DNA of 64,000 bases from assembly GCF_001742305.1 (NCBI RefSeq), contig NZ_MJAT01000012.1, positions 248,001-312,000 on the forward strand, written 5' to 3'. A model generated the notes under the pieces. The model was not told the origin of the DNA. It saw nothing but the letters and a program-made list of their open reading frames with translations, and did no database searches. Both the position numbers and the translations under genes were made by a program. This document shows, piece after piece, positions 1-64,000 of this stretch; the first letter of the stretch is position 1; each line of letters begins with the position of its first letter. The stretch comes from Desulfuribacillus stibiiarsenatis. Lineage in GTDB: Bacteria > Bacillota > Bacilli > Desulfuribacillales > Desulfuribacillaceae.

Positions 1-66
1 AATTCCATAGTAACGATGTTGAATGATAACATTATGGTTCTTTTGACTAAAGGAGATTTTATATAA
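1..66 (+). CDS. Possible 3' end of an upstream gene (partial)
   Basis: Reading from base 1 in frame 1 gives 21 open codons ending in TAA at 64-66, directly before the ATG at 67; the other two forward frames stop early. The ribosome binding site of the next gene (AAAGGAGA, about 50-57) would lie inside this tail. It could be the C-terminus of a coupled gene or simple chance, because 22 codons is short. No family can be recognised from it. Confidence 0.3.
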   Translation, partial: NSIVTMLNDNIMVLLTKGDFI

Positions 67-882
67 ATGAAATTGTTAATAATCATAACCGATAATAAAC
101 AAAAAAACGATTATAAAGCTTTATTTCCTAATGAAATGCTATATACTTTACAATTTTATATAGCAACAGATCTGGAAAGATCCGAGGTGATTCATCAATG
201 TATCAGTGAATCAGATGCAGCAATCGTTGACGTCAGTACTTCCGAAGAAAGCCAGTGGCATATGTTTTTCGAATCGATAGTAACTAGAGATTACTTTGCT
301 CCGTATCCAGTGCTGTTTGTGCTAAAAGATGTCGAAAATTTTGATTATAATTGTACTCAACATGCAATGATTGATTTTATCAAGCCACCATTAATGCAAA
401 AAGAATTAGAATTGAAATTGCGCCTATTCAATCAAAATCGTAACACGTTACAACAATGTCTAGATTTGAATAGTACTGCATTACAGGCTGTCGCTAATGC
501 AGTAGCAATTACGAATCCAAATGGAAAGATTATTTGGGTAAATCATGCTTTTACTAAGCTTACAGGTTATGAGAAAGAAGAAGTAATTGGCAACTTTCCA
601 AGAATATTAAAATCAGATAAACAAAATTCTATGGAATATGAACGATTATGGAAAACGATTAAAAATGGTGAGGTATGGCAGGGTGAGCTAATCAACAGAA
701 GAAAAAATGGAACCGAATATATTGATGAAATGACAATAACACCACTCTTGCACGATGATTCGAATACGATTAGTCACTTTGTTGCGATAAAAAAAGATAT
801 TACAGCAAGAAAGATGCATGAAAAACAATATAATGCCGATATAGAACTTGCCAAAGCAGGTGCAAAAGGGCGCCTTAAGTAG
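67..882 (+). CDS. N-terminal part of a frameshifted receiver-like/PAS/SpoIIE phosphatase
   Basis: This 271-codon frame starts at ATG 67 behind AAAGGAGA. Residues 1 to about 115 have the alternating strand/helix pattern of a degenerate response-regulator receiver. Residues about 135-250 form a PAS plus PAC sensor domain, with ITNPNGKIIWVNHAF, LTGYEKEEVIG and the typical end FVAIKKDITARK. The last in-frame residues, DIELAK, begin the linker helix that normally leads into a SpoIIE/RsbU-type phosphatase. The frame then runs into nonsense and stops at 882, while the phosphatase continues in the next frame. The piece is therefore best read as the sensory half of one broken 493-residue signalling protein. 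Its ligand cannot be told from the sequence. Confidence 0.75.
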   Translation: MKLLIIITDNKQKNDYKALFPNEMLYTLQFYIATDLERSEVIHQCISESDAAIVDVSTSEESQWHMFFESIVTRDYFAPYPVLFVLKDVENFDYNCTQHAMIDFIKPPLMQKELELKLRLFNQNRNTLQQCLDLNSTALQAVANAVAITNPNGKIIWVNHAFTKLTGYEKEEVIGNFPRILKSDKQNSMEYERLWKTIKNGEVWQGELINRRKNGTEYIDEMTITPLLHDDSNTISHFVAIKKDITARKMHEKQYNADIELAKAGAKGRLK

Positions 883-1549
883 AGCGATATATGACCATTT
901 AATCGATATCGACGGATTACATATTAACTCAGAGCAACTAGCGGGAGATATGTACGCATGGTATAAGATCGATAAATATAGATATGGGATTATTCTATAT
1001 GATGTTATGGGCCATGGATTATCAGCAGCATTAGTATCTATGTCCATTCGCTCACTTCTTCGTGGAATTATCTCGAAGTATCAAGAACCTACACAAGTGA
1101 TTCGTGAATTGAATTATCACATTTACAACTTATTCCAGGACAATGAAAGGTTTTCTAGCTTCTTCTTCACTACATTATACATATTAGTAGATAGTTACAA
1201 AAAAGAAATCCAATATGCTAATGCTGGCCATCCGCCAGGGCTCTTGCTATCGAATGATGGTACTTTGCAAATACTAGATAAAGGATGTATTCCATGTGGT
1301 ATTTATTCGAAAATCTCTATTGATAAAGGAGTCTTTCATTATCAGCCAAAAGCGAAGATTCTAATATATACAGATGGTCTTATTGATAGTGTAGACAGCT
1401 TAGGAGTAAAACCAACATCAGTAGTAGAGCAATGCTTTTCACAACAAAGAGGCACTAACAGTCGTAATACAATACAAAATATTAGACAACTAATTAAAGA
1501 GAATAAAAGAAACGACGATATATGCATTGTGTGTGCGACTTTAGCATAA
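848..1549 (+). CDS. C-terminal part of the same gene: SpoIIE/PP2C-type phosphatase domain
   Basis: This frame encodes a complete PPM/PP2C phosphatase domain of the SpoIIE/RsbU class, which dephosphorylates serine on anti-sigma antagonist proteins. Visible motifs are AGDMYAW and YDVMGHGLSAALV (metal-binding Asp and Gly), NAGHPPG, YTDGLIDSVD and the terminal NDDICIV. The first codon of the open frame is TTG 848, with no convincing ribosome binding site, and the frame opens in the middle of a helix (KQVQKGAL) that normally follows ELA in this family. It is therefore probably not an independent gene but the catalytic half of the gene starting at 67. If translated alone it would be a 233-residue unregulated phosphatase. 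Its partner (a STAS protein, for example) is not in the window. Confidence 0.7.
   Translation: MPKQVQKGALSRAIYDHLIDIDGLHINSEQLAGDMYAWYKIDKYRYGIILYDVMGHGLSAALVSMSIRSLLRGIISKYQEPTQVIRELNYHIYNLFQDNERFSSFFFTTLYILVDSYKKEIQYANAGHPPGLLLSNDGTLQILDKGCIPCGIYSKISIDKGVFHYQPKAKILIYTDGLIDSVDSLGVKPTSVVEQCFSQQRGTNSRNTIQNIRQLIKENKRNDDICIVCATLA
853..862 (+). other. Frameshift site (one extra base)
   Basis: Frame 1 reads ctt gcc aaa gca ggt; the next frame reads cca aag cag gtg caa. Dropping one base of the AAAG run joins DIELAK to QVQKGALSRAIYD, the expected helix of the family. No slippery heptamer or downstream pseudoknot is obvious. The options are a real mutation, a sequencing or assembly error, or, less likely, programmed +1 shifting. 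Confidence 0.7.
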
Positions 1550-1569
1550 TGTCATTTTAAAGGGTGGTC

Positions 1570-2664
1570 ATGGTGAAGGAACGAGAGTGGCTTCTATTTT
1601 TTCAACAATTGAATGGTATTGGGTCTATTACGATGAAGAAAATCTATGATTATTTCGGCAGCTTTTCCTCTGCAGCATTGGCAAAGCACGAGCAATTTCG
1701 AAACGTAGGATTATCTAGTCGCGTCATTGATGAAATTGTATCAAAGGTGGATGGTGGCCTAGATGGTATTGAGTCATTTACATTAGAATGCCGAAAACGG
1801 GAAATCCATATCTTAACGGTATTGGATGATGATTATCCGACTTTACTTAAAGAATTATACGATCCACCATGGGCATTATTCGTTAAAGGAAATCGTCACA
1901 TTCTTAATGAACATTCTATTAGTGTAGTAGGAACAAGGGAGCCGAGTTTCTACGGAAAATATGTGTGTAACGAACTTGGAAAAACACTTGCCTTGCATGA
2001 GATACCTGTAATTAGTGGATTAGCTAAAGGGATTGACCGTTATATTCATGAAGCTGTCCTTCGTCAAAAGGGAAAATGTGTTGCTGTAATAGCTTCAGGC
2101 TTTGATAATATCTATCCATCAGAGCATAAAACTTTGGCTGCTAACATCATTGAGAACGATGGATGTTTAGTTTCCGAATATGCATATTGGATTAAGGCTA
2201 AGCCAGGCCAATTTCCAGCCCGTAATCGAATTATCAGTGGATTATCCTTAGCGACAGTTGTCGTAGAGTCCAAAGAAAAGGGTGGGGCATTAATAACAGC
2301 TGATCAAGCATTGGAGCAAAATCGAGAAGTATTTGCAGTTCCAGGAAATATCAACTCTCCAAATAGCGTAGGAACGAACTATTTAATTAAGCAAGGAGCG
2401 AAAATGCTCACAAGGTGGGATGATATCTTTGATGAGATTCAAGAATTTCAGAAGAAAAATTGCAATGATAGTATAAATATTCAACAAACAATTGATATTA
2501 GTAAAGAAGAACAGGAATTATTAACTTTGATACCATTCCAAGAGATACATATAGATGACTTGCAAATGCTTTATCATCAGCCAAATTTATTCGTTCTACT
2601 AATACAACTACAGTTGAAGCAAAAAATAGAATCCTTACCAGGACATTACTATATTAGGATTTAA
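1570..2664 (+). CDS. dprA: DNA processing protein DprA (Smf)
   Basis: DprA loads RecA on incoming single-stranded DNA during natural transformation. Residues 1 to about 75 are the N-terminal helical domain (LNGIGSITMKKIYDYFG). The Rossmann-like core follows, with SVVGTREPSFYGKY, ISGLAKGIDRYIHEA, AVIASGFDNIYPSEH, ARNRIISGLS and FAVPGNINSPNSVGTN. The last 70 residues look like the usual winged-helix tail. I prefer ATG 1570 because AAAGGG at 1558-1563 is well spaced for it; GTG 1564 is the alternative. It begins 20 bases after the phosphatase frame ends and may be co-transcribed with it. As in Bacillus it precedes topA. Length (364 codons) is normal and the core motifs are intact. Confidence 0.96.
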   Translation: MVKEREWLLFFQQLNGIGSITMKKIYDYFGSFSSAALAKHEQFRNVGLSSRVIDEIVSKVDGGLDGIESFTLECRKREIHILTVLDDDYPTLLKELYDPPWALFVKGNRHILNEHSISVVGTREPSFYGKYVCNELGKTLALHEIPVISGLAKGIDRYIHEAVLRQKGKCVAVIASGFDNIYPSEHKTLAANIIENDGCLVSEYAYWIKAKPGQFPARNRIISGLSLATVVVESKEKGGALITADQALEQNREVFAVPGNINSPNSVGTNYLIKQGAKMLTRWDDIFDEIQEFQKKNCNDSINIQQTIDISKEEQELLTLIPFQEIHIDDLQMLYHQPNLFVLLIQLQLKQKIESLPGHYYIRI

Positions 2665-2689
2665 AATTTGAAAAATAGGAAATAATTGT

Positions 2690-2718
2690 TTGACATATGT
2701 ATATACTTGTTCAATAAT
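2690..2718 (+). promoter_or_regulatory. Candidate sigma-A promoter for topA
   Basis: A perfect -35 box TTGACA (2690-2695) is followed 17 bases later by AATAAT (2713-2718), a weak -10. It sits in the 100-base gap between dprA and topA. The spacer contains ATATGTATATACTT, which also occurs upstream of flgB (9283-9296). There is no terminator after dprA, so topA may also receive read-through. Confidence 0.5.
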
Positions 2719-2764
2719 AAAAAACAGTACGTATTTTAGCGCGGCAAATTAAGGGGGAACCCGA

Positions 2765-4849
2765 TTGGCAGAGTCATTAGTAATTGTAGAGTCGTTAGCA
2801 AAAGCAAAAACTATTAGTAAATATTTAGGCAAAAAATTTATTGTGAAGGCTTCAGTAGGACATTTAATTGATTTACCTAAGAGTCAAATTGGTGTGGACA
2901 TAGAGCACGAATATAAGCCAAAATACATAACAATTCGTGGTAAAGGTAAAATCTTAAAAGAATTACGTGATGCTGGCAAAAAAGTTAAGAATATTTATCT
3001 TGCAGCTGACCCCGATCGCGAGGGGGAAGCGATAGCTTGGCATTTAGCTCAGGCTTTAAACATTGATGAATCGAAAAAATGTCGTGTAGTTTTCCATGAG
3101 ATTACAAAGCAAGCCGTCAAAGATGCATTCAATCAACCACGAACTCTTAACATGGATTTAGTAGATGCGCAACAAGCACGTAGGGTATTAGATAGATTAG
3201 TCGGTTATAAAATTAGCCCGTTATTATGGAAGAAAATCAAAAAGGGGCTAAGTGCAGGCCGTGTACAATCCGTTACACTAAACCTAATCATACGTAGAGA
3301 GCGTGAAATTAACGCTTTTATCCCAGAAGAATATTGGACAGTTACCGCACTTTTGAAAAAAGGCACCAAGAATTTTGAAGCTAAATTCTATGGTTATGAT
3401 AATAAGAAATTGGAACTGAATGATCAGAGCCAGGTTCAAGAATTGCTTAAACATATTAAAGGCCATGATTTTGTCATTCAAGAAGTGAAGCTTGGGGAGA
3501 AAAAGCGAAACCCTGCAGCACCATTTATTACTTCAACCTTACAACAGGAAGCCGCTCGCAAATTAAATTTCCGTTCCGCACGAACAATGAGAACAGCACA
3601 GCAGTTATATGAAGGTGTTGAAATTGGGAAACAAGGGACAATTGGGTTAATCACGTACATGCGTACTGACTCGACTAGAATTTCGGATGTTGCAAGGGAT
3701 GAATTTAAACAGTATATCATTCAAACCTATGGTGAAGATTATTATCCGAAATCTCCTAGAGTATTTACTAAAAAAGCTGCACAAGATGCCCATGAAGCAA
3801 TTCGTCCTACATCCGTTGAGTTTCACCCGGAAGCTATTAAACAATATTTATCTAAAGATCAATACAAACTATATAAACTAATTTGGGATCGTTTAGTAGC
3901 AAGTCAAATGACAGAGGCTACTTTGGATACGATGTCCGTCTTCATTAGAAGCAATCAAGCAACATTCAAAGCGACAGGTTCAAAAATAAAGTTTCCAGGT
4001 TTTATGACTCTTTACACGGAAGGGTCCGATGATGATTCAGAGGATAATGAACGTTTTCTGCCAGAATTAAAAGAGTCGGAAAAAGTGAAACAAGAAAACA
4101 TAGATCCGCGTCAACACTTTACACAGCCGCCACCACGATATACAGAAGCACGGCTAGTTAAGACTTTAGAGGAACTAGGAATTGGTCGACCAAGCACCTA
4201 TGCACCAACAATTGAGACAATCCAAAAAAGAGGATATGTAACACAGGAACATAAGAATTTCGTAGCGACAGAATTAGGAACTATAGTCAATGAGGTATTA
4301 GAAGAATACTTTAAAGATATTATAGATGAGACATTTACAGCCAGCCTTGAAGAGCAATTAGATGATATTGCTGTGGGCAAAGTAGAATGGGTAAAGGTTA
4401 TAGATTCATTCTATCAAGATTTTAAGGACCATCTTCATGTAGCAGAACAAGTGATGGAGAAAATTGAAATTCAAGAAGAGGTTTCAGATATTCCATGCGA
4501 GAAGTGCGGTAAACTGATGGTCTATAAAATGGGTAGGTTTGGGAAATTTCTGGCTTGTCCTGGTTTTCCTGATTGTCGTAATACAAAAGCTATTATTAAA
4601 GATACAGGTGTTTCTTGCCCGAAATGTGATGGCGTAATTGTTGAGCGTAAAGGAAAACGTAGAAAGACTTTCTATGGTTGTTCTCAATACCCTGATTGTG
4701 ATTTTATACTATGGGAAAAGCCATTACCGAGAGCATGTCCTAAGTGTTCTGGTATTTTAACACAGAAGACAACGGGTAAAGGAAAGAACCAAAAACAAGT
4801 GGTTGCTTGTATTAATGAAGAATGTGACTTTACTGAGTCAGTCAATTAG
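2765..4849 (+). CDS. topA: DNA topoisomerase I (type IA)
   Basis: This is the type IA topoisomerase that relaxes negative supercoils by breaking and rejoining one strand. The start is TTG 2765 behind AAGGGGGA. The Toprim domain is at the N-terminus (LVIVES, with [13 protein letters not shown] carrying the acidic metal site), and the catalytic tyrosine is in [12 protein letters not shown] (about residue 298). Three C-terminal four-cysteine zinc ribbons begin CEKCGK, CPKCDG and CPKCSG. Length (694) is normal. One oddity is that the family motif VESPAKAKTI reads [10 protein letters not shown] here. It lies five bases before the trmFO reading frame and probably forms an operon with it. Confidence 0.97.
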
Positions 4850-4869
4850 CAAGAATGATGGAGGATGAA

Positions 4870-6189
4870 ATGAAACAAGCAAACGTAGCAATCATTGGTG
4901 CTGGTCTGGCAGGAAGTGAAGCGGCATGGCAGATTGCAGAAGCAGGATATAAGGTTGACCTATATGAGATGAGACCTAAGAAATCGACTCCAGCTCACCA
5001 TACGGAATATTTTGCAGAATTAGTCTGTAGTAACTCTTTACGTGCAAATAGTATCACGAATGCAGTAGGTTTAATGAAAGAAGAAATGCGCTTACTTGGA
5101 TCGTTAATAATGGATGTAGCCGACCATAATCAAGTACCTGCAGGTGGAGCATTGGCAGTAGACCGAACAGGATTTGCCTCTGAGGTAACAGAACGTATTA
5201 AAAACCATGAGAATATTACTGTCCATTATGAAGAAGTCGTTCAACTACCGGAAGCTGAATTTGTCATTATTGCAACGGGACCTTTAACTTCTGATAGTTT
5301 CTCACAGACAATTGCAGAAATGACAGGTAAGGACTACTTGTATTTTTATGATGCTGCAGCACCTATCGTTACTAAAGAGACGATTGATTTTGAAAAAGTG
5401 TATATTGCTTCTCGATATGATAAAGGAGAGGCGGCATATATTAATTGTCCAATGACAGAAGAGCAATTTGACGCGTTTTATGATTTTCTAATCCACGCTG
5501 AAACAGCACCTGTTAAAGAGTTTGAGAAAATGCAAGTCTTTGAAGGCTGTATGCCAGTAGAGGTTATGGCGAGTCGTGGTAAACAGACCTTGCTATTTGG
5601 TCCTATGAAACCTGTAGGACTGATAAACCCTCATACAGGGAAAGAACCTTTTGCTGTAATTCAATTACGGCAAGACAATATACAAGGGACTTTGTATAAT
5701 ATCGTTGGTTTTCAAACACATTTAAAATGGAATGAGCAGAAGCGATTATTATCGTTTATTCCAGGTCTAGAGAATGCTGAAATTGTTCGATATGGGGTAA
5801 TGCATAGAAATACCTACATACATTCACCGACTGTCTTGCGTGCTACCTACCAATGGAGAGAAAACCCAAAGTTATTTTTTGCTGGACAAATAACAGGTGT
5901 GGAAGGATATGTAGAGTCTGCGAATGCCGGCTTAGTAACAGGTTACAATGTAAAGCGCATGCTTGAAGGAAAAGACCCTATCGTGTTTCCAATAGAGACA
6001 TTGACCGGATCATTGGCAAATTATATTTCAACTTATGATGGGAAATCTTTCCAACCGATGAATATCAATTATGGATTGCTACCCCCACTTCCAGGCAAAA
6101 AAATAAGAAGTAAAAAAGATCGCTATCAAGTGTATGCAGATCGATCATTAGAAGTAATTCATTCAATGATTGCACGAGCGGACATATAA
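4870..6189 (+). CDS. trmFO: FAD/folate-dependent tRNA uracil-54 C5-methyltransferase TrmFO
   Basis: TrmFO makes ribothymidine at position 54 of tRNA using methylene-tetrahydrofolate and FAD; it is the Gram-positive replacement for the SAM-dependent TrmA. The N-terminal FAD-binding motif is [15 protein letters not shown], followed by [14 protein letters not shown] and [10 protein letters not shown], which holds a conserved cysteine. A second FAD contact region is [19 protein letters not shown] near residue 340. I place the start at ATG 4870, five bases after GGAGG (4860-4864); an in-frame ATG at 4855 has no such site. In Bacillus xerC (codV) follows, but here a terminator follows instead. Confidence 0.96.
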
Positions 6190-6240
6190 TAGTACTTTGA
6201 TTGTTTTTTAGCGAAGGCTATGATAACATAATTACATCAG

Positions 6241-6255
6241 AAAATTCAGAGAATT
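6241..6255 (+). promoter_or_regulatory. CodY-box-like palindrome upstream of hslV-hslU-codY
   Basis: AAAATTCAGAGAATT matches the CodY consensus AATTTTCWGAAAATT at 12 of 15 positions and keeps the TTCAGA core. It lies upstream of the operon that encodes CodY itself, but before the trmFO terminator and about 80 bases from the likely promoter. In AT-rich DNA such matches arise by chance, so this is only a candidate. Confidence 0.3.
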
Positions 6256-6289
6256 AATTTGAAATTTATTCTATGGGTTAATAATTTTT

Positions 6290-6318
6290 AAGAAGTGTTG
6301 GTTATAAACACTTCTTTT
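6290..6318 (+). terminator. Intrinsic terminator after trmFO
   Basis: AAGAAGTGTT (6290-6299) pairs perfectly with AACACTTCTT (6307-6316) across a 7-base loop, and the 3' arm runs into TTTT. It separates topA-trmFO from hslVU-codY. Confidence 0.85.
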
Positions 6319-6321
6319 GTC

Positions 6322-6351
6322 TTGTTAATCGTAATATTACTGTAGTATAGA
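6322..6351 (+). promoter_or_regulatory. Candidate promoter for hslV-hslU-codY
   Basis: TTGTTA (6322-6327) and TATAGA (6346-6351) are 18 bases apart, just after the trmFO terminator and 50 bases before the hslV start. The match is moderate, and a nearby TATAAA (6353) is an alternative -10. Confidence 0.35.
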
Positions 6352-6400
6352 TATAAATTATTTATTAAATGGTGTGAAATCAATTCAGGAGGTGGCTTTT

Positions 6401-6946
6401 TTGGAGCAGTCATTTCATGCAACGACAATACTAGCTGTCAATAAAAATGGTTTTTCTGCGATGGCAGGAGATGGCCAGGTTACATTTGGTAATGCTATGG
6501 TTATGAAACATGGTGCAAAGAAAGTTCGACGATTATACAAAGGGAAAGTTGTAGCAGGCTTTGCGGGTTCAGTTGCTGATGCATTTACATTATTTGAAAA
6601 ATTTGAAGCTAAATTGGAAGAATATCATGGGAATATAGAAAGAGCGGCAGTAGAACTGGCAAAAGAATGGCGCATGGACCGTGTTCTTAGAAAGCTAGAA
6701 GCGATGCTGATTGTAATGAATAAAGAGAAGCTTCTATTAGTGTCAGGTAATGGAGAGGTTATTGAACCAGATGATGGAATCTTAGCGATCGGTTCAGGTG
6801 GCACATATGCATTATCTGCTGCTAGAGCACTGAAAAATCATTCCTCTTTAACGGCTGAACAAATTGTTAAAGAATCTTTATTAATAGCTGCGGATATTTG
6901 CGTCTATACGAATAATAACTTGACGATAGAAACGGTAACGGAATAA
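6401..6946 (+). CDS. hslV: ATP-dependent protease subunit HslV (ClpQ/CodW)
   Basis: HslV is the proteolytic core of the HslUV protease, a double ring of N-terminal-nucleophile hydrolase subunits. The start is TTG 6401, eight bases after AGGAGG (6387-6392); the open frame reaches back to 6374 but would then include the ribosome binding site. The N-terminus [12 protein letters not shown] matches the Bacillus form, in which residues before the Thr/Ser nucleophile are short or removed. SGDGQVTFG-like ([16 protein letters not shown]) and [16 protein letters not shown] motifs and the central [16 protein letters not shown] are typical. It is followed 22 bases later by hslU. Confidence 0.95.
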
Positions 6947-6968
6947 ATTTTATCTGCCGAGGTGAAAT

Positions 6969-8372
6969 ATGAGCGAGAAAAACGTTAATTTAACTCCGAA
7001 AGAGATTGTAAATCGACTTGATCGATATATTATTGGACAGAAAAATGCTAAGCGTTCTGTAGCAATTGCCCTAAGAAATAGATATCGTCGTAGCCTTCTT
7101 GATGAAGATATGCGTGATGATATTATTCCTAAGAATATCTTAATGATAGGTCCGACGGGAGTGGGTAAAACAGAAATTGCTAGAAGACTCGCGAAAATAG
7201 TAGGAGCGCCTTTTGTAAAGGTGGAAGCTACTAAATTTACTGAGGTTGGTTACGTGGGTCGTGATGTAGAGTCGATGGTTAGAGATTTAATTGAAACATC
7301 GATTCGAATGGTGAAGGAAGAAAAGATGGAAAAAGTGCAAGAACAAGCTGTCGTACAAGCGAATGAACGTTTAGTTCAATTGTTAGTGCCATCACCAAAG
7401 AAAAAGCAGATGAAAAACCCTTTTGAAGCGCTAGGTTTATTTGCAGGAAATCAAGAGCAACAAACGACCTCAGACGATGATATGAATCAAAGGGAAATTG
7501 ATTATCAAAGAACAGGGGTTCGTAAGGAGTTAGAAAGCGGGAACCTAGAAGATAAATTATTAGAAATGGAAGTAGAAGACTCTACACCCAATATGCTTGA
7601 ACTTCTAGCGGGATCAGGTAATGAGCAAATGGGTATGAATATGCAAGATATGCTCGGGAATTTGATGCCAAAGAAAAAGAAAAAGCGTCGTTTGACAGTG
7701 AAGGAAGCTAGGAAAATCTTAACCCAAGAAGAAGCCCAAAAGTTGATTGACATGGATGAAGTTCATGCGATAGCTATCAAACGAGCAGAAGAATTGGGTA
7801 TTATATTTATAGATGAAATTGATAAAATTGCAAGTAAGGAAAGAGGCCCTGATGTTTCTCGAGAAGGTGTACAGCGAGATATCCTACCTATTGTAGAAGG
7901 ATCTACTATCATGACGAAATACGGTGCCGTAAAAACTGACTTTGTACTTTTTATCGGTGCTGGAGCATTCCATTTATCAAAACCGTCAGACTTAATACCA
8001 GAGTTGCAAGGGCGTTTTCCAATTCGCGTAGAACTCGCTTCTTTGACTAAAGATGATTTTATTCAAATTTTAACAGAACCAAAGAACGCCTTATTAAAAC
8101 AATACACGGCGCTTTTACAAACGGAAGGAATTAAGGTAGTATTTGAACCAGATGCGATTGATAAAATTGCAGAATTAGCAACAATCGTAAATAATACGAC
8201 AGAAAACATTGGCGCAAGAAGGCTCCATACTTTATTAGAAAAGGTTTTAGAGGACTTGTCTTTTGAAGCGCCAGATATCACATTAGAGGAAATTAAAATT
8301 ACTGCTCACTACGTAAATGATAAGCTTCAGGGAATTGTGAAGGATCAAAACATGAGTCAGTATATTTTATAG
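6969..8372 (+). CDS. hslU: HslU (ClpY) ATPase subunit of the HslUV protease
   Basis: HslU is the AAA+ unfoldase that feeds substrates into HslV. The sequence has the N-terminal [16 protein letters not shown] segment, Walker [10 protein letters not shown] near residue 60, the pore loop region [14 protein letters not shown], a long inserted I-domain (about residues 110-240) rich in charged residues with KKKKKRR, and Walker [12 protein letters not shown]. The C-terminus ends MSQYIL, the tail that docks in HslV. ATG 6969 follows GAGGTGA. Length 467 matches the family. It precedes codY by 10 bases, so the three genes are one operon. Confidence 0.97.
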
Positions 8373-8382
8373 GGGGCACAAG

Positions 8383-9162
8383 ATGGAGCTTTTAAATAAG
8401 ACAAGAAAAATTAATAGTTTATTACAAAAATCAGCAGGGCAAGCAGTAAATTTCATGGAGATGGCAGCTGTTTTAAGCGATGTCATTGATGCGAATGTTT
8501 ATGTAATTAGTCGTACAGGCAAAATTCTTGGTTATGCGATTACGAAGGAATATGAATGTACGATTATGCGGGACGAAGTTTTATTAGATAAGAAGTTCCC
8601 TGGAGATTATAATGAAAAGCTATTAAAAGTTACTGAAACCGAAGCGAATGTTCAAGACTTGAGTCCAGAGTGTGTTTTTTCTAAAGATGTAAGTTGCATC
8701 TTCGACACTAAGTACACGACTATAGTCCCGATTATTGGTGGAGCAGATCGTTTGGGGACATTGGTATTAGCAAGATTCCAAGGATCATATGAGAGAGATG
8801 ACATGATTTTAGCTGAATATGGGGCAACGGTTGTTGGCATGGAAATTTTACGTGAAAGAACTATGGAAATAGAAGATGACGCCCGGTCCAAAGCGGTTGT
8901 ATCTATGGCAATCAATTCATTATCATTTAGTGAACTAGAGGCAGTAGAGCATATTTTTGAAGAATTAAAGGGAACAGAGGGGTTACTAGTAGCTAGTAAA
9001 GTTGCTGATCGTGTAGGGATCACTCGCTCTGTAATTGTAAACGCTTTAAGAAAACTGGAAAGTGCTGGGGTTATAGAATCTCGTTCTCTTGGAATGAAGG
9101 GAACATATATTAAGGTTTTGAACGAAAAATTAGTGCCAGAAATAGAGAAGATGAGGAATTAA
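8383..9162 (+). CDS. codY: Global regulator CodY
   Basis: CodY is the GTP- and branched-chain-amino-acid-sensing repressor of low-GC Gram-positive bacteria. Residues 1 to about 155 form the GAF-like sensor domain ([15 protein letters not shown] onward). The C-terminal winged helix-turn-helix is [20 protein letters not shown] with the wing [18 protein letters not shown]. Length 259 is exactly typical. In B. subtilis it represses the fla/che operon among many others; here that operon starts 300 bases downstream, and CodY-box-like palindromes lie on both sides of the hslVU-codY unit. Confidence 0.97.
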
Positions 9163-9174
9163 GAGCATATACAA

Positions 9175-9209
9175 AGTGCCAATCGACCTATGGTCATTGG
9201 CATTTTTTT
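9175..9209 (+). terminator. Intrinsic terminator after codY
   Basis: TGCCAAT (9177-9183) pairs with ATTGGCA (9196-9202) and the inner GACC/GGTC extends the stem with one bulged base. Seven T residues follow (9203-9209). Confidence 0.9.
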
Positions 9210-9340
9210 ATTCTAATCTTAACATAACTGGATAGATTTGTGATTATTGTTGCTCTTGTTAAACCATCGATTCAGTTATACAATATGTATATACTTTTGA
9301 TATATACTATTTTAGGGAAAATATATTTAATTTGAAAAAA

Positions 9341-9355
9341 AATATTCAAAATATT
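9341..9355 (+). promoter_or_regulatory. CodY-box-like palindrome before the fla/che promoter
   Basis: AATATTCAAAATATT is a symmetrical element that matches AATTTTCWGAAAATT at 12 of 15 positions. It touches the upstream edge of the candidate -35 box at 9357. CodY is known to repress the fla/che operon in B. subtilis, so the place makes sense, but chance matches are common in DNA this AT-rich. Confidence 0.35.
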
Positions 9356-9356
9356 G

Positions 9357-9384
9357 TTGGAAAGTAAGAAATATGATATATAAA
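9357..9384 (+). promoter_or_regulatory. Candidate promoter of the fla/che operon
   Basis: TTGGAA (9357-9362) and TATAAA (9379-9384) are 16 bases apart, leaving a 5' leader of about 90 bases before flgB. The boxes are only fair matches, and other AT-rich -10-like sequences are nearby. Confidence 0.3.
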
Positions 9385-9480
9385 TAAAGGGTTTTTAAAA
9401 TTTATGTCGAAATTTGACTAGATACTTATTATTAAATTGGAAGCACATATTGAATTAGTACTTACTTGGAGGGAATTCTA

Positions 9481-9885
9481 GTGAACATTTTTAACAATTC
9501 CTCTTTTTCTTCTGTAGAAAAAGCTTTAGATGCTGCTCAGTTAAGACAGACTGTGATAGCCAATAATATTGCAAATGCTACGACTCCTGGATTTAAAAAG
9601 TCCAGTGTGAAGTTCGAAGAACATCTTCAACAAGCATTATCGAAAAAGGGGATATCGGGCAATCGAACACATGCAAAACATTTGCCGATAGGCGCATCCA
9701 GACTCGCTGATGTCAATCCAAGGATTGTGCTTCATAAAGATACTAAGCTTAATAATAACGAAAATAACGTAGATATTGATACAGAAATGACAGAATTAGC
9801 AAAGACACAACTTTGGTACAATGCTTTATCTCAAAATATTAGTGGTAAATTTCAAAAGCTTAAAACCGTCATAGGAGGTAAATAA
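9481..9885 (+). CDS. flgB: Flagellar basal-body rod protein FlgB
   Basis: FlgB forms the proximal rod of the flagellum and is exported by the flagellar type III system. The signature VIANNIANATTPGFKKSSV near residues 25-45 is the rod/hook family motif, and the C-terminal helix (LAKTQLWYNALSQNISGKF) pairs with the N-terminal one in the filament axis. I start it at GTG 9481, seven bases after GGAGGG (9468-9473); the open frame from 9466 would include that site. It opens the long fla/che operon, two bases before flgC. Confidence 0.95.
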   Translation: MNIFNNSSFSSVEKALDAAQLRQTVIANNIANATTPGFKKSSVKFEEHLQQALSKKGISGNRTHAKHLPIGASRLADVNPRIVLHKDTKLNNNENNVDIDTEMTELAKTQLWYNALSQNISGKFQKLKTVIGGK

Positions 9886-9887
9886 TA

Positions 9888-10349
9888 ATGTTTCGTAGCT
9901 TAGATATAAGTGGCTCAGCATTAAGTGCACAACGCCTCCGTATGGATTTAATATCGGGTAATATTGCAAATGCCAATACGACTAGAGCAAAGGTAGAAAA
10001 CGGAGAAGCGATTCCATACTCAAGAAAGCTTGCTGTATTTCAACCCACTCAGAAACAGAGTTTTCAGACATCGTTAAAGAATGCCATGAGTGCACATGCT
10101 GGCGGAGGAGTTAAAGTGTCTAGAATTATTGAAGATAAGACACCTTGGAAACTTGTATATGATCCTGAACATCCAGATGCTATTAAAGATGTAAATTCAC
10201 CGCAATATGGATATGTAAGAATGCCAAACGTAGACATAGCTACTGAGATGGTAGATTTAATATCTGCCACTAGGTCTTATGAAGCCAATGTGACTGCGTT
10301 GAACGCATATAAAGCGATGGCAATGAAAGCGTTAGAAATTGGTAGATAA
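9888..10349 (+). CDS. flgC: Flagellar basal-body rod protein FlgC
   Basis: FlgC is the second proximal rod subunit. The N-terminus has SGSALSAQRLRMDLISGNIANANTT in family style, and the C-terminal part contains PNVDIATEMVDLISATRSYEAN and ends with a helix typical of axial proteins. ATG 9888 follows AGGAGG and starts just after flgB. Length 153 is normal. Confidence 0.96.
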   Translation: MFRSLDISGSALSAQRLRMDLISGNIANANTTRAKVENGEAIPYSRKLAVFQPTQKQSFQTSLKNAMSAHAGGGVKVSRIIEDKTPWKLVYDPEHPDAIKDVNSPQYGYVRMPNVDIATEMVDLISATRSYEANVTALNAYKAMAMKALEIGR

Positions 10350-10414
10350 AGGTAGATGGTATATATCTAATAGTTTGGTTCGATGTTGAGAAAGTAAACA
10401 CAGGAGGAGTAATA

Positions 10415-10726
10415 GTGATCAATAAAATTGGTATGTTAAATCCTGGGATTAACCCATTGCAAAAAATTACACCAAAAAATATGCAGGAAATTAACGCGAC
10501 GAATCAAACAAGTTTTGGTGATATGTTAAAGCAAGCAATCGATCAAGTGAATCAACTTGAGAATCACTCAAGCGAAATGGGTAAATTGTTGGCTGCCGGA
10601 AAGATAGACAACCTACATGATGTGTTAATAGCAGGTCAGAAAGCAAGTGTAGCTGTAGAATTAACGGTACAAGTGAGAAATAAAGCAGTAGAAGCATATC
10701 AAGAGGTAATGAGAATGCAAGTATAA
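10415..10726 (+). CDS. fliE: Flagellar hook-basal body protein FliE
   Basis: FliE is the small helical adaptor that joins the MS ring to the rod. The protein (103 residues) has the conserved FGDMLKQAIDQVNQLENHS segment and the C-terminal VAVELTVQVRNKAVEAYQEVMRMQV pattern, with the end MRMQV typical. GTG 10415 follows AGGAGGAG. It lies between flgC and fliF as in Bacillus. Confidence 0.95.
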   Translation: MINKIGMLNPGINPLQKITPKNMQEINATNQTSFGDMLKQAIDQVNQLENHSSEMGKLLAAGKIDNLHDVLIAGQKASVAVELTVQVRNKAVEAYQEVMRMQV

Positions 10727-10758
10727 CTTTGTCGTAGCTAGCAGGGTGAGGTGAACTA

Positions 10759-12294
10759 ATGAACGAAAAAGTAAAAGTTTCCATGGACAAAGGAATCGGC
10801 TACTGGCAAGGTTTAGAGAAAAATCAAAAAATTAAAATAGCGGCTAGCGCTGCTTTTATTTTAGCTGCATTTGTCTTTCTTTCAGTTTGGGCGATGACAC
10901 CTGAATATACTAGTATTGTGACGAATGTTTCTGATACTGAGGCAGGCGAAATCATCAAAGAATTAGAAAACCTAGGTGTTCCATATAAATTAGAGGGCAG
11001 TTCTATACTCGTTCCACAATCTAGAGCAATCAAGGCACGTTATGATTTAGCCGCAAGTGGCTATCCGAAAAGCGGCTCTATTGATTATGGGATTTTCACT
11101 GATACTGGTTTTGGTATGACCAAGGACCAGTTTTCAATCTTGAAAAAAAGTGCTCTAGAAGGAGAACTTGAGAAGACAGTTAAGAAAATTGTAGTAGTAG
11201 AAGATGCTCGAGTGCATCTGAATATTCCAGAACCATCAGTTTGGGTACGTGGTGAAACTGAAGAAGCATCAGCTGCTGTATATTTGAACCTTAAAACGGG
11301 TGTATCATTAGATGACAACCAAATAGCGGGCATAGAGCAGCTTGTAGTTATGAGCGTACCTGGAGTCGCTCGCGAAAATGTTATATTAATTGATCAAAAC
11401 GGAAGACGATTACTATCTAGTAATTCCGGCAATGGACAATCTATCTCTGATGTTTATAGTAGTCATATCGATATAAAGAGTAAAATAGAGGGACAGATTC
11501 AGAAAAGTTTAAGAAACTCATTAGAATCAGTCATGGGCGTCGGAAATGTCGTTGTGGATGCTGTAGCAAAGATTAATTTTGACCAATTAAGTAAAGAAGA
11601 AAGTCTTGTTTCTCCTGTAGTAGGTGATCAAGGAATCATAATAAGTAAACAAGAAGAAAACGAAAGTTCAACTACAGGTTCGCAAGAAGGCGGGGTTCCT
11701 GGAACCACTGGTAACGATCCTGCGACATATGAAGCTGGCGATGGGCAAACAGGCACTTATGAACGTAACTTTTTAATTGAAAATAGAGAAGTAAACCGCA
11801 CTCATATTGTTACTAAAGCACAACCATTCCGTGTAGAAGATTTATCTATATCTATTATTCTAAACGATCGTGAAGGTCAAGAAATTTCTGATGCTCTCAT
11901 TCAAAACATTAACACAATGGCTAAAAATGTTGTTTTAGCAACAGCTACTGAGAATTTAAATCCAGACGATGTTAAGATTTCAGTATTGGCTTATAAATTT
12001 GATACTTCTTTAGCAGATCAGCTAGCTGCTCAAGGAATGTCTCCATTAGAAATGTTATATGTAGCGGGCGCTATTGTTGGTGCTTTGGTTGTAGCAGGTG
12101 GAGCATTCACATATTGGAGAAGAAAGAAGAAGGAAGAAGACGTGCAGGAATTAGTACCTCAAGCCATTGAAGAAAACTACGACATTGAGTTAAATGATGA
12201 AGGACAGCAAGTGAAGAAACAATTAGAAAAACTAGCGTTGTCAAAACCAGAGGACTTTACAAAACTACTTCGCACATGGCTGATGGAAGATTAG
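10759..12294 (+). CDS. fliF: Flagellar MS-ring protein FliF
   Basis: FliF builds the MS ring in the membrane, the first assembly platform of the flagellum. Residues about 27-47 are the first transmembrane helix, followed by the periplasmic-type ring-building motifs (LENLGVPYKLE, ALEGELEKTV, ARVHLNIPEPSVW). A Gly/Ser/Thr-rich variable loop lies near residues 300-330. A second transmembrane helix lies near 430-450 (YVAGAIVGALVVAGGAF), and the cytoplasmic C-terminus (LLRTWLMED) is the FliG-binding tail. Length 511 is normal. ATG 10759 has a GAGGTGAA site. Confidence 0.97.
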   Translation: MNEKVKVSMDKGIGYWQGLEKNQKIKIAASAAFILAAFVFLSVWAMTPEYTSIVTNVSDTEAGEIIKELENLGVPYKLEGSSILVPQSRAIKARYDLAASGYPKSGSIDYGIFTDTGFGMTKDQFSILKKSALEGELEKTVKKIVVVEDARVHLNIPEPSVWVRGETEEASAAVYLNLKTGVSLDDNQIAGIEQLVVMSVPGVARENVILIDQNGRRLLSSNSGNGQSISDVYSSHIDIKSKIEGQIQKSLRNSLESVMGVGNVVVDAVAKINFDQLSKEESLVSPVVGDQGIIISKQEENESSTTGSQEGGVPGTTGNDPATYEAGDGQTGTYERNFLIENREVNRTHIVTKAQPFRVEDLSISIILNDREGQEISDALIQNINTMAKNVVLATATENLNPDDVKISVLAYKFDTSLADQLAAQGMSPLEMLYVAGAIVGALVVAGGAFTYWRRKKKEEDVQELVPQAIEENYDIELNDEGQQVKKQLEKLALSKPEDFTKLLRTWLMED

Positions 12295-12307
12295 GAGTTG
12301 ATTATAT

Positions 12308-13318
12308 ATGGCACGTGGCGGTGGCTTAACGGGAAAACAAAAGGCTGCAATTCTTATGGTTTCCTTAGGGCCAGAAGTTTCAGCTCAAATATTTAAACAT
12401 CTAAGAGAAGATGAAATAGAACAATTAACTCTTGAAATTGCGAACTTACGCAAAGTAGAGTCAGAGGATAAAGAAACAATTTTAAATGAGTTTCATCAAA
12501 TTTGTGTCGCGCAGGAATATATTGCTCAAGGCGGTATTGAATACGCTAAGGATATTCTACAAAGGGCATTGGGGCAAAATAAGGCAGTGGAAGTCATTAA
12601 TAAGCTAACGGCTTCCCTACAGGTAAGACCGTTTGACTTTGCTCGAAGAGCTGATCCTACACAAATTCTTAACTTTATCCAAAATGAGCACCCACAAACA
12701 ATATCATTGATTCTCTCATATTTAGAATCGAAACAATCGGCTGCAATCCTTTCTGCATTACCGCATGATAAACAAGCAGATATTGCGAAGAGAATTGCTA
12801 CGATGGATCGCACTTCACCAGATATCATCTCTGAGGTTGAACGAGTGCTAGAGACAAAACTTTCATCGACAGTGACAGCCGATTACACTTCTGCTGGTGG
12901 AATTGAAGCTGTTGTAGATATCTTAAATGGTGTTGATAGAGGTACTGAACGAACTATTCTTGATGCGTTAGAGATTCAAGATCCAGAACTTGCAGAAGAA
13001 ATTAAGAAGAGAATGTTCGTATTCGAAGATATTGTTACTCTTGATGATCGTTCTATTCAACGTGTTATTCGTGAAGTTGAGAATGCAGACCTAATCTTAG
13101 CGCTAAAAGTTGCTAGTGAAGAGGTACGAGATGCATTGTTCAGAAATATGTCTAAACGTATGGCTGATAATTTTAAAGAAGAAATGGAATTTATGGGACC
13201 TGTACGTTTGAGAGATGTTGAAGAATCTCAAACGCGCATAGTTGCCATTATTAGAAAGCTTGAAGAAGAAGGAGAAATAATCATCGCCCGTGGTGGAGGA
13301 GATGAGATAATTGTCTAG
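12308..13318 (+). CDS. fliG: Flagellar motor switch protein FliG
   Basis: FliG is the rotor protein that meets the stator and transmits torque. The N-terminal domain begins LTGKQKAAILMVSLGPEVS, the middle domain contains EHPQTISLILSYL, and the C-terminal domain carries the charged torque helix (DRSIQRVIREVENADLILALK) and FRNMSKRMA. Length 336 is typical. Its end overlaps the fliH start by 8 bases, which suggests translational coupling. Confidence 0.97.
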   Translation: MARGGGLTGKQKAAILMVSLGPEVSAQIFKHLREDEIEQLTLEIANLRKVESEDKETILNEFHQICVAQEYIAQGGIEYAKDILQRALGQNKAVEVINKLTASLQVRPFDFARRADPTQILNFIQNEHPQTISLILSYLESKQSAAILSALPHDKQADIAKRIATMDRTSPDIISEVERVLETKLSSTVTADYTSAGGIEAVVDILNGVDRGTERTILDALEIQDPELAEEIKKRMFVFEDIVTLDDRSIQRVIREVENADLILALKVASEEVRDALFRNMSKRMADNFKEEMEFMGPVRLRDVEESQTRIVAIIRKLEEEGEIIIARGGGDEIIV

Positions 13319-14132
13319 TAAGCTTTTCAAAGCTGGTACATTGAAAACTATCAGCGAAGCTCGCGTAATTGAGGCAAAGCCGCTTCCGGTATTTGAGGAT
13401 TTTAACGAGGAAGACACACAAGAAGATGAGTTAAGCGCTATAGAAATTCCTAAAGAAATCCAAGACCTTGTTGACAAAGCAAATCAACAAGCAAAACATA
13501 TAATTGACTCAGCGAAACAAGAAGCTTTATTAATTGTAGATGATGCTGAATTGCAAAAGCAATCGTTATTACAGCAAATACAGGAAGAATCGAATCGATT
13601 ATTTGCTGAAGCAAAGGGTGTTGGACAAAGGGAAGGTTTCGAGGAAGGTTATCAAAATGGATTAGAAAGTGCTACAGTTGAGTATCAGTCTCGCATGGAA
13701 CAAGTGAATTATTTGCTACAACAAGCAGTACATCAACAACGTGCAGAACTTCTAGAAGCACAATCCATAATTATTGACTTGGCATTTACAATTGCCAAGA
13801 AAATAGTATTCCAAAACCCAGAACTTTTAAAAGAACAAATTGTTACAAGTGTAGCTCGTACATTATCTAAGGTTCGCGATAATGATAAAGTTGAAATTAT
13901 AGTGAATCCTGAAGATTTTGATATAGTTCAAAATGCTCTACCATCTTTGAAAAGTGTCTTATCTGGAAAATCGGATATTGTACTGCAAGTGGAGCCCGAA
14001 GTTGAAATGGGTAGCTGCATGATTCATACAGAACTGGGTACTGTCGATGCTAAGCTCTCAACTCAATTTGATGAAATTAAAAAAGCACTACAAAGTTTAG
14101 AACTAGGAAGTGATAGTATTGCTGAAGCTTAA
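13311..14132 (+). CDS. fliH: Flagellar export ATPase regulator FliH
   Basis: FliH binds the export ATPase FliI and links it to the C ring. The protein has a charged N-terminus, a long predicted coiled coil (about residues 55-145, rich in Gln, Glu and Ala) and a C-terminal globular domain with IIDLAFTIAKKIVFQNPELL and VQVEPEVEMGSCMIHTELG, as in the FliH/V-ATPase E family. GxxxG-type spacing (GVGQREGFEEGYQNG) is visible. The start is TTG 13311 inside fliG, and the end overlaps fliI. Confidence 0.92.
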   Translation: MSSKLFKAGTLKTISEARVIEAKPLPVFEDFNEEDTQEDELSAIEIPKEIQDLVDKANQQAKHIIDSAKQEALLIVDDAELQKQSLLQQIQEESNRLFAEAKGVGQREGFEEGYQNGLESATVEYQSRMEQVNYLLQQAVHQQRAELLEAQSIIIDLAFTIAKKIVFQNPELLKEQIVTSVARTLSKVRDNDKVEIIVNPEDFDIVQNALPSLKSVLSGKSDIVLQVEPEVEMGSCMIHTELGTVDAKLSTQFDEIKKALQSLELGSDSIAEA

Positions 14133-15450
14133 TCACAAGCTTATCCATGAAAAGGCAATGCATGCTATAACAAGAGTAGATCCAATTCGTCTAAATGGGA
14201 AGGTAACACAAGTAATAGGTTTAACCATTGAAGCGAAAGGACCGAATGCTTCTTTAGGAGAACTTTGTATTATTGAATCAAACAATAGTGTGCAACGAAT
14301 TTATGCAGAAGTAGTAGGATTTAAAGATGATAAGGTACTTCTAATGCCGTTGGGAGAATTAGGTGCTATTGGACCTGGTTGTCAAGTAATTGCAACTGGT
14401 AAACCATTCGAAGTACAAGTTGGTTATGAACTTTTAGGTAGAGTTCTAGATGGCCTAGGGAACCCTATAGATGGTCTACAGTTCTATAACAATCTGGATC
14501 GGTACAGTATCAACAATACGCCTCCAAATCCGCTCCATCGACCAAAGATTCGAGAGGCTATGTCTGTCGGTGTACGAGTCCTTGACGGCTTAAATACAAT
14601 CGGTAAAGGACAAAGAATTGGACTTTTTGCAGGTAGTGGTGTAGGTAAAAGCACATTACTTGGGATGATTGCTAGAAATACTGAGGCAGATATTAATGTC
14701 ATCGCTCTTATTGGTGAGCGTGGTAGAGAAGTAAGGGAATTTATTGACAAGGATTTAGGCCCAGAAGGACTAAAACGTTCCGTATTAGTTGTCGCAACAT
14801 CAGACCAACCTGCTTTAGTTCGCATGAAGGGCGCAATGTTAGCAACTGCGATTGCTGAATATTTTAGAGATCAAGGTCTTCAAGTTATGCTCATGATGGA
14901 CTCTTTAACTAGATATGCAATGGCTGGACGAGAAGTAGGGCTCGCGATTGGCGAACCACCAGCAGCAAGGGGATATACGCCTTCGGTATTTGCTACATTA
15001 CCAAGATTGCTGGAGCGAGCTGGGACGTCGGCTAAAGGAAGTATTACTGCGTTTTATACGGTTTTGGTAGATGCTGATGACATGAATGAACCAATAGCAG
15101 ATGCAGTTCGAGGAATTCTTGATGGGCATATCGTACTATCGAGAAAGCTCGCTCATAAAAATCATTTTCCTGCTATAGATGTGTTACAAAGTGTAAGTCG
15201 TGTTATGAATGATATTGCTACTCCAGAACATTTACAAGCATCCAGTAGACTAAAAGAGCTATTGGCAATTTATAGAGAGTCTGAAGATTTAATCTCCATT
15301 GGTGCTTACAAAAAAGGCAGTAATCGCAAGTTAGACACTGCTATTTACTATAAAGACCGTATTGATGATTATTGTAAGCAACAAATTCATGAAGTGACTA
15401 ATTTTGAACAGTCTGTATCCAATCTCACTGAGTTATTGGAGAAGGTATAA
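14119..15450 (+). CDS. fliI: Flagellum-specific ATPase FliI
   Basis: FliI is the F1-beta-like hexameric ATPase that prepares substrates for flagellar export. Walker A is AGSGVGKSTLLG near residue 175, and MLMMDSLTRYAMAGREVG carries Walker B. GEPPAARGYTPSVFATLPRL is the family signature. I prefer TTG 14119, six bases after AGGAAGTG (14105-14112); the open frame reaches to GTG 14110. The start lies within the fliH end, and the stop overlaps the fliJ ATG by one base, so fliH-fliI-fliJ are tightly coupled. Confidence 0.96.
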   Translation: MLKLNHKLIHEKAMHAITRVDPIRLNGKVTQVIGLTIEAKGPNASLGELCIIESNNSVQRIYAEVVGFKDDKVLLMPLGELGAIGPGCQVIATGKPFEVQVGYELLGRVLDGLGNPIDGLQFYNNLDRYSINNTPPNPLHRPKIREAMSVGVRVLDGLNTIGKGQRIGLFAGSGVGKSTLLGMIARNTEADINVIALIGERGREVREFIDKDLGPEGLKRSVLVVATSDQPALVRMKGAMLATAIAEYFRDQGLQVMLMMDSLTRYAMAGREVGLAIGEPPAARGYTPSVFATLPRLLERAGTSAKGSITAFYTVLVDADDMNEPIADAVRGILDGHIVLSRKLAHKNHFPAIDVLQSVSRVMNDIATPEHLQASSRLKELLAIYRESEDLISIGAYKKGSNRKLDTAIYYKDRIDDYCKQQIHEVTNFEQSVSNLTELLEKV

Positions 15451-15893
15451 TGAAACCATTTCAATATCAATATCAGAAAATATTAGATCTTAAATCTAAA
15501 GAGGTTGATTATGCAAAGGCAGAATACGCGAAATCATTAAAAGAGCTAGAAAATGCTGAACTGCTTTTGCAGAAATATAAAGCTGAAGAAGAAACGATTC
15601 AAAGAGAGCTGGCGAGTAACACAAGTTCTTCAACCCATAAAATATGTAATTACTATCAATACTTTATGAAGCTTAAGAACATGAAAGAAAATCAAACCTT
15701 ACAAGTGCAAGAAAAAGAAAAACTAATGAGTACAAAACAGAAGGAATTAACGTTAGCGTTTAAAGAAGAAAAAAAATGGATGAAGTTAAAAGAGCTACAA
15801 GAATCGGAGTATAACGCAGAACAAACGAAAAATGAGCAAAATACTTTAGATGAAATCAGTATTCAAAGATTTCTTATGAAAAAAAAATTATAA
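15450..15893 (+). CDS. fliJ: Flagellar export protein FliJ
   Basis: FliJ is a small antiparallel coiled-coil protein that sits in the FliI ring and touches FlhA, like the gamma subunit of F1. This 147-residue protein starts FQYQYQKILDLKSKEVDYAK and is almost wholly charged helix, with many Lys and Glu residues. The TAATG overlap with fliI supports the start. Sequence conservation in the family is low; the call rests on place, length and helix pattern. Confidence 0.9.
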   Translation: MKPFQYQYQKILDLKSKEVDYAKAEYAKSLKELENAELLLQKYKAEEETIQRELASNTSSSTHKICNYYQYFMKLKNMKENQTLQVQEKEKLMSTKQKELTLAFKEEKKWMKLKELQESEYNAEQTKNEQNTLDEISIQRFLMKKKL

Positions 15894-15956
15894 CTGCCGA
15901 TATAATATAGAAGAATGTATATAAAACGAAACATAGCAATAATAGGTGGTGAGTAA

Positions 15957-16829
15957 ATGGCGGAAAACACAGAAGTTAGAAGTTACAGTAAACTAGAATG
16001 GCTATTTTATATCATCATTCTGCCTATGCTATTTACTGCTGTATTATCAGGTGTTTTTATGTCGTTTTTAGGATACGATGTCGGTGGTACAATTAGAGAT
16101 ACATTTTCTTCTGTTCCAGTAATTCGAGATATATTACCAGAAGTTCCTGAAACAGAACTACCATTAGATGAAAAAGTTGTGAAATTAGAGACTGAAATCA
16201 AAGACTTAGAAGATAGTATAAGTCAAAAAGACGTATTGATTGAAGAGTTAAATGCTTCTATTGAACAAAGAAATTTAACAATTACAGATTTAGAGCAAAA
16301 AATGCAAGAGATTAACAATCTTCTTGATGATAAAATGGCAGATCGTAAGTCATGGGAAGATAAGATTGCGGAACTTTCAAAAATGTATTCTAGTATGCCT
16401 CCAAATCGTGCCGCGCCGATTATTTCGGCTTTGCCCGAAATGGAAGCTATTCAAATATTAAATGCTATGACAAGTGGTGATCGTGCGAAAGTCATGGAGA
16501 AAATGACACCTGCTAAAGCTGCTTCAATCACATCACTTTTGGCAACTAGACCTGACTCAGATTATGAGGAAGTAGCTGTATTATTAGCGAAAATTGACCA
16601 ATTGAATTTACAGCTAGAAGATAAACAGAAGCGTGAAGATAGAGCAAAAGAATTAGCTAGATTATACTCTACAATTTCTGAAGATAGATCGGCAGAGATA
16701 CTATCATTAATGACTAACGGAGAAGCTGTTGATATATTAAAGCAGATGACGCTGGCGAAAAGAAGTGCTTTGTTAGAGAAGATGCCTTCTAATCGTGCGG
16801 CACAGCTTACTCAACTACTGCTTAATTAA
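15957..16829 (+). CDS. ylxF: MotE/YlxF-type flagellar protein with two MgtE-N-like repeats
   Basis: It occupies the place of B. subtilis ylxF, between fliJ and fliK, and resembles MotE, a stator-related chaperone of MotC in other bacteria. Residues about 16-38 form one transmembrane helix (FYIIILPMLFTAVLSGVF). A coiled coil spans about 55-130. Two related MgtE N-terminal-like helical repeats follow, near 143-197 (MYSSMPPNRAAPIISALP) and 236-290 (LYSTISEDRSAEILSLM). The protein is longer than YlxF because the repeat is doubled. It is not a magnesium transporter, since the channel part is absent. Its function in Gram-positive bacteria is not settled. Confidence 0.8.
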   Translation: MAENTEVRSYSKLEWLFYIIILPMLFTAVLSGVFMSFLGYDVGGTIRDTFSSVPVIRDILPEVPETELPLDEKVVKLETEIKDLEDSISQKDVLIEELNASIEQRNLTITDLEQKMQEINNLLDDKMADRKSWEDKIAELSKMYSSMPPNRAAPIISALPEMEAIQILNAMTSGDRAKVMEKMTPAKAASITSLLATRPDSDYEEVAVLLAKIDQLNLQLEDKQKREDRAKELARLYSTISEDRSAEILSLMTNGEAVDILKQMTLAKRSALLEKMPSNRAAQLTQLLLN

Positions 16830-16898
16830 AAAATCAGTTTAGATATGAAATTCGAAAGAATTCATATACATGATTACACTTGAAGGGAGGTGAAAACG

Positions 16899-18539
16899 AT
16901 GAATACAGGTCTAAATGGTTTGATTTTTACAGAAGTATCATTACAAGGTGCGAATCATGGTGGTAGTTCTAAAAATAGTAAGGCTCTAACTAGTGATTTT
17001 GCTCAGCTTCTTCAATTAGCAAATGATGCAATCAGTGGCAAGCAAGGGATTCAATATGGAGAAGACATGGAGATTTCTGTTGACTTCAGTATGTTAGCGT
17101 CGCTTATTTCAACTAAATCATCTTCAAAAGAGAGCAATGTCCAAGGAATTGATTTTGCAAAACAACTTTTATTAGCAGATCAACTATTGAAGTCACCATT
17201 ACTATACGATTCACACGAAATGAATGATTTATCTATGGATCAGGGATTAGCCGCATTTTCTAGAGAAGAACTTAAGGAGATTTTAGCTGCCATTCAACAA
17301 TTACTTACCAATGACAGCGAAGAAACCTTAAAAGCTGAGCTTTCAAAAGAAGAATTTGATTTAGCAACTAAAAACTTTGGAGATATGCATTCGCTTTTGT
17401 TAATTGTTGAAACGGTTATCTCACACTTTGTAGAAAGACAAAGCAATAGCCAAACACCACAACAACAAGAAGGAATAAGCCAAAGCAAATTGCAACAGTT
17501 ACTATTTGCTAACCCAAACCACTTTTTCAAGAATCATCCAATTGTTCAAACAAATAGTAATTCTCCAATGGCTGATATGAAGTTCGCTGAACGCATTGTA
17601 GCAATGGAGTCAAATGCGACTAGCACTAATGAAAATATCATAAAAGTGTTAAAACAGTTGATTCATCAATCTGAAACGAACCGTTTCAAACTAGAGAGCC
17701 AAGGAAAAGTAGTAACTCAAGCTATAGCGCCATTGCTGACAACTCTTACTCTTGTGCAACCGAAACTAGTTCAAGTAGAAACAACGAATCTAGTGAATCA
17801 AGACGTGAAACTTGATGTTGAGGGAGTCAAGCTGACTAACAACTTATCTGGATCTCAACAACAATGGAATTCGTCAGAGGAAAGTCAGTCAAAGCAATCG
17901 CTCAATGTGCTATCTTCATTAGATAAGTCAAGTGATAATATGGGATTAAATGGCTTCTCAAGTATCTTAGGTGACAGTGCAAAGGCAACAACAGTTTCTA
18001 ATACAACGCAAATCAATTATACATCCCAGAGCGAGTTTGAAAATCAATTACAGGAACTAATGTTGAACCAAGCGAAACTAGTAAAAAAGCCTAACGGTAT
18101 ACAAAGTATGGTTGTGTCATTACAGCCAGCTCATTTAGGGGCATTAAAGATTTCTATCACATCTCATCAAGGGCACATGACAGCAAGTATTATTACTACT
18201 ACTAACAGCGCTCGAGAAATGATTGAAGGATCAATCAATAACTTACGAATTGCTTTGGTAAATCAAGGTATTACGATTGATAAAATTGATGTCCAGCACC
18301 AGACTTCATCATCAAATTCAAACGTGACGCAGAGTGCTAGTGCTCAATCGCAACTTTTCCAACAACGTAAAGAACAAGAGACTCAGTATGAGCAACAAAA
18401 CAAAAAAAACAAGCAATCTGAGCGCTTTAGTTTTGATGAATTAGAAGAGCTAGCTTTAGATTTTATCAACGAAAACCAAATTGACAAGAAATTTATTCAC
18501 AACAATGATTACTCAACAAGTATCAATATAACAGCTTAG
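16899..18539 (+). CDS. fliK: Flagellar hook-length control protein FliK
   Basis: FliK is the secreted molecular ruler that ends hook growth by switching FlhB. The N-terminal and central parts are variable and rich in Ser, Asn and Gln. The conserved C-terminal domain near residues 390-465 contains VVSLQPAHLGALKISI and LRIALVNQGITIDKIDV, the Flg_hook fold. The tail is Gln/Lys-rich. I start it at ATG 16899 after GGGAGGTGA; the open frame from GTG 16890 overlaps that site. It sits directly before flgD, as expected. Confidence 0.92.
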   Translation: MNTGLNGLIFTEVSLQGANHGGSSKNSKALTSDFAQLLQLANDAISGKQGIQYGEDMEISVDFSMLASLISTKSSSKESNVQGIDFAKQLLLADQLLKSPLLYDSHEMNDLSMDQGLAAFSREELKEILAAIQQLLTNDSEETLKAELSKEEFDLATKNFGDMHSLLLIVETVISHFVERQSNSQTPQQQEGISQSKLQQLLFANPNHFFKNHPIVQTNSNSPMADMKFAERIVAMESNATSTNENIIKVLKQLIHQSETNRFKLESQGKVVTQAIAPLLTTLTLVQPKLVQVETTNLVNQDVKLDVEGVKLTNNLSGSQQQWNSSEESQSKQSLNVLSSLDKSSDNMGLNGFSSILGDSAKATTVSNTTQINYTSQSEFENQLQELMLNQAKLVKKPNGIQSMVVSLQPAHLGALKISITSHQGHMTASIITTTNSAREMIEGSINNLRIALVNQGITIDKIDVQHQTSSSNSNVTQSASAQSQLFQQRKEQETQYEQQNKKNKQSERFSFDELEELALDFINENQIDKKFIHNNDYSTSINITA

Positions 18540-18550
18540 GAGTGGATTGA

Positions 18551-19099
18551 ATGACGACTGTTAATTCGCCAATCTACACAGATCGATCCTCGATTCAGAC
18601 GAAAGAACGGGAAATCAAGAAAGAGCTTGGAAAAGATGACTTCTTGAAAATTCTTGTAACACAATTGCAATACCAGGATCCAATGCAACCTTTAGAGGAT
18701 AGAGAGTTTATCGCTCAGATGGCGCAGTTTAGCGCATTGGAACAGATGACGAAAATCGCAGATTTGCAAGCTACGAATAATAGCATGCAACAATTTCAAG
18801 CTTTTCAGCTAGTTGGTAAAAATATAGAGGGTATATCTAACAACTCGGTGGTTAAAGGTGTTGTTACTGAAGTTAGAATGAAGGATGGGTTAGCTGTATT
18901 AAAAGTGAATGGTGTTGATATATCTATGAAAGATATTCTGAGTGTATTTAATACTACACAACAAGAACAGCAAATAAACCAACCAACGCAACCGACACAA
19001 CCATCTGAGCCAACTCCAACTGATAATGATGGAACTACCCCTGAAGAAGATACTGATTATCCTCAAGAAGAGGAAATTTCAGACTCTACAGAACAATAA
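18551..19099 (+). CDS. flgD: Flagellar hook assembly protein FlgD
   Basis: FlgD is the scaffold cap for hook polymerisation. The N-terminal motif LGKDDFLKILVTQLQYQDPM followed by FIAQMAQFSALEQM is diagnostic. Like the short Bacillus form it lacks the large C-terminal Ig/tudor domains of Proteobacteria. From about residue 136 a low-complexity tail rich in Pro, Thr, Glu and Asp (QPTQPTQPSEPTPT) extends it to 182 residues, which is unusual. It starts 11 bases after fliK. Confidence 0.94.
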   Translation: MTTVNSPIYTDRSSIQTKEREIKKELGKDDFLKILVTQLQYQDPMQPLEDREFIAQMAQFSALEQMTKIADLQATNNSMQQFQAFQLVGKNIEGISNNSVVKGVVTEVRMKDGLAVLKVNGVDISMKDILSVFNTTQQEQQINQPTQPTQPSEPTPTDNDGTTPEEDTDYPQEEEISDSTEQ

Positions 19100-19125
19100 T
19101 TATGTGAATTAGGGTGATTGAGTTT

Positions 19126-19518
19126 ATGGAAAAAATATGGTTTCATCAACAACCTATTCAGCCCGTTAAGAAAACTGACTTAGCACCTGCAACAAAAATC
19201 CAAAATCAACAGAACCAGACACAATTTAGAGATGTATTCCAAAAAACATTAAATCATGTGCAGCAACCTATAAAGTTTAGTGCCCATGCGAGTAAACGAA
19301 TTCATGAGCGAGGAATTACAATTTCTGATGATGATATGTCAAGACTTGAAGAAGCAGTAACAAAAGCTGCCAATAAGGGTTCAAGAGATGCTTTGATTTT
19401 AATGAATGATGTTGCTTATGTAGTGAGTGTAAAAAACAAGACAGTAGTAACGGCAGTTGATGATCAAACAAAGAAGGACAATGTATTTACAAATATTGAT
19501 AGTGCGATTTTTTTATAG
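19126..19518 (+). CDS. Flagellar operon protein, TIGR02530 family
   Basis: This small protein of about 130 residues lies between flgD and flgE, the usual place of the TIGR02530 'flagellar operon protein' family in Firmicutes. The conserved part is the second half: FSAHASKRIHERGI, followed by SRLEEAVTKAANKGSRDALI and VAYVVSVKNKTVVTAVD. Its function is not known. ATG 19126 fits an AGGGTG site (19111-19116); GTG 19114 is also in frame. There is no signal peptide or membrane helix. Confidence 0.8.
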   Translation: MEKIWFHQQPIQPVKKTDLAPATKIQNQQNQTQFRDVFQKTLNHVQQPIKFSAHASKRIHERGITISDDDMSRLEEAVTKAANKGSRDALILMNDVAYVVSVKNKTVVTAVDDQTKKDNVFTNIDSAIFL

Positions 19519-19569
19519 AGGCTGGACCTTACGGGGGCCTCACGACCCGCTGAATGAATGATGCGGGAT
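19518..19569 (+). ncRNA. Two GC-rich hairpins in the flgE 5' region
   Basis: The 71-base gap before flgE holds GAGGC (19518-19522) pairing with GCCTC (19537-19541), and CCCGC (19546-19550) pairing with GCGGG (19563-19567), the latter extended by GA/TC around a bulged A. The stretch is GC-rich against AT-rich surroundings and ends just before AGAGGAGG, the flgE ribosome binding site. There is no U tract, so it is not a terminator. It may protect the downstream mRNA or affect flgE translation. Confidence 0.5.
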
Positions 19570-19589
19570 CACAGAGGAGGATATAACAG

Positions 19590-20399
19590 ATGTTACGTTC
19601 ACTTTATTCAGGAATATCCGGTATGAGAGGTTTTCAAACAAAACTTGATGTTATCGGTAACAACATTGCCAACGTAAATACTGTTGGTTTTAAAGCAAGT
19701 CGCGTTATGTTCCAAGACGTATTAAGCCAGAGGCTTTCTGGTGCTACTGCTCCAGAAGAGGGAGAGCGTGGAGGAAGAAATCCACAACAAGTAGGACTAG
19801 GTAGTGGAATTTCAAGTATTGATACACTTCATTATGAAGGAAGTCCGCAAACTACGGGTGTAGGAACTGACTTGTATATTAACGGCGATGGATATTTTGC
19901 TGTACAAGATGGTGCAGATGGTGAAATTTTATTGACAAGAGCTGGCAACTTTACTATAGACTCAGTTGGTTTTTTAGTTACATCGGATGGTATGTTTGTC
20001 CTAGATAGCGGAGGAGCACAAATTCAATTAGGTGCTGAAGTACAATCTTTCAGTATTGCTGCTAACGGTAACATTATTACTGTTGATGGTGATGGTGGAA
20101 TAGAAGAACTAGGGCCTATCGGTCTAGTAACAGTAGCTAACCCTATGGGTATGGAAAAGGTTGGCGGCACAAGATTTAGAGTTACTGGCAACGCAAACCC
20201 AGATGGTGCTATTGAATTTAAAGAGCCAGGAGTTGATGGTGCAGGACTTCTAATCGCTGGTAGATTGGAAATGTCGAACGTTGAGTTAACAAGTGAGTTT
20301 ACTGAGATGATTATTGCACAAAGAGGATTCCAGGCGAACTCAAGAATCATCACGACTTCGGATGAGATTTTACAAGAAGTAGTTAACTTGAAGCGATAA
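19590..20399 (+). CDS. flgE: Flagellar hook protein FlgE
   Basis: FlgE polymerises into the hook. The N-terminus (MLRSLYSGISGMRGFQTKLD, then VIGNNIANVNTVGFKASRV) is the hook/rod signature, and the C-terminus (IIAQRGFQANSRIITTSDEI) is the matching axial helix. At 269 residues it is a minimal hook protein without the large variable outer domains, like the B. subtilis protein that was first named FlgG and later shown to be the hook. Its place after flgD supports FlgE rather than the distal-rod protein FlgG. It is flanked on both sides by RNA hairpins. Confidence 0.9.
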   Translation: MLRSLYSGISGMRGFQTKLDVIGNNIANVNTVGFKASRVMFQDVLSQRLSGATAPEEGERGGRNPQQVGLGSGISSIDTLHYEGSPQTTGVGTDLYINGDGYFAVQDGADGEILLTRAGNFTIDSVGFLVTSDGMFVLDSGGAQIQLGAEVQSFSIAANGNIITVDGDGGIEELGPIGLVTVANPMGMEKVGGTRFRVTGNANPDGAIEFKEPGVDGAGLLIAGRLEMSNVELTSEFTEMIIAQRGFQANSRIITTSDEILQEVVNLKR

Positions 20400-20405
20400 T
20401 AATTT

Positions 20406-20449
20406 AACAGCTAGGTAGCGGCATTATAATGCCGCTGCCTACTGCTGTT
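20406..20449 (+). repeat. Long inverted repeat/hairpin between flgE and swrD
   Basis: A 13-bp stem (20412-20424 with 20429-20441, one G-T wobble, 4-base loop) is extended by AACAGC (20406-20411) pairing with GCTGTT (20444-20449) around a 2-base bulge. No T run follows (TTGGTATTTG), so it is not a standard terminator. It fills the space between the flgE stop and the swrD ribosome binding site. Confidence 0.8.
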
Positions 20450-20480
20450 GGTATTTGAAGTTCACGAATGGAGAATGTAT

Positions 20481-20708
20481 ATGATTCAAGTGTCAAGATT
20501 AAATGGTAGCGTGTTTTTTATTAACCCAATTCATATTGAAAACTTTGAAGAAACTCCAGACACAGTTATCACTTTGACAAATGGAAAAAAACTAATTGTT
20601 CGTGAAAACGCGGAGAGCCTGATTGAGCAGTTGCGAGCTTTTTATCACTCTGTTGGTGGTCTTAAAGTTGTAATACAGTATCAATCACAAGAGCATCCTA
20701 ATGAATAG
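20481..20708 (+). CDS. swrD: FlbD-family flagellar protein (SwrD)
   Basis: This is a 75-residue protein of the Firmicute FlbD family. It starts MIQVSRLNGSVFFINPIHIE and continues ETPDTVITLTNGKKLIVRE, the conserved core. In B. subtilis the homologue SwrD (YlzI) lies at the same place and raises flagellar motor power. I start it at ATG 20481, seven bases after GGAG (20470-20473); the open frame upstream to 20448 runs into the inverted repeat and lacks a site. There is no membrane segment. Confidence 0.88.
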   Translation: MIQVSRLNGSVFFINPIHIENFEETPDTVITLTNGKKLIVRENAESLIEQLRAFYHSVGGLKVVIQYQSQEHPNE

Positions 20709-20726
20709 TAGCTGGAGGTACTAGCC

Positions 20727-21173
20727 GTGTTCCAAAACAAATTGCTCAATATTTCATTGATTATCTTAATTGCAATTTCATTGTTTGCCATAGTGGGTAT
20801 TTTAGCTTATATGTTAATATATGATGGTTCTCAACCAGAAGAGGAAGAGCAACCAAAACCATATACTGGTGCGGAAGTGCAGGAATTAACATTGACAACC
20901 GAGAAACTAACAACTAATTTGGCGGACGGAAGATTAATAATATTAAGTTTGTCATTTATGGCAGAGAATAAGAAATCTAAGGATGAGTTGCAACAAAGAA
21001 TGGTGCAAGTAAAAGATATGTTAATTACTTCCCTTCATTCACAAACTCGAAAAGACTTTGAGACCACTGAGGGACTAGAGGCTTATAAACTATTAATTCT
21101 TCAAAGGACTAATGAATTATTAGATAAAGGGACTATTGTAGATGTTTTTTATATTGATAAAGTCATACAATAG
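20727..21173 (+). CDS. fliL: Flagellar basal-body-associated protein FliL
   Basis: FliL is a single-pass membrane protein beside the stator that supports torque. Residues about 8-32 are the transmembrane helix (ISLIILIAISLFAIVGILAY). The external domain contains the family pattern (TTNLADGRLIILSLSFMAENKK, a strand and helix) and ends DVFYIDKVIQ, the usual C-terminal strand. GTG 20727 follows GGAGGT. It is next to fliM, as in other flagellar operons. Confidence 0.9.
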   Translation: MFQNKLLNISLIILIAISLFAIVGILAYMLIYDGSQPEEEEQPKPYTGAEVQELTLTTEKLTTNLADGRLIILSLSFMAENKKSKDELQQRMVQVKDMLITSLHSQTRKDFETTEGLEAYKLLILQRTNELLDKGTIVDVFYIDKVIQ

Positions 21174-21240
21174 ATTTCATAACTTAACACAACAATAATC
21201 ATAATCGAAATATAGATTGATGAGAAAAGTGGGTGGTCTT

Positions 21241-22236
21241 GTGAGTGAGGTACTCTCTCAAAGTGAAATTGACGCCCTTCTTACCGCATTATCCTCTGGT
21301 GAATTAGATGCAGAGGAAATACGTAAGGATGAAGTGCAAAAAAAGGTTAAAACTTATGACTTTAAAAGAGCGTATAGATTTTCAAAGGATCAGACAAGAA
21401 GCTTAACGCGTATTCACGAGAATTTCGCAAGGTTACTTACGAGTTATTTTTCTGCTCAGTTTAGAACTTTTGTGCAAATCACTGTAGCTTCCGTTGACCA
21501 ATTACCATATGACGAGTTTATTCGCTCAATACCTAAAATGACGATTTTAAATGTCTTCGAAGCTGTTCCATTAGAAGGACGACTGGTGATGGAAGTAAAT
21601 CCAAATATTGCGTATGCAATGCTAGATCGTTTAATGGGCGGCCAAGGTATTAGTGCAGAGAAGTTTAGAAGTCTTACGGAAATTGAAACAATTGTCATGG
21701 AGAGAATCTTTAATAAAGCATTAGAGAATTTCGCAGAGGCTTGGAGAACAATTATAGACTTAGATCCGGAACTAGATATACTGGAAACAAATCCACAATT
21801 TATGCAAATAGTTTCTCCAAATGAAACGGTAGCGGTTATATCATTTCAAACAAAAATTGGCGAAGCCACCGGGATGATTAACCTTTGTCTTCCGCATGTT
21901 GTATTAGAGCCGATCATGCCGAAACTAACGGCACATCATTGGTTTGCATCTCAAAAGAAATCTAGATCAGATAAAGAAGTCTTTCATATTCAGGAACGCG
22001 TTAAGAAAGCATCAGTAACGGTAAAGGCAGAATTAGGTGCTTCTATCATCTCTATAGGTGAGTTCCTCAGTTTGAATATTGGAGATGTCATTCAACTTGA
22101 CAATATGTTTGAAGATGATATCAATGTTCGTGTTGGGAATTTAGTAAAGTTCAAGGCGCAGCCAGGGTTGTCTAAGAAACGTGTTGCTTTACAGATTACT
22201 GAAGTTCTAGAGGAAGGTGTTGAAGAAAATGGGTAG
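21241..22236 (+). CDS. fliM: Flagellar motor switch protein FliM
   Basis: FliM is the C-ring protein that binds phospho-CheY. The N-terminal peptide VLSQSEIDALLTALSSG is the CheY-binding EIDALL motif. The middle CheC-like domain lacks the phosphatase residues, and the C-terminal SpoA/FliN-like domain contains LNIGDVIQLDNMFEDDINVRV. I start it at GTG 21241 behind GGGTGG; the open frame goes back to 21217. The end overlaps fliY by 8 bases, suggesting coupling. Confidence 0.95.
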   Translation: MSEVLSQSEIDALLTALSSGELDAEEIRKDEVQKKVKTYDFKRAYRFSKDQTRSLTRIHENFARLLTSYFSAQFRTFVQITVASVDQLPYDEFIRSIPKMTILNVFEAVPLEGRLVMEVNPNIAYAMLDRLMGGQGISAEKFRSLTEIETIVMERIFNKALENFAEAWRTIIDLDPELDILETNPQFMQIVSPNETVAVISFQTKIGEATGMINLCLPHVVLEPIMPKLTAHHWFASQKKSRSDKEVFHIQERVKKASVTVKAELGASIISIGEFLSLNIGDVIQLDNMFEDDINVRVGNLVKFKAQPGLSKKRVALQITEVLEEGVEENG

Positions 22237-23554
22237 AGATATGCTTTCTCAAGAAGAAATAGATGCATTATTAAAAGCGGGATCCTCTGATGACGATGAG
22301 CAAGCATCATATACTAGTTCAACTGAGAGTTCAGCAACTTCAGCTGCATCAAACGTTCAAGTTGGGAATTTCTTGAATGAATTTGAACGAGATGCCTTGG
22401 GGGAAATCGGAAATATATCTTTTGGGAGTGCGGCAACAGCGCTATCTACATTATTAGGTCAAAAGGTAGATATCACTACACCAACAGTTTCAGCTATAGC
22501 AAGAGAAGAAGTTGTCAATGAATTTCCAATGCCACATGTAGCTGTGAATGTGGGTTATACTAGCGGCTTTGAAGGGAACAACTTGCTTGTCATTAAAGTG
22601 AGTGATGCGAGAATTATTGCTGACCTCATGATGGGTGGCGACGGTCATCCGGATCAAAGTCAAGAATTATCTGAATTACACACGAGTGCCGTAGCTGAAG
22701 CAATGAATCAAATGATGGGATCGGCGGCTACAGCAATGTCAACGATTTTTAACGATTTCGTAAACATTTCCCCGCCAGAGACCAAAGTATTAGATTTTGA
22801 GAAATCTGAAGGTCTTCACATGCTGCCTGATGAAGATATTTTCATTCGCATTTCGTTTCGACTAATTGTAGGGGACTTAATTGATTCCTACTTAATGCAA
22901 TTAGTTCCGATTCATTTTGCTAAAGATATGGTAGCAAGATTAACATCTGGGATGGATAGTGAGCCAGCTCCTGCACCGAAAAAGGAAGAGAAGCCAGTTG
23001 CTGCAGCGACTCCAGTTCCTCCACAGCCTCAAGCTCCAACTTACCAAGAGCAACCAATGGCTGCACAACAACCAGCTCAAGGATATCCAGCACAAGAGAT
23101 GCCACCTCAAAATATGGGGTATCCACCGAATTATGGGTATCAACAACCGCCAGGATATCCTCAAAATGGATATCCACAGCAACCGTATTATAATTATCCA
23201 CCTCCACAACCTCAGACTTTTGGAGGGATACAACCGAATCTTCAACCTGCGCAATTTACAAGCTTTGACCCACAAAAAGGTAAATTTGCTGGTGAAGGAA
23301 ACCTTAATTTGTTACTAGACGTTCCGTTGCAAATTACAGTAGAATTAGGAAGAACAAAGCGACAAATTAAAGATATTTTAGAGTTGAGTCAAGGTTCAAT
23401 CATAGAACTTGATCGTTTAGCTGGTGAACCGGTAGATGTTCTAGTTAACAATAAACTTATTGCAAAAGGTGAAGTAGTTGTTATAGATGAAAACTTTGGG
23501 GTTCGTATCACGGATATCATAAGTCAGATTGAACGTGTGCAGAAACTTCAATAG
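22229..23554 (+). CDS. fliY: Flagellar switch/CheY-P phosphatase FliY
   Basis: FliY is the Gram-positive fusion of a CheC-type CheY-P phosphatase and a FliN domain in the C ring. The N-terminus MLSQEEIDALLKAG resembles the FliM peptide. Two active-site motifs of the D/S-x3-E-x2-N-x22-P kind are intact (beginning DALGEIGN and SAVAEAMN). The C-terminal FliN domain (about residues 355-441) carries LLLDVPLQITVELGRTKRQI. Between them is a roughly 95-residue linker rich in Pro, Gln, Tyr and Gly (YPQNGYPQQPYYNYPPPQP), longer and more repetitive than expected. Start ATG 22229 fits AGGAAGGTG. Confidence 0.95.
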   Translation: MGRDMLSQEEIDALLKAGSSDDDEQASYTSSTESSATSAASNVQVGNFLNEFERDALGEIGNISFGSAATALSTLLGQKVDITTPTVSAIAREEVVNEFPMPHVAVNVGYTSGFEGNNLLVIKVSDARIIADLMMGGDGHPDQSQELSELHTSAVAEAMNQMMGSAATAMSTIFNDFVNISPPETKVLDFEKSEGLHMLPDEDIFIRISFRLIVGDLIDSYLMQLVPIHFAKDMVARLTSGMDSEPAPAPKKEEKPVAAATPVPPQPQAPTYQEQPMAAQQPAQGYPAQEMPPQNMGYPPNYGYQQPPGYPQNGYPQQPYYNYPPPQPQTFGGIQPNLQPAQFTSFDPQKGKFAGEGNLNLLLDVPLQITVELGRTKRQIKDILELSQGSIIELDRLAGEPVDVLVNNKLIAKGEVVVIDENFGVRITDIISQIERVQKLQ

Positions 23555-23579
23555 TTTACTTGAAGGAGGAGGGGATGAA

Positions 23580-23942
23580 ATGACAGCAAGAATAATGATT
23601 GTTGACGATGCAGCCTTTATGAGGATGATGATTAAAGATATACTCTCGAAAAACGGCTTTGAGGTTGTCGCTGAGGCTGCTGATGGTGCACAAGCAGTCG
23701 AAAAATATAAAGAACTAAAACCAGATTTGGTTACAATGGACATTACTATGCCTGAGATGGATGGAATTGCTGCCTTAAAAGAAATTAAAAAAGTAGACCC
23801 TTCTGCCAAAGTTTTAATGTGTTCGGCAATGGGACAACAGGCAATGGTTATAGATGCGATTCAAGCTGGTGCAAAGGATTTTATTGTCAAGCCATTTCAA
23901 GCTGATCGAGTTTTAGAAGCAATTAATAAATCATTAGGATAA
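23580..23942 (+). CDS. cheY: Chemotaxis response regulator CheY
   Basis: CheY is the diffusible single-domain regulator that carries the signal from CheA to the switch. It shows the acidic pair IMIVDDAAFMR, the phosphoacceptor Asp54 in VTMDITMPEMDG, the switch region LMCSAMGQQ and Lys in FIVKPF. Length 120 is standard. ATG 23580 follows GGAGGAGGGG; the longer open frame to 23529 is not needed. No cheA is nearby, so the kinase must be coded elsewhere. Confidence 0.95.
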   Translation: MTARIMIVDDAAFMRMMIKDILSKNGFEVVAEAADGAQAVEKYKELKPDLVTMDITMPEMDGIAALKEIKKVDPSAKVLMCSAMGQQAMVIDAIQAGAKDFIVKPFQADRVLEAINKSLG

Positions 23943-23961
23943 ATTAGAAAGTGGTGAAGCG

Positions 23962-24585
23962 GTGAACAACTATGGTAAACTCATCATAGCAATCCTTTTT
24001 ACTACTATGTGTATTTATATATATATGCCAATCTCAGCAGTAGCGTCCGATAATGTATATGATAGTTTACTAGGCGATAAAAATTCTAATGAAACAAAAA
24101 CACTTGATCAAATACCTGGGTCGACTGAAGAGACTTCAAGTAATACGAGTAATGAGGTTAGTTCGACTTGGATGTTTCTCACTGCATTTTTCAAATTAGT
24201 ATTAGCCACAACTGCGATAGTTGCTATCATATACTTTGGAGCTAGAATTATATCGGAAAAAAGAAAACGTTCACAAAGCTCACAAAACACTCAAACACTT
24301 GGAGTACACGCACTTGGGCAAAACAAGACACTTCAAATTATTAGAGTGGGGAAAAAAATTTATGTCATTGGTGTAGGGGATAATATTAATTTAATTAAAG
24401 AGCTATCGGAAGAAGAGGGAACAGAGTTTTTTGCAGACATGGAAGAAAGCTATGACACTGATGCTTCAAACAATAGCATGCCCAGTCAATTTGAGAATAT
24501 CTTCAAGAAAAAATTGACCGAGCTAAAAGATCGGAAGAATTCCCTACAGCATGATCAACGTGAAAATGAGAGGGAGTATCTATGA
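23962..24585 (+). CDS. fliO: Flagellar export protein FliO (FliZ of Bacillus)
   Basis: FliO helps FliP assemble in the export gate. The 207-residue protein has an N-terminal signal-like segment (IIAILFTTMCIYIYM), an Asn/Ser/Thr-rich external stretch, and a transmembrane helix at about 75-95 (FFKLVLATTAIVAIIYFG). The cytoplasmic domain contains ALGQNKTLQIIRVGKKIYVIGV, the FliO signature. GTG 23962 has a weak AAGCGGTG context. It overlaps fliP by four bases (ATGA). Confidence 0.88.
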   Translation: MNNYGKLIIAILFTTMCIYIYMPISAVASDNVYDSLLGDKNSNETKTLDQIPGSTEETSSNTSNEVSSTWMFLTAFFKLVLATTAIVAIIYFGARIISEKRKRSQSSQNTQTLGVHALGQNKTLQIIRVGKKIYVIGVGDNINLIKELSEEEGTEFFADMEESYDTDASNNSMPSQFENIFKKKLTELKDRKNSLQHDQRENEREYL

Positions 24586-25334
24586 GAAAACTACTGCTCA
24601 TTACTTTACTAATTTCTATTACTCTCTTTCCCAATGTGAGTCATGCTACGGAGATACCAGGAATACCTGGTCTTAATATTGGATTAGAAACAACTGATAA
24701 TCCTGCGGATGTATCGGTAACTTTGCAATTAATTTTTCTTTTAACGATTCTATCAATTGCACCAGCTATTCTAATTCTCATGACTTGTTTTACTAGAGTC
24801 GTTGTTGTGCTTTCCTTTACTAGGAATGCACTAGCGACTAACCAGATGCCACCGAATCAAGTGATTATTGGACTGGCATTATTTATTACTTTTTTTATAA
24901 TGACACCAGTTTTTGCTGAGGTGAACGATACGGCATTACAACCTTATCTAGCTGGAGAGCTTGAACAAGTTGAAGCATTAGAATTAGCAGCCAAACCTTT
25001 TAAAATATTTATGGCAAAACATACAAGACAAAAGGACTTATCGTTATTTCTAAACTATGCCCAAATTCCACCGCCGAATACAATTGATGATATACCGATG
25101 ACAGCGCTTGTTCCAGCGTTTGCTATAAGTGAACTAAAGACAGCCTTTCAAATAGGTTTCATGATTTTTATTCCTTTTTTAATATTGGACATGATTGTAG
25201 CGAGTGTGCTTATGTCTATGGGTATGATGATGTTACCACCTGTAATGATATCTCTTCCATTTAAAATTCTATTATTTATTCTTGTTGACGGCTGGTATTT
25301 AATTGTCCGGTCGCTTCTCATTAGCTTTAATTGA
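24582..25334 (+). CDS. fliP: Flagellar export gate protein FliP
   Basis: FliP forms the central pore of the type III export gate. It has a cleavable signal peptide ending about SHA, then the conserved LTILSIAPAILILMTCFTRV, ALATNQMPPNQVIIGLALF and FQIGFMIFIPFLILDMIVAS. Four membrane helices are visible. Length 250 is normal. Its start overlaps fliO, and fliQ follows after 17 bases. Confidence 0.97.
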   Translation: MRKLLLITLLISITLFPNVSHATEIPGIPGLNIGLETTDNPADVSVTLQLIFLLTILSIAPAILILMTCFTRVVVVLSFTRNALATNQMPPNQVIIGLALFITFFIMTPVFAEVNDTALQPYLAGELEQVEALELAAKPFKIFMAKHTRQKDLSLFLNYAQIPPPNTIDDIPMTALVPAFAISELKTAFQIGFMIFIPFLILDMIVASVLMSMGMMMLPPVMISLPFKILLFILVDGWYLIVRSLLISFN

Positions 25335-25351
25335 AAAGGAGGAGATACGTT

Positions 25352-25621
25352 ATGTCGCCAGACTTTGTAATTAAATTAGGACAGGATGCAGTAGTAGTTG
25401 TCTTAAAAGTTGCAGGCCCTATGCTAGCAGTCGGTCTAGGTATTGGTTTAATAATAAGTATTTTTCAGGCAACTACTCAAATTCAGGAACAGACATTAAC
25501 ATTTGTTCCAAAAATTGCTGGCATTCTGATTTCATTAATCGTATTTGCACCTTGGATGATCAACGTCTTATTGGATTTTGCTCTTGAAATATTTGAAAAT
25601 TTGCATCTATTTATAGGATAG
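25352..25621 (+). CDS. fliQ: Flagellar export gate protein FliQ
   Basis: FliQ (89 residues) is a two-helix gate subunit. It begins MSPDFVIKLGQDAVVVVLKV, and the family motif QATTQIQEQTLTFVPKI lies between its two membrane helices. I start at ATG 25352, after AAAGGAGGAG; the frame is open from 25331 but that would run across the ribosome binding site. Confidence 0.96.
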   Translation: MSPDFVIKLGQDAVVVVLKVAGPMLAVGLGIGLIISIFQATTQIQEQTLTFVPKIAGILISLIVFAPWMINVLLDFALEIFENLHLFIG

Positions 25622-25631
25622 GAATGATCTT

Positions 25632-26408
25632 ATGGAGATGCTAAACCAGCTTCCTGTATTCATGTTAGTATTTACGAGAATTTTATCGATGTTTATGATA
25701 GTACCTTTTTTTAGTGGAAAAGGAATTCCTGCAACTTTTAGAGTAGGTACTGCATTTTTCCTCGCCATCATAGCATATTCTACAATTTCTACAGAACAAG
25801 AATTGATACCTTTAGATGGCGCATATATTTTTTTTGTTTTTAAAGAAGTAATCATAGGTTTGATTATGGGATTTTTAGCTGCGATGTTCATGGCAGCATT
25901 ACAAATTGCAGGACAGTTTATTGATGTTCAGATGGGCTTTGGTATAGCGAATGTAGTCGACCCTCAGACAGGTACACAAGTTCCGATTATGGGTTTCTTT
26001 AAATATTATCTTGCAATCCTAATATTTTTATCATTAAATATTCATCATGTGATAATTCAAGCATATATTGATAGCTTTCTAAAAATCCCGATTGGCCATT
26101 TATATTTAGATGGTCGATATGCTGAATATATTGTTAGCGCTTTTAATGTAATGTTTGTCAGTGCGATTAAGATAGCTGCACCTATTGTGTTTATACTATT
26201 ATTAACTACGATTTCATTAGGGATTACGGCTCGGACAGTTCCCCAAATGAACGTTTTCGTAGTAGGTATGCCATTAAAAATTGCGTTAGGTCTTCTTCTT
26301 ATGTATATAACACTTCCAACATTTCTTTTTATGCTAGACACCTTGTTTATGGATATGGTTGAGAGTATTTATATAATGATTCATATAATTGCTAATAGTA
26401 ATCCGTGA
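25632..26408 (+). CDS. fliR: Flagellar export gate protein FliR
   Basis: FliR completes the FliPQR gate and contacts FlhB. This 258-residue protein has about six membrane helices. Typical pieces are FTRILSMFMIVPFFSGKGIP, QIAGQFIDVQMGFGIANVVDP and RTVPQMNVFVVGMPLKIALG. The ribosome binding site before ATG 25632 is weak (ATAGGAATGA), which may mean lower translation, in line with a single copy per gate. Confidence 0.95.
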   Translation: MEMLNQLPVFMLVFTRILSMFMIVPFFSGKGIPATFRVGTAFFLAIIAYSTISTEQELIPLDGAYIFFVFKEVIIGLIMGFLAAMFMAALQIAGQFIDVQMGFGIANVVDPQTGTQVPIMGFFKYYLAILIFLSLNIHHVIIQAYIDSFLKIPIGHLYLDGRYAEYIVSAFNVMFVSAIKIAAPIVFILLLTTISLGITARTVPQMNVFVVGMPLKIALGLLLMYITLPTFLFMLDTLFMDMVESIYIMIHIIANSNP

Positions 26409-26434
26409 TTTTATATTAGTAGGGAGATAACACA

Positions 26435-27523
26435 ATGTCTGAATATCTTATTCAACTAAATCTCCAACATTTTGCCGATGAAAAAACTGAAAAAGCCACA
26501 CCTAAGAAAAGACAAGAAGCGCGTGAAAAAGGTCAAGTAGCAAGGAGTAACGAAATCAACACTGCGTTAGTCCTTCTTTTTTCGTTCTTAATTTTAAAAT
26601 TCTTTGGCCCATTTATGGCGAACAATGTCCTTACCATTTTCCAGACGAATTTATCAGAATATGTTCTATGGGAAGCTAACACCGATAACTTAAAAGTAAT
26701 TACGATCGATATGCTGTATACTAGTTTCCTAGTAGTTCTTCCTGTAATGCTAGTAGCGATGGTAGCAGGAGTTTCGGCTAACCTAATTCAGGTCGGATTT
26801 ATGGTTACAACTGATCCGTTAAAGATGAAACTAGAAAAGATTAATCCAATAAGTGGGTTAAAACGGATGTTTTCCGTGCGTTCCTTAGTCGAACTTTTCA
26901 AGTCTATCTTAAAAATTGCTATTATATCATCCGTAGCTTTTTTATCTGTATATTTTCAGAAAGAGACATTGTTTCATTTAAATCGATTAGAACTAATTGA
27001 AATCATTGGTTTTACAGCTGATTTGGCAATTGATATTGGTTGGCGTGTCGCTTTAGTCCTATTGATTCTATCCATTCCTGATTTTGTATACCAAAAATAT
27101 GAGCATGAAAAGTCGATTCGGATGTCGAAAAAAGATATTAAAGATGAATACAAGAAATCTGAAGGTGACCCTAAAATTAAAGGGAAGCGTAAAGAAATTC
27201 AAAGAAAAATGGCGATTCAAAGAATGATGAGTAATGTTCCTAAGGCCGATGTTATCATAACAAACCCGACGCACTTTTCTATTGCAATACAATATAACCC
27301 TGACGAAATGATTGCTCCTATTATGATAGCTAAAGGAACAGATCACCTTGCTTTGAGAATCAGAGAAATTGCTACTGAATACGATATACCACTTGTTGAA
27401 AATAAACCACTCGCACAAACCCTATACAAAACTTTAGAGGTTGGCGATGCAGTTCCTGAATCCTTGTTCCAAGCTGTTGCTGAAGTACTAGCTTATGTAT
27501 ACAAGTTAAAGGGAAAGGTTTAA
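26435..27523 (+). CDS. flhB: Flagellar export switch protein FlhB
   Basis: FlhB controls the change of export substrate from hook to filament after autocleavage. The N-terminus has EKTEKATPKKRQEAREKGQV, followed by four membrane helices. The cytoplasmic domain contains the cleavage motif NPTH at 27262-27273 (ITNPTHFSIAI) and continues DEMIAPIMIAKGTDHLALRI and ENKPLAQTLYKTLEVG. Length 362 is normal. It ends before a short (TA)n tract and flhA. Confidence 0.97.
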   Translation: MSEYLIQLNLQHFADEKTEKATPKKRQEAREKGQVARSNEINTALVLLFSFLILKFFGPFMANNVLTIFQTNLSEYVLWEANTDNLKVITIDMLYTSFLVVLPVMLVAMVAGVSANLIQVGFMVTTDPLKMKLEKINPISGLKRMFSVRSLVELFKSILKIAIISSVAFLSVYFQKETLFHLNRLELIEIIGFTADLAIDIGWRVALVLLILSIPDFVYQKYEHEKSIRMSKKDIKDEYKKSEGDPKIKGKRKEIQRKMAIQRMMSNVPKADVIITNPTHFSIAIQYNPDEMIAPIMIAKGTDHLALRIREIATEYDIPLVENKPLAQTLYKTLEVGDAVPESLFQAVAEVLAYVYKLKGKV

Positions 27524-27559
27524 TATATATATATAAATAGTAAGAAAGGAGATCATTAC

Positions 27560-29596
27560 GTGCGCGTATCAGATTATGGAATAATAATTGCTTTAGTAGG
27601 CATTGTAGTAATGATGGTTATTCCATTACCTACGGGCTTACTAAGTATCATGTTAATATTGAATATTAGTTTGGCACTATTGATACTCCTAATCTCAATA
27701 CAAACTACAGAGCCATTGCAATTTTCTATATTTCCTTCTGTATTATTAATAGCAACACTTTTTCGCCTAGCTCTTAACGTATCAACAACACGTTCAATTT
27801 TATCGGAAGGGTACGCTGGAAAAGTAGTAGAGACATTTGGAGAATTCGTAGTCGGCGGAAATGCCGTAGTCGGGTTTATTGTATTCTTAATTCTAGTAAT
27901 AGTCCAATTTCTTGTTATTACTAAGGGTTCTGAGCGTGTTGCTGAGGTAGCTGCCCGTTTCACCCTTGATGCAATGCCAGGAAAACAGATGAGTATCGAT
28001 GCAGATTTAAATGCTGGAATCATAACTGAAACAGATGCGAAAAACCGTCGTGAAAAAATACAAAATGAAGCCGATTTCTACGGGGCGATGGACGGAGCAT
28101 CTAAATTCGTAAAAGGAGATGCGATTGCCGGAATTGTAATTGTGCTTGTAAATATTATCGGTGGATTTATTATCGGTATGGTTCAATTAAACCTAACATT
28201 TACTGATGCAATGTCTAGATTCACATTGCTATCTGTTGGGGATGGACTTGTCAGTCAGATTCCTGCATTACTAATTTCTACTGCAACTGGCTTAATTGTA
28301 ACTAGAGCTGCTACAGGTTCCAATCTTGGACAAGATTTTGCAAATCAGGTGTTTTCCTATCCAAGACTATTCTATGTAGTTGCTGTTGTTATTCTGTTAA
28401 TGGGGTTAGCGACACCGATAGGAATGTTACTTACATTGCCTATCGCTGCTGTTATTGCATACTCAGGTTATAGACTACAATTGGAAAGTAATAAAGAAGA
28501 AACTATAGTAGAAGATCAAGAAACAGAATCTAGTACAGAAGACATTAGAAGTCCAGAAAGTGTGTTAGATTTATTACAAGTGGATCCGATTGAGTTTGAA
28601 TTTGGTTATGGTCTAATACCTATAGCAGATACGAATCAAGGTGGAGATCTTTTGGATCGTGTAATTATGATTCGTAGGCAAATAGCTTTAGAAATGGGCT
28701 TAGTTGTACCAGTGATTCGAATTCGTGACAATATTCAACTAAAGCCTAATGAATACGTTGTAAAAATTAAAGGAAATGAAGTAGCGACAGGAGAACTGTT
28801 ATTAGATCATTACTTAGCAATGAGTCCTGGAATTGATGATGAGGATATTCACGGTATAGAGACCATGGAACCAGCTTTTGGTCTACCTGCATTATGGATC
28901 AGTGAAGACATGAAAGAGAAAGCCGAATTATCTGGTTACACAGTTGTTGACGCACCATCCGTTGTTGCAACACACTTAACGGAAGTCATTAAGAAACACG
29001 CGCATGAATTATTAGGACGACAAGAAACCAAAGCATTAGTCGATAAAGTGAAAGAGAATTACCCAGCAGTTGTAGATGAGTTAGTTCCTCAAGTCATGAC
29101 TGTTGGAGATATTCAAAAAGTACTAGCTAATTTGTTGCGTGAAAAGGTTTCTATAAGAAATTTATCAACCATATTTGAATGTTTAGCGGATTATGGACAA
29201 ACTGTAAGGGACCCAAATTTATTAACGGAGTATGTCAGAGCGTATTTAAAAAGACAAATTACGAATCAATTTAAAGACGGGAATGAGCCGTTGAGAGTAT
29301 TAACAATGAGTCCAGAAATTGAAAATATAGTTGCAGAGAATATACATCAAGATGATCAAAATTCATACTTGGCGGTTAATCCTGAGGTATCACAGCAGAT
29401 TTATCATGCAATCCACAAGCAGGTTGCACGTTTAGTGGAAATGGGACAAGCCCCGATACTATTAGTTGCACCAAATATTCGCTACCACCTAAAGAGACTT
29501 ATTGAACCTGTTTTGCCAGATGTGATTGTTCTATCGTATAATGAATTAGAATCCTCTGTGGAAGTACAAAGTGTTGGGATGGTGGAATTATCATGA
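27560..29596 (+). CDS. flhA: Flagellar export protein FlhA
   Basis: FlhA forms the nonameric export ring that uses proton motive force and binds chaperone-substrate complexes. Eight membrane helices fill the first 310 residues, with the conserved cytoplasmic loop RFTLDAMPGKQMSIDADLNA and GDAIAGIVIVLVNIIGG. The soluble C-terminal domain starts near 340 (VDPIEFEFGYGLIP). GTG 27560 follows AAAGGAGA. The end overlaps flhF by four bases. Length 678 is typical. Confidence 0.97.
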   Translation: MRVSDYGIIIALVGIVVMMVIPLPTGLLSIMLILNISLALLILLISIQTTEPLQFSIFPSVLLIATLFRLALNVSTTRSILSEGYAGKVVETFGEFVVGGNAVVGFIVFLILVIVQFLVITKGSERVAEVAARFTLDAMPGKQMSIDADLNAGIITETDAKNRREKIQNEADFYGAMDGASKFVKGDAIAGIVIVLVNIIGGFIIGMVQLNLTFTDAMSRFTLLSVGDGLVSQIPALLISTATGLIVTRAATGSNLGQDFANQVFSYPRLFYVVAVVILLMGLATPIGMLLTLPIAAVIAYSGYRLQLESNKEETIVEDQETESSTEDIRSPESVLDLLQVDPIEFEFGYGLIPIADTNQGGDLLDRVIMIRRQIALEMGLVVPVIRIRDNIQLKPNEYVVKIKGNEVATGELLLDHYLAMSPGIDDEDIHGIETMEPAFGLPALWISEDMKEKAELSGYTVVDAPSVVATHLTEVIKKHAHELLGRQETKALVDKVKENYPAVVDELVPQVMTVGDIQKVLANLLREKVSIRNLSTIFECLADYGQTVRDPNLLTEYVRAYLKRQITNQFKDGNEPLRVLTMSPEIENIVAENIHQDDQNSYLAVNPEVSQQIYHAIHKQVARLVEMGQAPILLVAPNIRYHLKRLIEPVLPDVIVLSYNELESSVEVQSVGMVELS

Positions 29597-30846
29597 GAGT
29601 AAAAAAATACATTGTAGATAATATGCCTGAGGCATTAGTGTTAATTCGAAAAGACCTTGGTCATGACGCCGTTATCCTTGATCAAAAGAAAATTAAAGTA
29701 GGCGGTTTTTTAGGCATGTTCAGTAAGCAGAAATTAGAAGTAATTGCTGCCATTGAACCAAAGGTAAAGAAAAATGTGATATCTCCTGAGAAACCATTAG
29801 TACCTCCTATCTTTGTTACAGAGTACTCAAAACAACAAACATTAAACGGAAATGTTCAATCTAATCAAAGCCAAGAGACCGAATCAAATCCTGTTGCCAT
29901 TAATTTTGAATCACTAAGGGAGCCTATTGTTTCCAAACCACAGGTTCAAACTCCAGCTTCTACTCGGGTAACGGAAGAGAAAATGATGGAAGAGATACAA
30001 GAAATCAAAGGAATGTTTGTACGAATGATGTGCAAACATTCTAACGATGATTTCCCGGAGAATATTAAAAAGCTTTACAATCATTTAGTAGAAAGAGATA
30101 TTGAAGAAGCTCTAGCTAGTTCAATTATTTCAAATATCATGGAAAAGTTAGGTTCACCTAGACACGTAGCACAAACATATCTTAATGAAATATTACAAAA
30201 TGAAGTTGCTAAACTTATTGAAAAAAATTATAAGTCGCAACCACCGATTACCAAACAGCAGATTTACGCATTTGTTGGACCAACTGGTGTTGGAAAAACT
30301 ACGACAATTGCTAAACTAGCTGCTTATTATCTATTAGAAAAGAAATTAACGGTAGGTTTAATTACTGCTGATACATATAGAATTGCAGCTGTTGATCAAC
30401 TTCGAACGTATGCCAATATATTAAACATACCGATTGAAATTGTAATTACTCATGATGATATGAAAAAAGCTATTTATAATTTAAAAGAACGTGATATCAT
30501 ATTAATAGATACTGCTGGAAGAAATTATCGTAAAGATATGTATTTAACAGAATTAAAAAGTCTTTTAAGTGTTGCGCAGCCAGATGAATCATATTTAGTA
30601 CTCAGTATGACAACGAAACAAAAAGACATGAATGACATTGCCAATAGTTTTAAAACTGCAAATATAAATAATATAATTTTTACAAAGATTGATGAAACTA
30701 GTTCGTATGGAGCTATATTAAACATGCTACAGAATCATAATAAAACACTATCTTTTTTGACGAATGGCCAAAATGTGCCTGAAGATATTGTGTTTATAAA
30801 CCCGAAAAACCTAGCGAAACTGATAGTGGGTGAGCTAAATGAATGA
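29593..30846 (+). CDS. flhF: SRP-type GTPase FlhF
   Basis: FlhF is the third SRP-GTPase and helps place new flagella. The N-terminal basic part (MRVKKYIVDNMPEALVLIRK) is followed by a variable linker and the NG domain. G1 is [21 protein letters not shown]2/G3 regions are TADTYRIAAVDQLRTYA and DTAGRNYRKD, and G4 reads FTKIDETSSYGAI. Length 417 is normal. It overlaps flhG by 8 bases; FlhG stimulates the GTPase of FlhF. Confidence 0.95.
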   Translation: MRVKKYIVDNMPEALVLIRKDLGHDAVILDQKKIKVGGFLGMFSKQKLEVIAAIEPKVKKNVISPEKPLVPPIFVTEYSKQQTLNGNVQSNQSQETESNPVAINFESLREPIVSKPQVQTPASTRVTEEKMMEEIQEIKGMFVRMMCKHSNDDFPENIKKLYNHLVERDIEEALASSIISNIMEKLGSPRHVAQTYLNEILQNEVAKLIEKNYKSQPPITKQQIYAFVGPTGVGKTTTIAKLAAYYLLEKKLTVGLITADTYRIAAVDQLRTYANILNIPIEIVITHDDMKKAIYNLKERDIILIDTAGRNYRKDMYLTELKSLLSVAQPDESYLVLSMTTKQKDMNDIANSFKTANINNIIFTKIDETSSYGAILNMLQNHNKTLSFLTNGQNVPEDIVFINPKNLAKLIVGELNE

Positions 30847-31699
30847 TCAAGCAGCTAGATTAAGGCAACTAGTATCACAAAATAAAGCAAAAAAAGCTCG
30901 CGTAATTACAGTGACAAGTGGTAAGGGGGGAGTAGGTAAATCTAATTTTACCCTCAACTTTGCATTGTGTTTAAAAGAATATGGGAAAAAAGTTGTAATT
31001 TTAGATGCCGATTTAGGCTTGGCTAATATAGATGTACTTTTAGGTGTAAGTACAAAGATGAACTTAGCGAATATTATTTATGATCATGTTACGATATGGG
31101 ATGTCCTGTATAAAAGTGAATATGGAATTGACATTGTAGCAGGGGGGTCGGGGATTCAGGACTTACTTAGCTTGAATGAGAGTCAACTTGAGCACTTCCT
31201 GAAACAAATCGATCTCCTAAGTAATTATGCAGACTATATACTGATTGATACAGGTGCAGGACTATCAAAAGAGACTGCAAGGTTAATAGTAGCCGCAGAT
31301 GAAGTCATATTAGTTACTACGCCTGAACCAACTTCAATTACGGATGCATATGCAATTGTCAAAATGGTACACAATATTTCACAAGATATAAAATATCGAT
31401 TAATCGTAAATCGTGTTATGAATAATATTGAAGGTAAAGCCACAAGTGAAAAATTGCAATTAGTAACAAAAAGATTTTTGAATATTGATTTATCATTCCT
31501 CGGTCTTCTACCTGATGATCAAAATGTATTACAAGCTGTTAAGAAACAAAAACCATTTTACTTAATGCATCCGACGACTGATGCATCGCAGGCTATGAGG
31601 GATGTTACAAATGAATTTTTAAATCATAAGGTAGAAAGTGATGATAAACAACAAGGAATCACTAGCTTTATGAGCAAAATGTTAAGGCTTCTAAGATAA
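30839..31699 (+). CDS. flhG: MinD-like ATPase FlhG (YlxH)
   Basis: FlhG is a ParA/MinD-family ATPase that controls flagellar number and place. The N-terminal helix DQAARLRQLVSQN holds the conserved Gln that activates FlhF. The deviant Walker A is TSGKGGVGKSNFTLNFA, with DADLGLANIDVLLG and IDTGAGLSKET for Walker B. The C-terminus (ITSFMSKMLRLL) looks like an amphipathic membrane-binding helix. ATG 30839 overlaps the flhF end. Confidence 0.95.
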   Translation: MNDQAARLRQLVSQNKAKKARVITVTSGKGGVGKSNFTLNFALCLKEYGKKVVILDADLGLANIDVLLGVSTKMNLANIIYDHVTIWDVLYKSEYGIDIVAGGSGIQDLLSLNESQLEHFLKQIDLLSNYADYILIDTGAGLSKETARLIVAADEVILVTTPEPTSITDAYAIVKMVHNISQDIKYRLIVNRVMNNIEGKATSEKLQLVTKRFLNIDLSFLGLLPDDQNVLQAVKKQKPFYLMHPTTDASQAMRDVTNEFLNHKVESDDKQQGITSFMSKMLRLLR

Positions 31700-31717
31700 C
31701 GAAGGGGTGAATCATCA

Positions 31718-32824
31718 ATGGATAATAACTATATAAAAGTTCTAATCGTTGATGACTCCGCATTTATGAGAAAGATGATTACTGATATGATTCAATCTGA
31801 TGAACATTTGCAAGTAGTTGGCACCGCAAGAAATGGAGAAGAGGCATTATCGAAAATTGAATCATTACAACCGGATGTAATTACGTTAGATGTTGAAATG
31901 CCGAAAATGGATGGGATTACTACACTAAAAGAGATTATGAGAACTTCACCATTACCTGTGATTATGTTAAGCAGTTTAACCCATGTAGGGACAACAGAGA
32001 CAATCAAAGCGTTAGAGCTTGGAGCATTTGACTTTATAGGAAAACCTTCTGGACCAATTTCCTTAGATATAGAAAAGATTAAAGCAGAACTCATTGAAAA
32101 AATCCACTTAGCATCTGCTAGTAAGAATAGAATTTTAAAATTACCAAGAATGTCGATTAAAGATAAGGTGTTAACAAAGCCTCCGGATATCAACTATAAA
32201 TCTAAGAAAATTGAAGAAAAAAATATGACTATGAATACTTCTAAAGTTGACACGATTATTGCTATTGGTACATCTACAGGTGGTCCAAGAGCTTTACAAA
32301 ATGTAATTACTAAGCTCCCTAAAGATATTCAAGCTAGTATTGTCATTGTACAACACATGCCACAAGGTTTTACGAAATCCTTAGCAGAAAGATTGGACTC
32401 GATTAGTGAGATTAAAGTTTTTGAAGCTGAGGATAAGATGATTTTACAGAATGGATGTGCATATCTTGCCCCAGGTGCACATCAGATGAGCATTTCACAA
32501 AATCGTAATGGCGAATATCAAATAAGAATTGATATAGAGGCTGAACCATACTCTGGCCATAAACCTTCTGTTGATTATCTATTTCTTTCAATTGCTGAGT
32601 TACTCCCAATGAAAAAGATTGTCGTAATCATGACGGGCATGGGTGGTGATGGATCGAAAGGGTTAGTGGCTATTAAACAAAAATCAGCTTATGCAATAGC
32701 TGAAGACGAGAGCACCTGTGTTGTGTTTGGGATGCCTAGGGTTGCAATAGCTACTGGACTAATAGATGATATAGTGCCTTTAGAGAAAATTGCATCTGAG
32801 ATTATAAAACATGCGAAAAACTAA
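31718..32824 (+). CDS. cheB: Chemoreceptor glutamate methylesterase CheB
   Basis: CheB removes methyl groups from (and deamidates) chemoreceptors when phosphorylated by CheA. The receiver domain shows VLIVDDSAFMRKM with phosphoacceptor Asp58 (ITLDVEMPKMDG). A linker leads to the esterase domain with the catalytic Ser in IGTSTGGPRAL, His in VQHMPQGFT and Asp in GMGGDGSKG. Length 368 is normal. In B. subtilis cheA follows; here a 125-base gap and cheW follow. Confidence 0.96.
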   Translation: MDNNYIKVLIVDDSAFMRKMITDMIQSDEHLQVVGTARNGEEALSKIESLQPDVITLDVEMPKMDGITTLKEIMRTSPLPVIMLSSLTHVGTTETIKALELGAFDFIGKPSGPISLDIEKIKAELIEKIHLASASKNRILKLPRMSIKDKVLTKPPDINYKSKKIEEKNMTMNTSKVDTIIAIGTSTGGPRALQNVITKLPKDIQASIVIVQHMPQGFTKSLAERLDSISEIKVFEAEDKMILQNGCAYLAPGAHQMSISQNRNGEYQIRIDIEAEPYSGHKPSVDYLFLSIAELLPMKKIVVIMTGMGGDGSKGLVAIKQKSAYAIAEDESTCVVFGMPRVAIATGLIDDIVPLEKIASEIIKHAKN

Positions 32825-32949
32825 TGATGTGAAAAGAGGATAATCCACTTTAGTTATAGAAATAAATATACAAATAGTGATTTTATAAAGGAAACGTATA
32901 ATAAGATTTCTTGATAGGAAATAGAATATTTGTAAAGGGGGAGTTCTGT
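32825..32949 (+). other. Gap between cheB and cheW where cheA is expected
   Basis: This 125-base AT-rich gap has no hairpin, no open frame and no remnant of CheA that I can recognise. A TATAAT lies at 32897-32902, but no -35 box is visible at 16-18 bases. The gap ends with the strong AAAGGGGGAG site of cheW. Confidence 0.5.
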
Positions 32950-33438
32950 TTGGTTGAAAATATCAATCAATCAATGAGTATGGAAATCAAAGTCATTGTT
33001 TTTCGACTAGATTCTGAGGAATACGGCGTAGAAGTGAACCAGGTAAAGTCAATCGAAAGAGTCCAAAATGTCACCAAGATTCCCCAAAGTGCAAATTTCG
33101 TTAAAGGAATCATAAACCTTAGAGGCAATGTTACTCCAATTATTGATTTAAGAACACGCTTAGGAATGGAGTATCTTGAAGCGACTGATAGCTCTAGAGT
33201 TATCATTGTAGGTGTAGAAGGTATGCAAATAGGGCTTATTGTAGATTCTGCGAATGATGTAATTGATATTCCAGGCAATCTGATTGAAGCTCCACCTAAG
33301 GTTGTAGGAAATGTAGATGCTGCTTATTTAAGAGGAGTAGCAAAACTAGACGATAGACTGCTAATTTTACTTAACTTAGATAAGGTATTAGATACAGTAG
33401 AAATAAAAAAACTTGAAGAGATAGGAAAATCAATATGA
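32950..33438 (+). CDS. cheW: Chemotaxis coupling protein CheW
   Basis: CheW joins chemoreceptors to the kinase CheA. The protein (about 162 residues from TTG 32950) has the SH3-like CheW fold: EIKVIVFRLDSEEYGVEVNQ, then IPQSANFVKGIINLRGNVTP and PIIDLRTRLG. The tail holds RGVAKLDDRLLILLNLDKVL. TTG 32950 is six bases after GGGGGAG; the open frame starts at 32911. It overlaps cheC by four bases. Confidence 0.94.
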   Translation: MVENINQSMSMEIKVIVFRLDSEEYGVEVNQVKSIERVQNVTKIPQSANFVKGIINLRGNVTPIIDLRTRLGMEYLEATDSSRVIIVGVEGMQIGLIVDSANDVIDIPGNLIEAPPKVVGNVDAAYLRGVAKLDDRLLILLNLDKVLDTVEIKKLEEIGKSI

Positions 33439-34055
33439 TCGATCCAATCAAAAATATAAATGAATTTCAACTCGATGTCCTCAGAGAAATTGGTAATATT
33501 GGAGCAGGGAATGCTGCCACAGCGTTATCAAAACTATTGAAAAAGCCAGTGGATATGAATGTACCACGAGTTCAAATCTTATCGTTTCATGAAATCGCTG
33601 AGTTTGTAGGTGGTGAGGAAACAATAATTGTCACTGTGTTTCTAAGAGTAGAAGGCGATATACCAGGAAATATGTTTTTTATCTTAGGAATGGATTCAGC
33701 AAAATCATTAATTCGTGATATTGTTGGCCCAAGTCAAAATGACGAAGAATTTTCAGAACTTGAATTATCTGCTTTACAAGAAATAGGAAATATTCTTGCT
33801 GGTTCCTACCTCACATCTCTTTCGGATCTTACGAAGATGAACTTGCAACCAAGTGTTCCTGCATTAGCGATTGATATGGCTGGTGCAATCTTGAGTTATG
33901 GGTTAATAGAACTAGGGAGAAGTGGAGACTATGCACTAGTAATTGATACAGAAATACAACCAGGTACAGAAAAAAGCGAAAAATTAAATGGACATTTCTT
34001 TTTACTTCCGGACCCTGAATCATTCGAAATATTGTTTACTTCTTTAGGGGTGTAA
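33435..34055 (+). CDS. cheC: CheY-P phosphatase CheC
   Basis: CheC dephosphorylates CheY-P and in Bacillus works with CheD for adaptation. Both phosphatase motifs of the form D/S-x3-E-x2-N-x22-P are intact, beginning DVLREIGN and SALQEIGN. Length 206 is normal. ATGA overlap with cheW supports coupling. In B. subtilis cheD is next, but here an unknown membrane protein follows, so CheC may act alone or with a CheD encoded elsewhere. Confidence 0.95.
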   Translation: MIDPIKNINEFQLDVLREIGNIGAGNAATALSKLLKKPVDMNVPRVQILSFHEIAEFVGGEETIIVTVFLRVEGDIPGNMFFILGMDSAKSLIRDIVGPSQNDEEFSELELSALQEIGNILAGSYLTSLSDLTKMNLQPSVPALAIDMAGAILSYGLIELGRSGDYALVIDTEIQPGTEKSEKLNGHFFLLPDPESFEILFTSLGV

Positions 34056-34085
34056 GATTTGTTTCATATTATAGGAGAACAGCCA

Positions 34086-34454
34086 ATGAAGCTTCGCATT
34101 TTCGTTTCTATTTCTGCATTTGTACTAACTTTTTTAGTGAGCATTTATAGTAACGTTTTTTTTACAGCAATTAAGAGAAGTATTTTTTCTTTTATTCTTT
34201 TTTACATTATTGCAACAATAATTGAAAAACTACTAGAGAAAGAAATCATGGCGTTTGATCAGGTAGAGAATTGTCAGCAAGATTTAGATGCACAGTCTAG
34301 CGTTTCAGGGGAAACATCAGATGCTAATAAAGTTAATAATAATGAAGATATAGATTTTCAGCCTCTTAAATATGATGAACTAGATATAGATAATATGGAT
34401 CCAGAAATGATTGCAAAAATTCTTAGGAATTTCGATGATGATAAAAAAAGCTAA
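34086..34454 (+). CDS. Small two-helix membrane protein of unknown function
   Basis: I do not recognise this 122-residue protein. From ATG 34086 (eight bases after AGGAGA) it has two predicted membrane helices within residues 1-50 (IFVSISAFVLTFLVSIYS and SIFSFILFYIIATIIEKLL). An acidic cytoplasmic-type tail follows, rich in Asp, Glu and Asn and ending in LRNFDDDKKS. It lies between cheC and sigD, near where B. subtilis has cheD, with which it shares nothing visible. The context suggests a role in motility or in control of sigD, but that is only inference. The longer frame from TTG 34059 lacks a good ribosome site. Confidence 0.75.
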   Translation: MKLRIFVSISAFVLTFLVSIYSNVFFTAIKRSIFSFILFYIIATIIEKLLEKEIMAFDQVENCQQDLDAQSSVSGETSDANKVNNNEDIDFQPLKYDELDIDNMDPEMIAKILRNFDDDKKS

Positions 34455-34486
34455 CAGTCAAGACTTACTAATGGGATGGATATGCC

Positions 34487-35260
34487 ATGGGAAATCGATA
34501 TTCAACACCTCAAATTAACGAATATTGGGAAAAGTGGAGTACTGATAAGAATCAAGAGACAAAAGAGAACCTCATTGTCTCTTATTTGCCATTAGTGGAA
34601 TATGTCGCTGATCGTGTCTCCATAAATTTACCGGCTTCTATTCAGAAGGACGATTTAGTTAGTTTAGGACATATCGGGTTGATTGAAGCGTTAGAACGTT
34701 TCGATTTAGGCCGAGGTTGGAAATTTGAGACTTTTGCAATTTGGAGAATTAAAGGTGCTATTATTGATGGTTTAAGAAAAGCGGACTGGGTGCCTAGAGG
34801 AGTAAGAAAGAAATCTAAAGAACTTGAGGAGGCATTTCATACCTTACAATCCTCTCAAAAGGAACCTGTAACAGACGAACAAATGTCTGAATATCTTGGA
34901 ATTAGTATGGAAGCATATTATCAACTGTTGCAGGATGTACAGATGACAACGTTTATATCAATTGATGATTCAGTGGGAGAAGATGGCAATGCATTCAGGG
35001 ATGTTATTCCAGACGAGAAAGTAATTTTGCCTGAGATGCAATTAGATTTGAATGAATCGAAAAATATTTTAATAAAAGCTCTTGAGAAATTACCAGAGAA
35101 AGAAAAAATTGTTGTAAGTATGTATTACTATGAAGATTTAACTTTAACTGAAATTGCAAAGGTCTTATCAGTATCAACGAGTAGAATTTCACAATTGCAC
35201 ACAAAAGCTATTTTACGTTTAAGAGGATTTTTAAGTAGACAGAAAAAGCAGTTGTTTTAA
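34487..35260 (+). CDS. sigD: Flagellar/motility sigma factor SigD (FliA)
   Basis: SigD drives late flagellar and chemotaxis genes such as flagellin and receptors. Region 2 is YLPLVEYVADRVSINLPASI through WKFETFAIWRIKGAIIDGLR, with the typical DWVPRGVRKKSKELEEA. Region 4 is EKIVVSMYYYEDLTLTEIAK with the helix-turn-helix SVSTSRISQLHTKAILRLR. Length 257 is standard for FliA/WhiG types. It lies about 25 kb from the operon start, so long-range transcription decline could limit it, as shown for B. subtilis. Confidence 0.97.
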   Translation: MGNRYSTPQINEYWEKWSTDKNQETKENLIVSYLPLVEYVADRVSINLPASIQKDDLVSLGHIGLIEALERFDLGRGWKFETFAIWRIKGAIIDGLRKADWVPRGVRKKSKELEEAFHTLQSSQKEPVTDEQMSEYLGISMEAYYQLLQDVQMTTFISIDDSVGEDGNAFRDVIPDEKVILPEMQLDLNESKNILIKALEKLPEKEKIVVSMYYYEDLTLTEIAKVLSVSTSRISQLHTKAILRLRGFLSRQKKQLF

Positions 35261-35284
35261 ATTGTTCTAATTGGAGGTGATACG

Positions 35285-36751
35285 ATGGATAACCAGGCAA
35301 ATAACAACCCTGCTCTAACTAATGATGTTGTGGAAGAAAAAGTTGATAAAAAACCTTTCGATTGGAATCAAGGTATACAAATAAAGGTAACGAAAGATAA
35401 GTTAGAAGCTGTAATGGTTATTGATGCTAAGTGTGATGAAGATACAGTAGAGCCAGATATACTTAAGAATGCTTTGAACAAGGCCAAAATATCTTATGGA
35501 ATTATTGAAGAATTACTTTTGGATATTAGTAAAAACGTATTAACATTTCGTGGCAGTTCATTAACGATTGCTAAAGGAGTTCCGTCAGAGAATGGCATAG
35601 ACGGTTATATTGAATTGTTAAGAGATGACTTAGATAAAAAGAGTGCTCCGTTGCTACTTAAAGATGGAAGGGTTGATTTCTATCATGTGAAAGATATCCC
35701 GACTGTTTTGCGAGGTGAAGAGATTGCTAGAAAAATTCCTCCGGTTCCAGGGAAATCTGGGACAGATGTATACGGTCACGAAATCAAGCCGAAGGTAGGA
35801 AAAGATCCACGATTCCCAGTAGGGAAAAACGTTGTGGTAAACCAAGAAGGTACTTCTATTTATGCGCTCATCGATGGACAAGTATCCATTACAGAGCGTG
35901 GAAAAATCAACGTCTTTTCAGTGTATGAAGTACATGGCGATGTTGACTTTTCTACAGGAAACATAGACTTTGTAGGTTCCGTGTTAGTGAATGGTAATAT
36001 CTTAACGGGCTTTTCTGTAAAAGCCAAGGGGGATATTCGTGTCAAAGGAAATATTGAAGGAGCAAATGTTGAAGCCGAAGGAAGTATTGAAATACTAGGT
36101 GGCATCATCGGATATAATAAGGGGAATGTAAGGTCGAAACAAAACTTAAAAGCTTCCTTTATTCAGAATGCAAATGTAACAGTAGATAATACTATAATTG
36201 TTACAGATAGTATTATGCATAGTCACGTAAATGCTGGTAAGATGGTCTCTTTAGAAGGTCAGAAAGCTTTAATCGTAGGTGGTCTTATACGTGCCGGCGA
36301 AGAGGTAATAGCACGAGTCATTGGAAATTCTATGGCAACACCTACTGAAATCGAAGTAGGTGTACATCCAGAATTGCGTAGTGAACTTGTTGAGATTCGT
36401 GAAAAGCTAAAGGACATTGCTGCTAACTATGATAAATCAGATCAAGCTTTAGTTATGTTAAATCGGTTGAAGGATGCCGGTAGAATTACTCCTGATAAAG
36501 AAGTCATTCGTGAGAAACTAGAAAGCAGTTTAAATTCCATGAAAGAGTTCAAGCAACACGCAAGTATCAGAATGCAGGAAATAGAGCAGATTTTACAAGA
36601 TTCTTCTAATGCTAGGGTTAAGGTTGGCGCCAATATTTACCCTGGCGTTAAATTAGTCATTGGAAATGAGATTAAGTATATTAGAGATTTAACTAGTCGA
36701 GTGATTTTTTATAAGAGTGACGGAGAAATTACTTTTATGCCGATGAGGTGA
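35285..36751 (+). CDS. DUF342/FapA-type flagellar assembly-associated protein
   Basis: This 488-residue protein belongs to the DUF342 (FapA) family, often found near sigD in Firmicutes. It has an N-terminal mixed domain with RKIPPVPGKSGTDVYGHEI. A right-handed beta-helix of short repeats follows (VHGDVDFSTGNIDFVGSVLV, VKAKGDIRVKGNIEGANVE, AEGSIEILGGIIG). A C-terminal coiled coil of about 100 residues ends it. The family is thought to act at membranes or in assembly, but its task is unclear. Start ATG 35285 follows GGAGGTGA. It is missing from this place in B. subtilis. Confidence 0.85.
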   Translation: MDNQANNNPALTNDVVEEKVDKKPFDWNQGIQIKVTKDKLEAVMVIDAKCDEDTVEPDILKNALNKAKISYGIIEELLLDISKNVLTFRGSSLTIAKGVPSENGIDGYIELLRDDLDKKSAPLLLKDGRVDFYHVKDIPTVLRGEEIARKIPPVPGKSGTDVYGHEIKPKVGKDPRFPVGKNVVVNQEGTSIYALIDGQVSITERGKINVFSVYEVHGDVDFSTGNIDFVGSVLVNGNILTGFSVKAKGDIRVKGNIEGANVEAEGSIEILGGIIGYNKGNVRSKQNLKASFIQNANVTVDNTIIVTDSIMHSHVNAGKMVSLEGQKALIVGGLIRAGEEVIARVIGNSMATPTEIEVGVHPELRSELVEIREKLKDIAANYDKSDQALVMLNRLKDAGRITPDKEVIREKLESSLNSMKEFKQHASIRMQEIEQILQDSSNARVKVGANIYPGVKLVIGNEIKYIRDLTSRVIFYKSDGEITFMPMR

Positions 36752-36755
36752 TGAT

Positions 36756-37070
36756 ATGAGCTTAAAAGCAATTGACCTTCAAATGTCTATTCCCCGTGCC
36801 CATGATTTAGGTAAGATTCAGGAGCAACTGCAGCAGCGCCCGGTGAATGATCAAGTTCAGCTATCTGAGGATCAAAGAAAAGAAATTGCGAAGCAACAAC
36901 AAAAAACAACAGAGGCTTCAAAAACGGATAAGGAAAAAATTAAAGATCAAAGCAAGAATAAAAATCAACAGGAACTTGCTGAACAAAATTCTGCTACAAA
37001 ACAAAAAAAGATGGCTTCCAAAAAAAATATTCATCCTTATAAAGGTCACACGTTAGATATATCATTATAA
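36756..37070 (+). CDS. Small charged protein of unknown function in the fla operon
   Basis: This 104-residue protein starts MSLKAIDLQMSIPRAHDLGK, with IQEQLQQRPVNDQ after it, and is then almost entirely Gln, Lys, Glu and Asn, with a predicted disordered or helical body. It ends with a short conserved-looking tail (KGHTLDISL). Similar small proteins with an LQ-x-(A/S)-x-PR start occur beside DUF342 genes in other Firmicutes as far as I recall, without a known role. It has no membrane segment or cysteine. Confidence 0.7.
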   Translation: MSLKAIDLQMSIPRAHDLGKIQEQLQQRPVNDQVQLSEDQRKEIAKQQQKTTEASKTDKEKIKDQSKNKNQQELAEQNSATKQKKMASKKNIHPYKGHTLDISL

Positions 37071-37085
37071 TTAGGTGGGAAGTAC

Positions 37086-37610
37086 ATGGACTCTATAGTC
37101 TATTCCTTTGGGCTAGCTGTGATTTTTGGAGCTTTAATTATTTTTTTTCAAGATCAAAAGAAAAAGAATAGAAAACAAGAATCACTAGATATCCAAAAAA
37201 TAGAAGATATTATTGATAAGTATTTTTTAGAATTGCAAGAGGAAAGTGCGAAGCAACATGAGGCTTATGTTAAAGATATCAATTTCCTACAAAAAAACTT
37301 AAAAGCTTTAGAAAAGAAAATAGAGAAACTTGAAAAGTATAAACAAATCGATGTATCAGTTGATGACTCTGAGTTAAAGATGGTATCAAAACAAATAAAT
37401 ACGATCAAAGTAGAAGATCAGCTGGATCAGCAAGTGTTGCTAACAGCAAAGGAAGATAATAAGAATCAGTCACAAGTAGATGTGCCGCATCAACTGGTAA
37501 TTAAACTACACAATCAAGGATATTCGGTAGAAGAAATAGCCAAACAAGTAAATTTAATGTGTGGTGAAGTTCAATTAATGATAGGGATTGCCAATATAGA
37601 AAAAAGATAG
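37086..37610 (+). CDS. SwrB-like membrane-anchored coiled-coil protein
   Basis: It takes the place of B. subtilis swrB (ylxL), the last gene of the fla/che operon. Residues 1-20 are a membrane helix (MDSIVYSFGLAVIFGALIIF), followed by a basic stop and a coiled coil to about residue 100. The C-terminal helix-turn-helix-like segment (HQLVIKLHNQGYSVEEIAKQ) resembles the end of SwrB and DUF2802/DUF6115 proteins. SwrB promotes maturation of the flagellar export apparatus. The call rests on layout and place more than on sequence identity. Confidence 0.7.
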   Translation: MDSIVYSFGLAVIFGALIIFFQDQKKKNRKQESLDIQKIEDIIDKYFLELQEESAKQHEAYVKDINFLQKNLKALEKKIEKLEKYKQIDVSVDDSELKMVSKQINTIKVEDQLDQQVLLTAKEDNKNQSQVDVPHQLVIKLHNQGYSVEEIAKQVNLMCGEVQLMIGIANIEKR

Positions 37611-37649
37611 TGCAAATGAAACCGTTTTTATGTTTCGTTTGCATTTTTT
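37611..37649 (+). terminator. Terminator of the fla/che operon
   Basis: TGCAAATGAAAC (37611-37622) pairs with GTTTCGTTTGCA (37632-37643) with one T-G wobble, followed by six T residues (37644-37649). It is the first strong terminator I see after the one following codY. Confidence 0.92.
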
Positions 37650-37667
37650 ATTTAATTATGATATAGT
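37639..37667 (+). promoter_or_regulatory. Candidate rpsB promoter overlapping the terminator
   Basis: TTGCAT (37639-37644) and TATAGT (37662-37667) are exactly 17 bases apart. The -35 box is the 3' arm of the fla/che terminator and the spacer is its T tract, an economical arrangement. Transcription would start near 37674, giving a leader of about 100 bases. Confidence 0.55.
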
Positions 37668-37673
37668 GATTAA

Positions 37674-37770
37674 CGGTGTAAAAAACACGTTTTTTGGACT
37701 ACAATGCTGGTGCTACCTATGTAGTGGCATTATAGGAAGATGAAAAACGGAAGAAAAAACCAAGGAGGAA
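37674..37770 (+). ncRNA. Structured rpsB leader (candidate S2 autoregulation)
   Basis: Between the promoter and the ribosome site lies a hairpin: AATGC (37703-37707) with GCATT (37727-37731), and inner CTAC/GTAG around CTAT, with an unequal internal loop. Several Firmicute rpsB genes have leaders bound by ribosomal protein S2. I cannot match this one to a defined family by eye. Confidence 0.4.
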
Positions 37771-37777
37771 TATGTTT

Positions 37778-38506
37778 ATGTCAGTAATATCAATGAAACA
37801 ATTATTAGAAGCTGGAGTTCACTTCGGTCATCAGACCCGTCGTTGGAACCCAAAGATGGATCGCTATATCTTCACAGAAAGAAATGGCATCTATATTATT
37901 GACCTACAAAAGACTGTAAAGAAAGTTGAAGAAGCTTACAATTTTGTTCGTCAAATTGCTGAAGAAGGAAAGACAATTTTGTTCGTTGGAACAAAGAAAC
38001 AAGCGCAAGAGGCTGTTAAAGAAGAGTCTGAGCGTTCAGGACAATTCTTCACAAACCAAAGATGGTTAGGTGGAACGTTAACGAACTTCCAAACAATTCA
38101 AAAGCGTATTCAAAGATTACATCAACTTGAGAAGATGGAAGTAGACGGCACTTTTGAAGTGTTACCGAAAAAAGAAGTAATTCAATTAAATAAAGAGAAA
38201 GACCGTTTAGTTAAATTTTTAGGTGGAATTAAAGGTATGAAGGGCCTACCTGGCGCTTTATTCATTATTGACCCTAGAAAAGAAAGAATTGCTATTGCTG
38301 AGGCAAAAAAATTAGGAATTCCTATCGTAGCAATTGTAGATACTAACTGTGATCCAGATGAAATTGATTATGTAATTCCTGGAAATGACGATGCTATTCG
38401 TGCTGTTCGACTAATTACTGCTAAAATGGCAGATGCTGTTATCGAAGGTTCTAAAGGGAACGTTGAAAACTTCGAAGCTCAGCAAGAAGCTCAAGTAGCT
38501 CAATAA
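37778..38506 (+). CDS. rpsB: 30S ribosomal protein S2
   Basis: S2 binds the small subunit between head and body. It begins [20 protein letters not shown] and continues [20 protein letters not shown], with [11 protein letters not shown]-like [32 protein letters not shown] and [19 protein letters not shown], all universal. ATG 37778 is nine bases after GGAGG; the ATG at 37772 is too close. It starts the rpsB-tsf pair. Confidence 0.98.
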
Positions 38507-38528
38507 TAAATATAACTTTTATCATTTT

Positions 38529-38569
38529 AATATTGGGTAGGTGGGACTTGCCTGCCTACCCAATATTTT
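38529..38569 (+). terminator. Strong hairpin between rpsB and tsf (partial terminator)
   Basis: AATATTGGGTAGG (38529-38541) pairs perfectly with CCTACCCAATATT (38555-38567), a 13-bp stem. The downstream T tract is short and interrupted (TTTTC). It may act as a partial terminator lowering tsf relative to rpsB, or as an RNA-stabilising structure. Confidence 0.6.
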
Positions 38570-38616
38570 CTTATACGACGAAAAATATTTCTACATATCT
38601 AAGGAGGATACATATA

Positions 38617-39270
38617 ATGGTTAGTGCAGCACAAGTAAAAGATTTACGTGAAATGACTGGTGCAGGGATGATGGATTGTAAGAAAGCGCTAGTTGAAGCA
38701 AATGGGGATATGGAACAAGCAACAAAGATATTAAGAGAAAAAGGACTAGCCGCTGCTGCAAAGAAAGAGGGACGTATTGCTGCTGACGGATTGGTAGAAG
38801 CATACATCCATGGTGGAGGTCGTATTGGAGTCCTAGTCGAAGTTAACTGCGAAACTGACTTTGTAGCTAAGACAGATGACTTCAGAAGCTTTGCAAAAGA
38901 TATTGCGATGCATATTGCTGCTGCAAAACCTATATATATTTCAAGAACTGAAGTGCCAGAAGAAGAAATTACAAAAGAAAAAGAAATTTTAAAAGTACAA
39001 GCATTAAATGAAGGAAAGCCTGCAAATATTGTAGACAAAATGGTTGAGGGTAGAATAGATAAGTATTTCAAAGAATTCTGCTTATTAGAGCAATCATTTG
39101 TTAAAAACCCTGATTTATCAATTGAGCAATTGTTGAATGAAAAAATTGCTAAAATTGGAGAGAAGATTTCTATTCGTCGATTTGCTCGCTATGAACTAGG
39201 AGAAGGAATTGAGAAGAAACAGGATAATTTCGTAGAAGAAGTTATGGCACAAGCAAAAATTCAACAATAA
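38617..39270 (+). CDS. tsf: Translation elongation factor EF-Ts (short form)
   Basis: EF-Ts exchanges GDP on EF-Tu. The N-terminal UBA-like domain is [20 protein letters not shown], and the core contains [14 protein letters not shown] and [18 protein letters not shown]. At 217 residues it is much shorter than the about 290-residue Bacillus protein and resembles the compact form seen in some clostridia and Thermus, with one core subdomain. ATG 38617 follows AAGGAGGA; the frame is open back to 38533 but that would run through the hairpin. Confidence 0.96.
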
Positions 39271-39276
39271 TTGTTT

Positions 39277-39307
39277 AAAGGGAACACCTTATTTGTGTTC
39301 CCTTTTT
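39277..39307 (+). terminator. Intrinsic terminator after tsf
   Basis: AAAGGGAACAC (39277-39287) pairs perfectly with GTGTTCCCTTT (39295-39305), followed by further T residues. Confidence 0.92.
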
Positions 39308-39351
39308 CAAAAGATTTAGACATACAGTTCATAAGATGTTACATAATATAG

Positions 39352-40642
<1,291 letters not shown>

Positions 40643-40645
40643 TGT

Positions 40646-40672
40646 AACCCCCTCTGGGTGAGGGGGTTTTTT
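40646..40672 (+). terminator. Intrinsic terminator after frr
   Basis: AACCCCCTC (40646-40654) pairs with GAGGGGGTT (40660-40668) around a 5-base loop and runs into TTTTTT. Confidence 0.95.
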
Positions 40673-40698
40673 AACAATATAGGAATTGGGGTTTTACA

Positions 40699-41472
40699 AT
40701 GAAAGATTTTCTAGGGAAGTTTTTAAGAAAGAATAATAATGTTGATAAAAATATTTTTTCTGAAAAAAAAGAACTAATTCCAAAACACATAGCCATTATT
40801 ATGGACGGAAATGGCCGTTGGGCGAACAAACGTGGCCTTCCAAGAATTGCTGGACATAAAGCAGGAATGAATGTAGTAAAAGAAATTACAAGGGAATCAT
40901 CCAATCTTGGGATTCAATACTTAACGTTATATGCGTTTTCTACTGAGAATTGGAAACGTCCTACAGATGAAGTGAACTTTCTAATGAAACTTCCTGAAGA
41001 ATATTTACAGTCTGAATTAAAAGACTTAGTCAAAAATAATGTACAGGTAAGAATGATTGGTGATATTCAACAATTACCTGATTTTACAAGGCGAGCTGTA
41101 GAACAAGCAATCGAAGATACGAAAGGCAATACAGGGTTGGTTCTTAATTTTGCTTTGAATTATGGTAGTAGACTAGAGATGCTAACTGCCATTAAAGAAA
41201 TAGCTAATGATATTTCTAATCATAAAATTAAGATTGATGATATAACAGAAGCATCGATTTCTAGTCGTTTGATGACAGCAGGAATCCCAGATCCAGATTT
41301 ATTAATTCGCACAAGTGGTGAAATTAGACTTAGTAACTTTCTATTATGGCAATTAGCTTACACGGAATTTTACTTTTCGGATACCCTCTGGCCTGATTTT
41401 TCAATGGACGAATATCATATGGCAATCGCGAATTATATGAAACGTGCTAGAAGATACGGCGGCCTAAAATAG
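40699..41472 (+). CDS. uppS: Undecaprenyl diphosphate synthase (UppS)
   Basis: UppS extends farnesyl diphosphate with cis-isoprene units to make the C55 carrier lipid for wall synthesis. The catalytic Asp lies in IAIIMDGNGRWANKRGLPR, with HKAGM after it; LTLYAFSTENWKRP and the C-terminal LIRTSGEIRLSNFLLWQLAY are signatures. Length 257 is normal. It begins the uppS-cdsA-dxr-rseP-ispG-proS run soon after the frr terminator; I see no clear promoter in the 26-base gap, so transcription may start within the terminator region or read through. Confidence 0.97.
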   Translation: MKDFLGKFLRKNNNVDKNIFSEKKELIPKHIAIIMDGNGRWANKRGLPRIAGHKAGMNVVKEITRESSNLGIQYLTLYAFSTENWKRPTDEVNFLMKLPEEYLQSELKDLVKNNVQVRMIGDIQQLPDFTRRAVEQAIEDTKGNTGLVLNFALNYGSRLEMLTAIKEIANDISNHKIKIDDITEASISSRLMTAGIPDPDLLIRTSGEIRLSNFLLWQLAYTEFYFSDTLWPDFSMDEYHMAIANYMKRARRYGGLK

Positions 41473-41484
41473 GAGGGTTCATCT

Positions 41485-42276
41485 TTGAAGGATAGAATCA
41501 TAACAGGGTTAATTGGCGGTACAGTTTTTTTGTCAATTCTGTATGTAGGGAATATATATTTTTATATTTTTGTATTGCTCTTATCTTTGGTTGGCTTTCA
41601 TGAGTTATTAAAAATGAGAGGCAATCAATTACTTCAGATTTCTTCTCTATTTGGGGTGTCTGTAATCATTGCGATTTTCGGACAAATCTTATGGGAATAT
41701 TCTTTTTTTTCTGAAGCTGGTATTATGACTGTATTATTATTTGGTTTAGCTATTCCAGTGATCACTAAAAACCAAGAGAATTACGAACAAATCGCTTTTT
41801 CATTTCTATCATCAATGTATATAGGCCTAGGTTTCTATTCGATTTATTTAGTTCGAAGTGAAACTGACTTTATTTTTACAATTATGATATTGCTAGCAAT
41901 TTGGGCTACAGATACAGGCGCATATTTTACTGGATATATGTTGAAAGGTAGAGGACCGAAGCTTTGGGAATCGATTAGTCCGAAGAAAACTGTAGCAGGT
42001 GCCATTGGTGGCACTATTTGTTCTTTACTAGTTGTTTTATTGCTTTCTCCTCACAGTTCAATTGAGCTTTCTCTTTATACGCAAATAATTATCGGAGTAT
42101 TGATTGCCGTTGTAGGTCAATTAGGTGACCTAGTAGAATCATCATATAAACGTTTTTATAATGTGAAAGATTCAGGCAATATTTTGCCAGGGCATGGTGG
42201 CATATTAGATCGCTTTGACAGCCTACTATATGTATTTCCTGTGATATACGTCCTGTTGATATACATAACTTTTTGA
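41485..42276 (+). CDS. cdsA: Phosphatidate cytidylyltransferase
   Basis: CdsA makes CDP-diacylglycerol, the branch point of phospholipid synthesis. It is a membrane protein with about seven to eight helices. The C-terminal family signature is GDLVESSYKRFYNVKDSGNI with LPGHGGILDRFDSL after it, and ATDTGAYFTGYMLKGRGPKL lies before it. TTG 41485 follows AGGAGG. Length 263 is normal. It lies 12 bases after uppS. Confidence 0.96.
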   Translation: MKDRIITGLIGGTVFLSILYVGNIYFYIFVLLLSLVGFHELLKMRGNQLLQISSLFGVSVIIAIFGQILWEYSFFSEAGIMTVLLFGLAIPVITKNQENYEQIAFSFLSSMYIGLGFYSIYLVRSETDFIFTIMILLAIWATDTGAYFTGYMLKGRGPKLWESISPKKTVAGAIGGTICSLLVVLLLSPHSSIELSLYTQIIIGVLIAVVGQLGDLVESSYKRFYNVKDSGNILPGHGGILDRFDSLLYVFPVIYVLLIYITF

Positions 42277-42284
42277 GGTGAATC

Positions 42285-43442
42285 ATGAAAAAGAAAATAG
42301 CAATCATTGGGTCGACAGGATCCATTGGTACTCAAACGATAGATATAGTAAGGGAACATATAGAACATTTTGAAGTGGTTGGATTGGCAGCAGGAACGAA
42401 TTTGGAAATTTTGGAAGCACAGATTCGAGAGGTTAAACCGAGAATAGTATCAGTAGCTAACATTCAATTAGCTAAAGAACTTAAAGAGCGCATTAAAGAT
42501 ATCCAACAACCCATAGAAATTGTATACGGAATAGATGGGCTAAACGCAGTCGCTACTATTGATGAAGCAGATGTTGTAGTTACTGCAGTTGTGGGTATAA
42601 TGGGTTTACTCCCTACAATTAATGCAATTAAAAAAGGTAAGAAAATAGCACTAGCAAATAAGGAAACATTGGTTGCCGCAGGTTCATTAGTTATGAATTT
42701 GGCGAAACAATATCAAGCGGAAATTATTCCTGTAGATAGTGAACACTCAGCAATCTTTCAATGTTTGCAAGGGGAAAGCGTTAAGAGTGTCGAGTCAATT
42801 ATATTGACAGCCTCAGGCGGGTCGTTCCGTGGAAAGAAGAAAGAGGAATTAAAGGGAGTTACGGTGACTCAAGCATTGAATCATCCAAATTGGAGTATGG
42901 GTGCGAAAATTACTATTGATTCCGCCACACTTATGAATAAAGGTTTGGAAGTAATCGAAGCACATTGGCTGTTTGGAATTCCCTATGATAAAATCAAAGT
43001 AGTTGTTCATCCAGAAAGTATTATACACTCCATGGTGGAGTTTGAAGATACGTCGATTATAGCCCAATTGGGACTGCCAAATATGAGAATCCCTATTCAG
43101 TATGCGCTAGCTTATCCTAAACGTATTATAAACCGACAACCAAAACTAGATCTTACAAAAATTTCTAAACTAAATTTTGAAAATCCCGATATTGAAACGT
43201 TTCAATGTTTACAAATCGCATATGAGGCGGGTCGTATCGGTGGTACAGCACCAGTAGTTATGAATGCAGCCAATGAGGTAGCAGTACAATTATTTTTACA
43301 AGAGCGAATCGAATTTTTAGAAATAGAGCATATAATTAAAGAAATGTTGTCCAGACACTCAGTTATTCAACATCCATCATTAGAACAAATTATTGACGTT
43401 GATGACTGGACGAGGAAACAAATACTTACTGGTGGTGAATAG
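42285..43442 (+). CDS. dxr: 1-deoxy-D-xylulose 5-phosphate reductoisomerase
   Basis: Dxr makes methylerythritol phosphate with NADPH in the non-mevalonate isoprenoid pathway that feeds UppS. The NADPH motif is IAIIGSTGSIGTQTIDIVRE, followed by ALANKETLVAAG, the metal/substrate site PVDSEHSAIFQCLQ and LTASGGSFRG, and HPNWSMGAKITIDSATLMNK. Length 385 is normal. ispG of the same pathway lies two genes downstream. Confidence 0.97.
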   Translation: MKKKIAIIGSTGSIGTQTIDIVREHIEHFEVVGLAAGTNLEILEAQIREVKPRIVSVANIQLAKELKERIKDIQQPIEIVYGIDGLNAVATIDEADVVVTAVVGIMGLLPTINAIKKGKKIALANKETLVAAGSLVMNLAKQYQAEIIPVDSEHSAIFQCLQGESVKSVESIILTASGGSFRGKKKEELKGVTVTQALNHPNWSMGAKITIDSATLMNKGLEVIEAHWLFGIPYDKIKVVVHPESIIHSMVEFEDTSIIAQLGLPNMRIPIQYALAYPKRIINRQPKLDLTKISKLNFENPDIETFQCLQIAYEAGRIGGTAPVVMNAANEVAVQLFLQERIEFLEIEHIIKEMLSRHSVIQHPSLEQIIDVDDWTRKQILTGGE

Positions 43443-43443
43443 T

Positions 43444-44670
43444 ATGCAAACAGCATTAGCAACAATTATTGTTTTTGGAGTAATTGTGTTTATTCATGAA
43501 TTAGGACACTTTTTAGTGGCGAAGCGAGTGGGTATTCTTGTTCGTGAATTCGCGATAGGTTTTGGACCCAAATTGATTTCTGTTAAAAAAGGTGAAACGG
43601 TGTATTCGATACGTGCATTACCATTAGGTGGATTTGTACGAATGGCAGGGGAAGATCCAGAGACTTTTGATATTAAAAACGGAATTAGAGTCGGTCTATC
43701 TCTTGAGAATAATATCGTTACTAAAATTGACTTAAAACCAAATGCAAGTCACCAAATTACTGGTAAGATTGAAGAATACGACTTAGAGAAACGTATGTTT
43801 ATCCGTTTAGAGACAGAAACGGGTAGCAAGAGCTATCAAGTGTATGAATCAGCTATTATCGTAAAAGACAAGGAAGAAGTGCAATTAGCACCAATTCATA
43901 GAAAGTTTAACGGGAAAACTGTTGGACAAAGGGCTGCTGCTATTTTTGCTGGACCTGCAATGAATTTCCTTCTTGCTGGCTTACTATATGCAATGATTAT
44001 AGGCATAACGGGCGTACCTTCTGAAGCAAATATAGTAGGTGATGTAGTTGCTGGAAATCCTGCTGCGGAAGCTGGTATTATAGCAGGAGATAGAATTGTT
44101 GAGGTAGATGGAATAACAATCACAACATGGCAAGACCTTGTGCAACAAATTAGTGCGAAACCTAACCAAGCAATTGATATTGCGATTCAACGTGGTGAAC
44201 AAAATGTAACAATGTCTCTAACAACTCTCGAACAGGCAGGGACAGGGAAAATCGGTATTGTTCCTACTACAGAGAGTGCAGGCCTCATGAGTATTGTATA
44301 TGGATTTGAACGTACATGGGAACTAGCGGTATTGTTATTGTCGCATCTTGGTCAGATGATTACAGGACAAATCGCAGCTGACGTTGCTGGTCCGGTAGGT
44401 ATTATTCAAATTATTGGCGATCAGGCAAATGAAGGTTTATTACAGTTAATCAGTTTAGCTGCATTCTTAAGTCTAAACTTAGGAATTATTAATCTTTTCC
44501 CTATACCAGCACTGGATGGTGGAAGATTAGTGTTCTTAGCCTTAGAAGGATTAAGAGGAAAGCCGATAGATCCAAACAAAGAAGGAGTTATTCACTTTGT
44601 AGGGTTTGCTCTTTTAATGTTGCTCATTCTTGTTGTTACTTATAAAGACGTGATGCGGATTTTTAGCTAA
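43444..44670 (+). CDS. rseP: Site-2 intramembrane metalloprotease RseP/RasP
   Basis: RasP cleaves anti-sigma factors and signal peptides within the membrane. The zinc motif is HELGH (IVFIHELGHFLVAKRVG) in the first helix; a PDZ domain spans about residues 185-270 (AGIIAGDRIVEVDGITITTW); the third ligand is in the FPIPALDGGRLVF motif. Four membrane helices are visible. ATG 43444 directly follows the dxr stop; the longer frame from 43393 would overlap dxr and is not needed. Confidence 0.95.
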   Translation: MQTALATIIVFGVIVFIHELGHFLVAKRVGILVREFAIGFGPKLISVKKGETVYSIRALPLGGFVRMAGEDPETFDIKNGIRVGLSLENNIVTKIDLKPNASHQITGKIEEYDLEKRMFIRLETETGSKSYQVYESAIIVKDKEEVQLAPIHRKFNGKTVGQRAAAIFAGPAMNFLLAGLLYAMIIGITGVPSEANIVGDVVAGNPAAEAGIIAGDRIVEVDGITITTWQDLVQQISAKPNQAIDIAIQRGEQNVTMSLTTLEQAGTGKIGIVPTTESAGLMSIVYGFERTWELAVLLLSHLGQMITGQIAADVAGPVGIIQIIGDQANEGLLQLISLAAFLSLNLGIINLFPIPALDGGRLVFLALEGLRGKPIDPNKEGVIHFVGFALLMLLILVVTYKDVMRIFS

Positions 44671-44688
44671 AAAAAGGAGTTCAAATCC

Positions 44689-45741
44689 ATGTATTTCAGA
44701 GAACAAACTAAATCTGTTCTAGTAGGAAATGTGCAAATCGGCGGTCATAATAAAGTTGTGATTCAGTCTATGACGAATACGGATACTTGTAATATTGAAA
44801 AAACATTGGAGCAAATCTATCAACTTAGTGAAGCCGGCTGTGAAATCGTGCGAGTTGCCATTCCTAATATAGAAGCAGCGAAAGCGATTAAGAAACTAAA
44901 AGATAAATCACCATTGCCTATTGTTGCCGACATTCATTTTGACTATAAACTGGCACTCGAAGCAATGGATAATGGAATTGATAAGATCAGAATTAATCCT
45001 GGTAATATTGGCAGCAATCAAAAGGTTAAAGAAGTTGTAGAGAAGGCCAAAACTTACCATGTTCCAATTCGTATTGGAGTGAATTCCGGCTCAATTGAAC
45101 GTGAGTTATTAAAGAAATATGGCCATCCTACAGCAGAAGCGATGGTAGAAAGTGCAGAAAAACATATTCAAATACTGGAAGAATTTGATTTTCAAGATAT
45201 AGTAGTATCCCTTAAAGCATCCAATGTGCCATTAAGTATTCGAGCATATCAATTAATGGCTGAGAAATACTCATACCCGCTTCATGTAGGGATTACAGAA
45301 GCGGGGACGGTTTACCAAGGTAGCATCAAATCTGCTGTAGGTTTAGGTGCTATTTTATCATTGGGTATAGGAGACACCATCCGTGTATCATTAACGGGAG
45401 ATCCGGTGGAGGAAATAAAGGTTGCAAAAAGTATTTTGAAAAGTCTACAACTTTTTGAACCAGGTCCAGAATTGATATCTTGTCCTACTTGTGGTAGATG
45501 CCAAATTCAATTAATTGACTTAGCAAATCGTGTAGAGCAGGAGATACAACACCTTAAGAAACCGTTAAAAGTAGCTGTTATGGGATGTGCTGTAAACGGT
45601 CCTGGAGAAGCACGTGAAGCTGATATCGGTTTAGCAGGTGGGCACGGTGAAGGTTTAATTTTCAAAAAAGGTAAGGTCGTCCGAAAAGTAAAAGAGGACG
45701 AGCTATTCGAAGAATTTATGAAAGAATTGCGATCGTTATAA
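44689..45741 (+). CDS. ispG: 4-hydroxy-3-methylbut-2-enyl diphosphate synthase (IspG/GcpE)
   Basis: IspG is the iron-sulfur enzyme that makes HMBPP in the methylerythritol pathway. The barrel begins with [20 protein letters not shown]. The [4Fe-4S] ligands are in [13 protein letters not shown] and [13 protein letters not shown], with a conserved Glu following. Length 350 is the short bacterial type. It follows rseP by 18 bases. Confidence 0.97.
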
Positions 45742-45757
45742 GAAAGGGGATACGAGC

Positions 45758-47470
45758 TTGAAACAGCAAAAACTACTAATACCAACACTACGCGAAGTAC
45801 CTTCTGATGCAGAGGTTACTAGCCACAAACTTATGATGAGAGCAGGCCTAATCCGTCAATTGGTATCTGGTGTTTACACATATTTACCACTTGGATTTAA
45901 AGTGTTAAAGAAAGTAGAAGCTATTGTTAGAGAAGAAATGAATCGTAGCGAAGCTCAGGAAATCCTTACTTCTGCAATTCAGCCTGCGGAATTATGGCAG
46001 GAGTCTGGTCGTTGGGACGCATACGGACCAGAATTGATGCGTTTTAAAGATCGTCATGATCGTGACTTTGTACTTGGACCCACCCATGAAGAAGTTTTTA
46101 CTTCTTTAATGCGTGATGAAATCAATTCATACAAAAAATTACCTGTAACGATTTATCAAATTCAAACGAAATATCGCGATGAGCGCAGACCGCGTTTTGG
46201 TGTGATTCGTGCGCGTGAATTTATAATGAAAGATGCGTATTCATTTGATGTGGATACAGCAGGACTGGATGAAAGCTATCAAGCAATGTATGATGCATAT
46301 CATCGTACATTTAAACGTTGTGGCTTGAATTATCGTGCTATCGAAGCGGATGGTGGAGCTATTGGTGGAGAAGGTGGTACCCATGAATTCATGGCGCTTT
46401 CTGAAATTGGGGAAGATACAATAGTCCATTGCCCTACTTGCGGATTCGCCGCAAACATTGAAAAAGCTGAGAACATTAAAGTCCCTAAACAGCAGCAAAA
46501 TTTAGAAGAATTGACACTCATCGAAACTCCCAACCAGAAGTCTATTAAAGAGCTAGCTAGTTTTCTACAAGTGGAAGAGAAGACTATCATTAAGACATTA
46601 TTGTATAAAGCAGATGAACAACAGATAGTAGTTCTAATTGCTGGCGATGATGAAGTGAATGATATTAAATTGAAAAACCTTCTAGATGCTACTAATGTTT
46701 CTATGTTACAAGATGATGAGATAGAGGCACTTTTAGGACAAAAACCAGGCTTCTTAGGTCCTAAAGGCTTACCAGCAAATTTAAGAATTATAGCGGATTA
46801 TAAAGTTGAGGCTATGAATAACGCAGTGATAGGTGCGAATAAGAAAGATTATCACTATAAAAATGCCAACCCTGGTAGGGATTTCAATGTTGAACAATTT
46901 GCTGACTTAAGAAATATTCAATTAGGGGATCCATGTCCTAAGTGTAACACACCAGTATTATTCGATCGTGGGATTGAAGTAGGCCATGTCTTTAAATTAG
47001 GAACGAAATATAGCAAAGCTCTTAGAGCAAAGTTCTTGGACGAGAATGGAAAAGAGCAATTAATGGTTATGGGTTGTTATGGAATTGGGGTATCTAGAAC
47101 TGTTGCTGCTATTGTAGAACAGCATAGTGATGAAAATGGAATTATCTGGCCTAAGGAAGTTGCACCTTTTCATGTACACGTAATTCCTATCAATGTCAAA
47201 AATGAAAAGCAGTATGAAGTAGCGCTTAACATATATAACGATCTTTTAGCTAAAGGTGTAGAGGTCTTATTCGATGATCGATTAGACCGAGCTGGTTCTA
47301 AATTTAAGGATGCAGATTTAATTGGTATTCCATTGCGCATCGTTGTTGGTGGTAAAGTCGATGAAGGCTTTGTTGAGTTAAAGTATCGCAAAACTGGTGA
47401 AAGTAGAGATTTAGAAATCACTCAAGTTACAAGTGTATTGTTAGAGGAATTGAACCAATTAGACTTATAG
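45758..47470 (+). CDS. proS: Prolyl-tRNA synthetase (bacterial type, with editing domain)
   Basis: ProS charges tRNA-Pro. The class II core has RAGLIRQLVSGVYTYLPLG, the motif 2 region GPTHEEVFTSLMRDEI through IQTKYRDERRPRFGVIR, and motif 3 VMGCYGIGVSRTVAAIVEQ. An inserted YbaK-like domain (about residues 225-390) removes mischarged alanine. The C-terminal anticodon-binding domain contains LFDDRLDRAGSKFKDADLIG. TTG 45758 follows AAAGGGGA. Length 570 is typical. Confidence 0.97.
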   Translation: MKQQKLLIPTLREVPSDAEVTSHKLMMRAGLIRQLVSGVYTYLPLGFKVLKKVEAIVREEMNRSEAQEILTSAIQPAELWQESGRWDAYGPELMRFKDRHDRDFVLGPTHEEVFTSLMRDEINSYKKLPVTIYQIQTKYRDERRPRFGVIRAREFIMKDAYSFDVDTAGLDESYQAMYDAYHRTFKRCGLNYRAIEADGGAIGGEGGTHEFMALSEIGEDTIVHCPTCGFAANIEKAENIKVPKQQQNLEELTLIETPNQKSIKELASFLQVEEKTIIKTLLYKADEQQIVVLIAGDDEVNDIKLKNLLDATNVSMLQDDEIEALLGQKPGFLGPKGLPANLRIIADYKVEAMNNAVIGANKKDYHYKNANPGRDFNVEQFADLRNIQLGDPCPKCNTPVLFDRGIEVGHVFKLGTKYSKALRAKFLDENGKEQLMVMGCYGIGVSRTVAAIVEQHSDENGIIWPKEVAPFHVHVIPINVKNEKQYEVALNIYNDLLAKGVEVLFDDRLDRAGSKFKDADLIGIPLRIVVGGKVDEGFVELKYRKTGESRDLEITQVTSVLLEELNQLDL

Positions 47471-47485
47471 AATTAGGAGTAGGCA

Positions 47486-50400
47486 ATGATTTCAAAACAG
47501 CGACAAAATTTCTTGACTCTAACGGAAAAAATTTCATACACGCATTTAGATTCGCCATACTTTGTGGGAGCGCTTATTGAGAAGGTGGAAATCCAGCAGG
47601 ATCAGAAAGTATGGCACGTCTATTTTCAATTGCCACAGGTATTACCTGTGGCAATTTTAAAAGATTTTTGTTTTCTTTTACACGAAACATATAAGGATAT
47701 GGCTTCTATCATTTGCTATTTTTGTTATGAGAATGATTGCGTGAATGATGAAGTAATAAAAGAGTATTGGAATCATTATCTTTGGCCACAACTATTGATG
47801 GAACAGCCCTACCTAAATGGTTGGTTAACTAAGTTTACAAGTAATTATTTGGAAAAAAGCGTTGTGTTGTATACGTTAAATGATCTAGGAAAAACAACAT
47901 TACAACAAAAGAACGTTCCTCAATGGGTCGCGAACTGCTTCCGTCGTTTTTTAGGTATAGACGTAAAGATTCAGTTAGAAGGTCAAGAGAATTCAGAAAA
48001 GGTAGAAACATTCCTTGCCGAAAAAAAGAAAGATGAAGATTTTTATATTCAACAGTTACTATCGGAAAGAAGCCATTTTACTGACGAAAAAGTGGACCCT
48101 AACACAAGAAATGATAATAAACAAGGAAACGGGACACTTTCAAATATCATTATAGGTAAAGAAATTAATCATACGGAACTTCAAAAACTCTCGAATCTAT
48201 CAGAAATGACCGATCAGATGAGTATAGAAGGTCGGGTATTTAATATAGAAAAGAGAGTACTGAAAAGTGGCAAGCATCTTGTCAGTTTCAACCTTACAGA
48301 TGAAACCGATTCTATTAAAGTAAAAGTATTTTTAAAAGATGATAAACAACTAGAATCCATTGATATTTTAGAGCAAAAGCCTTATGCGAGAACAAGAGGA
48401 TTAATTCAATACGACACCTTCGATAAACAGATAGTTCTTATGGCTAAAGATATTGTATTAGCATCTCCTAAAGAAAGAATGGATCGATCGGAACGAAAGA
48501 GGATTGAATTACACCTGCATACTCCAATGAGTTCGATGGATGGTGTAAGTAGTGTAAAGTCACTCATATCAACTGCTGCTAAATGGGGTCATAAAGCTAT
48601 CGCAATCACTGATCATGGGGTAGTTCAGGCATTTCCTGAAGCTCATGAAGTTGCTCAGAAGCATAACATTAAGTTGATTTATGGTGTTGAAGCATACCTT
48701 GTCAATGATGGAATACCTATTGTTCACAACTGTAGGGATATGACAATTGATGAAGAAACAACCTATGTTGTTTTTGATACAGAAACAACTGGATTATCAG
48801 CCGTAGAGAATTGTCTTACTGAAATTGCTGCTGTGAAAGTACGTAATAATGAAATTATCGATTTTTTTCAATCTTTAATACGGCCTAAAGAGCGAATCTC
48901 AGAGAAAATTGAAAAGCTAACTGGGATATCCAATCAAATGGTGGCCAATGCTCCTGAATTAGATATCGTATTAAAGGATTTTATCAATTTTTGTGGCGAA
49001 AGTGTTATGGTCGCTCACAATGCCTCCTTTGACATGAATTTTGTAAATACTAGTCTTGATTCAATAGGATTGAAATCAATTTCTATGCCTGTAATAGATA
49101 CTGTTGCCTTCGCTCGTTTTGCAATACCTGGTTTAAAATCATATAAACTAAATAATCTATGTAAAGAACTAAACATAGAATTAGAACAACATCATCGGGC
49201 GTTGTTTGATGCGACTGCAACAGCAAAATTGTTAATAGAGTTACTGAAAAAAATAGATGTTTTAGAAATTGATAATTTGCGAACATTGAATGAGCAAGTA
49301 GTAGAATTTGATATGCAAAAATTACGACCTTACCATTGTATTCTTTTAGCAAAAAATCAAATCGGTCTAAAAAACCTATACAAGCTTATTTCTTTATCGC
49401 ATATCAAATATTTCCATCGTCAACCAAGAATTCCTAAAAGTGAACTTGTTCGTTTAAGAGAAGGTATTATTGTCGGATCGGCCTGTGAAGCTGGCGAACT
49501 ATACCAAGCAATGATTCTAAAAAAATCGGATCAAGAAATTCAAGAAGTTGCGAAATTCTATGATTATTTAGAGATTCAGCCGCTTGGGAATAATGACTTT
49601 ATGGTGCAAAAAGGTATCGTCGAAGATTATAGCAAACTGAAAGATATTAATCGGAACATCTATATGCTCGGCAAACAGTTAAATAAGCCAGTTGTAGCCA
49701 CTGGAGATGTACATTTTTTAAACCCTTCAGATGCAAAGTTTAGAGAAATCCTCATGGCAAGTAAAGGTTTTAGTGATGCAGCTGACCAACCACCACTATA
49801 TCTGAAAACAACAGAAGAAATGCTAGATGAATTTTCATACTTGGGTACAAAAGAGGCTTTAGAGGTAGTTGTTGATACACCAGAGATGATATGTGAACAA
49901 GTGGAGGCATTGAAACCTTTCCCAGATGAATTGTTTACACCTGTAATAGAAGGCGCAGATGAACAAATTCGCAATATGAGCTACGAAAAGGCTAGAAACA
50001 TCTACGGTGAAGTGTTACCAGCAATTGTCGAAGATCGATTGAAATTTGAACTAGATAGCATTATTGGCAATGGATTTGCGGTAATTTATTTGATTTCACA
50101 TAAAATCGTAACGAAATCTCTGCGAGATGGCTATCTGGTAGGATCAAGGGGATCCGTTGGTTCTTCATTCGTAGCTACGATGACTGATATTACCGAAGTA
50201 AATCCGCTACCACCACATTATATCTGTACGAAATGTAAAAAAAGTATATTTATAACAGATGGTTCCATTGGATCTGGATTTGACTTGCCAAATCGTGATT
50301 GTCCAGATTGCAATATTGCGATGCTAAAAGAAGGACATGATATTCCATTTGAAACATTTATGGGTTTTAAAGGCGATAAAGTACCAGATATAGACTTGAA

Positions 50401-51805
50401 CTTCTCGGGGGAGTATCAACCAAACGCGCATAAATATGTCGAAGAACTTTTTGGTAGAGACTATGTATTTAGAGCTGGTACGATATCTACGGTTGCAGAA
50501 AAAACAGCTTACGGGTATGTGCAAAAATATGCAGAGGAAAAGAATATTGTTCTCCGAAATGCTGAAATTGAGAGATTAATAAAGGGTTGTAGTGGCATTA
50601 AGCGTACAACAGGTCAACATCCTGGTGGTCAAATGGTTATCCCTAATTATAAAGATGTTCATGATTTTACGCCGATTCAATTTCCCGCAGACTCGAAGGA
50701 TTCTGCCCATTACACAACTCATTTCGACTACCATGCGATTAGTGGACGTTTGTTGAAGTTAGATATCTTGGGGCATGATGATCCAACTGTAATTCGTATG
50801 TTACAGGATTTGACAGGCATCAATCCCAATGATATTCCGATTGATGATCCTCTAACGATGAGCTTATTTAGCACAACACAAGCAATAGAAGTTTCGTCTG
50901 AGGAATTGAATTCCCCTGTAGCCACTTTCGGTGTTCCTGAATTTGGAACGAAATTTGTTCGTCAAATGCTTGAGGATACTAGACCAACAACATTTGCTGA
51001 ACTGGTTCGAATTAGTGGCCTTTCCCATGGGACTGATGTATGGCTGAATAATGCTCAAGAATTAATCAAAGCGAAAAAAGCTGTCTTAGCAGAAGTAATT
51101 TCAACTCGTGATGACATCATGGTATACCTAATTCATAAAGGCTTAGAACCAAGTACTGCTTTTAAAATCATGGAGAAAGTAAGAAAAGGTAAAGGGTTAC
51201 AGCCAGAAGATGAAGAGGAAATGAGTAAGCATCATGTACCCGATTGGTACATTTGGTCTTGTAATCAAATTAAGTACATGTTCCCCAAAGCACATGCTGT
51301 AGCATATGTATTGATGGCAGTTAGAATTGCTTACTTCAAAGTACATTATCCATTACAGTTCTACTCTGCCTATTTCTCAGTGCGTGCTGACGACTTTGAT
51401 ATCGATATTATGATTCATGGTAAACAGGCGATTGCCAATAAGCTGAAGGAAATTCAGGAGAAAGGTAATTTAGCTACAACCAAAGAAAAAAACTTGGCTA
51501 CTGTTCTAGAAGTAGCTTACGAAATGACGACACGAGGATATCGTTTTTATCCTATTCAACTTCATCGATCGGACGCCTTGAAGTTCCAAATTTATGAAGA
51601 AGGTTTAATTCCGCCATTTGCATCACTTGCTGGAGTTGGTAAAGCAGCTGCACAAGGTATTGCTGCTGCATGTGAGGATGGGAATATTCTATCGGTCGAG
51701 GATTTCCAAGAGAAAAGTAAGATTTCCAAAACAGTAATAGAATTACTAAAAGAACGTGGATGTCTGGAAGACTTACCAGATACCAATCAATTAAGTTTAT
51801 TTTAA
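47486..51805 (+). CDS. polC: DNA polymerase III alpha subunit PolC (Gram-positive type)
   Basis: PolC is the replicative polymerase with built-in proofreading. In order: an N-terminal domain, an OB fold near residues 240-330, a PHP domain (RIELHLHTPMSSMDGVSSVK) split by a DnaQ-like exonuclease starting near 428 (YVVFDTETTGLSAVENCLTE), a zinc-binding segment near 913-945 (CTKCKK and CPDC), and the catalytic palm with PDIDLNFSGEYQ near 966. Length 1439 is normal. It ends with ILSVEDFQEKSKISKTVIEL and TNQLSLF. It is 16 bases after proS, and the next unit has its own promoter. Confidence 0.98.
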   Translation: MISKQRQNFLTLTEKISYTHLDSPYFVGALIEKVEIQQDQKVWHVYFQLPQVLPVAILKDFCFLLHETYKDMASIICYFCYENDCVNDEVIKEYWNHYLWPQLLMEQPYLNGWLTKFTSNYLEKSVVLYTLNDLGKTTLQQKNVPQWVANCFRRFLGIDVKIQLEGQENSEKVETFLAEKKKDEDFYIQQLLSERSHFTDEKVDPNTRNDNKQGNGTLSNIIIGKEINHTELQKLSNLSEMTDQMSIEGRVFNIEKRVLKSGKHLVSFNLTDETDSIKVKVFLKDDKQLESIDILEQKPYARTRGLIQYDTFDKQIVLMAKDIVLASPKERMDRSERKRIELHLHTPMSSMDGVSSVKSLISTAAKWGHKAIAITDHGVVQAFPEAHEVAQKHNIKLIYGVEAYLVNDGIPIVHNCRDMTIDEETTYVVFDTETTGLSAVENCLTEIAAVKVRNNEIIDFFQSLIRPKERISEKIEKLTGISNQMVANAPELDIVLKDFINFCGESVMVAHNASFDMNFVNTSLDSIGLKSISMPVIDTVAFARFAIPGLKSYKLNNLCKELNIELEQHHRALFDATATAKLLIELLKKIDVLEIDNLRTLNEQVVEFDMQKLRPYHCILLAKNQIGLKNLYKLISLSHIKYFHRQPRIPKSELVRLREGIIVGSACEAGELYQAMILKKSDQEIQEVAKFYDYLEIQPLGNNDFMVQKGIVEDYSKLKDINRNIYMLGKQLNKPVVATGDVHFLNPSDAKFREILMASKGFSDAADQPPLYLKTTEEMLDEFSYLGTKEALEVVVDTPEMICEQVEALKPFPDELFTPVIEGADEQIRNMSYEKARNIYGEVLPAIVEDRLKFELDSIIGNGFAVIYLISHKIVTKSLRDGYLVGSRGSVGSSFVATMTDITEVNPLPPHYICTKCKKSIFITDGSIGSGFDLPNRDCPDCNIAMLKEGHDIPFETFMGFKGDKVPDIDLNFSGEYQPNAHKYVEELFGRDYVFRAGTISTVAEKTAYGYVQKYAEEKNIVLRNAEIERLIKGCSGIKRTTGQHPGGQMVIPNYKDVHDFTPIQFPADSKDSAHYTTHFDYHAISGRLLKLDILGHDDPTVIRMLQDLTGINPNDIPIDDPLTMSLFSTTQAIEVSSEELNSPVATFGVPEFGTKFVRQMLEDTRPTTFAELVRISGLSHGTDVWLNNAQELIKAKKAVLAEVISTRDDIMVYLIHKGLEPSTAFKIMEKVRKGKGLQPEDEEEMSKHHVPDWYIWSCNQIKYMFPKAHAVAYVLMAVRIAYFKVHYPLQFYSAYFSVRADDFDIDIMIHGKQAIANKLKEIQEKGNLATTKEKNLATVLEVAYEMTTRGYRFYPIQLHRSDALKFQIYEEGLIPPFASLAGVGKAAAQGIAAACEDGNILSVEDFQEKSKISKTVIELLKERGCLEDLPDTNQLSLF

Positions 51806-51840
51806 ACATTTCTGTCTATACTAATATGGATAGGATATTG

Positions 51841-51869
51841 TTGCAATAGAAGACAATGAATGTTATAAT
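51841..51869 (+). promoter_or_regulatory. Promoter of the rimP-nusA-infB operon
   Basis: TTGCAA (51841-51846) and a perfect TATAAT (51864-51869) are 17 bases apart. Transcription would start near 51876 and the leader would be about 118 bases to rimP. This is the best-looking sigma-A promoter in the window. Confidence 0.75.
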
Positions 51870-51900
51870 TTCTGTAAGATATTGCATACGACAAATGCTA

Positions 51901-51924
51901 AAGAGTGGGGAAACCCACTCTTTT
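51901..51924 (+). terminator. Attenuator-like terminator in the rimP-nusA leader
   Basis: AAGAGTGGG (51901-51909) pairs perfectly with CCCACTCTT (51914-51922) around a GAAA tetraloop. The T tract is short and interrupted (TTTTG). It lies about 25 bases after the likely transcription start and before rimP, so it acts on the operon leader. This layout matches the NusA-dependent terminator known to autoregulate the B. subtilis operon. Confidence 0.8.
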
Positions 51925-51993
51925 GTTCATAAATTGAACAGATTCATTTTATCGGTGTTGTAATTTAATACTTTAAACCTAAGGAGGTTTCAT

Positions 51994-52473
51994 ATGTCAG
52001 TAAATGTTGAACGCACCATTCAAATCATTGAAGAGATTGCTGGACCTATAGTTACCAAAGAGCAATTAGAGCTGATAGACGTTGAATACGTTCAAGAAGG
52101 AGCTAACTGGTTTTTGCGTGTTATCATCGATAAAGATGGTGGAATCGATATTGACGATTGCGGCAAAATTAGTGGAATAATCAGCAAAAGACTAGATGAA
52201 CTAGATCCTATAAAAGAAAGTTATTTTCTTGAAGTATGCTCACCTGGTGCGGAGAAACCGATTAAGACTGCTGAAGACTTAACGGATTCAGTTGGCGAGT
52301 ATATTAACGTGAAAACAAATGTAGAAATATACGAAGGCAAAGAATTTGAAGGCACACTTCTATCATTTGATGGTTTTACACTAGTCCTGGAAATAAGAAT
52401 TGATTCTAGAAAGAAGAAAATAGAAATACCATATGAAATTGTTGCGAAAATTAGATTAGCTATTCAGTTTTAA
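51994..52473 (+). CDS. rimP: Ribosome maturation factor RimP
   Basis: RimP aids 30S assembly. The 159-residue protein has the N-terminal part LELIDVEYVQEGANWFLRVI with IDKDGGIDIDDC, the central LEVCSPGAEKPIKTAEDL (family LEVSSPG motif, with Cys replacing the first Ser) and a C-terminal SH3-like domain. ATG 51994 follows AAGGAGG. It begins the rimP-nusA-ylxR-ylxQ-infB-rbfA operon. Confidence 0.96.
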   Translation: MSVNVERTIQIIEEIAGPIVTKEQLELIDVEYVQEGANWFLRVIIDKDGGIDIDDCGKISGIISKRLDELDPIKESYFLEVCSPGAEKPIKTAEDLTDSVGEYINVKTNVEIYEGKEFEGTLLSFDGFTLVLEIRIDSRKKKIEIPYEIVAKIRLAIQF

Positions 52474-52497
52474 TTTTGGAAGGGGGAGAATTTTACA

Positions 52498-53610
52498 TTG
52501 AAAGTACATTTTTTAGATGCGTTATATGATTTGGAGAAAGAAAAAGGTATAAACAGAGAAGTTCTGTTGGAAGCAATTGAAGCAGCACTTATCACAGGTT
52601 ACAAAAAGAATTTCAATCAAGCTAGCAATGTAAGAGTAAATATTGATCGCGAAAACGGAACGGTGAAAGTATACGCGCGCAAAACAATCGTAGAAGAGGT
52701 AGAAGACTTTAATACCCAAATGTCACTCGAAGCTGCCAAAAGAGTCAATCCAGTATATCAAGAAGGAGATATCATAGAAGTTGAAGTAACCCCGAAAGAT
52801 TTTGGAAGGATTGCAGCACAAACAGCTAAACAAGTGGTCACTCAACGTATTAGAGAAGCGGAACGTGGGATTATATATGAGGAATATGCAGACCGTGCGG
52901 ATGACATTATCACTGGTTTAATTCAGAGAAAAGATGCTAAATCTGTATACATAGAGCTAGGAAAAACAGAAGCTGTTCTTCCTTTGACAGAACAAATACC
53001 GAATGAGATTTACAAGCCAAATGACCGTATTAAGGTGTATATATCAAAGGTTGAAAAGACCACTAAAGGCCCACAAATCCTTGTATCCCGTACGCATTCG
53101 GGATTGCTAAAAAGATTATTTGAATTAGAAGTACCGGAAATCTATGAAGGTATTGTCGAAATCAAATCTGTTGCTAGAGAAGCAGGACAACGTTCGAAAA
53201 TTGCAGTTCATTCGAATAATCAAGAAGTAGATCCAGTAGGAGCTTGTGTAGGTCCGAAAGGATTACGAGTGCAGACAATCGTAAATGAACTGAAAGGTGA
53301 GAAAATAGACATTGTTCGATGGTCTGTGGATCCAGCTGAATATGTAGCTAACTCTTTAAGTCCATCGAAAGTTGTAAATGTACGAATCAATGAAACAGAT
53401 AAATCTGCATTTGTTGTAGTACCTGATTATCAACTATCATTAGCAATTGGTAAAGAAGGACAAAATGCAAGATTAGCTGCTAAGCTTACGAATTGGAAAA
53501 TTGATATTAAAAGTGAGTCGCAGTATGAACTAGCAGTACAAGAGGGGAAGATTGAACCCTTTGAATCTAGCATAGATTTTTCTGATTCTGATATGTTCAA
53601 CGAGGAGTGA
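52498..53610 (+). CDS. nusA: Transcription termination/antitermination factor NusA
   Basis: NusA binds RNA polymerase and promotes pausing and termination. The N-terminal domain ends near residue 130, then an S1 domain (YEGIVEIKS region follows it), then two KH domains with VGPKGLRVQTIVNELKGEKI and GKEGQNARLAAKLTNWKIDI. The 370-residue length is the Gram-positive form without the C-terminal acidic repeats. TTG 52498 follows AAGGGGGAG. An attenuator in the operon leader may be its own target. Confidence 0.97.
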   Translation: MKVHFLDALYDLEKEKGINREVLLEAIEAALITGYKKNFNQASNVRVNIDRENGTVKVYARKTIVEEVEDFNTQMSLEAAKRVNPVYQEGDIIEVEVTPKDFGRIAAQTAKQVVTQRIREAERGIIYEEYADRADDIITGLIQRKDAKSVYIELGKTEAVLPLTEQIPNEIYKPNDRIKVYISKVEKTTKGPQILVSRTHSGLLKRLFELEVPEIYEGIVEIKSVAREAGQRSKIAVHSNNQEVDPVGACVGPKGLRVQTIVNELKGEKIDIVRWSVDPAEYVANSLSPSKVVNVRINETDKSAFVVVPDYQLSLAIGKEGQNARLAAKLTNWKIDIKSESQYELAVQEGKIEPFESSIDFSDSDMFNEE

Positions 53611-53615
53611 TTGGC

Positions 53616-53909
53616 ATGAAGCAACGTAAGATTCCTATGCGAAAATGTGTAGGCTGTCAAGAAATGAAATCGAAAAAGTCGATGCTTCGAATTGTGCATA
53701 CTCCAGAGAATGAAACGGATGTTGATCCAACTGGTAAAAAAAGTGGTAGAGGATCATACATTTGTTATGATGAAGAATGTCTAGAAAAAGCAAGGAAACA
53801 TAAAGGTCTAGAAAAAAGTTTAAAATCAAAAATTTCAGATGACGTATATGAAAAAATCTCGTACACAATTAAAAGATATATTCTTTTAAATAAAGGACCG
53901 AATGTATGA
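53616..53909 (+). CDS. ylxR: YlxR-family nucleic-acid-binding protein (RnpM)
   Basis: This 97-residue protein is in the DUF448/YlxR family, recently linked to RNase P control (RnpM) in B. subtilis. The signature is IPMRKCVGCQEMKSKKSMLR and DPTGKKSGRGSYIC. It is rich in Lys and Arg. ATG 53616 fits GAGGAG in the nusA end; the open frame from 53607 overlaps nusA. It overlaps ylxQ by four bases. Confidence 0.93.
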   Translation: MKQRKIPMRKCVGCQEMKSKKSMLRIVHTPENETDVDPTGKKSGRGSYICYDEECLEKARKHKGLEKSLKSKISDDVYEKISYTIKRYILLNKGPNV

Positions 53910-54226
53910 AGTTAATTTTGAATTTTCTTGGTTTAGCGAATAGGGCAGGCAAAATTGCTAGTGGTGATACAGTCATTAATAAAATTCAGAGAAAAGAAGC
54001 GAAGCTAGTTATTATAGCGACAGATGCTTCAGACTCTTCGAAGAAAAGATTAATTGATAAATGCTCTTTTTATAAAGTTCCGTATGTCGAATTTTTTGAA
54101 AAAGAACAACTTGGTTTAGCCATCGGGAAAAGTCATCGAAGTTCGTGTGCAATTTTAGATTTAGGATTTAGTAAAAAATTAGAATCAATGATTATAGAAA
54201 ATAGCGGAGGTGAGTTTCATGAGTAA
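53906..54226 (+). CDS. ylxQ: L7Ae-like RNA-binding protein YlxQ
   Basis: YlxQ is an L7Ae/L30e-fold protein of the kind that binds kink-turn RNA. The start [20 protein letters not shown] and the middle [20 protein letters not shown] are typical, and [17 protein letters not shown] closes the fold. Length 106 fits. It overlaps ylxR at its start and infB at its end, so coupled translation is likely. Confidence 0.93.
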
Positions 54227-56852
54227 AATCCGAATTTATGAGTATGCCAAAAATGTAAACATGAGCTCTAAAGAAATTCTGGAAATTTTAAAACGTTTGA
54301 ATAAAGATGTAGGAAACCACATGAGTCTAATATCAGATTCTGAAGTTGAATCGATTGAAAACTATATTAAAGGCTTAAAAAACAAAAGTACAACACAAAC
54401 AAATAACCAAAAACAAGCAAAACCAGAAGGCCAAAATCAACAGACAAGTTCTCAAGCTTCGACTCGTTCACAGGAAACACAGACAAACAGACCTGATAAC
54501 CGAACGGATAATAGACATCAACAAAATCGCCCGCAAAATCAGCAAAATCTTTCTGGAAATCGTCCGGAAGGAAATGTGAACAGAACGGATACTAGGTATA
54601 ATAAGCCTGAAAACAGATTTAATAAACCAGACAACAAGGTTAATAACACACCTAGACCAGATAACAAGTTTAATAACAATACTAAGCCTGAAAATAAGTT
54701 TAGCAACAATACAAGACCAGATAATAAATACAACAAGCCAGAAAACCGCCCGGCTACCTCAGGTTATAAAAGTAGTGGGCCAGATAGCAGACCACCTTAT
54801 AACAAGCCAGAAAACAAAGGCTTTAATAAACCAGCGTCAAGTGTTTATAAGAGTCAACAACCTACAAAACCTAATTTCAACGACAGAGAAAAAGAGAAAG
54901 AGAAAGAGAATATGATTGATACAACAGTGGATGCAAAGGGACAATCTAAAGTCGTTAAAAAAGAAAAAACTGTAAATAAATTCGACAAATTTAGTGATAC
55001 GAGAGATATCAATGGAATCAAGAAGAACAAGTCAAAGAAGTATGATCATCGCTCAAGATCATCTCAGCCATCTAAACCAAATACTGAACCGCCGAAGATG
55101 CCTTCGAAGATTGTATACAAAGGTGAAATGACTGTTGGCGATCTAGCAAAAGCATTAAAGAAAGAAACCTCAGAAATTATTAAAAAATTAATGTTCTTGG
55201 GTTGCATGGCAACAATCAATCAAGAAATTGATTTTGATACTATTACACTTATTTGTGAAGAATATGGGGTAGCAATAGAAGAAAAAATCGAGTTACCATT
55301 AGAAGATTTCGAATCTATTGTGGAAATTGATGATGAGAAAGATCTTAAGCATCGACCACCTGTAGTTACAATTATGGGACACGTTGACCATGGAAAAACA
55401 ACCTTACTAGACACTATCAGGGAAACAAAAGTTACTGAAGGGGAAGCTGGTGGGATTACTCAGCATATTGGTGCTTATCAAGTAAAGGTCAATGATAAGA
55501 AGATAACATTCCTTGACACTCCTGGCCACGCTGCTTTCACAAGCATGAGAGCCAGAGGAGCCAAAATTACTGATATCACGATTCTAGTTGTTGCTGCAGA
55601 TGATGGTGTGATGCCACAAACGATTGAAGCAATCAATCATGCGAAAGCTGCCAATGTTCCGATTATAGTAGCGGTAAACAAGATGGATAAACCATCTGCA
55701 AATCCAGATCGTGTAAAACAAGAGTTAACAGAATATGCACTAGTTCCTGAAGAGTGGGGCGGTAGTACGATTTTCGTACCGATTTCAGCCCTCAAGAATG
55801 AAGGAATTGAAGAGTTGTTAGAGATGGTATTACTCGTTGCTGAAGTAGAAGAATTAAAGGCAAATCCTAACAAACGTGCACGTGGTACAGTAATTGAATC
55901 GCAATTGGATAAGGGTCGAGGATCACTTGCTACGGTACTTGTTCAATCTGGTACATTGAAAATTGGAGATGCAATTATCGTTGGTAATGCATATGGTCGT
56001 ATTCGCGCCATGATTAATGACCAAGGAAAACGCGTTCGTACTGCAGAACCTTCTATGCCTGTTGAAATTACTGGATTATCAGAAGTTCCAAACGCTGGAG
56101 ACCAGTTCATGGTTTTAGAAGACGATAAGACAGCAAGGGTAATCGCTGAAAAACGTCAGATGAAAGATAAACAATTATTCTTTAAAGCTTCTACAAAGAT
56201 TACATTAGACGACTTATATAAACAAATAGCAGAAGGTACGATTAAAGACTTAAATCTTATTCTTAAGGCAGATGTTCACGGGTCTGTGGAAGCATTAAAA
56301 GGTGCTTTAGAGAAAATTGATATTCAAGGTGTGCAGGTACGTATTGTTCATACAGGGGTAGGTGCCATTACAGAGTCTGACGTAATTCTTGCATCAGCGT
56401 CCAATGCGATTATCATTGGATTTAATGTACGCCCGCAACCAAACGCTAAGAAAACGGCAGAGCATGAGAATGTTGATATTCGTTCACACAGTATCATTTA
56501 TAAGGTGATTGAAGAGATTGAATCTGCACTTAAAGGCCTTCTTGACCCTGAATATAAAGAAGTAATTTTGGGTCATGCAGAAGTTCGACAAGTCATTAAA
56601 TTGTCTAAAGTTGGGGCGATTGCTGGTTGCTATGTTTTAGATGGGAAAATCGTCCGTGATCGTAAAGCAAGAGTGATTCGTGATGGCATAGTTATTTTTG
56701 AAGGAGATCTTGGCACCTTGAAACGTTTTAAAGACGACGTGAAAGAGGTTGCTACGAATTATGAATGTGGTATCACTTTGGAGAAATATAACGATTATCA
56801 AGAAGGAGATATCATCGAAGTATTTGAAATGCAAAAGATAGAAAGAACCTAG
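54219..56852 (+). CDS. infB: Translation initiation factor IF-2
   Basis: IF-2 brings fMet-tRNA to the 30S subunit. It has an N-terminal IF2N motif ([20 protein letters not shown]), a long disordered region with degenerate Asn/Pro/Lys repeats (about residues 60-230; [19 protein letters not shown]), and a second IF2N motif ([19 protein letters not shown]). The GTPase follows: G1 [17 protein letters not shown]3 [17 protein letters not shown]4 NKMDKP. C-terminal domains end [12 protein letters not shown] 54219 follows GGAGGTGAG; the frame is also open from GTG 54210. Confidence 0.97.
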
Positions 56853-56867
56853 TTGAGGTGATCGTGT

Positions 56868-57239
56868 ATGGGAAATGTTCGTAATAATAAAATCGCAGAA
56901 CAAATTAAAAAAGAAGTCTCCCAGCTTATCCAACAAGAGATTAAAGATCCAAGAATAGGTTTTTCAACGGTTACTGATGTCGAAGTTACTGGTGATGTAT
57001 CTCAAGCAACCATATTTATTTCAGTTCTCGGTAACGAAACGCAGAAAGAAGACTCGCTTAAAGCATTAAAAAGTGCTGTGGGTTTTATAAGACGTGAGGT
57101 TGGGCGAAGAATGCGTTTAAGACATACACCTGAGATATTATTTTCCTTTGATAACTCCATTGAATATGGGAGTCGTATAGAGAAAATATTATCAGATATT
57201 AAAAGCAGCTCCCCTGGGGATACAAATGATAAATACTAA
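56868..57239 (+). CDS. rbfA: Ribosome-binding factor A
   Basis: RbfA is a KH-fold factor for 16S rRNA maturation. It shows QIKKEVSQLIQQEIKDPRIG, TVTDVEVTGDVSQATIFISV and GRRMRLRHTPEILFSFDNSI. Length 123 is normal. It starts after infB with TTGAGGTGA and overlaps nrnA by 14 bases. Confidence 0.97.
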   Translation: MGNVRNNKIAEQIKKEVSQLIQQEIKDPRIGFSTVTDVEVTGDVSQATIFISVLGNETQKEDSLKALKSAVGFIRREVGRRMRLRHTPEILFSFDNSIEYGSRIEKILSDIKSSSPGDTNDKY

Positions 57240-58194
57240 TACAACTTACGCTTCCTTTACAGATTTTATCAAGGGTAAAGATAATTTTCTTATTGTATCT
57301 CATTTCAATCCTGACGGAGATACCCTAGGTTCAGCATTGGCGATTGCAAATATCTTGGACGGTTTTAGTAAACAATATACTTTGGTAAATCGCGATGTTG
57401 TGCAAGAAAAGTATCTCTTTTTGCCTAAAGCTACGGAAGTTCTATTACCGGAATCATTAGTGGATCAGACATTTCAATATGTAATTACAGTGGATTGTGC
57501 TGATTATCAACGTATTGGTGATGAAGTTACAAAGCTATTGACTCCAGATGTAGAGATATTAAATATTGATCACCATCCGACAAATACAAATTTTGGTTCC
57601 AGTAATATTGTGGAAGCTGATGCAGCTTCCACTACTTTCATTATTTACAATCTTTGTAAGAAACTTGAGATTCCTTTAAACCTTGATATTGCATTGTGTT
57701 TATACACAGGATTAATGACAGATACAGGCTCGTTTCAATATTCCAATACCAACTCAGAAGTGCATTCAGTTGCGGCAGAACTGATTTCATATGGGATTAA
57801 TGTGTATGAGGTTGTAGAGAATATATTTGAGACGTCTTCAGTGGAGAGAATGGTTGTATTGAAGAAATCACTCAATACATTAGAAATTGACTCTTCTGGA
57901 AAGATTGCATGGTTAGAAATCATTCAAGAGCTATCTACGAAGTCTGAAGATATTGATGGACTTGTCAATTATCCGAGAAGTATTAAAGGAGTAGAAGTTG
58001 CTATTTCTTTTAAACAAGTTCATGACGGAAAAGTACGAGTAGGTTTACGCTCCAAGAAATACGTCGATGTGAGCCTAATAGCTATGAAATTCCAGGGCGG
58101 TGGCCATAAAAGGGCTGCTGGATGTACCATTGACGGAACGGTTGGAGAAGTTAAGGAAGTTATAGTCCAGGAAATAAAAAAATATATTATTTAG
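57226..58194 (+). CDS. nrnA: DHH-family nanoRNase/pAp phosphatase NrnA
   Basis: NrnA degrades very short RNAs and 3'-phosphoadenosine 5'-phosphate. The DHH domain has HFNPDGDTLGSALAIAN, VDCADYQRIG, the name-giving NIDHHPTNTNFG and TGLMTDTGSFQYSNTN. The DHHA1 domain ends GGGHKRAAGCTIDG. Length 322 is normal. It overlaps rbfA at its start. Confidence 0.95.
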   Translation: MINTNTTYASFTDFIKGKDNFLIVSHFNPDGDTLGSALAIANILDGFSKQYTLVNRDVVQEKYLFLPKATEVLLPESLVDQTFQYVITVDCADYQRIGDEVTKLLTPDVEILNIDHHPTNTNFGSSNIVEADAASTTFIIYNLCKKLEIPLNLDIALCLYTGLMTDTGSFQYSNTNSEVHSVAAELISYGINVYEVVENIFETSSVERMVVLKKSLNTLEIDSSGKIAWLEIIQELSTKSEDIDGLVNYPRSIKGVEVAISFKQVHDGKVRVGLRSKKYVDVSLIAMKFQGGGHKRAAGCTIDGTVGEVKEVIVQEIKKYII

Positions 58195-58205
58195 GTGTGG
58201 ATTCT

Positions 58206-59165
58206 ATGCTACACGGTTTTATTAATGTCAATAAACCAAAGGGTCTAACTTCTCATGATGTCGTTGCACGGCTTCGTAGAATTTTAAAGACTAAAAAAGT
58301 TGGTCATACCGGGACGTTAGATCCTGATGTTACAGGAGTACTCCCGATTGCGATTGGACAAGCAACAAAATTGACGGAATATGTGATGGAGAAGCCGAAA
58401 ACCTATCGAGGGACTATGGTGCTTGGAATAAGTACAACTACTGAAGATATTTCTGGCGAAATTCTCAATAGAGTAACTCCTAAGGACATTTCAACTCAAA
58501 GTATTATGGATGTCTTTGCTACATTGCATGGAGAAATCGAGCAAATACCTCCAATGTATTCAGCGGTTAAAGTTCAAGGCAAGAAGTTATATGAATTAGC
58601 AAGGCAAGGAAAAGAAATTGAAAGAGAGCCTAGGAAAGTTCAAATCTATCGCTTTCAATTTTTAGATGTTTCAGATGTTGAAATCGATAACATGAAATTT
58701 CCTGCCATCTCATTTGAAGTTCAATGTTCTAAAGGTACATATGTGAGAACTCTATGTGTACAAGTCGGACAACTGCTACATACTCCTGCTTGCATGCTTT
58801 CTTTGCAACGCACAGAATCGGCAGGTTTTTTAATTGATGATAGTTTTACATTAGAGGAAATTGAAAAGCTAGCTTTAGAAGATAAGCACGTTCAAGTTTT
58901 AACACCTATGGATCTTCCGCTACAGCAGATGCCTCGATTGGATATAACTGAAATTGAATTTCAAAAAATGTTGAACGGTATGCCGTATAGGAACTATTCC
59001 ATTCATTCAAAATCTATTGAATCCGTTCCGCTAGGTAATATCTTTCGCGTTTATAATCATGAAGGTATCTTCTTTGCTCTATATAAACTTACATATATCA
59101 CAACGGACTATGAAGAGTGGAAGGCAGAAAAGGTTTTTAAAGAGGTGCTATCGTTTGAATCCTAA
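58206..59165 (+). CDS. truB: tRNA pseudouridine-55 synthase TruB
   Basis: TruB makes the pseudouridine of the T-loop. Motifs are INVNKPKGLTSHDVVARLRR, the catalytic Asp in GHTGTLDPDVTGVLPIAIG, PPMYSAVKVQGKKLYELAR and CSKGTYVRTLCVQVG. ATG 58206 follows AGGTGTGG; GTG 58197 is also in frame. It overlaps the ribF start by 11 bases. TrmFO at 4870 modifies the neighbouring base 54 of the same loop. Confidence 0.96.
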   Translation: MLHGFINVNKPKGLTSHDVVARLRRILKTKKVGHTGTLDPDVTGVLPIAIGQATKLTEYVMEKPKTYRGTMVLGISTTTEDISGEILNRVTPKDISTQSIMDVFATLHGEIEQIPPMYSAVKVQGKKLYELARQGKEIEREPRKVQIYRFQFLDVSDVEIDNMKFPAISFEVQCSKGTYVRTLCVQVGQLLHTPACMLSLQRTESAGFLIDDSFTLEEIEKLALEDKHVQVLTPMDLPLQQMPRLDITEIEFQKMLNGMPYRNYSIHSKSIESVPLGNIFRVYNHEGIFFALYKLTYITTDYEEWKAEKVFKEVLSFES

Positions 59166-60120
59166 ATTTATTCATTTGAAATTAGGGGAGATTCCAGCTA
59201 AAGCTGAACATTCCACCTGCCTGGCTTTAGGGAATTTTGATGGTGTTCATATAGGACATCAGAAACTTATCCAAACTGCAAGGAATATAGCAAATCAGCA
59301 TTCTTCAAGCTGCTCGTTAATGACATTTTTACCTCATCCACGGAAAGTAGTCAATGGTAACGATGATTACGATACGTATATTACTCCGTGGGAATTAAAG
59401 TGTAAACTCCTTTACGAATTAGGAGTTGATCTCATCTATCTCGTAGATTTTAATGAGGGATTTGCACAATTATCGTCAGATGAATTTGAATCTATGTATT
59501 TGCATGAGATACAACCACGAGTCATTGTAGTTGGTGATGATTTTCGATATGGAAGATATGGTTTTGGAAATTCATCTACACTTTTAACAAACGGACTTGC
59601 AAATAATATCGGTGTAGAGGTAGTATCATCGGTATTACATAATGGGGTTAAAGTGTCAAGTAGTTTTATCAGAGATGCACTAAGTTCAGGACACATTACC
59701 ACTGTAACGACACTCTTAAATCGTCCCTATCAATTGAAAGGAAAGGTTGTCCATGGTTCTAAGTTAGGTCGAACCATTGGTTTTCCAACTGCAAACATAA
59801 ATTTAACAGGAAACTTTGTGCTTCCCAAATTTGGCGTATATTTAGTTCAAGTTACTCTATCGAATCATACTATTGTGAACGGAATCATGAATATTGGTGT
59901 AAAACCTACAGTGCAACAAGATAATCCACATCCTATAATTGAAATTCATTTGTTAGATTTTAACCAAGACATCTATGATTCTATGATTGAAGTTGATTTG
60001 ATTCATTATATCCGAGAAGAAATGAAATTTAATCATTTACAAGAACTTAGTAGTCAGATTCGTAAAGATTTATTTTATGCTACAGAATATTTAGCGAAAC
60101 ACGTTTATTTAAATCAATAA
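59155..60120 (+). CDS. ribF: Bifunctional riboflavin kinase/FAD synthetase
   Basis: RibF makes FMN and then FAD. The N-terminal nucleotidyltransferase domain has LALGNFDGVHIGHQKLIQ and VVGDDFRYGRYGFGN; the C-terminal kinase has VVHGSKLGRTIGFPTANINL and GIMNIGVKPTV. TTG 59155, seven bases after GAGGTG, is the likely start; the frame is open to 59059 but inside truB. The product has 321 residues. Confidence 0.95.
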   Translation: MNPKFIHLKLGEIPAKAEHSTCLALGNFDGVHIGHQKLIQTARNIANQHSSSCSLMTFLPHPRKVVNGNDDYDTYITPWELKCKLLYELGVDLIYLVDFNEGFAQLSSDEFESMYLHEIQPRVIVVGDDFRYGRYGFGNSSTLLTNGLANNIGVEVVSSVLHNGVKVSSSFIRDALSSGHITTVTTLLNRPYQLKGKVVHGSKLGRTIGFPTANINLTGNFVLPKFGVYLVQVTLSNHTIVNGIMNIGVKPTVQQDNPHPIIEIHLLDFNQDIYDSMIEVDLIHYIREEMKFNHLQELSSQIRKDLFYATEYLAKHVYLNQ

Positions 60121-60163
60121 CGTACAGAAATTGCGCTTGTGGATAAAGGGAATATTTATTTTC

Positions 60164-60193
60164 TTTACATCATATAGCGCATTATGGTATAAT
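60164..60193 (+). promoter_or_regulatory. Candidate promoter for rpsO
   Basis: TTTACA (60164-60169) and a perfect TATAAT (60188-60193) are 18 bases apart in the gap after ribF. The leader would start near 60200. Confidence 0.6.
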
Positions 60194-60198
60194 TCAGC

Positions 60199-60283
60199 AG
60201 TATGATTACCTTGTGCGCGGATAATCGACACTCCGACGATTGCCTGGGCCATTGGTATTATAACAATAAAGGAGGTGAATAAT
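60199..60283 (+). ncRNA. Structured rpsO leader (candidate S15 autoregulatory RNA)
   Basis: AATCG (60223-60227) pairs with CGATT (60237-60241), extended by GG/CC (60219-60220 with 60243-60244) across an internal loop. A second weak stem ATTG/CAAT (60251-60254 with 60264-60267) lies next to GGAGGTG. S15 controls its own mRNA in many bacteria with varied leader structures; the exact class cannot be fixed by eye. Confidence 0.45.
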
Positions 60284-60553
60284 ATGGCACTTAATGCAGA
60301 TCGCAAAACTCAATTAATTGACAACTATAAAGTTCATGATCGTGACACTGGTTCTCCAGAGGTTCAAATCGCCATATTGACAGAGAAGATTAATTACTTG
60401 AATGATCACTTACGTACTCACAAGAAGGACCATCACTCTCGTCGTGGATTACTTAAAATGGTTGGTAAGCGTCGTAACTTGCTTAACTACCTTAAGAACA
60501 ACGACATCAATCGTTATCGTAATTTAATCGAAAGCCTAGGGCTTCGAAAGTAA
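60284..60553 (+). CDS. rpsO: 30S ribosomal protein S15
   Basis: S15 is an early 16S rRNA binding protein. The 89-residue sequence starts [20 protein letters not shown] and includes [40 protein letters not shown] and RRNLLNYL, all highly conserved. ATG 60284 follows AAAGGAGGTGA; GTG 60275 overlaps that site. A terminator follows directly. Confidence 0.98.
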
Positions 60554-60580
60554 AAAAAGCGGGATATTCCCGCTTTTTTT
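60554..60580 (+). terminator. Intrinsic terminator after rpsO
   Basis: AAAAAGCGGGA (60554-60564) pairs with TCCCGCTTTTT (60568-60578), with a T run to 60580. The 5' A run means it could also serve the opposite strand. Confidence 0.93.
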
Positions 60581-60658
60581 GTAGTTTATTTTTTTTTATG
60601 CAGGGAAAACTGATTATTATGTAGAAATATAGTTGATTGAAGGGAGGCATACATAATT

Positions 60659-62767
60659 ATGGAAAAAAGATTTACCATGGACCTAGCTGGTAGAGAACTT
60701 ACTATTGAAAGTGGAAAGTTAGCGAAACAAGCAAATGGTTCAGTACTTGTAAGATATGGTGATACAGCAGTATTAGCGACTGTGACTGCTTCGAAAGACG
60801 CGAGGGATTTAGACTTTTTCCCGCTTACAGTGAATTATGAGGAACGTTTATATGCTGTAGGTAAAATTCCAGGAGGTTTTATTAAAAGAGAAGGACGCCC
60901 AAGTGAAAAAGCGATTCTAGCATCACGATTGATTGATCGTCCTATCCGTCCGTTATTCTCCGATGGGTTTAGAAATGAAGTGCAAATTGCAACCTATGTA
61001 CTTTCTGCAGACCAGAATTGTTCTTCAGAAATGGCTGCTATGGTAGGTGCTTCTTTAGCATTAGGAATCTCAGATGTACCATTTGAAGGGCCGATTGCTG
61101 GAGTGGTTGTAGGACGAGTGGCAGGTGAGCTAGTCATCAATCCGACAATTGAACAAGTAGCAAAAAGTGACTTAGACTTGATCGTGGCAGGTACCAAAGA
61201 TGCTGTGAACATGGTTGAGGCAGGAGCAAAGGAAGTATCAGAAGAAACAATGCTTGAGGCTATTCTATATGGTCATGAAATGATTAAGAAAATTATAGCC
61301 TTCCAAGAGCAAATTATTGCTGAAATTGGTAAATCAAAGATGGCAGTTACTTTGGCTGAACCAAATGCGGATATTGCACAACAAGTGAAGGAATTTGCAC
61401 TTGAAAAATTATCAACTGCGATTCAAACGGAAGAAAAGCAAGCTCGCATAGAAGCTCTAGATGCAGTGAAGAAAGAGGTATTGGAGCATTTTACAGGTAT
61501 TCTTGAAGATGCTAAAAAGCTTTCTGATGTAAAGGAAGTTATGAATACACTAATCAAAAAAGAAGTCAGAAGATTGATTGTCGAAGAAGGAATTCGACCT
61601 GACGGTAGAACTCATGAAGAGATTCGTCCAATTAGCAGTGAAGTTGGTGTCCTACCTCGTACTCATGGCTCTGGTTTGTTTACTAGGGGGCAAACTCAAG
61701 TATTGAGTGTTTGTACATTAGGGCCATTAGGTGATGTACAAATCTTAGATGGTTTAGGATTAGAAGAGTCTAAGCGATTTATGCATCATTATAATTTCCC
61801 ACCATTTTCTGTAGGCGAAGCACGACCATTACGTCCACCGGGCAGAAGAGAAATTGGTCATGGTGCTTTAGGAGAACGTGCTTTAGAAGTTGTAATTCCA
61901 GCGGAAGAAGATTTCCCATATACGATTCGCCTTGTATCAGAAGTGTTAGAATCAAACGGTTCCAGTTCTCAGGCAAGTATATGTGCTAGTACGCTTGCTA
62001 TGATGGATGCAGGAGTACCAATTAAGGCTCCAGTAGCGGGAATTGCAATGGGACTAGTAAAAGATAATGATAAAATTGCAGTTTTAAGTGACATTCAGGG
62101 AATGGAAGATCACTTAGGTGATATGGATTTTAAAGTTGCTGGTACTAGAGAAGGTATTACAGCCTTACAAATGGATATGAAAATATCTGGTATTTCTAAA
62201 GAGATATTAGTCCAAGCTTTAGAACAAGCAAAAGCCGGACGTAATCATATTTTAGATAAGATGCTAACAGCTATAGATAAGCCAAGAGCAGAGTTATCTC
62301 AATATGCACCGAAAATTATCACATTAACGATTAAACCTGATAAGATTCGTGATGTTATTGGACCAGGTGGAAAAATCATTAACAAAATTATAGAAGAAAC
62401 AGGCGTTAAAATCGATATCGAACAGGATGGTAAAGTGTTCATTGCTACTACAGATATCGAAAAAGGAAATCGTGCTAAGCAATTAATTGAGAATATTGTA
62501 AAAGAAGTTGAAATTGGACAAACATATTTGGGGAAAGTAACAAGAGTCGAGAAATATGGTGCTTTTGTTGAGTTAATCCCTAATAAAGAAGGTTTGTTAC
62601 ACATTTCTCAGTTATCTGATGAGCGTGTGAATAAAGTAGAAGATATAATAAATTTAGGCGATACCATTATGGTAAAAGTCACAGAGATTGATCCGCAAGG
62701 AAAAGTGAAGTTATCTCATAAAGCGTATCTAGCAGATGAAAAGAACATTAAGAAGCAAGCAGAGTAA
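60659..62767 (+). CDS. pnp: Polynucleotide phosphorylase
   Basis: PNPase degrades RNA from the 3' end with phosphate. Two RNase PH domains are visible: the first begins [20 protein letters not shown], the second [20 protein letters not shown] with [19 protein letters not shown] domain ([20 protein letters not shown]) and an S1 domain ([20 protein letters not shown]) end it. Length 702 is normal. ATG 60659 follows AGGGAGG. Its last codons are part of a terminator stem. Confidence 0.98.
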
Positions 62768-62785
62768 CACTAAGCTTGCTTTTTT
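62753..62785 (+). terminator. Terminator overlapping the end of pnp
   Basis: AAGCAAGC (62753-62760), within the last pnp codons, pairs with GCTTGCTT (62774-62781), followed by TTTT. The pnp stop codon is in the loop. Confidence 0.8.
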
Positions 62786-62853
62786 GCTATAGTCATTCTT
62801 ACGGATATCTTTCCAGCATACAATATAGAAAAAAGTTGTTGGAGGAGATACCG

Positions 62854-63894
62854 TTGAAAAAATATACATACTTTACTTTTCAATTTCCTAAAAAAACAAT
62901 CATTATTGTTCTTATAGTAGTAGCAATTGTAGCAGCTTTACAGACGAGTTTTAATATTAAAGAAAGATGTATACGTAGTATTTTTGGAGTATCCCAAGGA
63001 GTTACCTTAGAAGGGGTAGCGATACAACACCATTTGGATCATGAACTCAAAGAATTTATTGATAAAGCAGCGAAAGATAAGTATCACGAACCTATTAATG
63101 CAAGAGTCGATAATGTTTGGAAAGGAATTCCTGGATTAAATGGCATTTCTGTTGATGTAGAAAAGACAATAGCGAAAGCAATGTCTGCTAAAAGAAATGA
63201 ACAGATTCAAATCCAATACAAGCAATGGGAACCAGAGATACAATTAAAAGATTTAGGCGCAGTTCCAGTGTATCGAGGGAATTCTGATAAAAAAGCAATG
63301 TCTTTAATGATTAATGTTGCTTGGGGAACAGAATGGATTGAGAATATATTAGATATTTTAGAAGAAAATAATGTAAAGGCAACTTTTTTTGTTGCAGGTA
63401 ACTGGGTTGAGAAAAATCATGAAAGCTTATTGAAGATACATCTTGCTGGTCATGAGATAGGTAGTCATGCGTACACCCATCGTAATATGAGCACATTAAG
63501 TAAAGCGGAATTGGCTTGGGAAATTGATAAAACAGATGAATTAGTGAAAAAAGTGATTCCTCATGCCAAAATCAATGTTTTCGGCCCACCTTCTGGTGAT
63601 TTTAATCAATTAGTGGTTGATGTAACAAATAGCAAAGGGAAAATTCACGTCTTATGGACACTTGATACTGTTGATTGGCAAAAGCCAGCTTCACAAGTGA
63701 TTATTCAAAGAATAGTGCCAAAGGCGGAGAACGGTGCTTTAGTTCTAATGCACCCTACGGAATCTACCGTAGAAGCTTTGAAGGCAATGGTGCCTGCTCT
63801 TCTAGAAAAAGGTTATAAGTTGATTACAGTATCTGAGTTGTTATCTTCTGAACGCAACGATTTAGTAATTGGTGATTCAATTGGTTTTCCATGA
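62854..63894 (+). CDS. ylxY: YlxY-type polysaccharide deacetylase-like protein (sporulation-associated)
   Basis: This protein has one N-terminal membrane anchor (TIIIVLIVVAIVAAL) and a C-terminal NodB-like domain. Metal-ligand motif 2 is present (GHEIGSHAYTH), as are ATFFVAGNWV and the late LWTLDTVDW and ALVLMHPTE. Motif 1, normally TFDDG, reads INVAWG, so the usual catalytic and metal Asp pair is missing. The YlxY family is restricted to endospore formers, and its place between pnp and an M16 peptidase is the same in B. subtilis. TTG 62854 follows GGAGGAG; the frame is open to 62776. Confidence 0.9.
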   Translation: MKKYTYFTFQFPKKTIIIVLIVVAIVAALQTSFNIKERCIRSIFGVSQGVTLEGVAIQHHLDHELKEFIDKAAKDKYHEPINARVDNVWKGIPGLNGISVDVEKTIAKAMSAKRNEQIQIQYKQWEPEIQLKDLGAVPVYRGNSDKKAMSLMINVAWGTEWIENILDILEENNVKATFFVAGNWVEKNHESLLKIHLAGHEIGSHAYTHRNMSTLSKAELAWEIDKTDELVKKVIPHAKINVFGPPSGDFNQLVVDVTNSKGKIHVLWTLDTVDWQKPASQVIIQRIVPKAENGALVLMHPTESTVEALKAMVPALLEKGYKLITVSELLSSERNDLVIGDSIGFP

Positions 63895-63940
63895 AATATT
63901 TAGTATAGTATAAGAAATAATTGATTTGGAGGATGTTCAC

Positions 63941-64000
63941 TTGATTGAAAAAAGAACTTTACCTAACGGATTACGTGTAGTCATCGAAAAAATTCCATCT
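63941..64000 (+). CDS. mlpA: M16-family zinc peptidase, N-terminal fragment
   Basis: The first 20 codons from TTG 63941 (after GGAGGATG) read IEKRTLPNGLRVVIEKIPS, the typical start of an insulinase-like M16 peptidase (x-x-LPNGLRVV). In B. subtilis mlpA (ymxG) follows ylxY. The HxxEH zinc motif lies beyond the window. Confidence 0.75.
   Translation, partial: MIEKRTLPNGLRVVIEKIPS

Follow-up and report, generated by a model that had tools for sequence, protein, structure and literature searches.

The analysed window, a stretch of 64,000 nucleotides of Desulfuribacillus stibiiarsenatis (contig NZ_MJAT01000012.1, positions 248,001 to 312,000), contains a flagellar operon on the forward strand. 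The part of interest encodes, in this order, flgD, an uncharacterised gene of the TIGR02530 (flg_new) family, an flgE-type gene and flbD. The gap upstream of the flgE-type gene (19519-19589) folds into two hairpins, P1 and P2, while the gap downstream of it (20400-20480) folds into one long hairpin (Table 1). The NCBIfam model NF009278 names the flgE-type gene FlgG, with a score over its cut-off. Its identity as the hook gene rests on its place after flgD, which is the gene order in Bacillus, and the automatic names of hook genes in Bacilli may mislead.

Table 1. Features around the flgE-type gene; positions are those of the window.
Position	Strand	Feature	Basis
18551-19099		flgD	gene call
19114-19518	+	TIGR02530 (flg_new) gene; disordered N-terminus with FxxxPhi motif (F38-F42) followed by a predicted domain resembling the RelE/ParE fold; proposed RNA-binding partner	NCBIfam 122.2 bits, cut-off 83.2; co-occurrence; predicted structures and fold comparison; motif
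19517-19572	+	conserved two-hairpin leader RNA of flgE, starting at the TIGR02530 stop codon	covariance model, 35.5 bits, E 3.3e-7; only match in the genome at E<=0.01; covariation
19518-19541	+	hairpin P1: 6-bp stem, 3x1 internal loop GGA/G, CC-GG cap stem	fold and consensus
19546-19567	+	hairpin P2: 5-bp stem, 12-nt loop TGAATGAATGAT (19551-19562) with three GA at 4-nt spacing	fold; all six GA letters in 99 of 99 sequences
19574-19580	+	Shine-Dalgarno-like GAGGAGG of flgE, directly after the RNA	sequence
19590-20399	+	flgE-type hook gene (269 aa)	NCBIfam FlgE/FlgG family; position after flgD
20406-20449	+	19-bp hairpin in the flgE-flbD gap, near-perfect 16-nt palindrome at its core, no U-tract; candidate 3' stabiliser or processing border	folding energy; positional conservation
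20481-20708	+	flbD (swrD-type) gene	PF06289, E 7e-25

The hairpins which the preliminary description had placed on both sides of flgE are real, and sequence and folds agree with the positions given there. The two gaps differ, however, in how far their folding exceeds chance. The 3' hairpin has a folding energy of -29.5 kcal/mol (z -6.6), none of 200 shuffled sequences were as good, and it is the strongest of 1250 60-nt stretches between 9 and 34 kb. For the 5' pair z is -2.7 for the exact 52 nt (2 of 200 shuffles as good), -1.5 for 91 nt (14 of 200) and -0.4 for the whole gap, so by energy alone it would not stand out, and it is conservation and covariation that establish it. The absence of a U-tract was confirmed: a terminator scan of 15000-26000 found only one site, at 24656, and neither hairpin qualifies as an intrinsic terminator. 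The claim that other gaps of the operon lack such structures also holds, since of the 19 gaps of 10 nt or more folded between 8.4 and 33 kb only the 3' flgE gap is below z -2.4. Two others, 16830-16889 and 25622-25631, display mildly stable folds (z -2.1 and -2.3).

Alignment of flgE upstream regions from relatives showed the same two hairpins. P1 has GGCUGGACC on one side and GG-R-RGCC on the other, giving the 3x1 internal loop, while the 12-nt loop of P2 reads YGAnnGAnnGAn. A covariance model built from 7 relatives, not including the window, finds the window (Table 1). In an alignment of 41 sequences 94.2% of the cells are paired (73.0% in shuffles, 38.1-47.5% when slid), and 15 of 16 pairs have changes on both sides. 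With 99 sequences the values are 94.5% (38.5-46.1% when slid) and again 15 of 16. These alignments are fitted to the model, and 58 of the 99 rows were found with a pattern that fixes parts of P1 and the GA letters; the 41 rows do not depend on that pattern. Neither does a model-free alignment of 16 sequences, in which P2 alone gives 96.9% paired cells and 6 of 6 doubly changed pairs, although its rows were picked with a looser regular expression asking for the GA letters but not for P2 pairing. Among the 99, the six GA letters of the P2 loop and GG, C and G of P1 never vary; the GA letters are invariant also in the 41. The third letter of the GGA is less strict (A in 88 of 99).

No Rfam family matches the element at the gathering score, neither in the whole window nor in 18 loci carrying the motif, and 17 motif loci gave no match even at E<=1. 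A few weak hits (snR13, mir-3926, S15 leader, snoR79) are far below their cut-offs and were taken as chance. In the literature searched, which did not include the 2017 survey of 224 RNAs, no paper was found that describes an RNA element before flgE or a function for TIGR02530, as far as titles and the beginnings of abstracts show, and a search for TIGR02530 itself gave none. In the main texts, without supplements, of four RNA-survey papers, flg was found only as motif names in one (PMC2864571).

Of 398 Bacilli genomes, 161 have a match to the RNA at E<=0.01, one each. In the 110 genomes where the positions of RNA and flgE could be compared, all matches lie 14-101 nt (median 26) upstream of flgE on the same strand; 40 RNA places without a listed flgE place were left out, and seven flgE places were taken from the earlier collection of relatives. 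In all 136 places comparable with TIGR02530 (genome G250 was dropped, its RNA place not being listed) the RNA starts -1 to 37 nt after the end of the TIGR02530 match. A pattern scan of 84,980 named genomes returned at least 120 stretches, and 119 of 120 lie next to TIGR02530 and/or an flgE-family gene. They include Bacilli, Clostridium, Sporomusa, Pectinatus, Halanaerobium, Frackibacter and Syntrophomonas, as well as MAGs labelled Bdellovibrionales, Bacteriovoracaceae, Oligoflexia, Deltaproteobacteria, Geobacter, Poribacteria and Hydrogenedentota. The one hit without flagellar neighbours is from Sulfolobales.

TIGR02530 occurs in 170 of the same 398 genomes: 161 have both gene and RNA, nine have TIGR02530 only, none has the RNA only, and 228 have neither. 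Among the 213 genomes with a good flgE match the corresponding numbers are 140, 5, 0 and 68. A sensitive search recovered the RNA next to TIGR02530 in seven of the nine, leaving two genomes (G146 and G178) with TIGR02530 and no detectable RNA, while nothing reached E 0.01 in 31 of the 68 flgE genomes without TIGR02530. Hits in genomes G047 and G058 (E 0.013 and 0.035) lie in or beside unrelated genes. Both states occur within several families of the genome tables, for example f3 (genomes G003/G026), f7 (G047/G226), f27 (G034/G148), f29 (G036/G228), f33 (G082/G254), f37 (G281/G263, same genus), f41 (G150/G171) and f48 (G279/G332). Joint loss or gain thus looks repeated, although this is read from the tables and not from a tree. 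In 38 genomes reached through named loci, mostly outside Bacilli, RNA and TIGR02530 are both present and adjacent in 38 of 38; these genomes were, however, chosen because they hold the RNA. In one MAG (contig C101, 27887-28141, of genome G430) the TIGR02530 match has one TGA inside, and an RNA match lies next to it. None of 14 well-known control genomes, B. subtilis being named among the controls, has TIGR02530, and this is probably why the system was missed.

The 38 genomes contain 15 further RNA matches away from TIGR02530. Eleven of these, in eight genomes, lie 19-65 nt before a start codon: five precede flgE-type hook genes (loci L219, L221, L224, L225 and L226) and six precede the distal rod gene flgG (L220, L223 and L228-L231). 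NCBIfam confirms FlgG over cut-off for the six, while the hook genes match FlgE models below their cut-offs and the FlgEFG subfamily above; ten of the eleven were compared, as L225 repeats L224. These two loci are identical cassettes of RNA plus second flgE, located in opposite orientation on one contig of a Selenomonadales genome. So the RNA follows hook and rod genes, not only the TIGR02530 gene. Four doubtful extra matches were not counted as targets: L227 (31 bits), those in genomes G431 and G424 (22 and 21 bits), and L222 of Sporomusa ovata (contig C3, 24608-24659; 34 bits). The last is a degraded-looking copy between unrelated genes, before an ammonia-lyase-like gene, where P1 and the GA loop are kept but the 3' arm of P2 is lost.

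The predicted structure of the TIGR02530 protein (pLDDT 87.9 for the whole, 91.6 for the domain) has helix-helix-strand-strand-strand after a short first strand, a topology that fits the beta-alpha-alpha-beta-beta-beta arrangement of the RelE/ParE (BECR) superfamily. Of the solved chains compared, the top 23 rows for the domain are all RelE/ParE/HigB/YafQ-type toxins, but with Z 5.1-6.2, above pantothenate kinase at 4.8 and under the Z of 8 below which one fold match should not be trusted alone. Foldseek gave nothing at E<=0.001, and a PDB sequence search with the family profile gave only chance hits. DUF4258, listed among 13 BECR-fold families with unknown target (PMC11980606), matches 51 of 100 members at E<=0.1 (best 4.7e-4); these matches lie below the curated cut-off, and the protein of the window scores 12.8 bits against a cut-off of 25. 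Invariant residues of the domain include S56, H58, R62 and T113, with R66, K88, G89 and N108 nearly so.

The N-terminal linker is variable (about 2.5-3.7 bits entropy in its other columns) except for F38 and a hydrophobic residue at +4, each found in 100 of 100 sequences. This short FxxxPhi motif is like the docking signal of early flagellar export substrates, the GRM (PMC8983047), and the FlgE of the window has F41QDVL45. The motif positions rest on guessed start codons: 95 of 100 are at residues 28-47 (four of these at 28-29), one is at 13 and four are at 51-63. A second conserved stretch is found at residues 5-17 (I/V-G-Q-x-Y, then Q-P-L/I-x-P).

The 3' hairpin is conserved by position rather than by sequence, which differs between species. 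In 92 loci with TIGR02530 and a gap of 35 nt or more, the flgE-flbD gap has a median z of -2.58, compared to -0.08 in flgE coding sequence and 0.11 after flbD. Of 112 such loci, 76 have a stem of nine or more pairs with at least five G-C, and only two of these are followed by a T-rich tail. The 12 loci without TIGR02530 are too few for a firm comparison.

The preliminary description proposed that the structures could mark processing sites and shield an flgE segment from nucleases, thereby setting stoichiometry, and this interpretation is only partly supported. Absence of covariation in relatives had been named as a refuting result, and this refuting condition clearly fails, as 15 of 16 pairs have compensatory changes. 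The recurrence of the 3' hairpin without a U-run is what would be expected of a 3'-end stabiliser or processing border. The 5' structure, on the other hand, is not a generic shield. Its invariant loop letters, its occurrence as one family across phyla, its near-perfect co-occurrence with TIGR02530 and its extra copies before flgG and second flgE genes fit a specific protein-binding leader better than passive protection.

We therefore favour, with moderate confidence, the view that the 5' element is a conserved leader RNA of hook and, in some lineages, distal-rod mRNAs, and that TIGR02530 is its trans-acting RNA-binding partner. The analysis itself demonstrates the structure and conservation of the RNA, its place before the start codon, the genes downstream of it and the near-perfect co-occurrence with TIGR02530, whereas binding by the protein, control of translation or stability of the hook and rod mRNAs, and the direction of that control are inferred from sequence and predicted structure. 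In this view the RelE/ParE-like domain, with invariant His and Arg in its first helix, would read the GGA internal loop and the GA-repeat loop, and the protein, bound next to the ribosome-binding site (typically 14-48 nt before the start codon), would set how much hook or rod protein is made. The predicted accessibility of the ribosome-binding site is mixed (median unpaired 0.43, n=93), so no common occlusion mechanism is visible. As TIGR02530 and flgE usually are neighbours, part of the co-occurrence could be shared inheritance of one gene cassette; the copies in trans argue against this, but they are few. It is inferred on weaker grounds that the FxxxPhi motif docks the protein on the export gate component FlhB like a rod/hook substrate, so that export status would control the cytoplasmic level of the regulator, with repression while export is blocked and relief when rod and hook are being exported. 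The 3' hairpin is a separate structure that probably protects the 3' end of the flgE segment.

The main rival is a refined version of the processing and stability proposal, where TIGR02530 is a site-specific ribonuclease, as RelE-like folds often are, that cuts in or near the leader; with the 3' hairpin at the other end this would excise a stable flgE (or flgG) mRNA segment and set stoichiometry. The fold comparison, the invariant His and Arg and near-invariant Lys, and the presence of hairpins at both ends of flgE speak for it, but a nuclease role is here postulated without mapped catalytic residues or RNA data, and the 3' hairpin is, unlike the RNA, not universal. We consider this unlikely; the processing and stability idea of the preliminary description remains possible, mainly for the 3' hairpin. 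It is more doubtful that the RNA is recognised by something else, such as a small molecule, a ribosomal protein or CsrA, with TIGR02530 merely belonging to the same flagellar subtype. Small two-hairpin leaders can be riboswitches, and P1 has a GGA, the motif bound by CsrA (PMC4894983), which controls flagellin in B. subtilis (PMC6529632). However, CsrA does not track the RNA: it is found in 27 of 30 RNA genomes and in 26 of 31 RNA-less flgE genomes, and three RNA genomes lack it. The variable third letter of the GGA and the lack of an Rfam match also speak against this reading, no consistent occlusion as for a ribosome-site switch was predicted, and a free ligand would not explain why there are no genomes with the RNA alone.

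That the RNA is an inhibitor or chaperone of a RelE-like protein, as in type III toxin-antitoxin pairs, would agree with its place directly 3' of the RelE-like gene on the same strand in 136 of 136 comparable places, but seems very unlikely given the 11 copies before flgE or flgG genes and away from TIGR02530. Chance hairpins or DNA-level palindromes without RNA function, suggested only by the unremarkable 5' folding energy, are refuted for the 5' element by covariation, invariant loops, orientation and cross-phylum conservation. A more far-reaching and at present speculative possibility, less likely than not, is that TIGR02530 is a domesticated RelE-like protein linking mRNA to the type III export gate, one end reading the P1-P2 leader of flgE and flgG messages and the FxxxPhi end docking on FlhB. 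The protein might then either be exported, thereby relieving translation of hook and rod proteins only while the gate accepts them, or deliver those messages to the gate for local synthesis. Both would be RNA-level coupling of structural protein synthesis to flagellar export.

How cells match the synthesis of rod and hook subunits to the state of the export machine has largely remained unexplained outside the flagellin and FlgM checkpoints. The present results give a single RNA, a single proposed partner protein and a defined set of target genes across several phyla, and would assign a function to TIGR02530. Structured leaders with a dedicated RNA-binding protein are already known; what we regard as new is the RNA family, together with its proposed partner and hook/rod targets.

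One of the closest known systems is the CsrA-FliW-hag control of flagellin homeostasis in B. subtilis, where an RNA-binding protein acts on the leader of a flagellar structural gene with feedback tied to export (PMC6529632). The target, the RNA and the protein are different here. The RelE/ParE superfamily resembles TIGR02530 in predicted topology and in the top, though low-scoring, structural matches, and DUF4258 in particular in a weak sequence similarity below the curated cut-off; TIGR02530 differs in being fixed in a flagellar operon and in carrying a conserved N-terminal linear motif. The flg-Rhizobiales (RF01736) and Termite-flg (RF01729) motifs are structured RNAs whose names point to flagellar genes (PMC2864571); both have Rfam numbers, and no Rfam family matches the window or the relatives. 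FlgM, an exported anti-sigma factor, shares the proposed logic of a regulator whose level is set by export, but TIGR02530 would act on mRNA and in the rod/hook phase.
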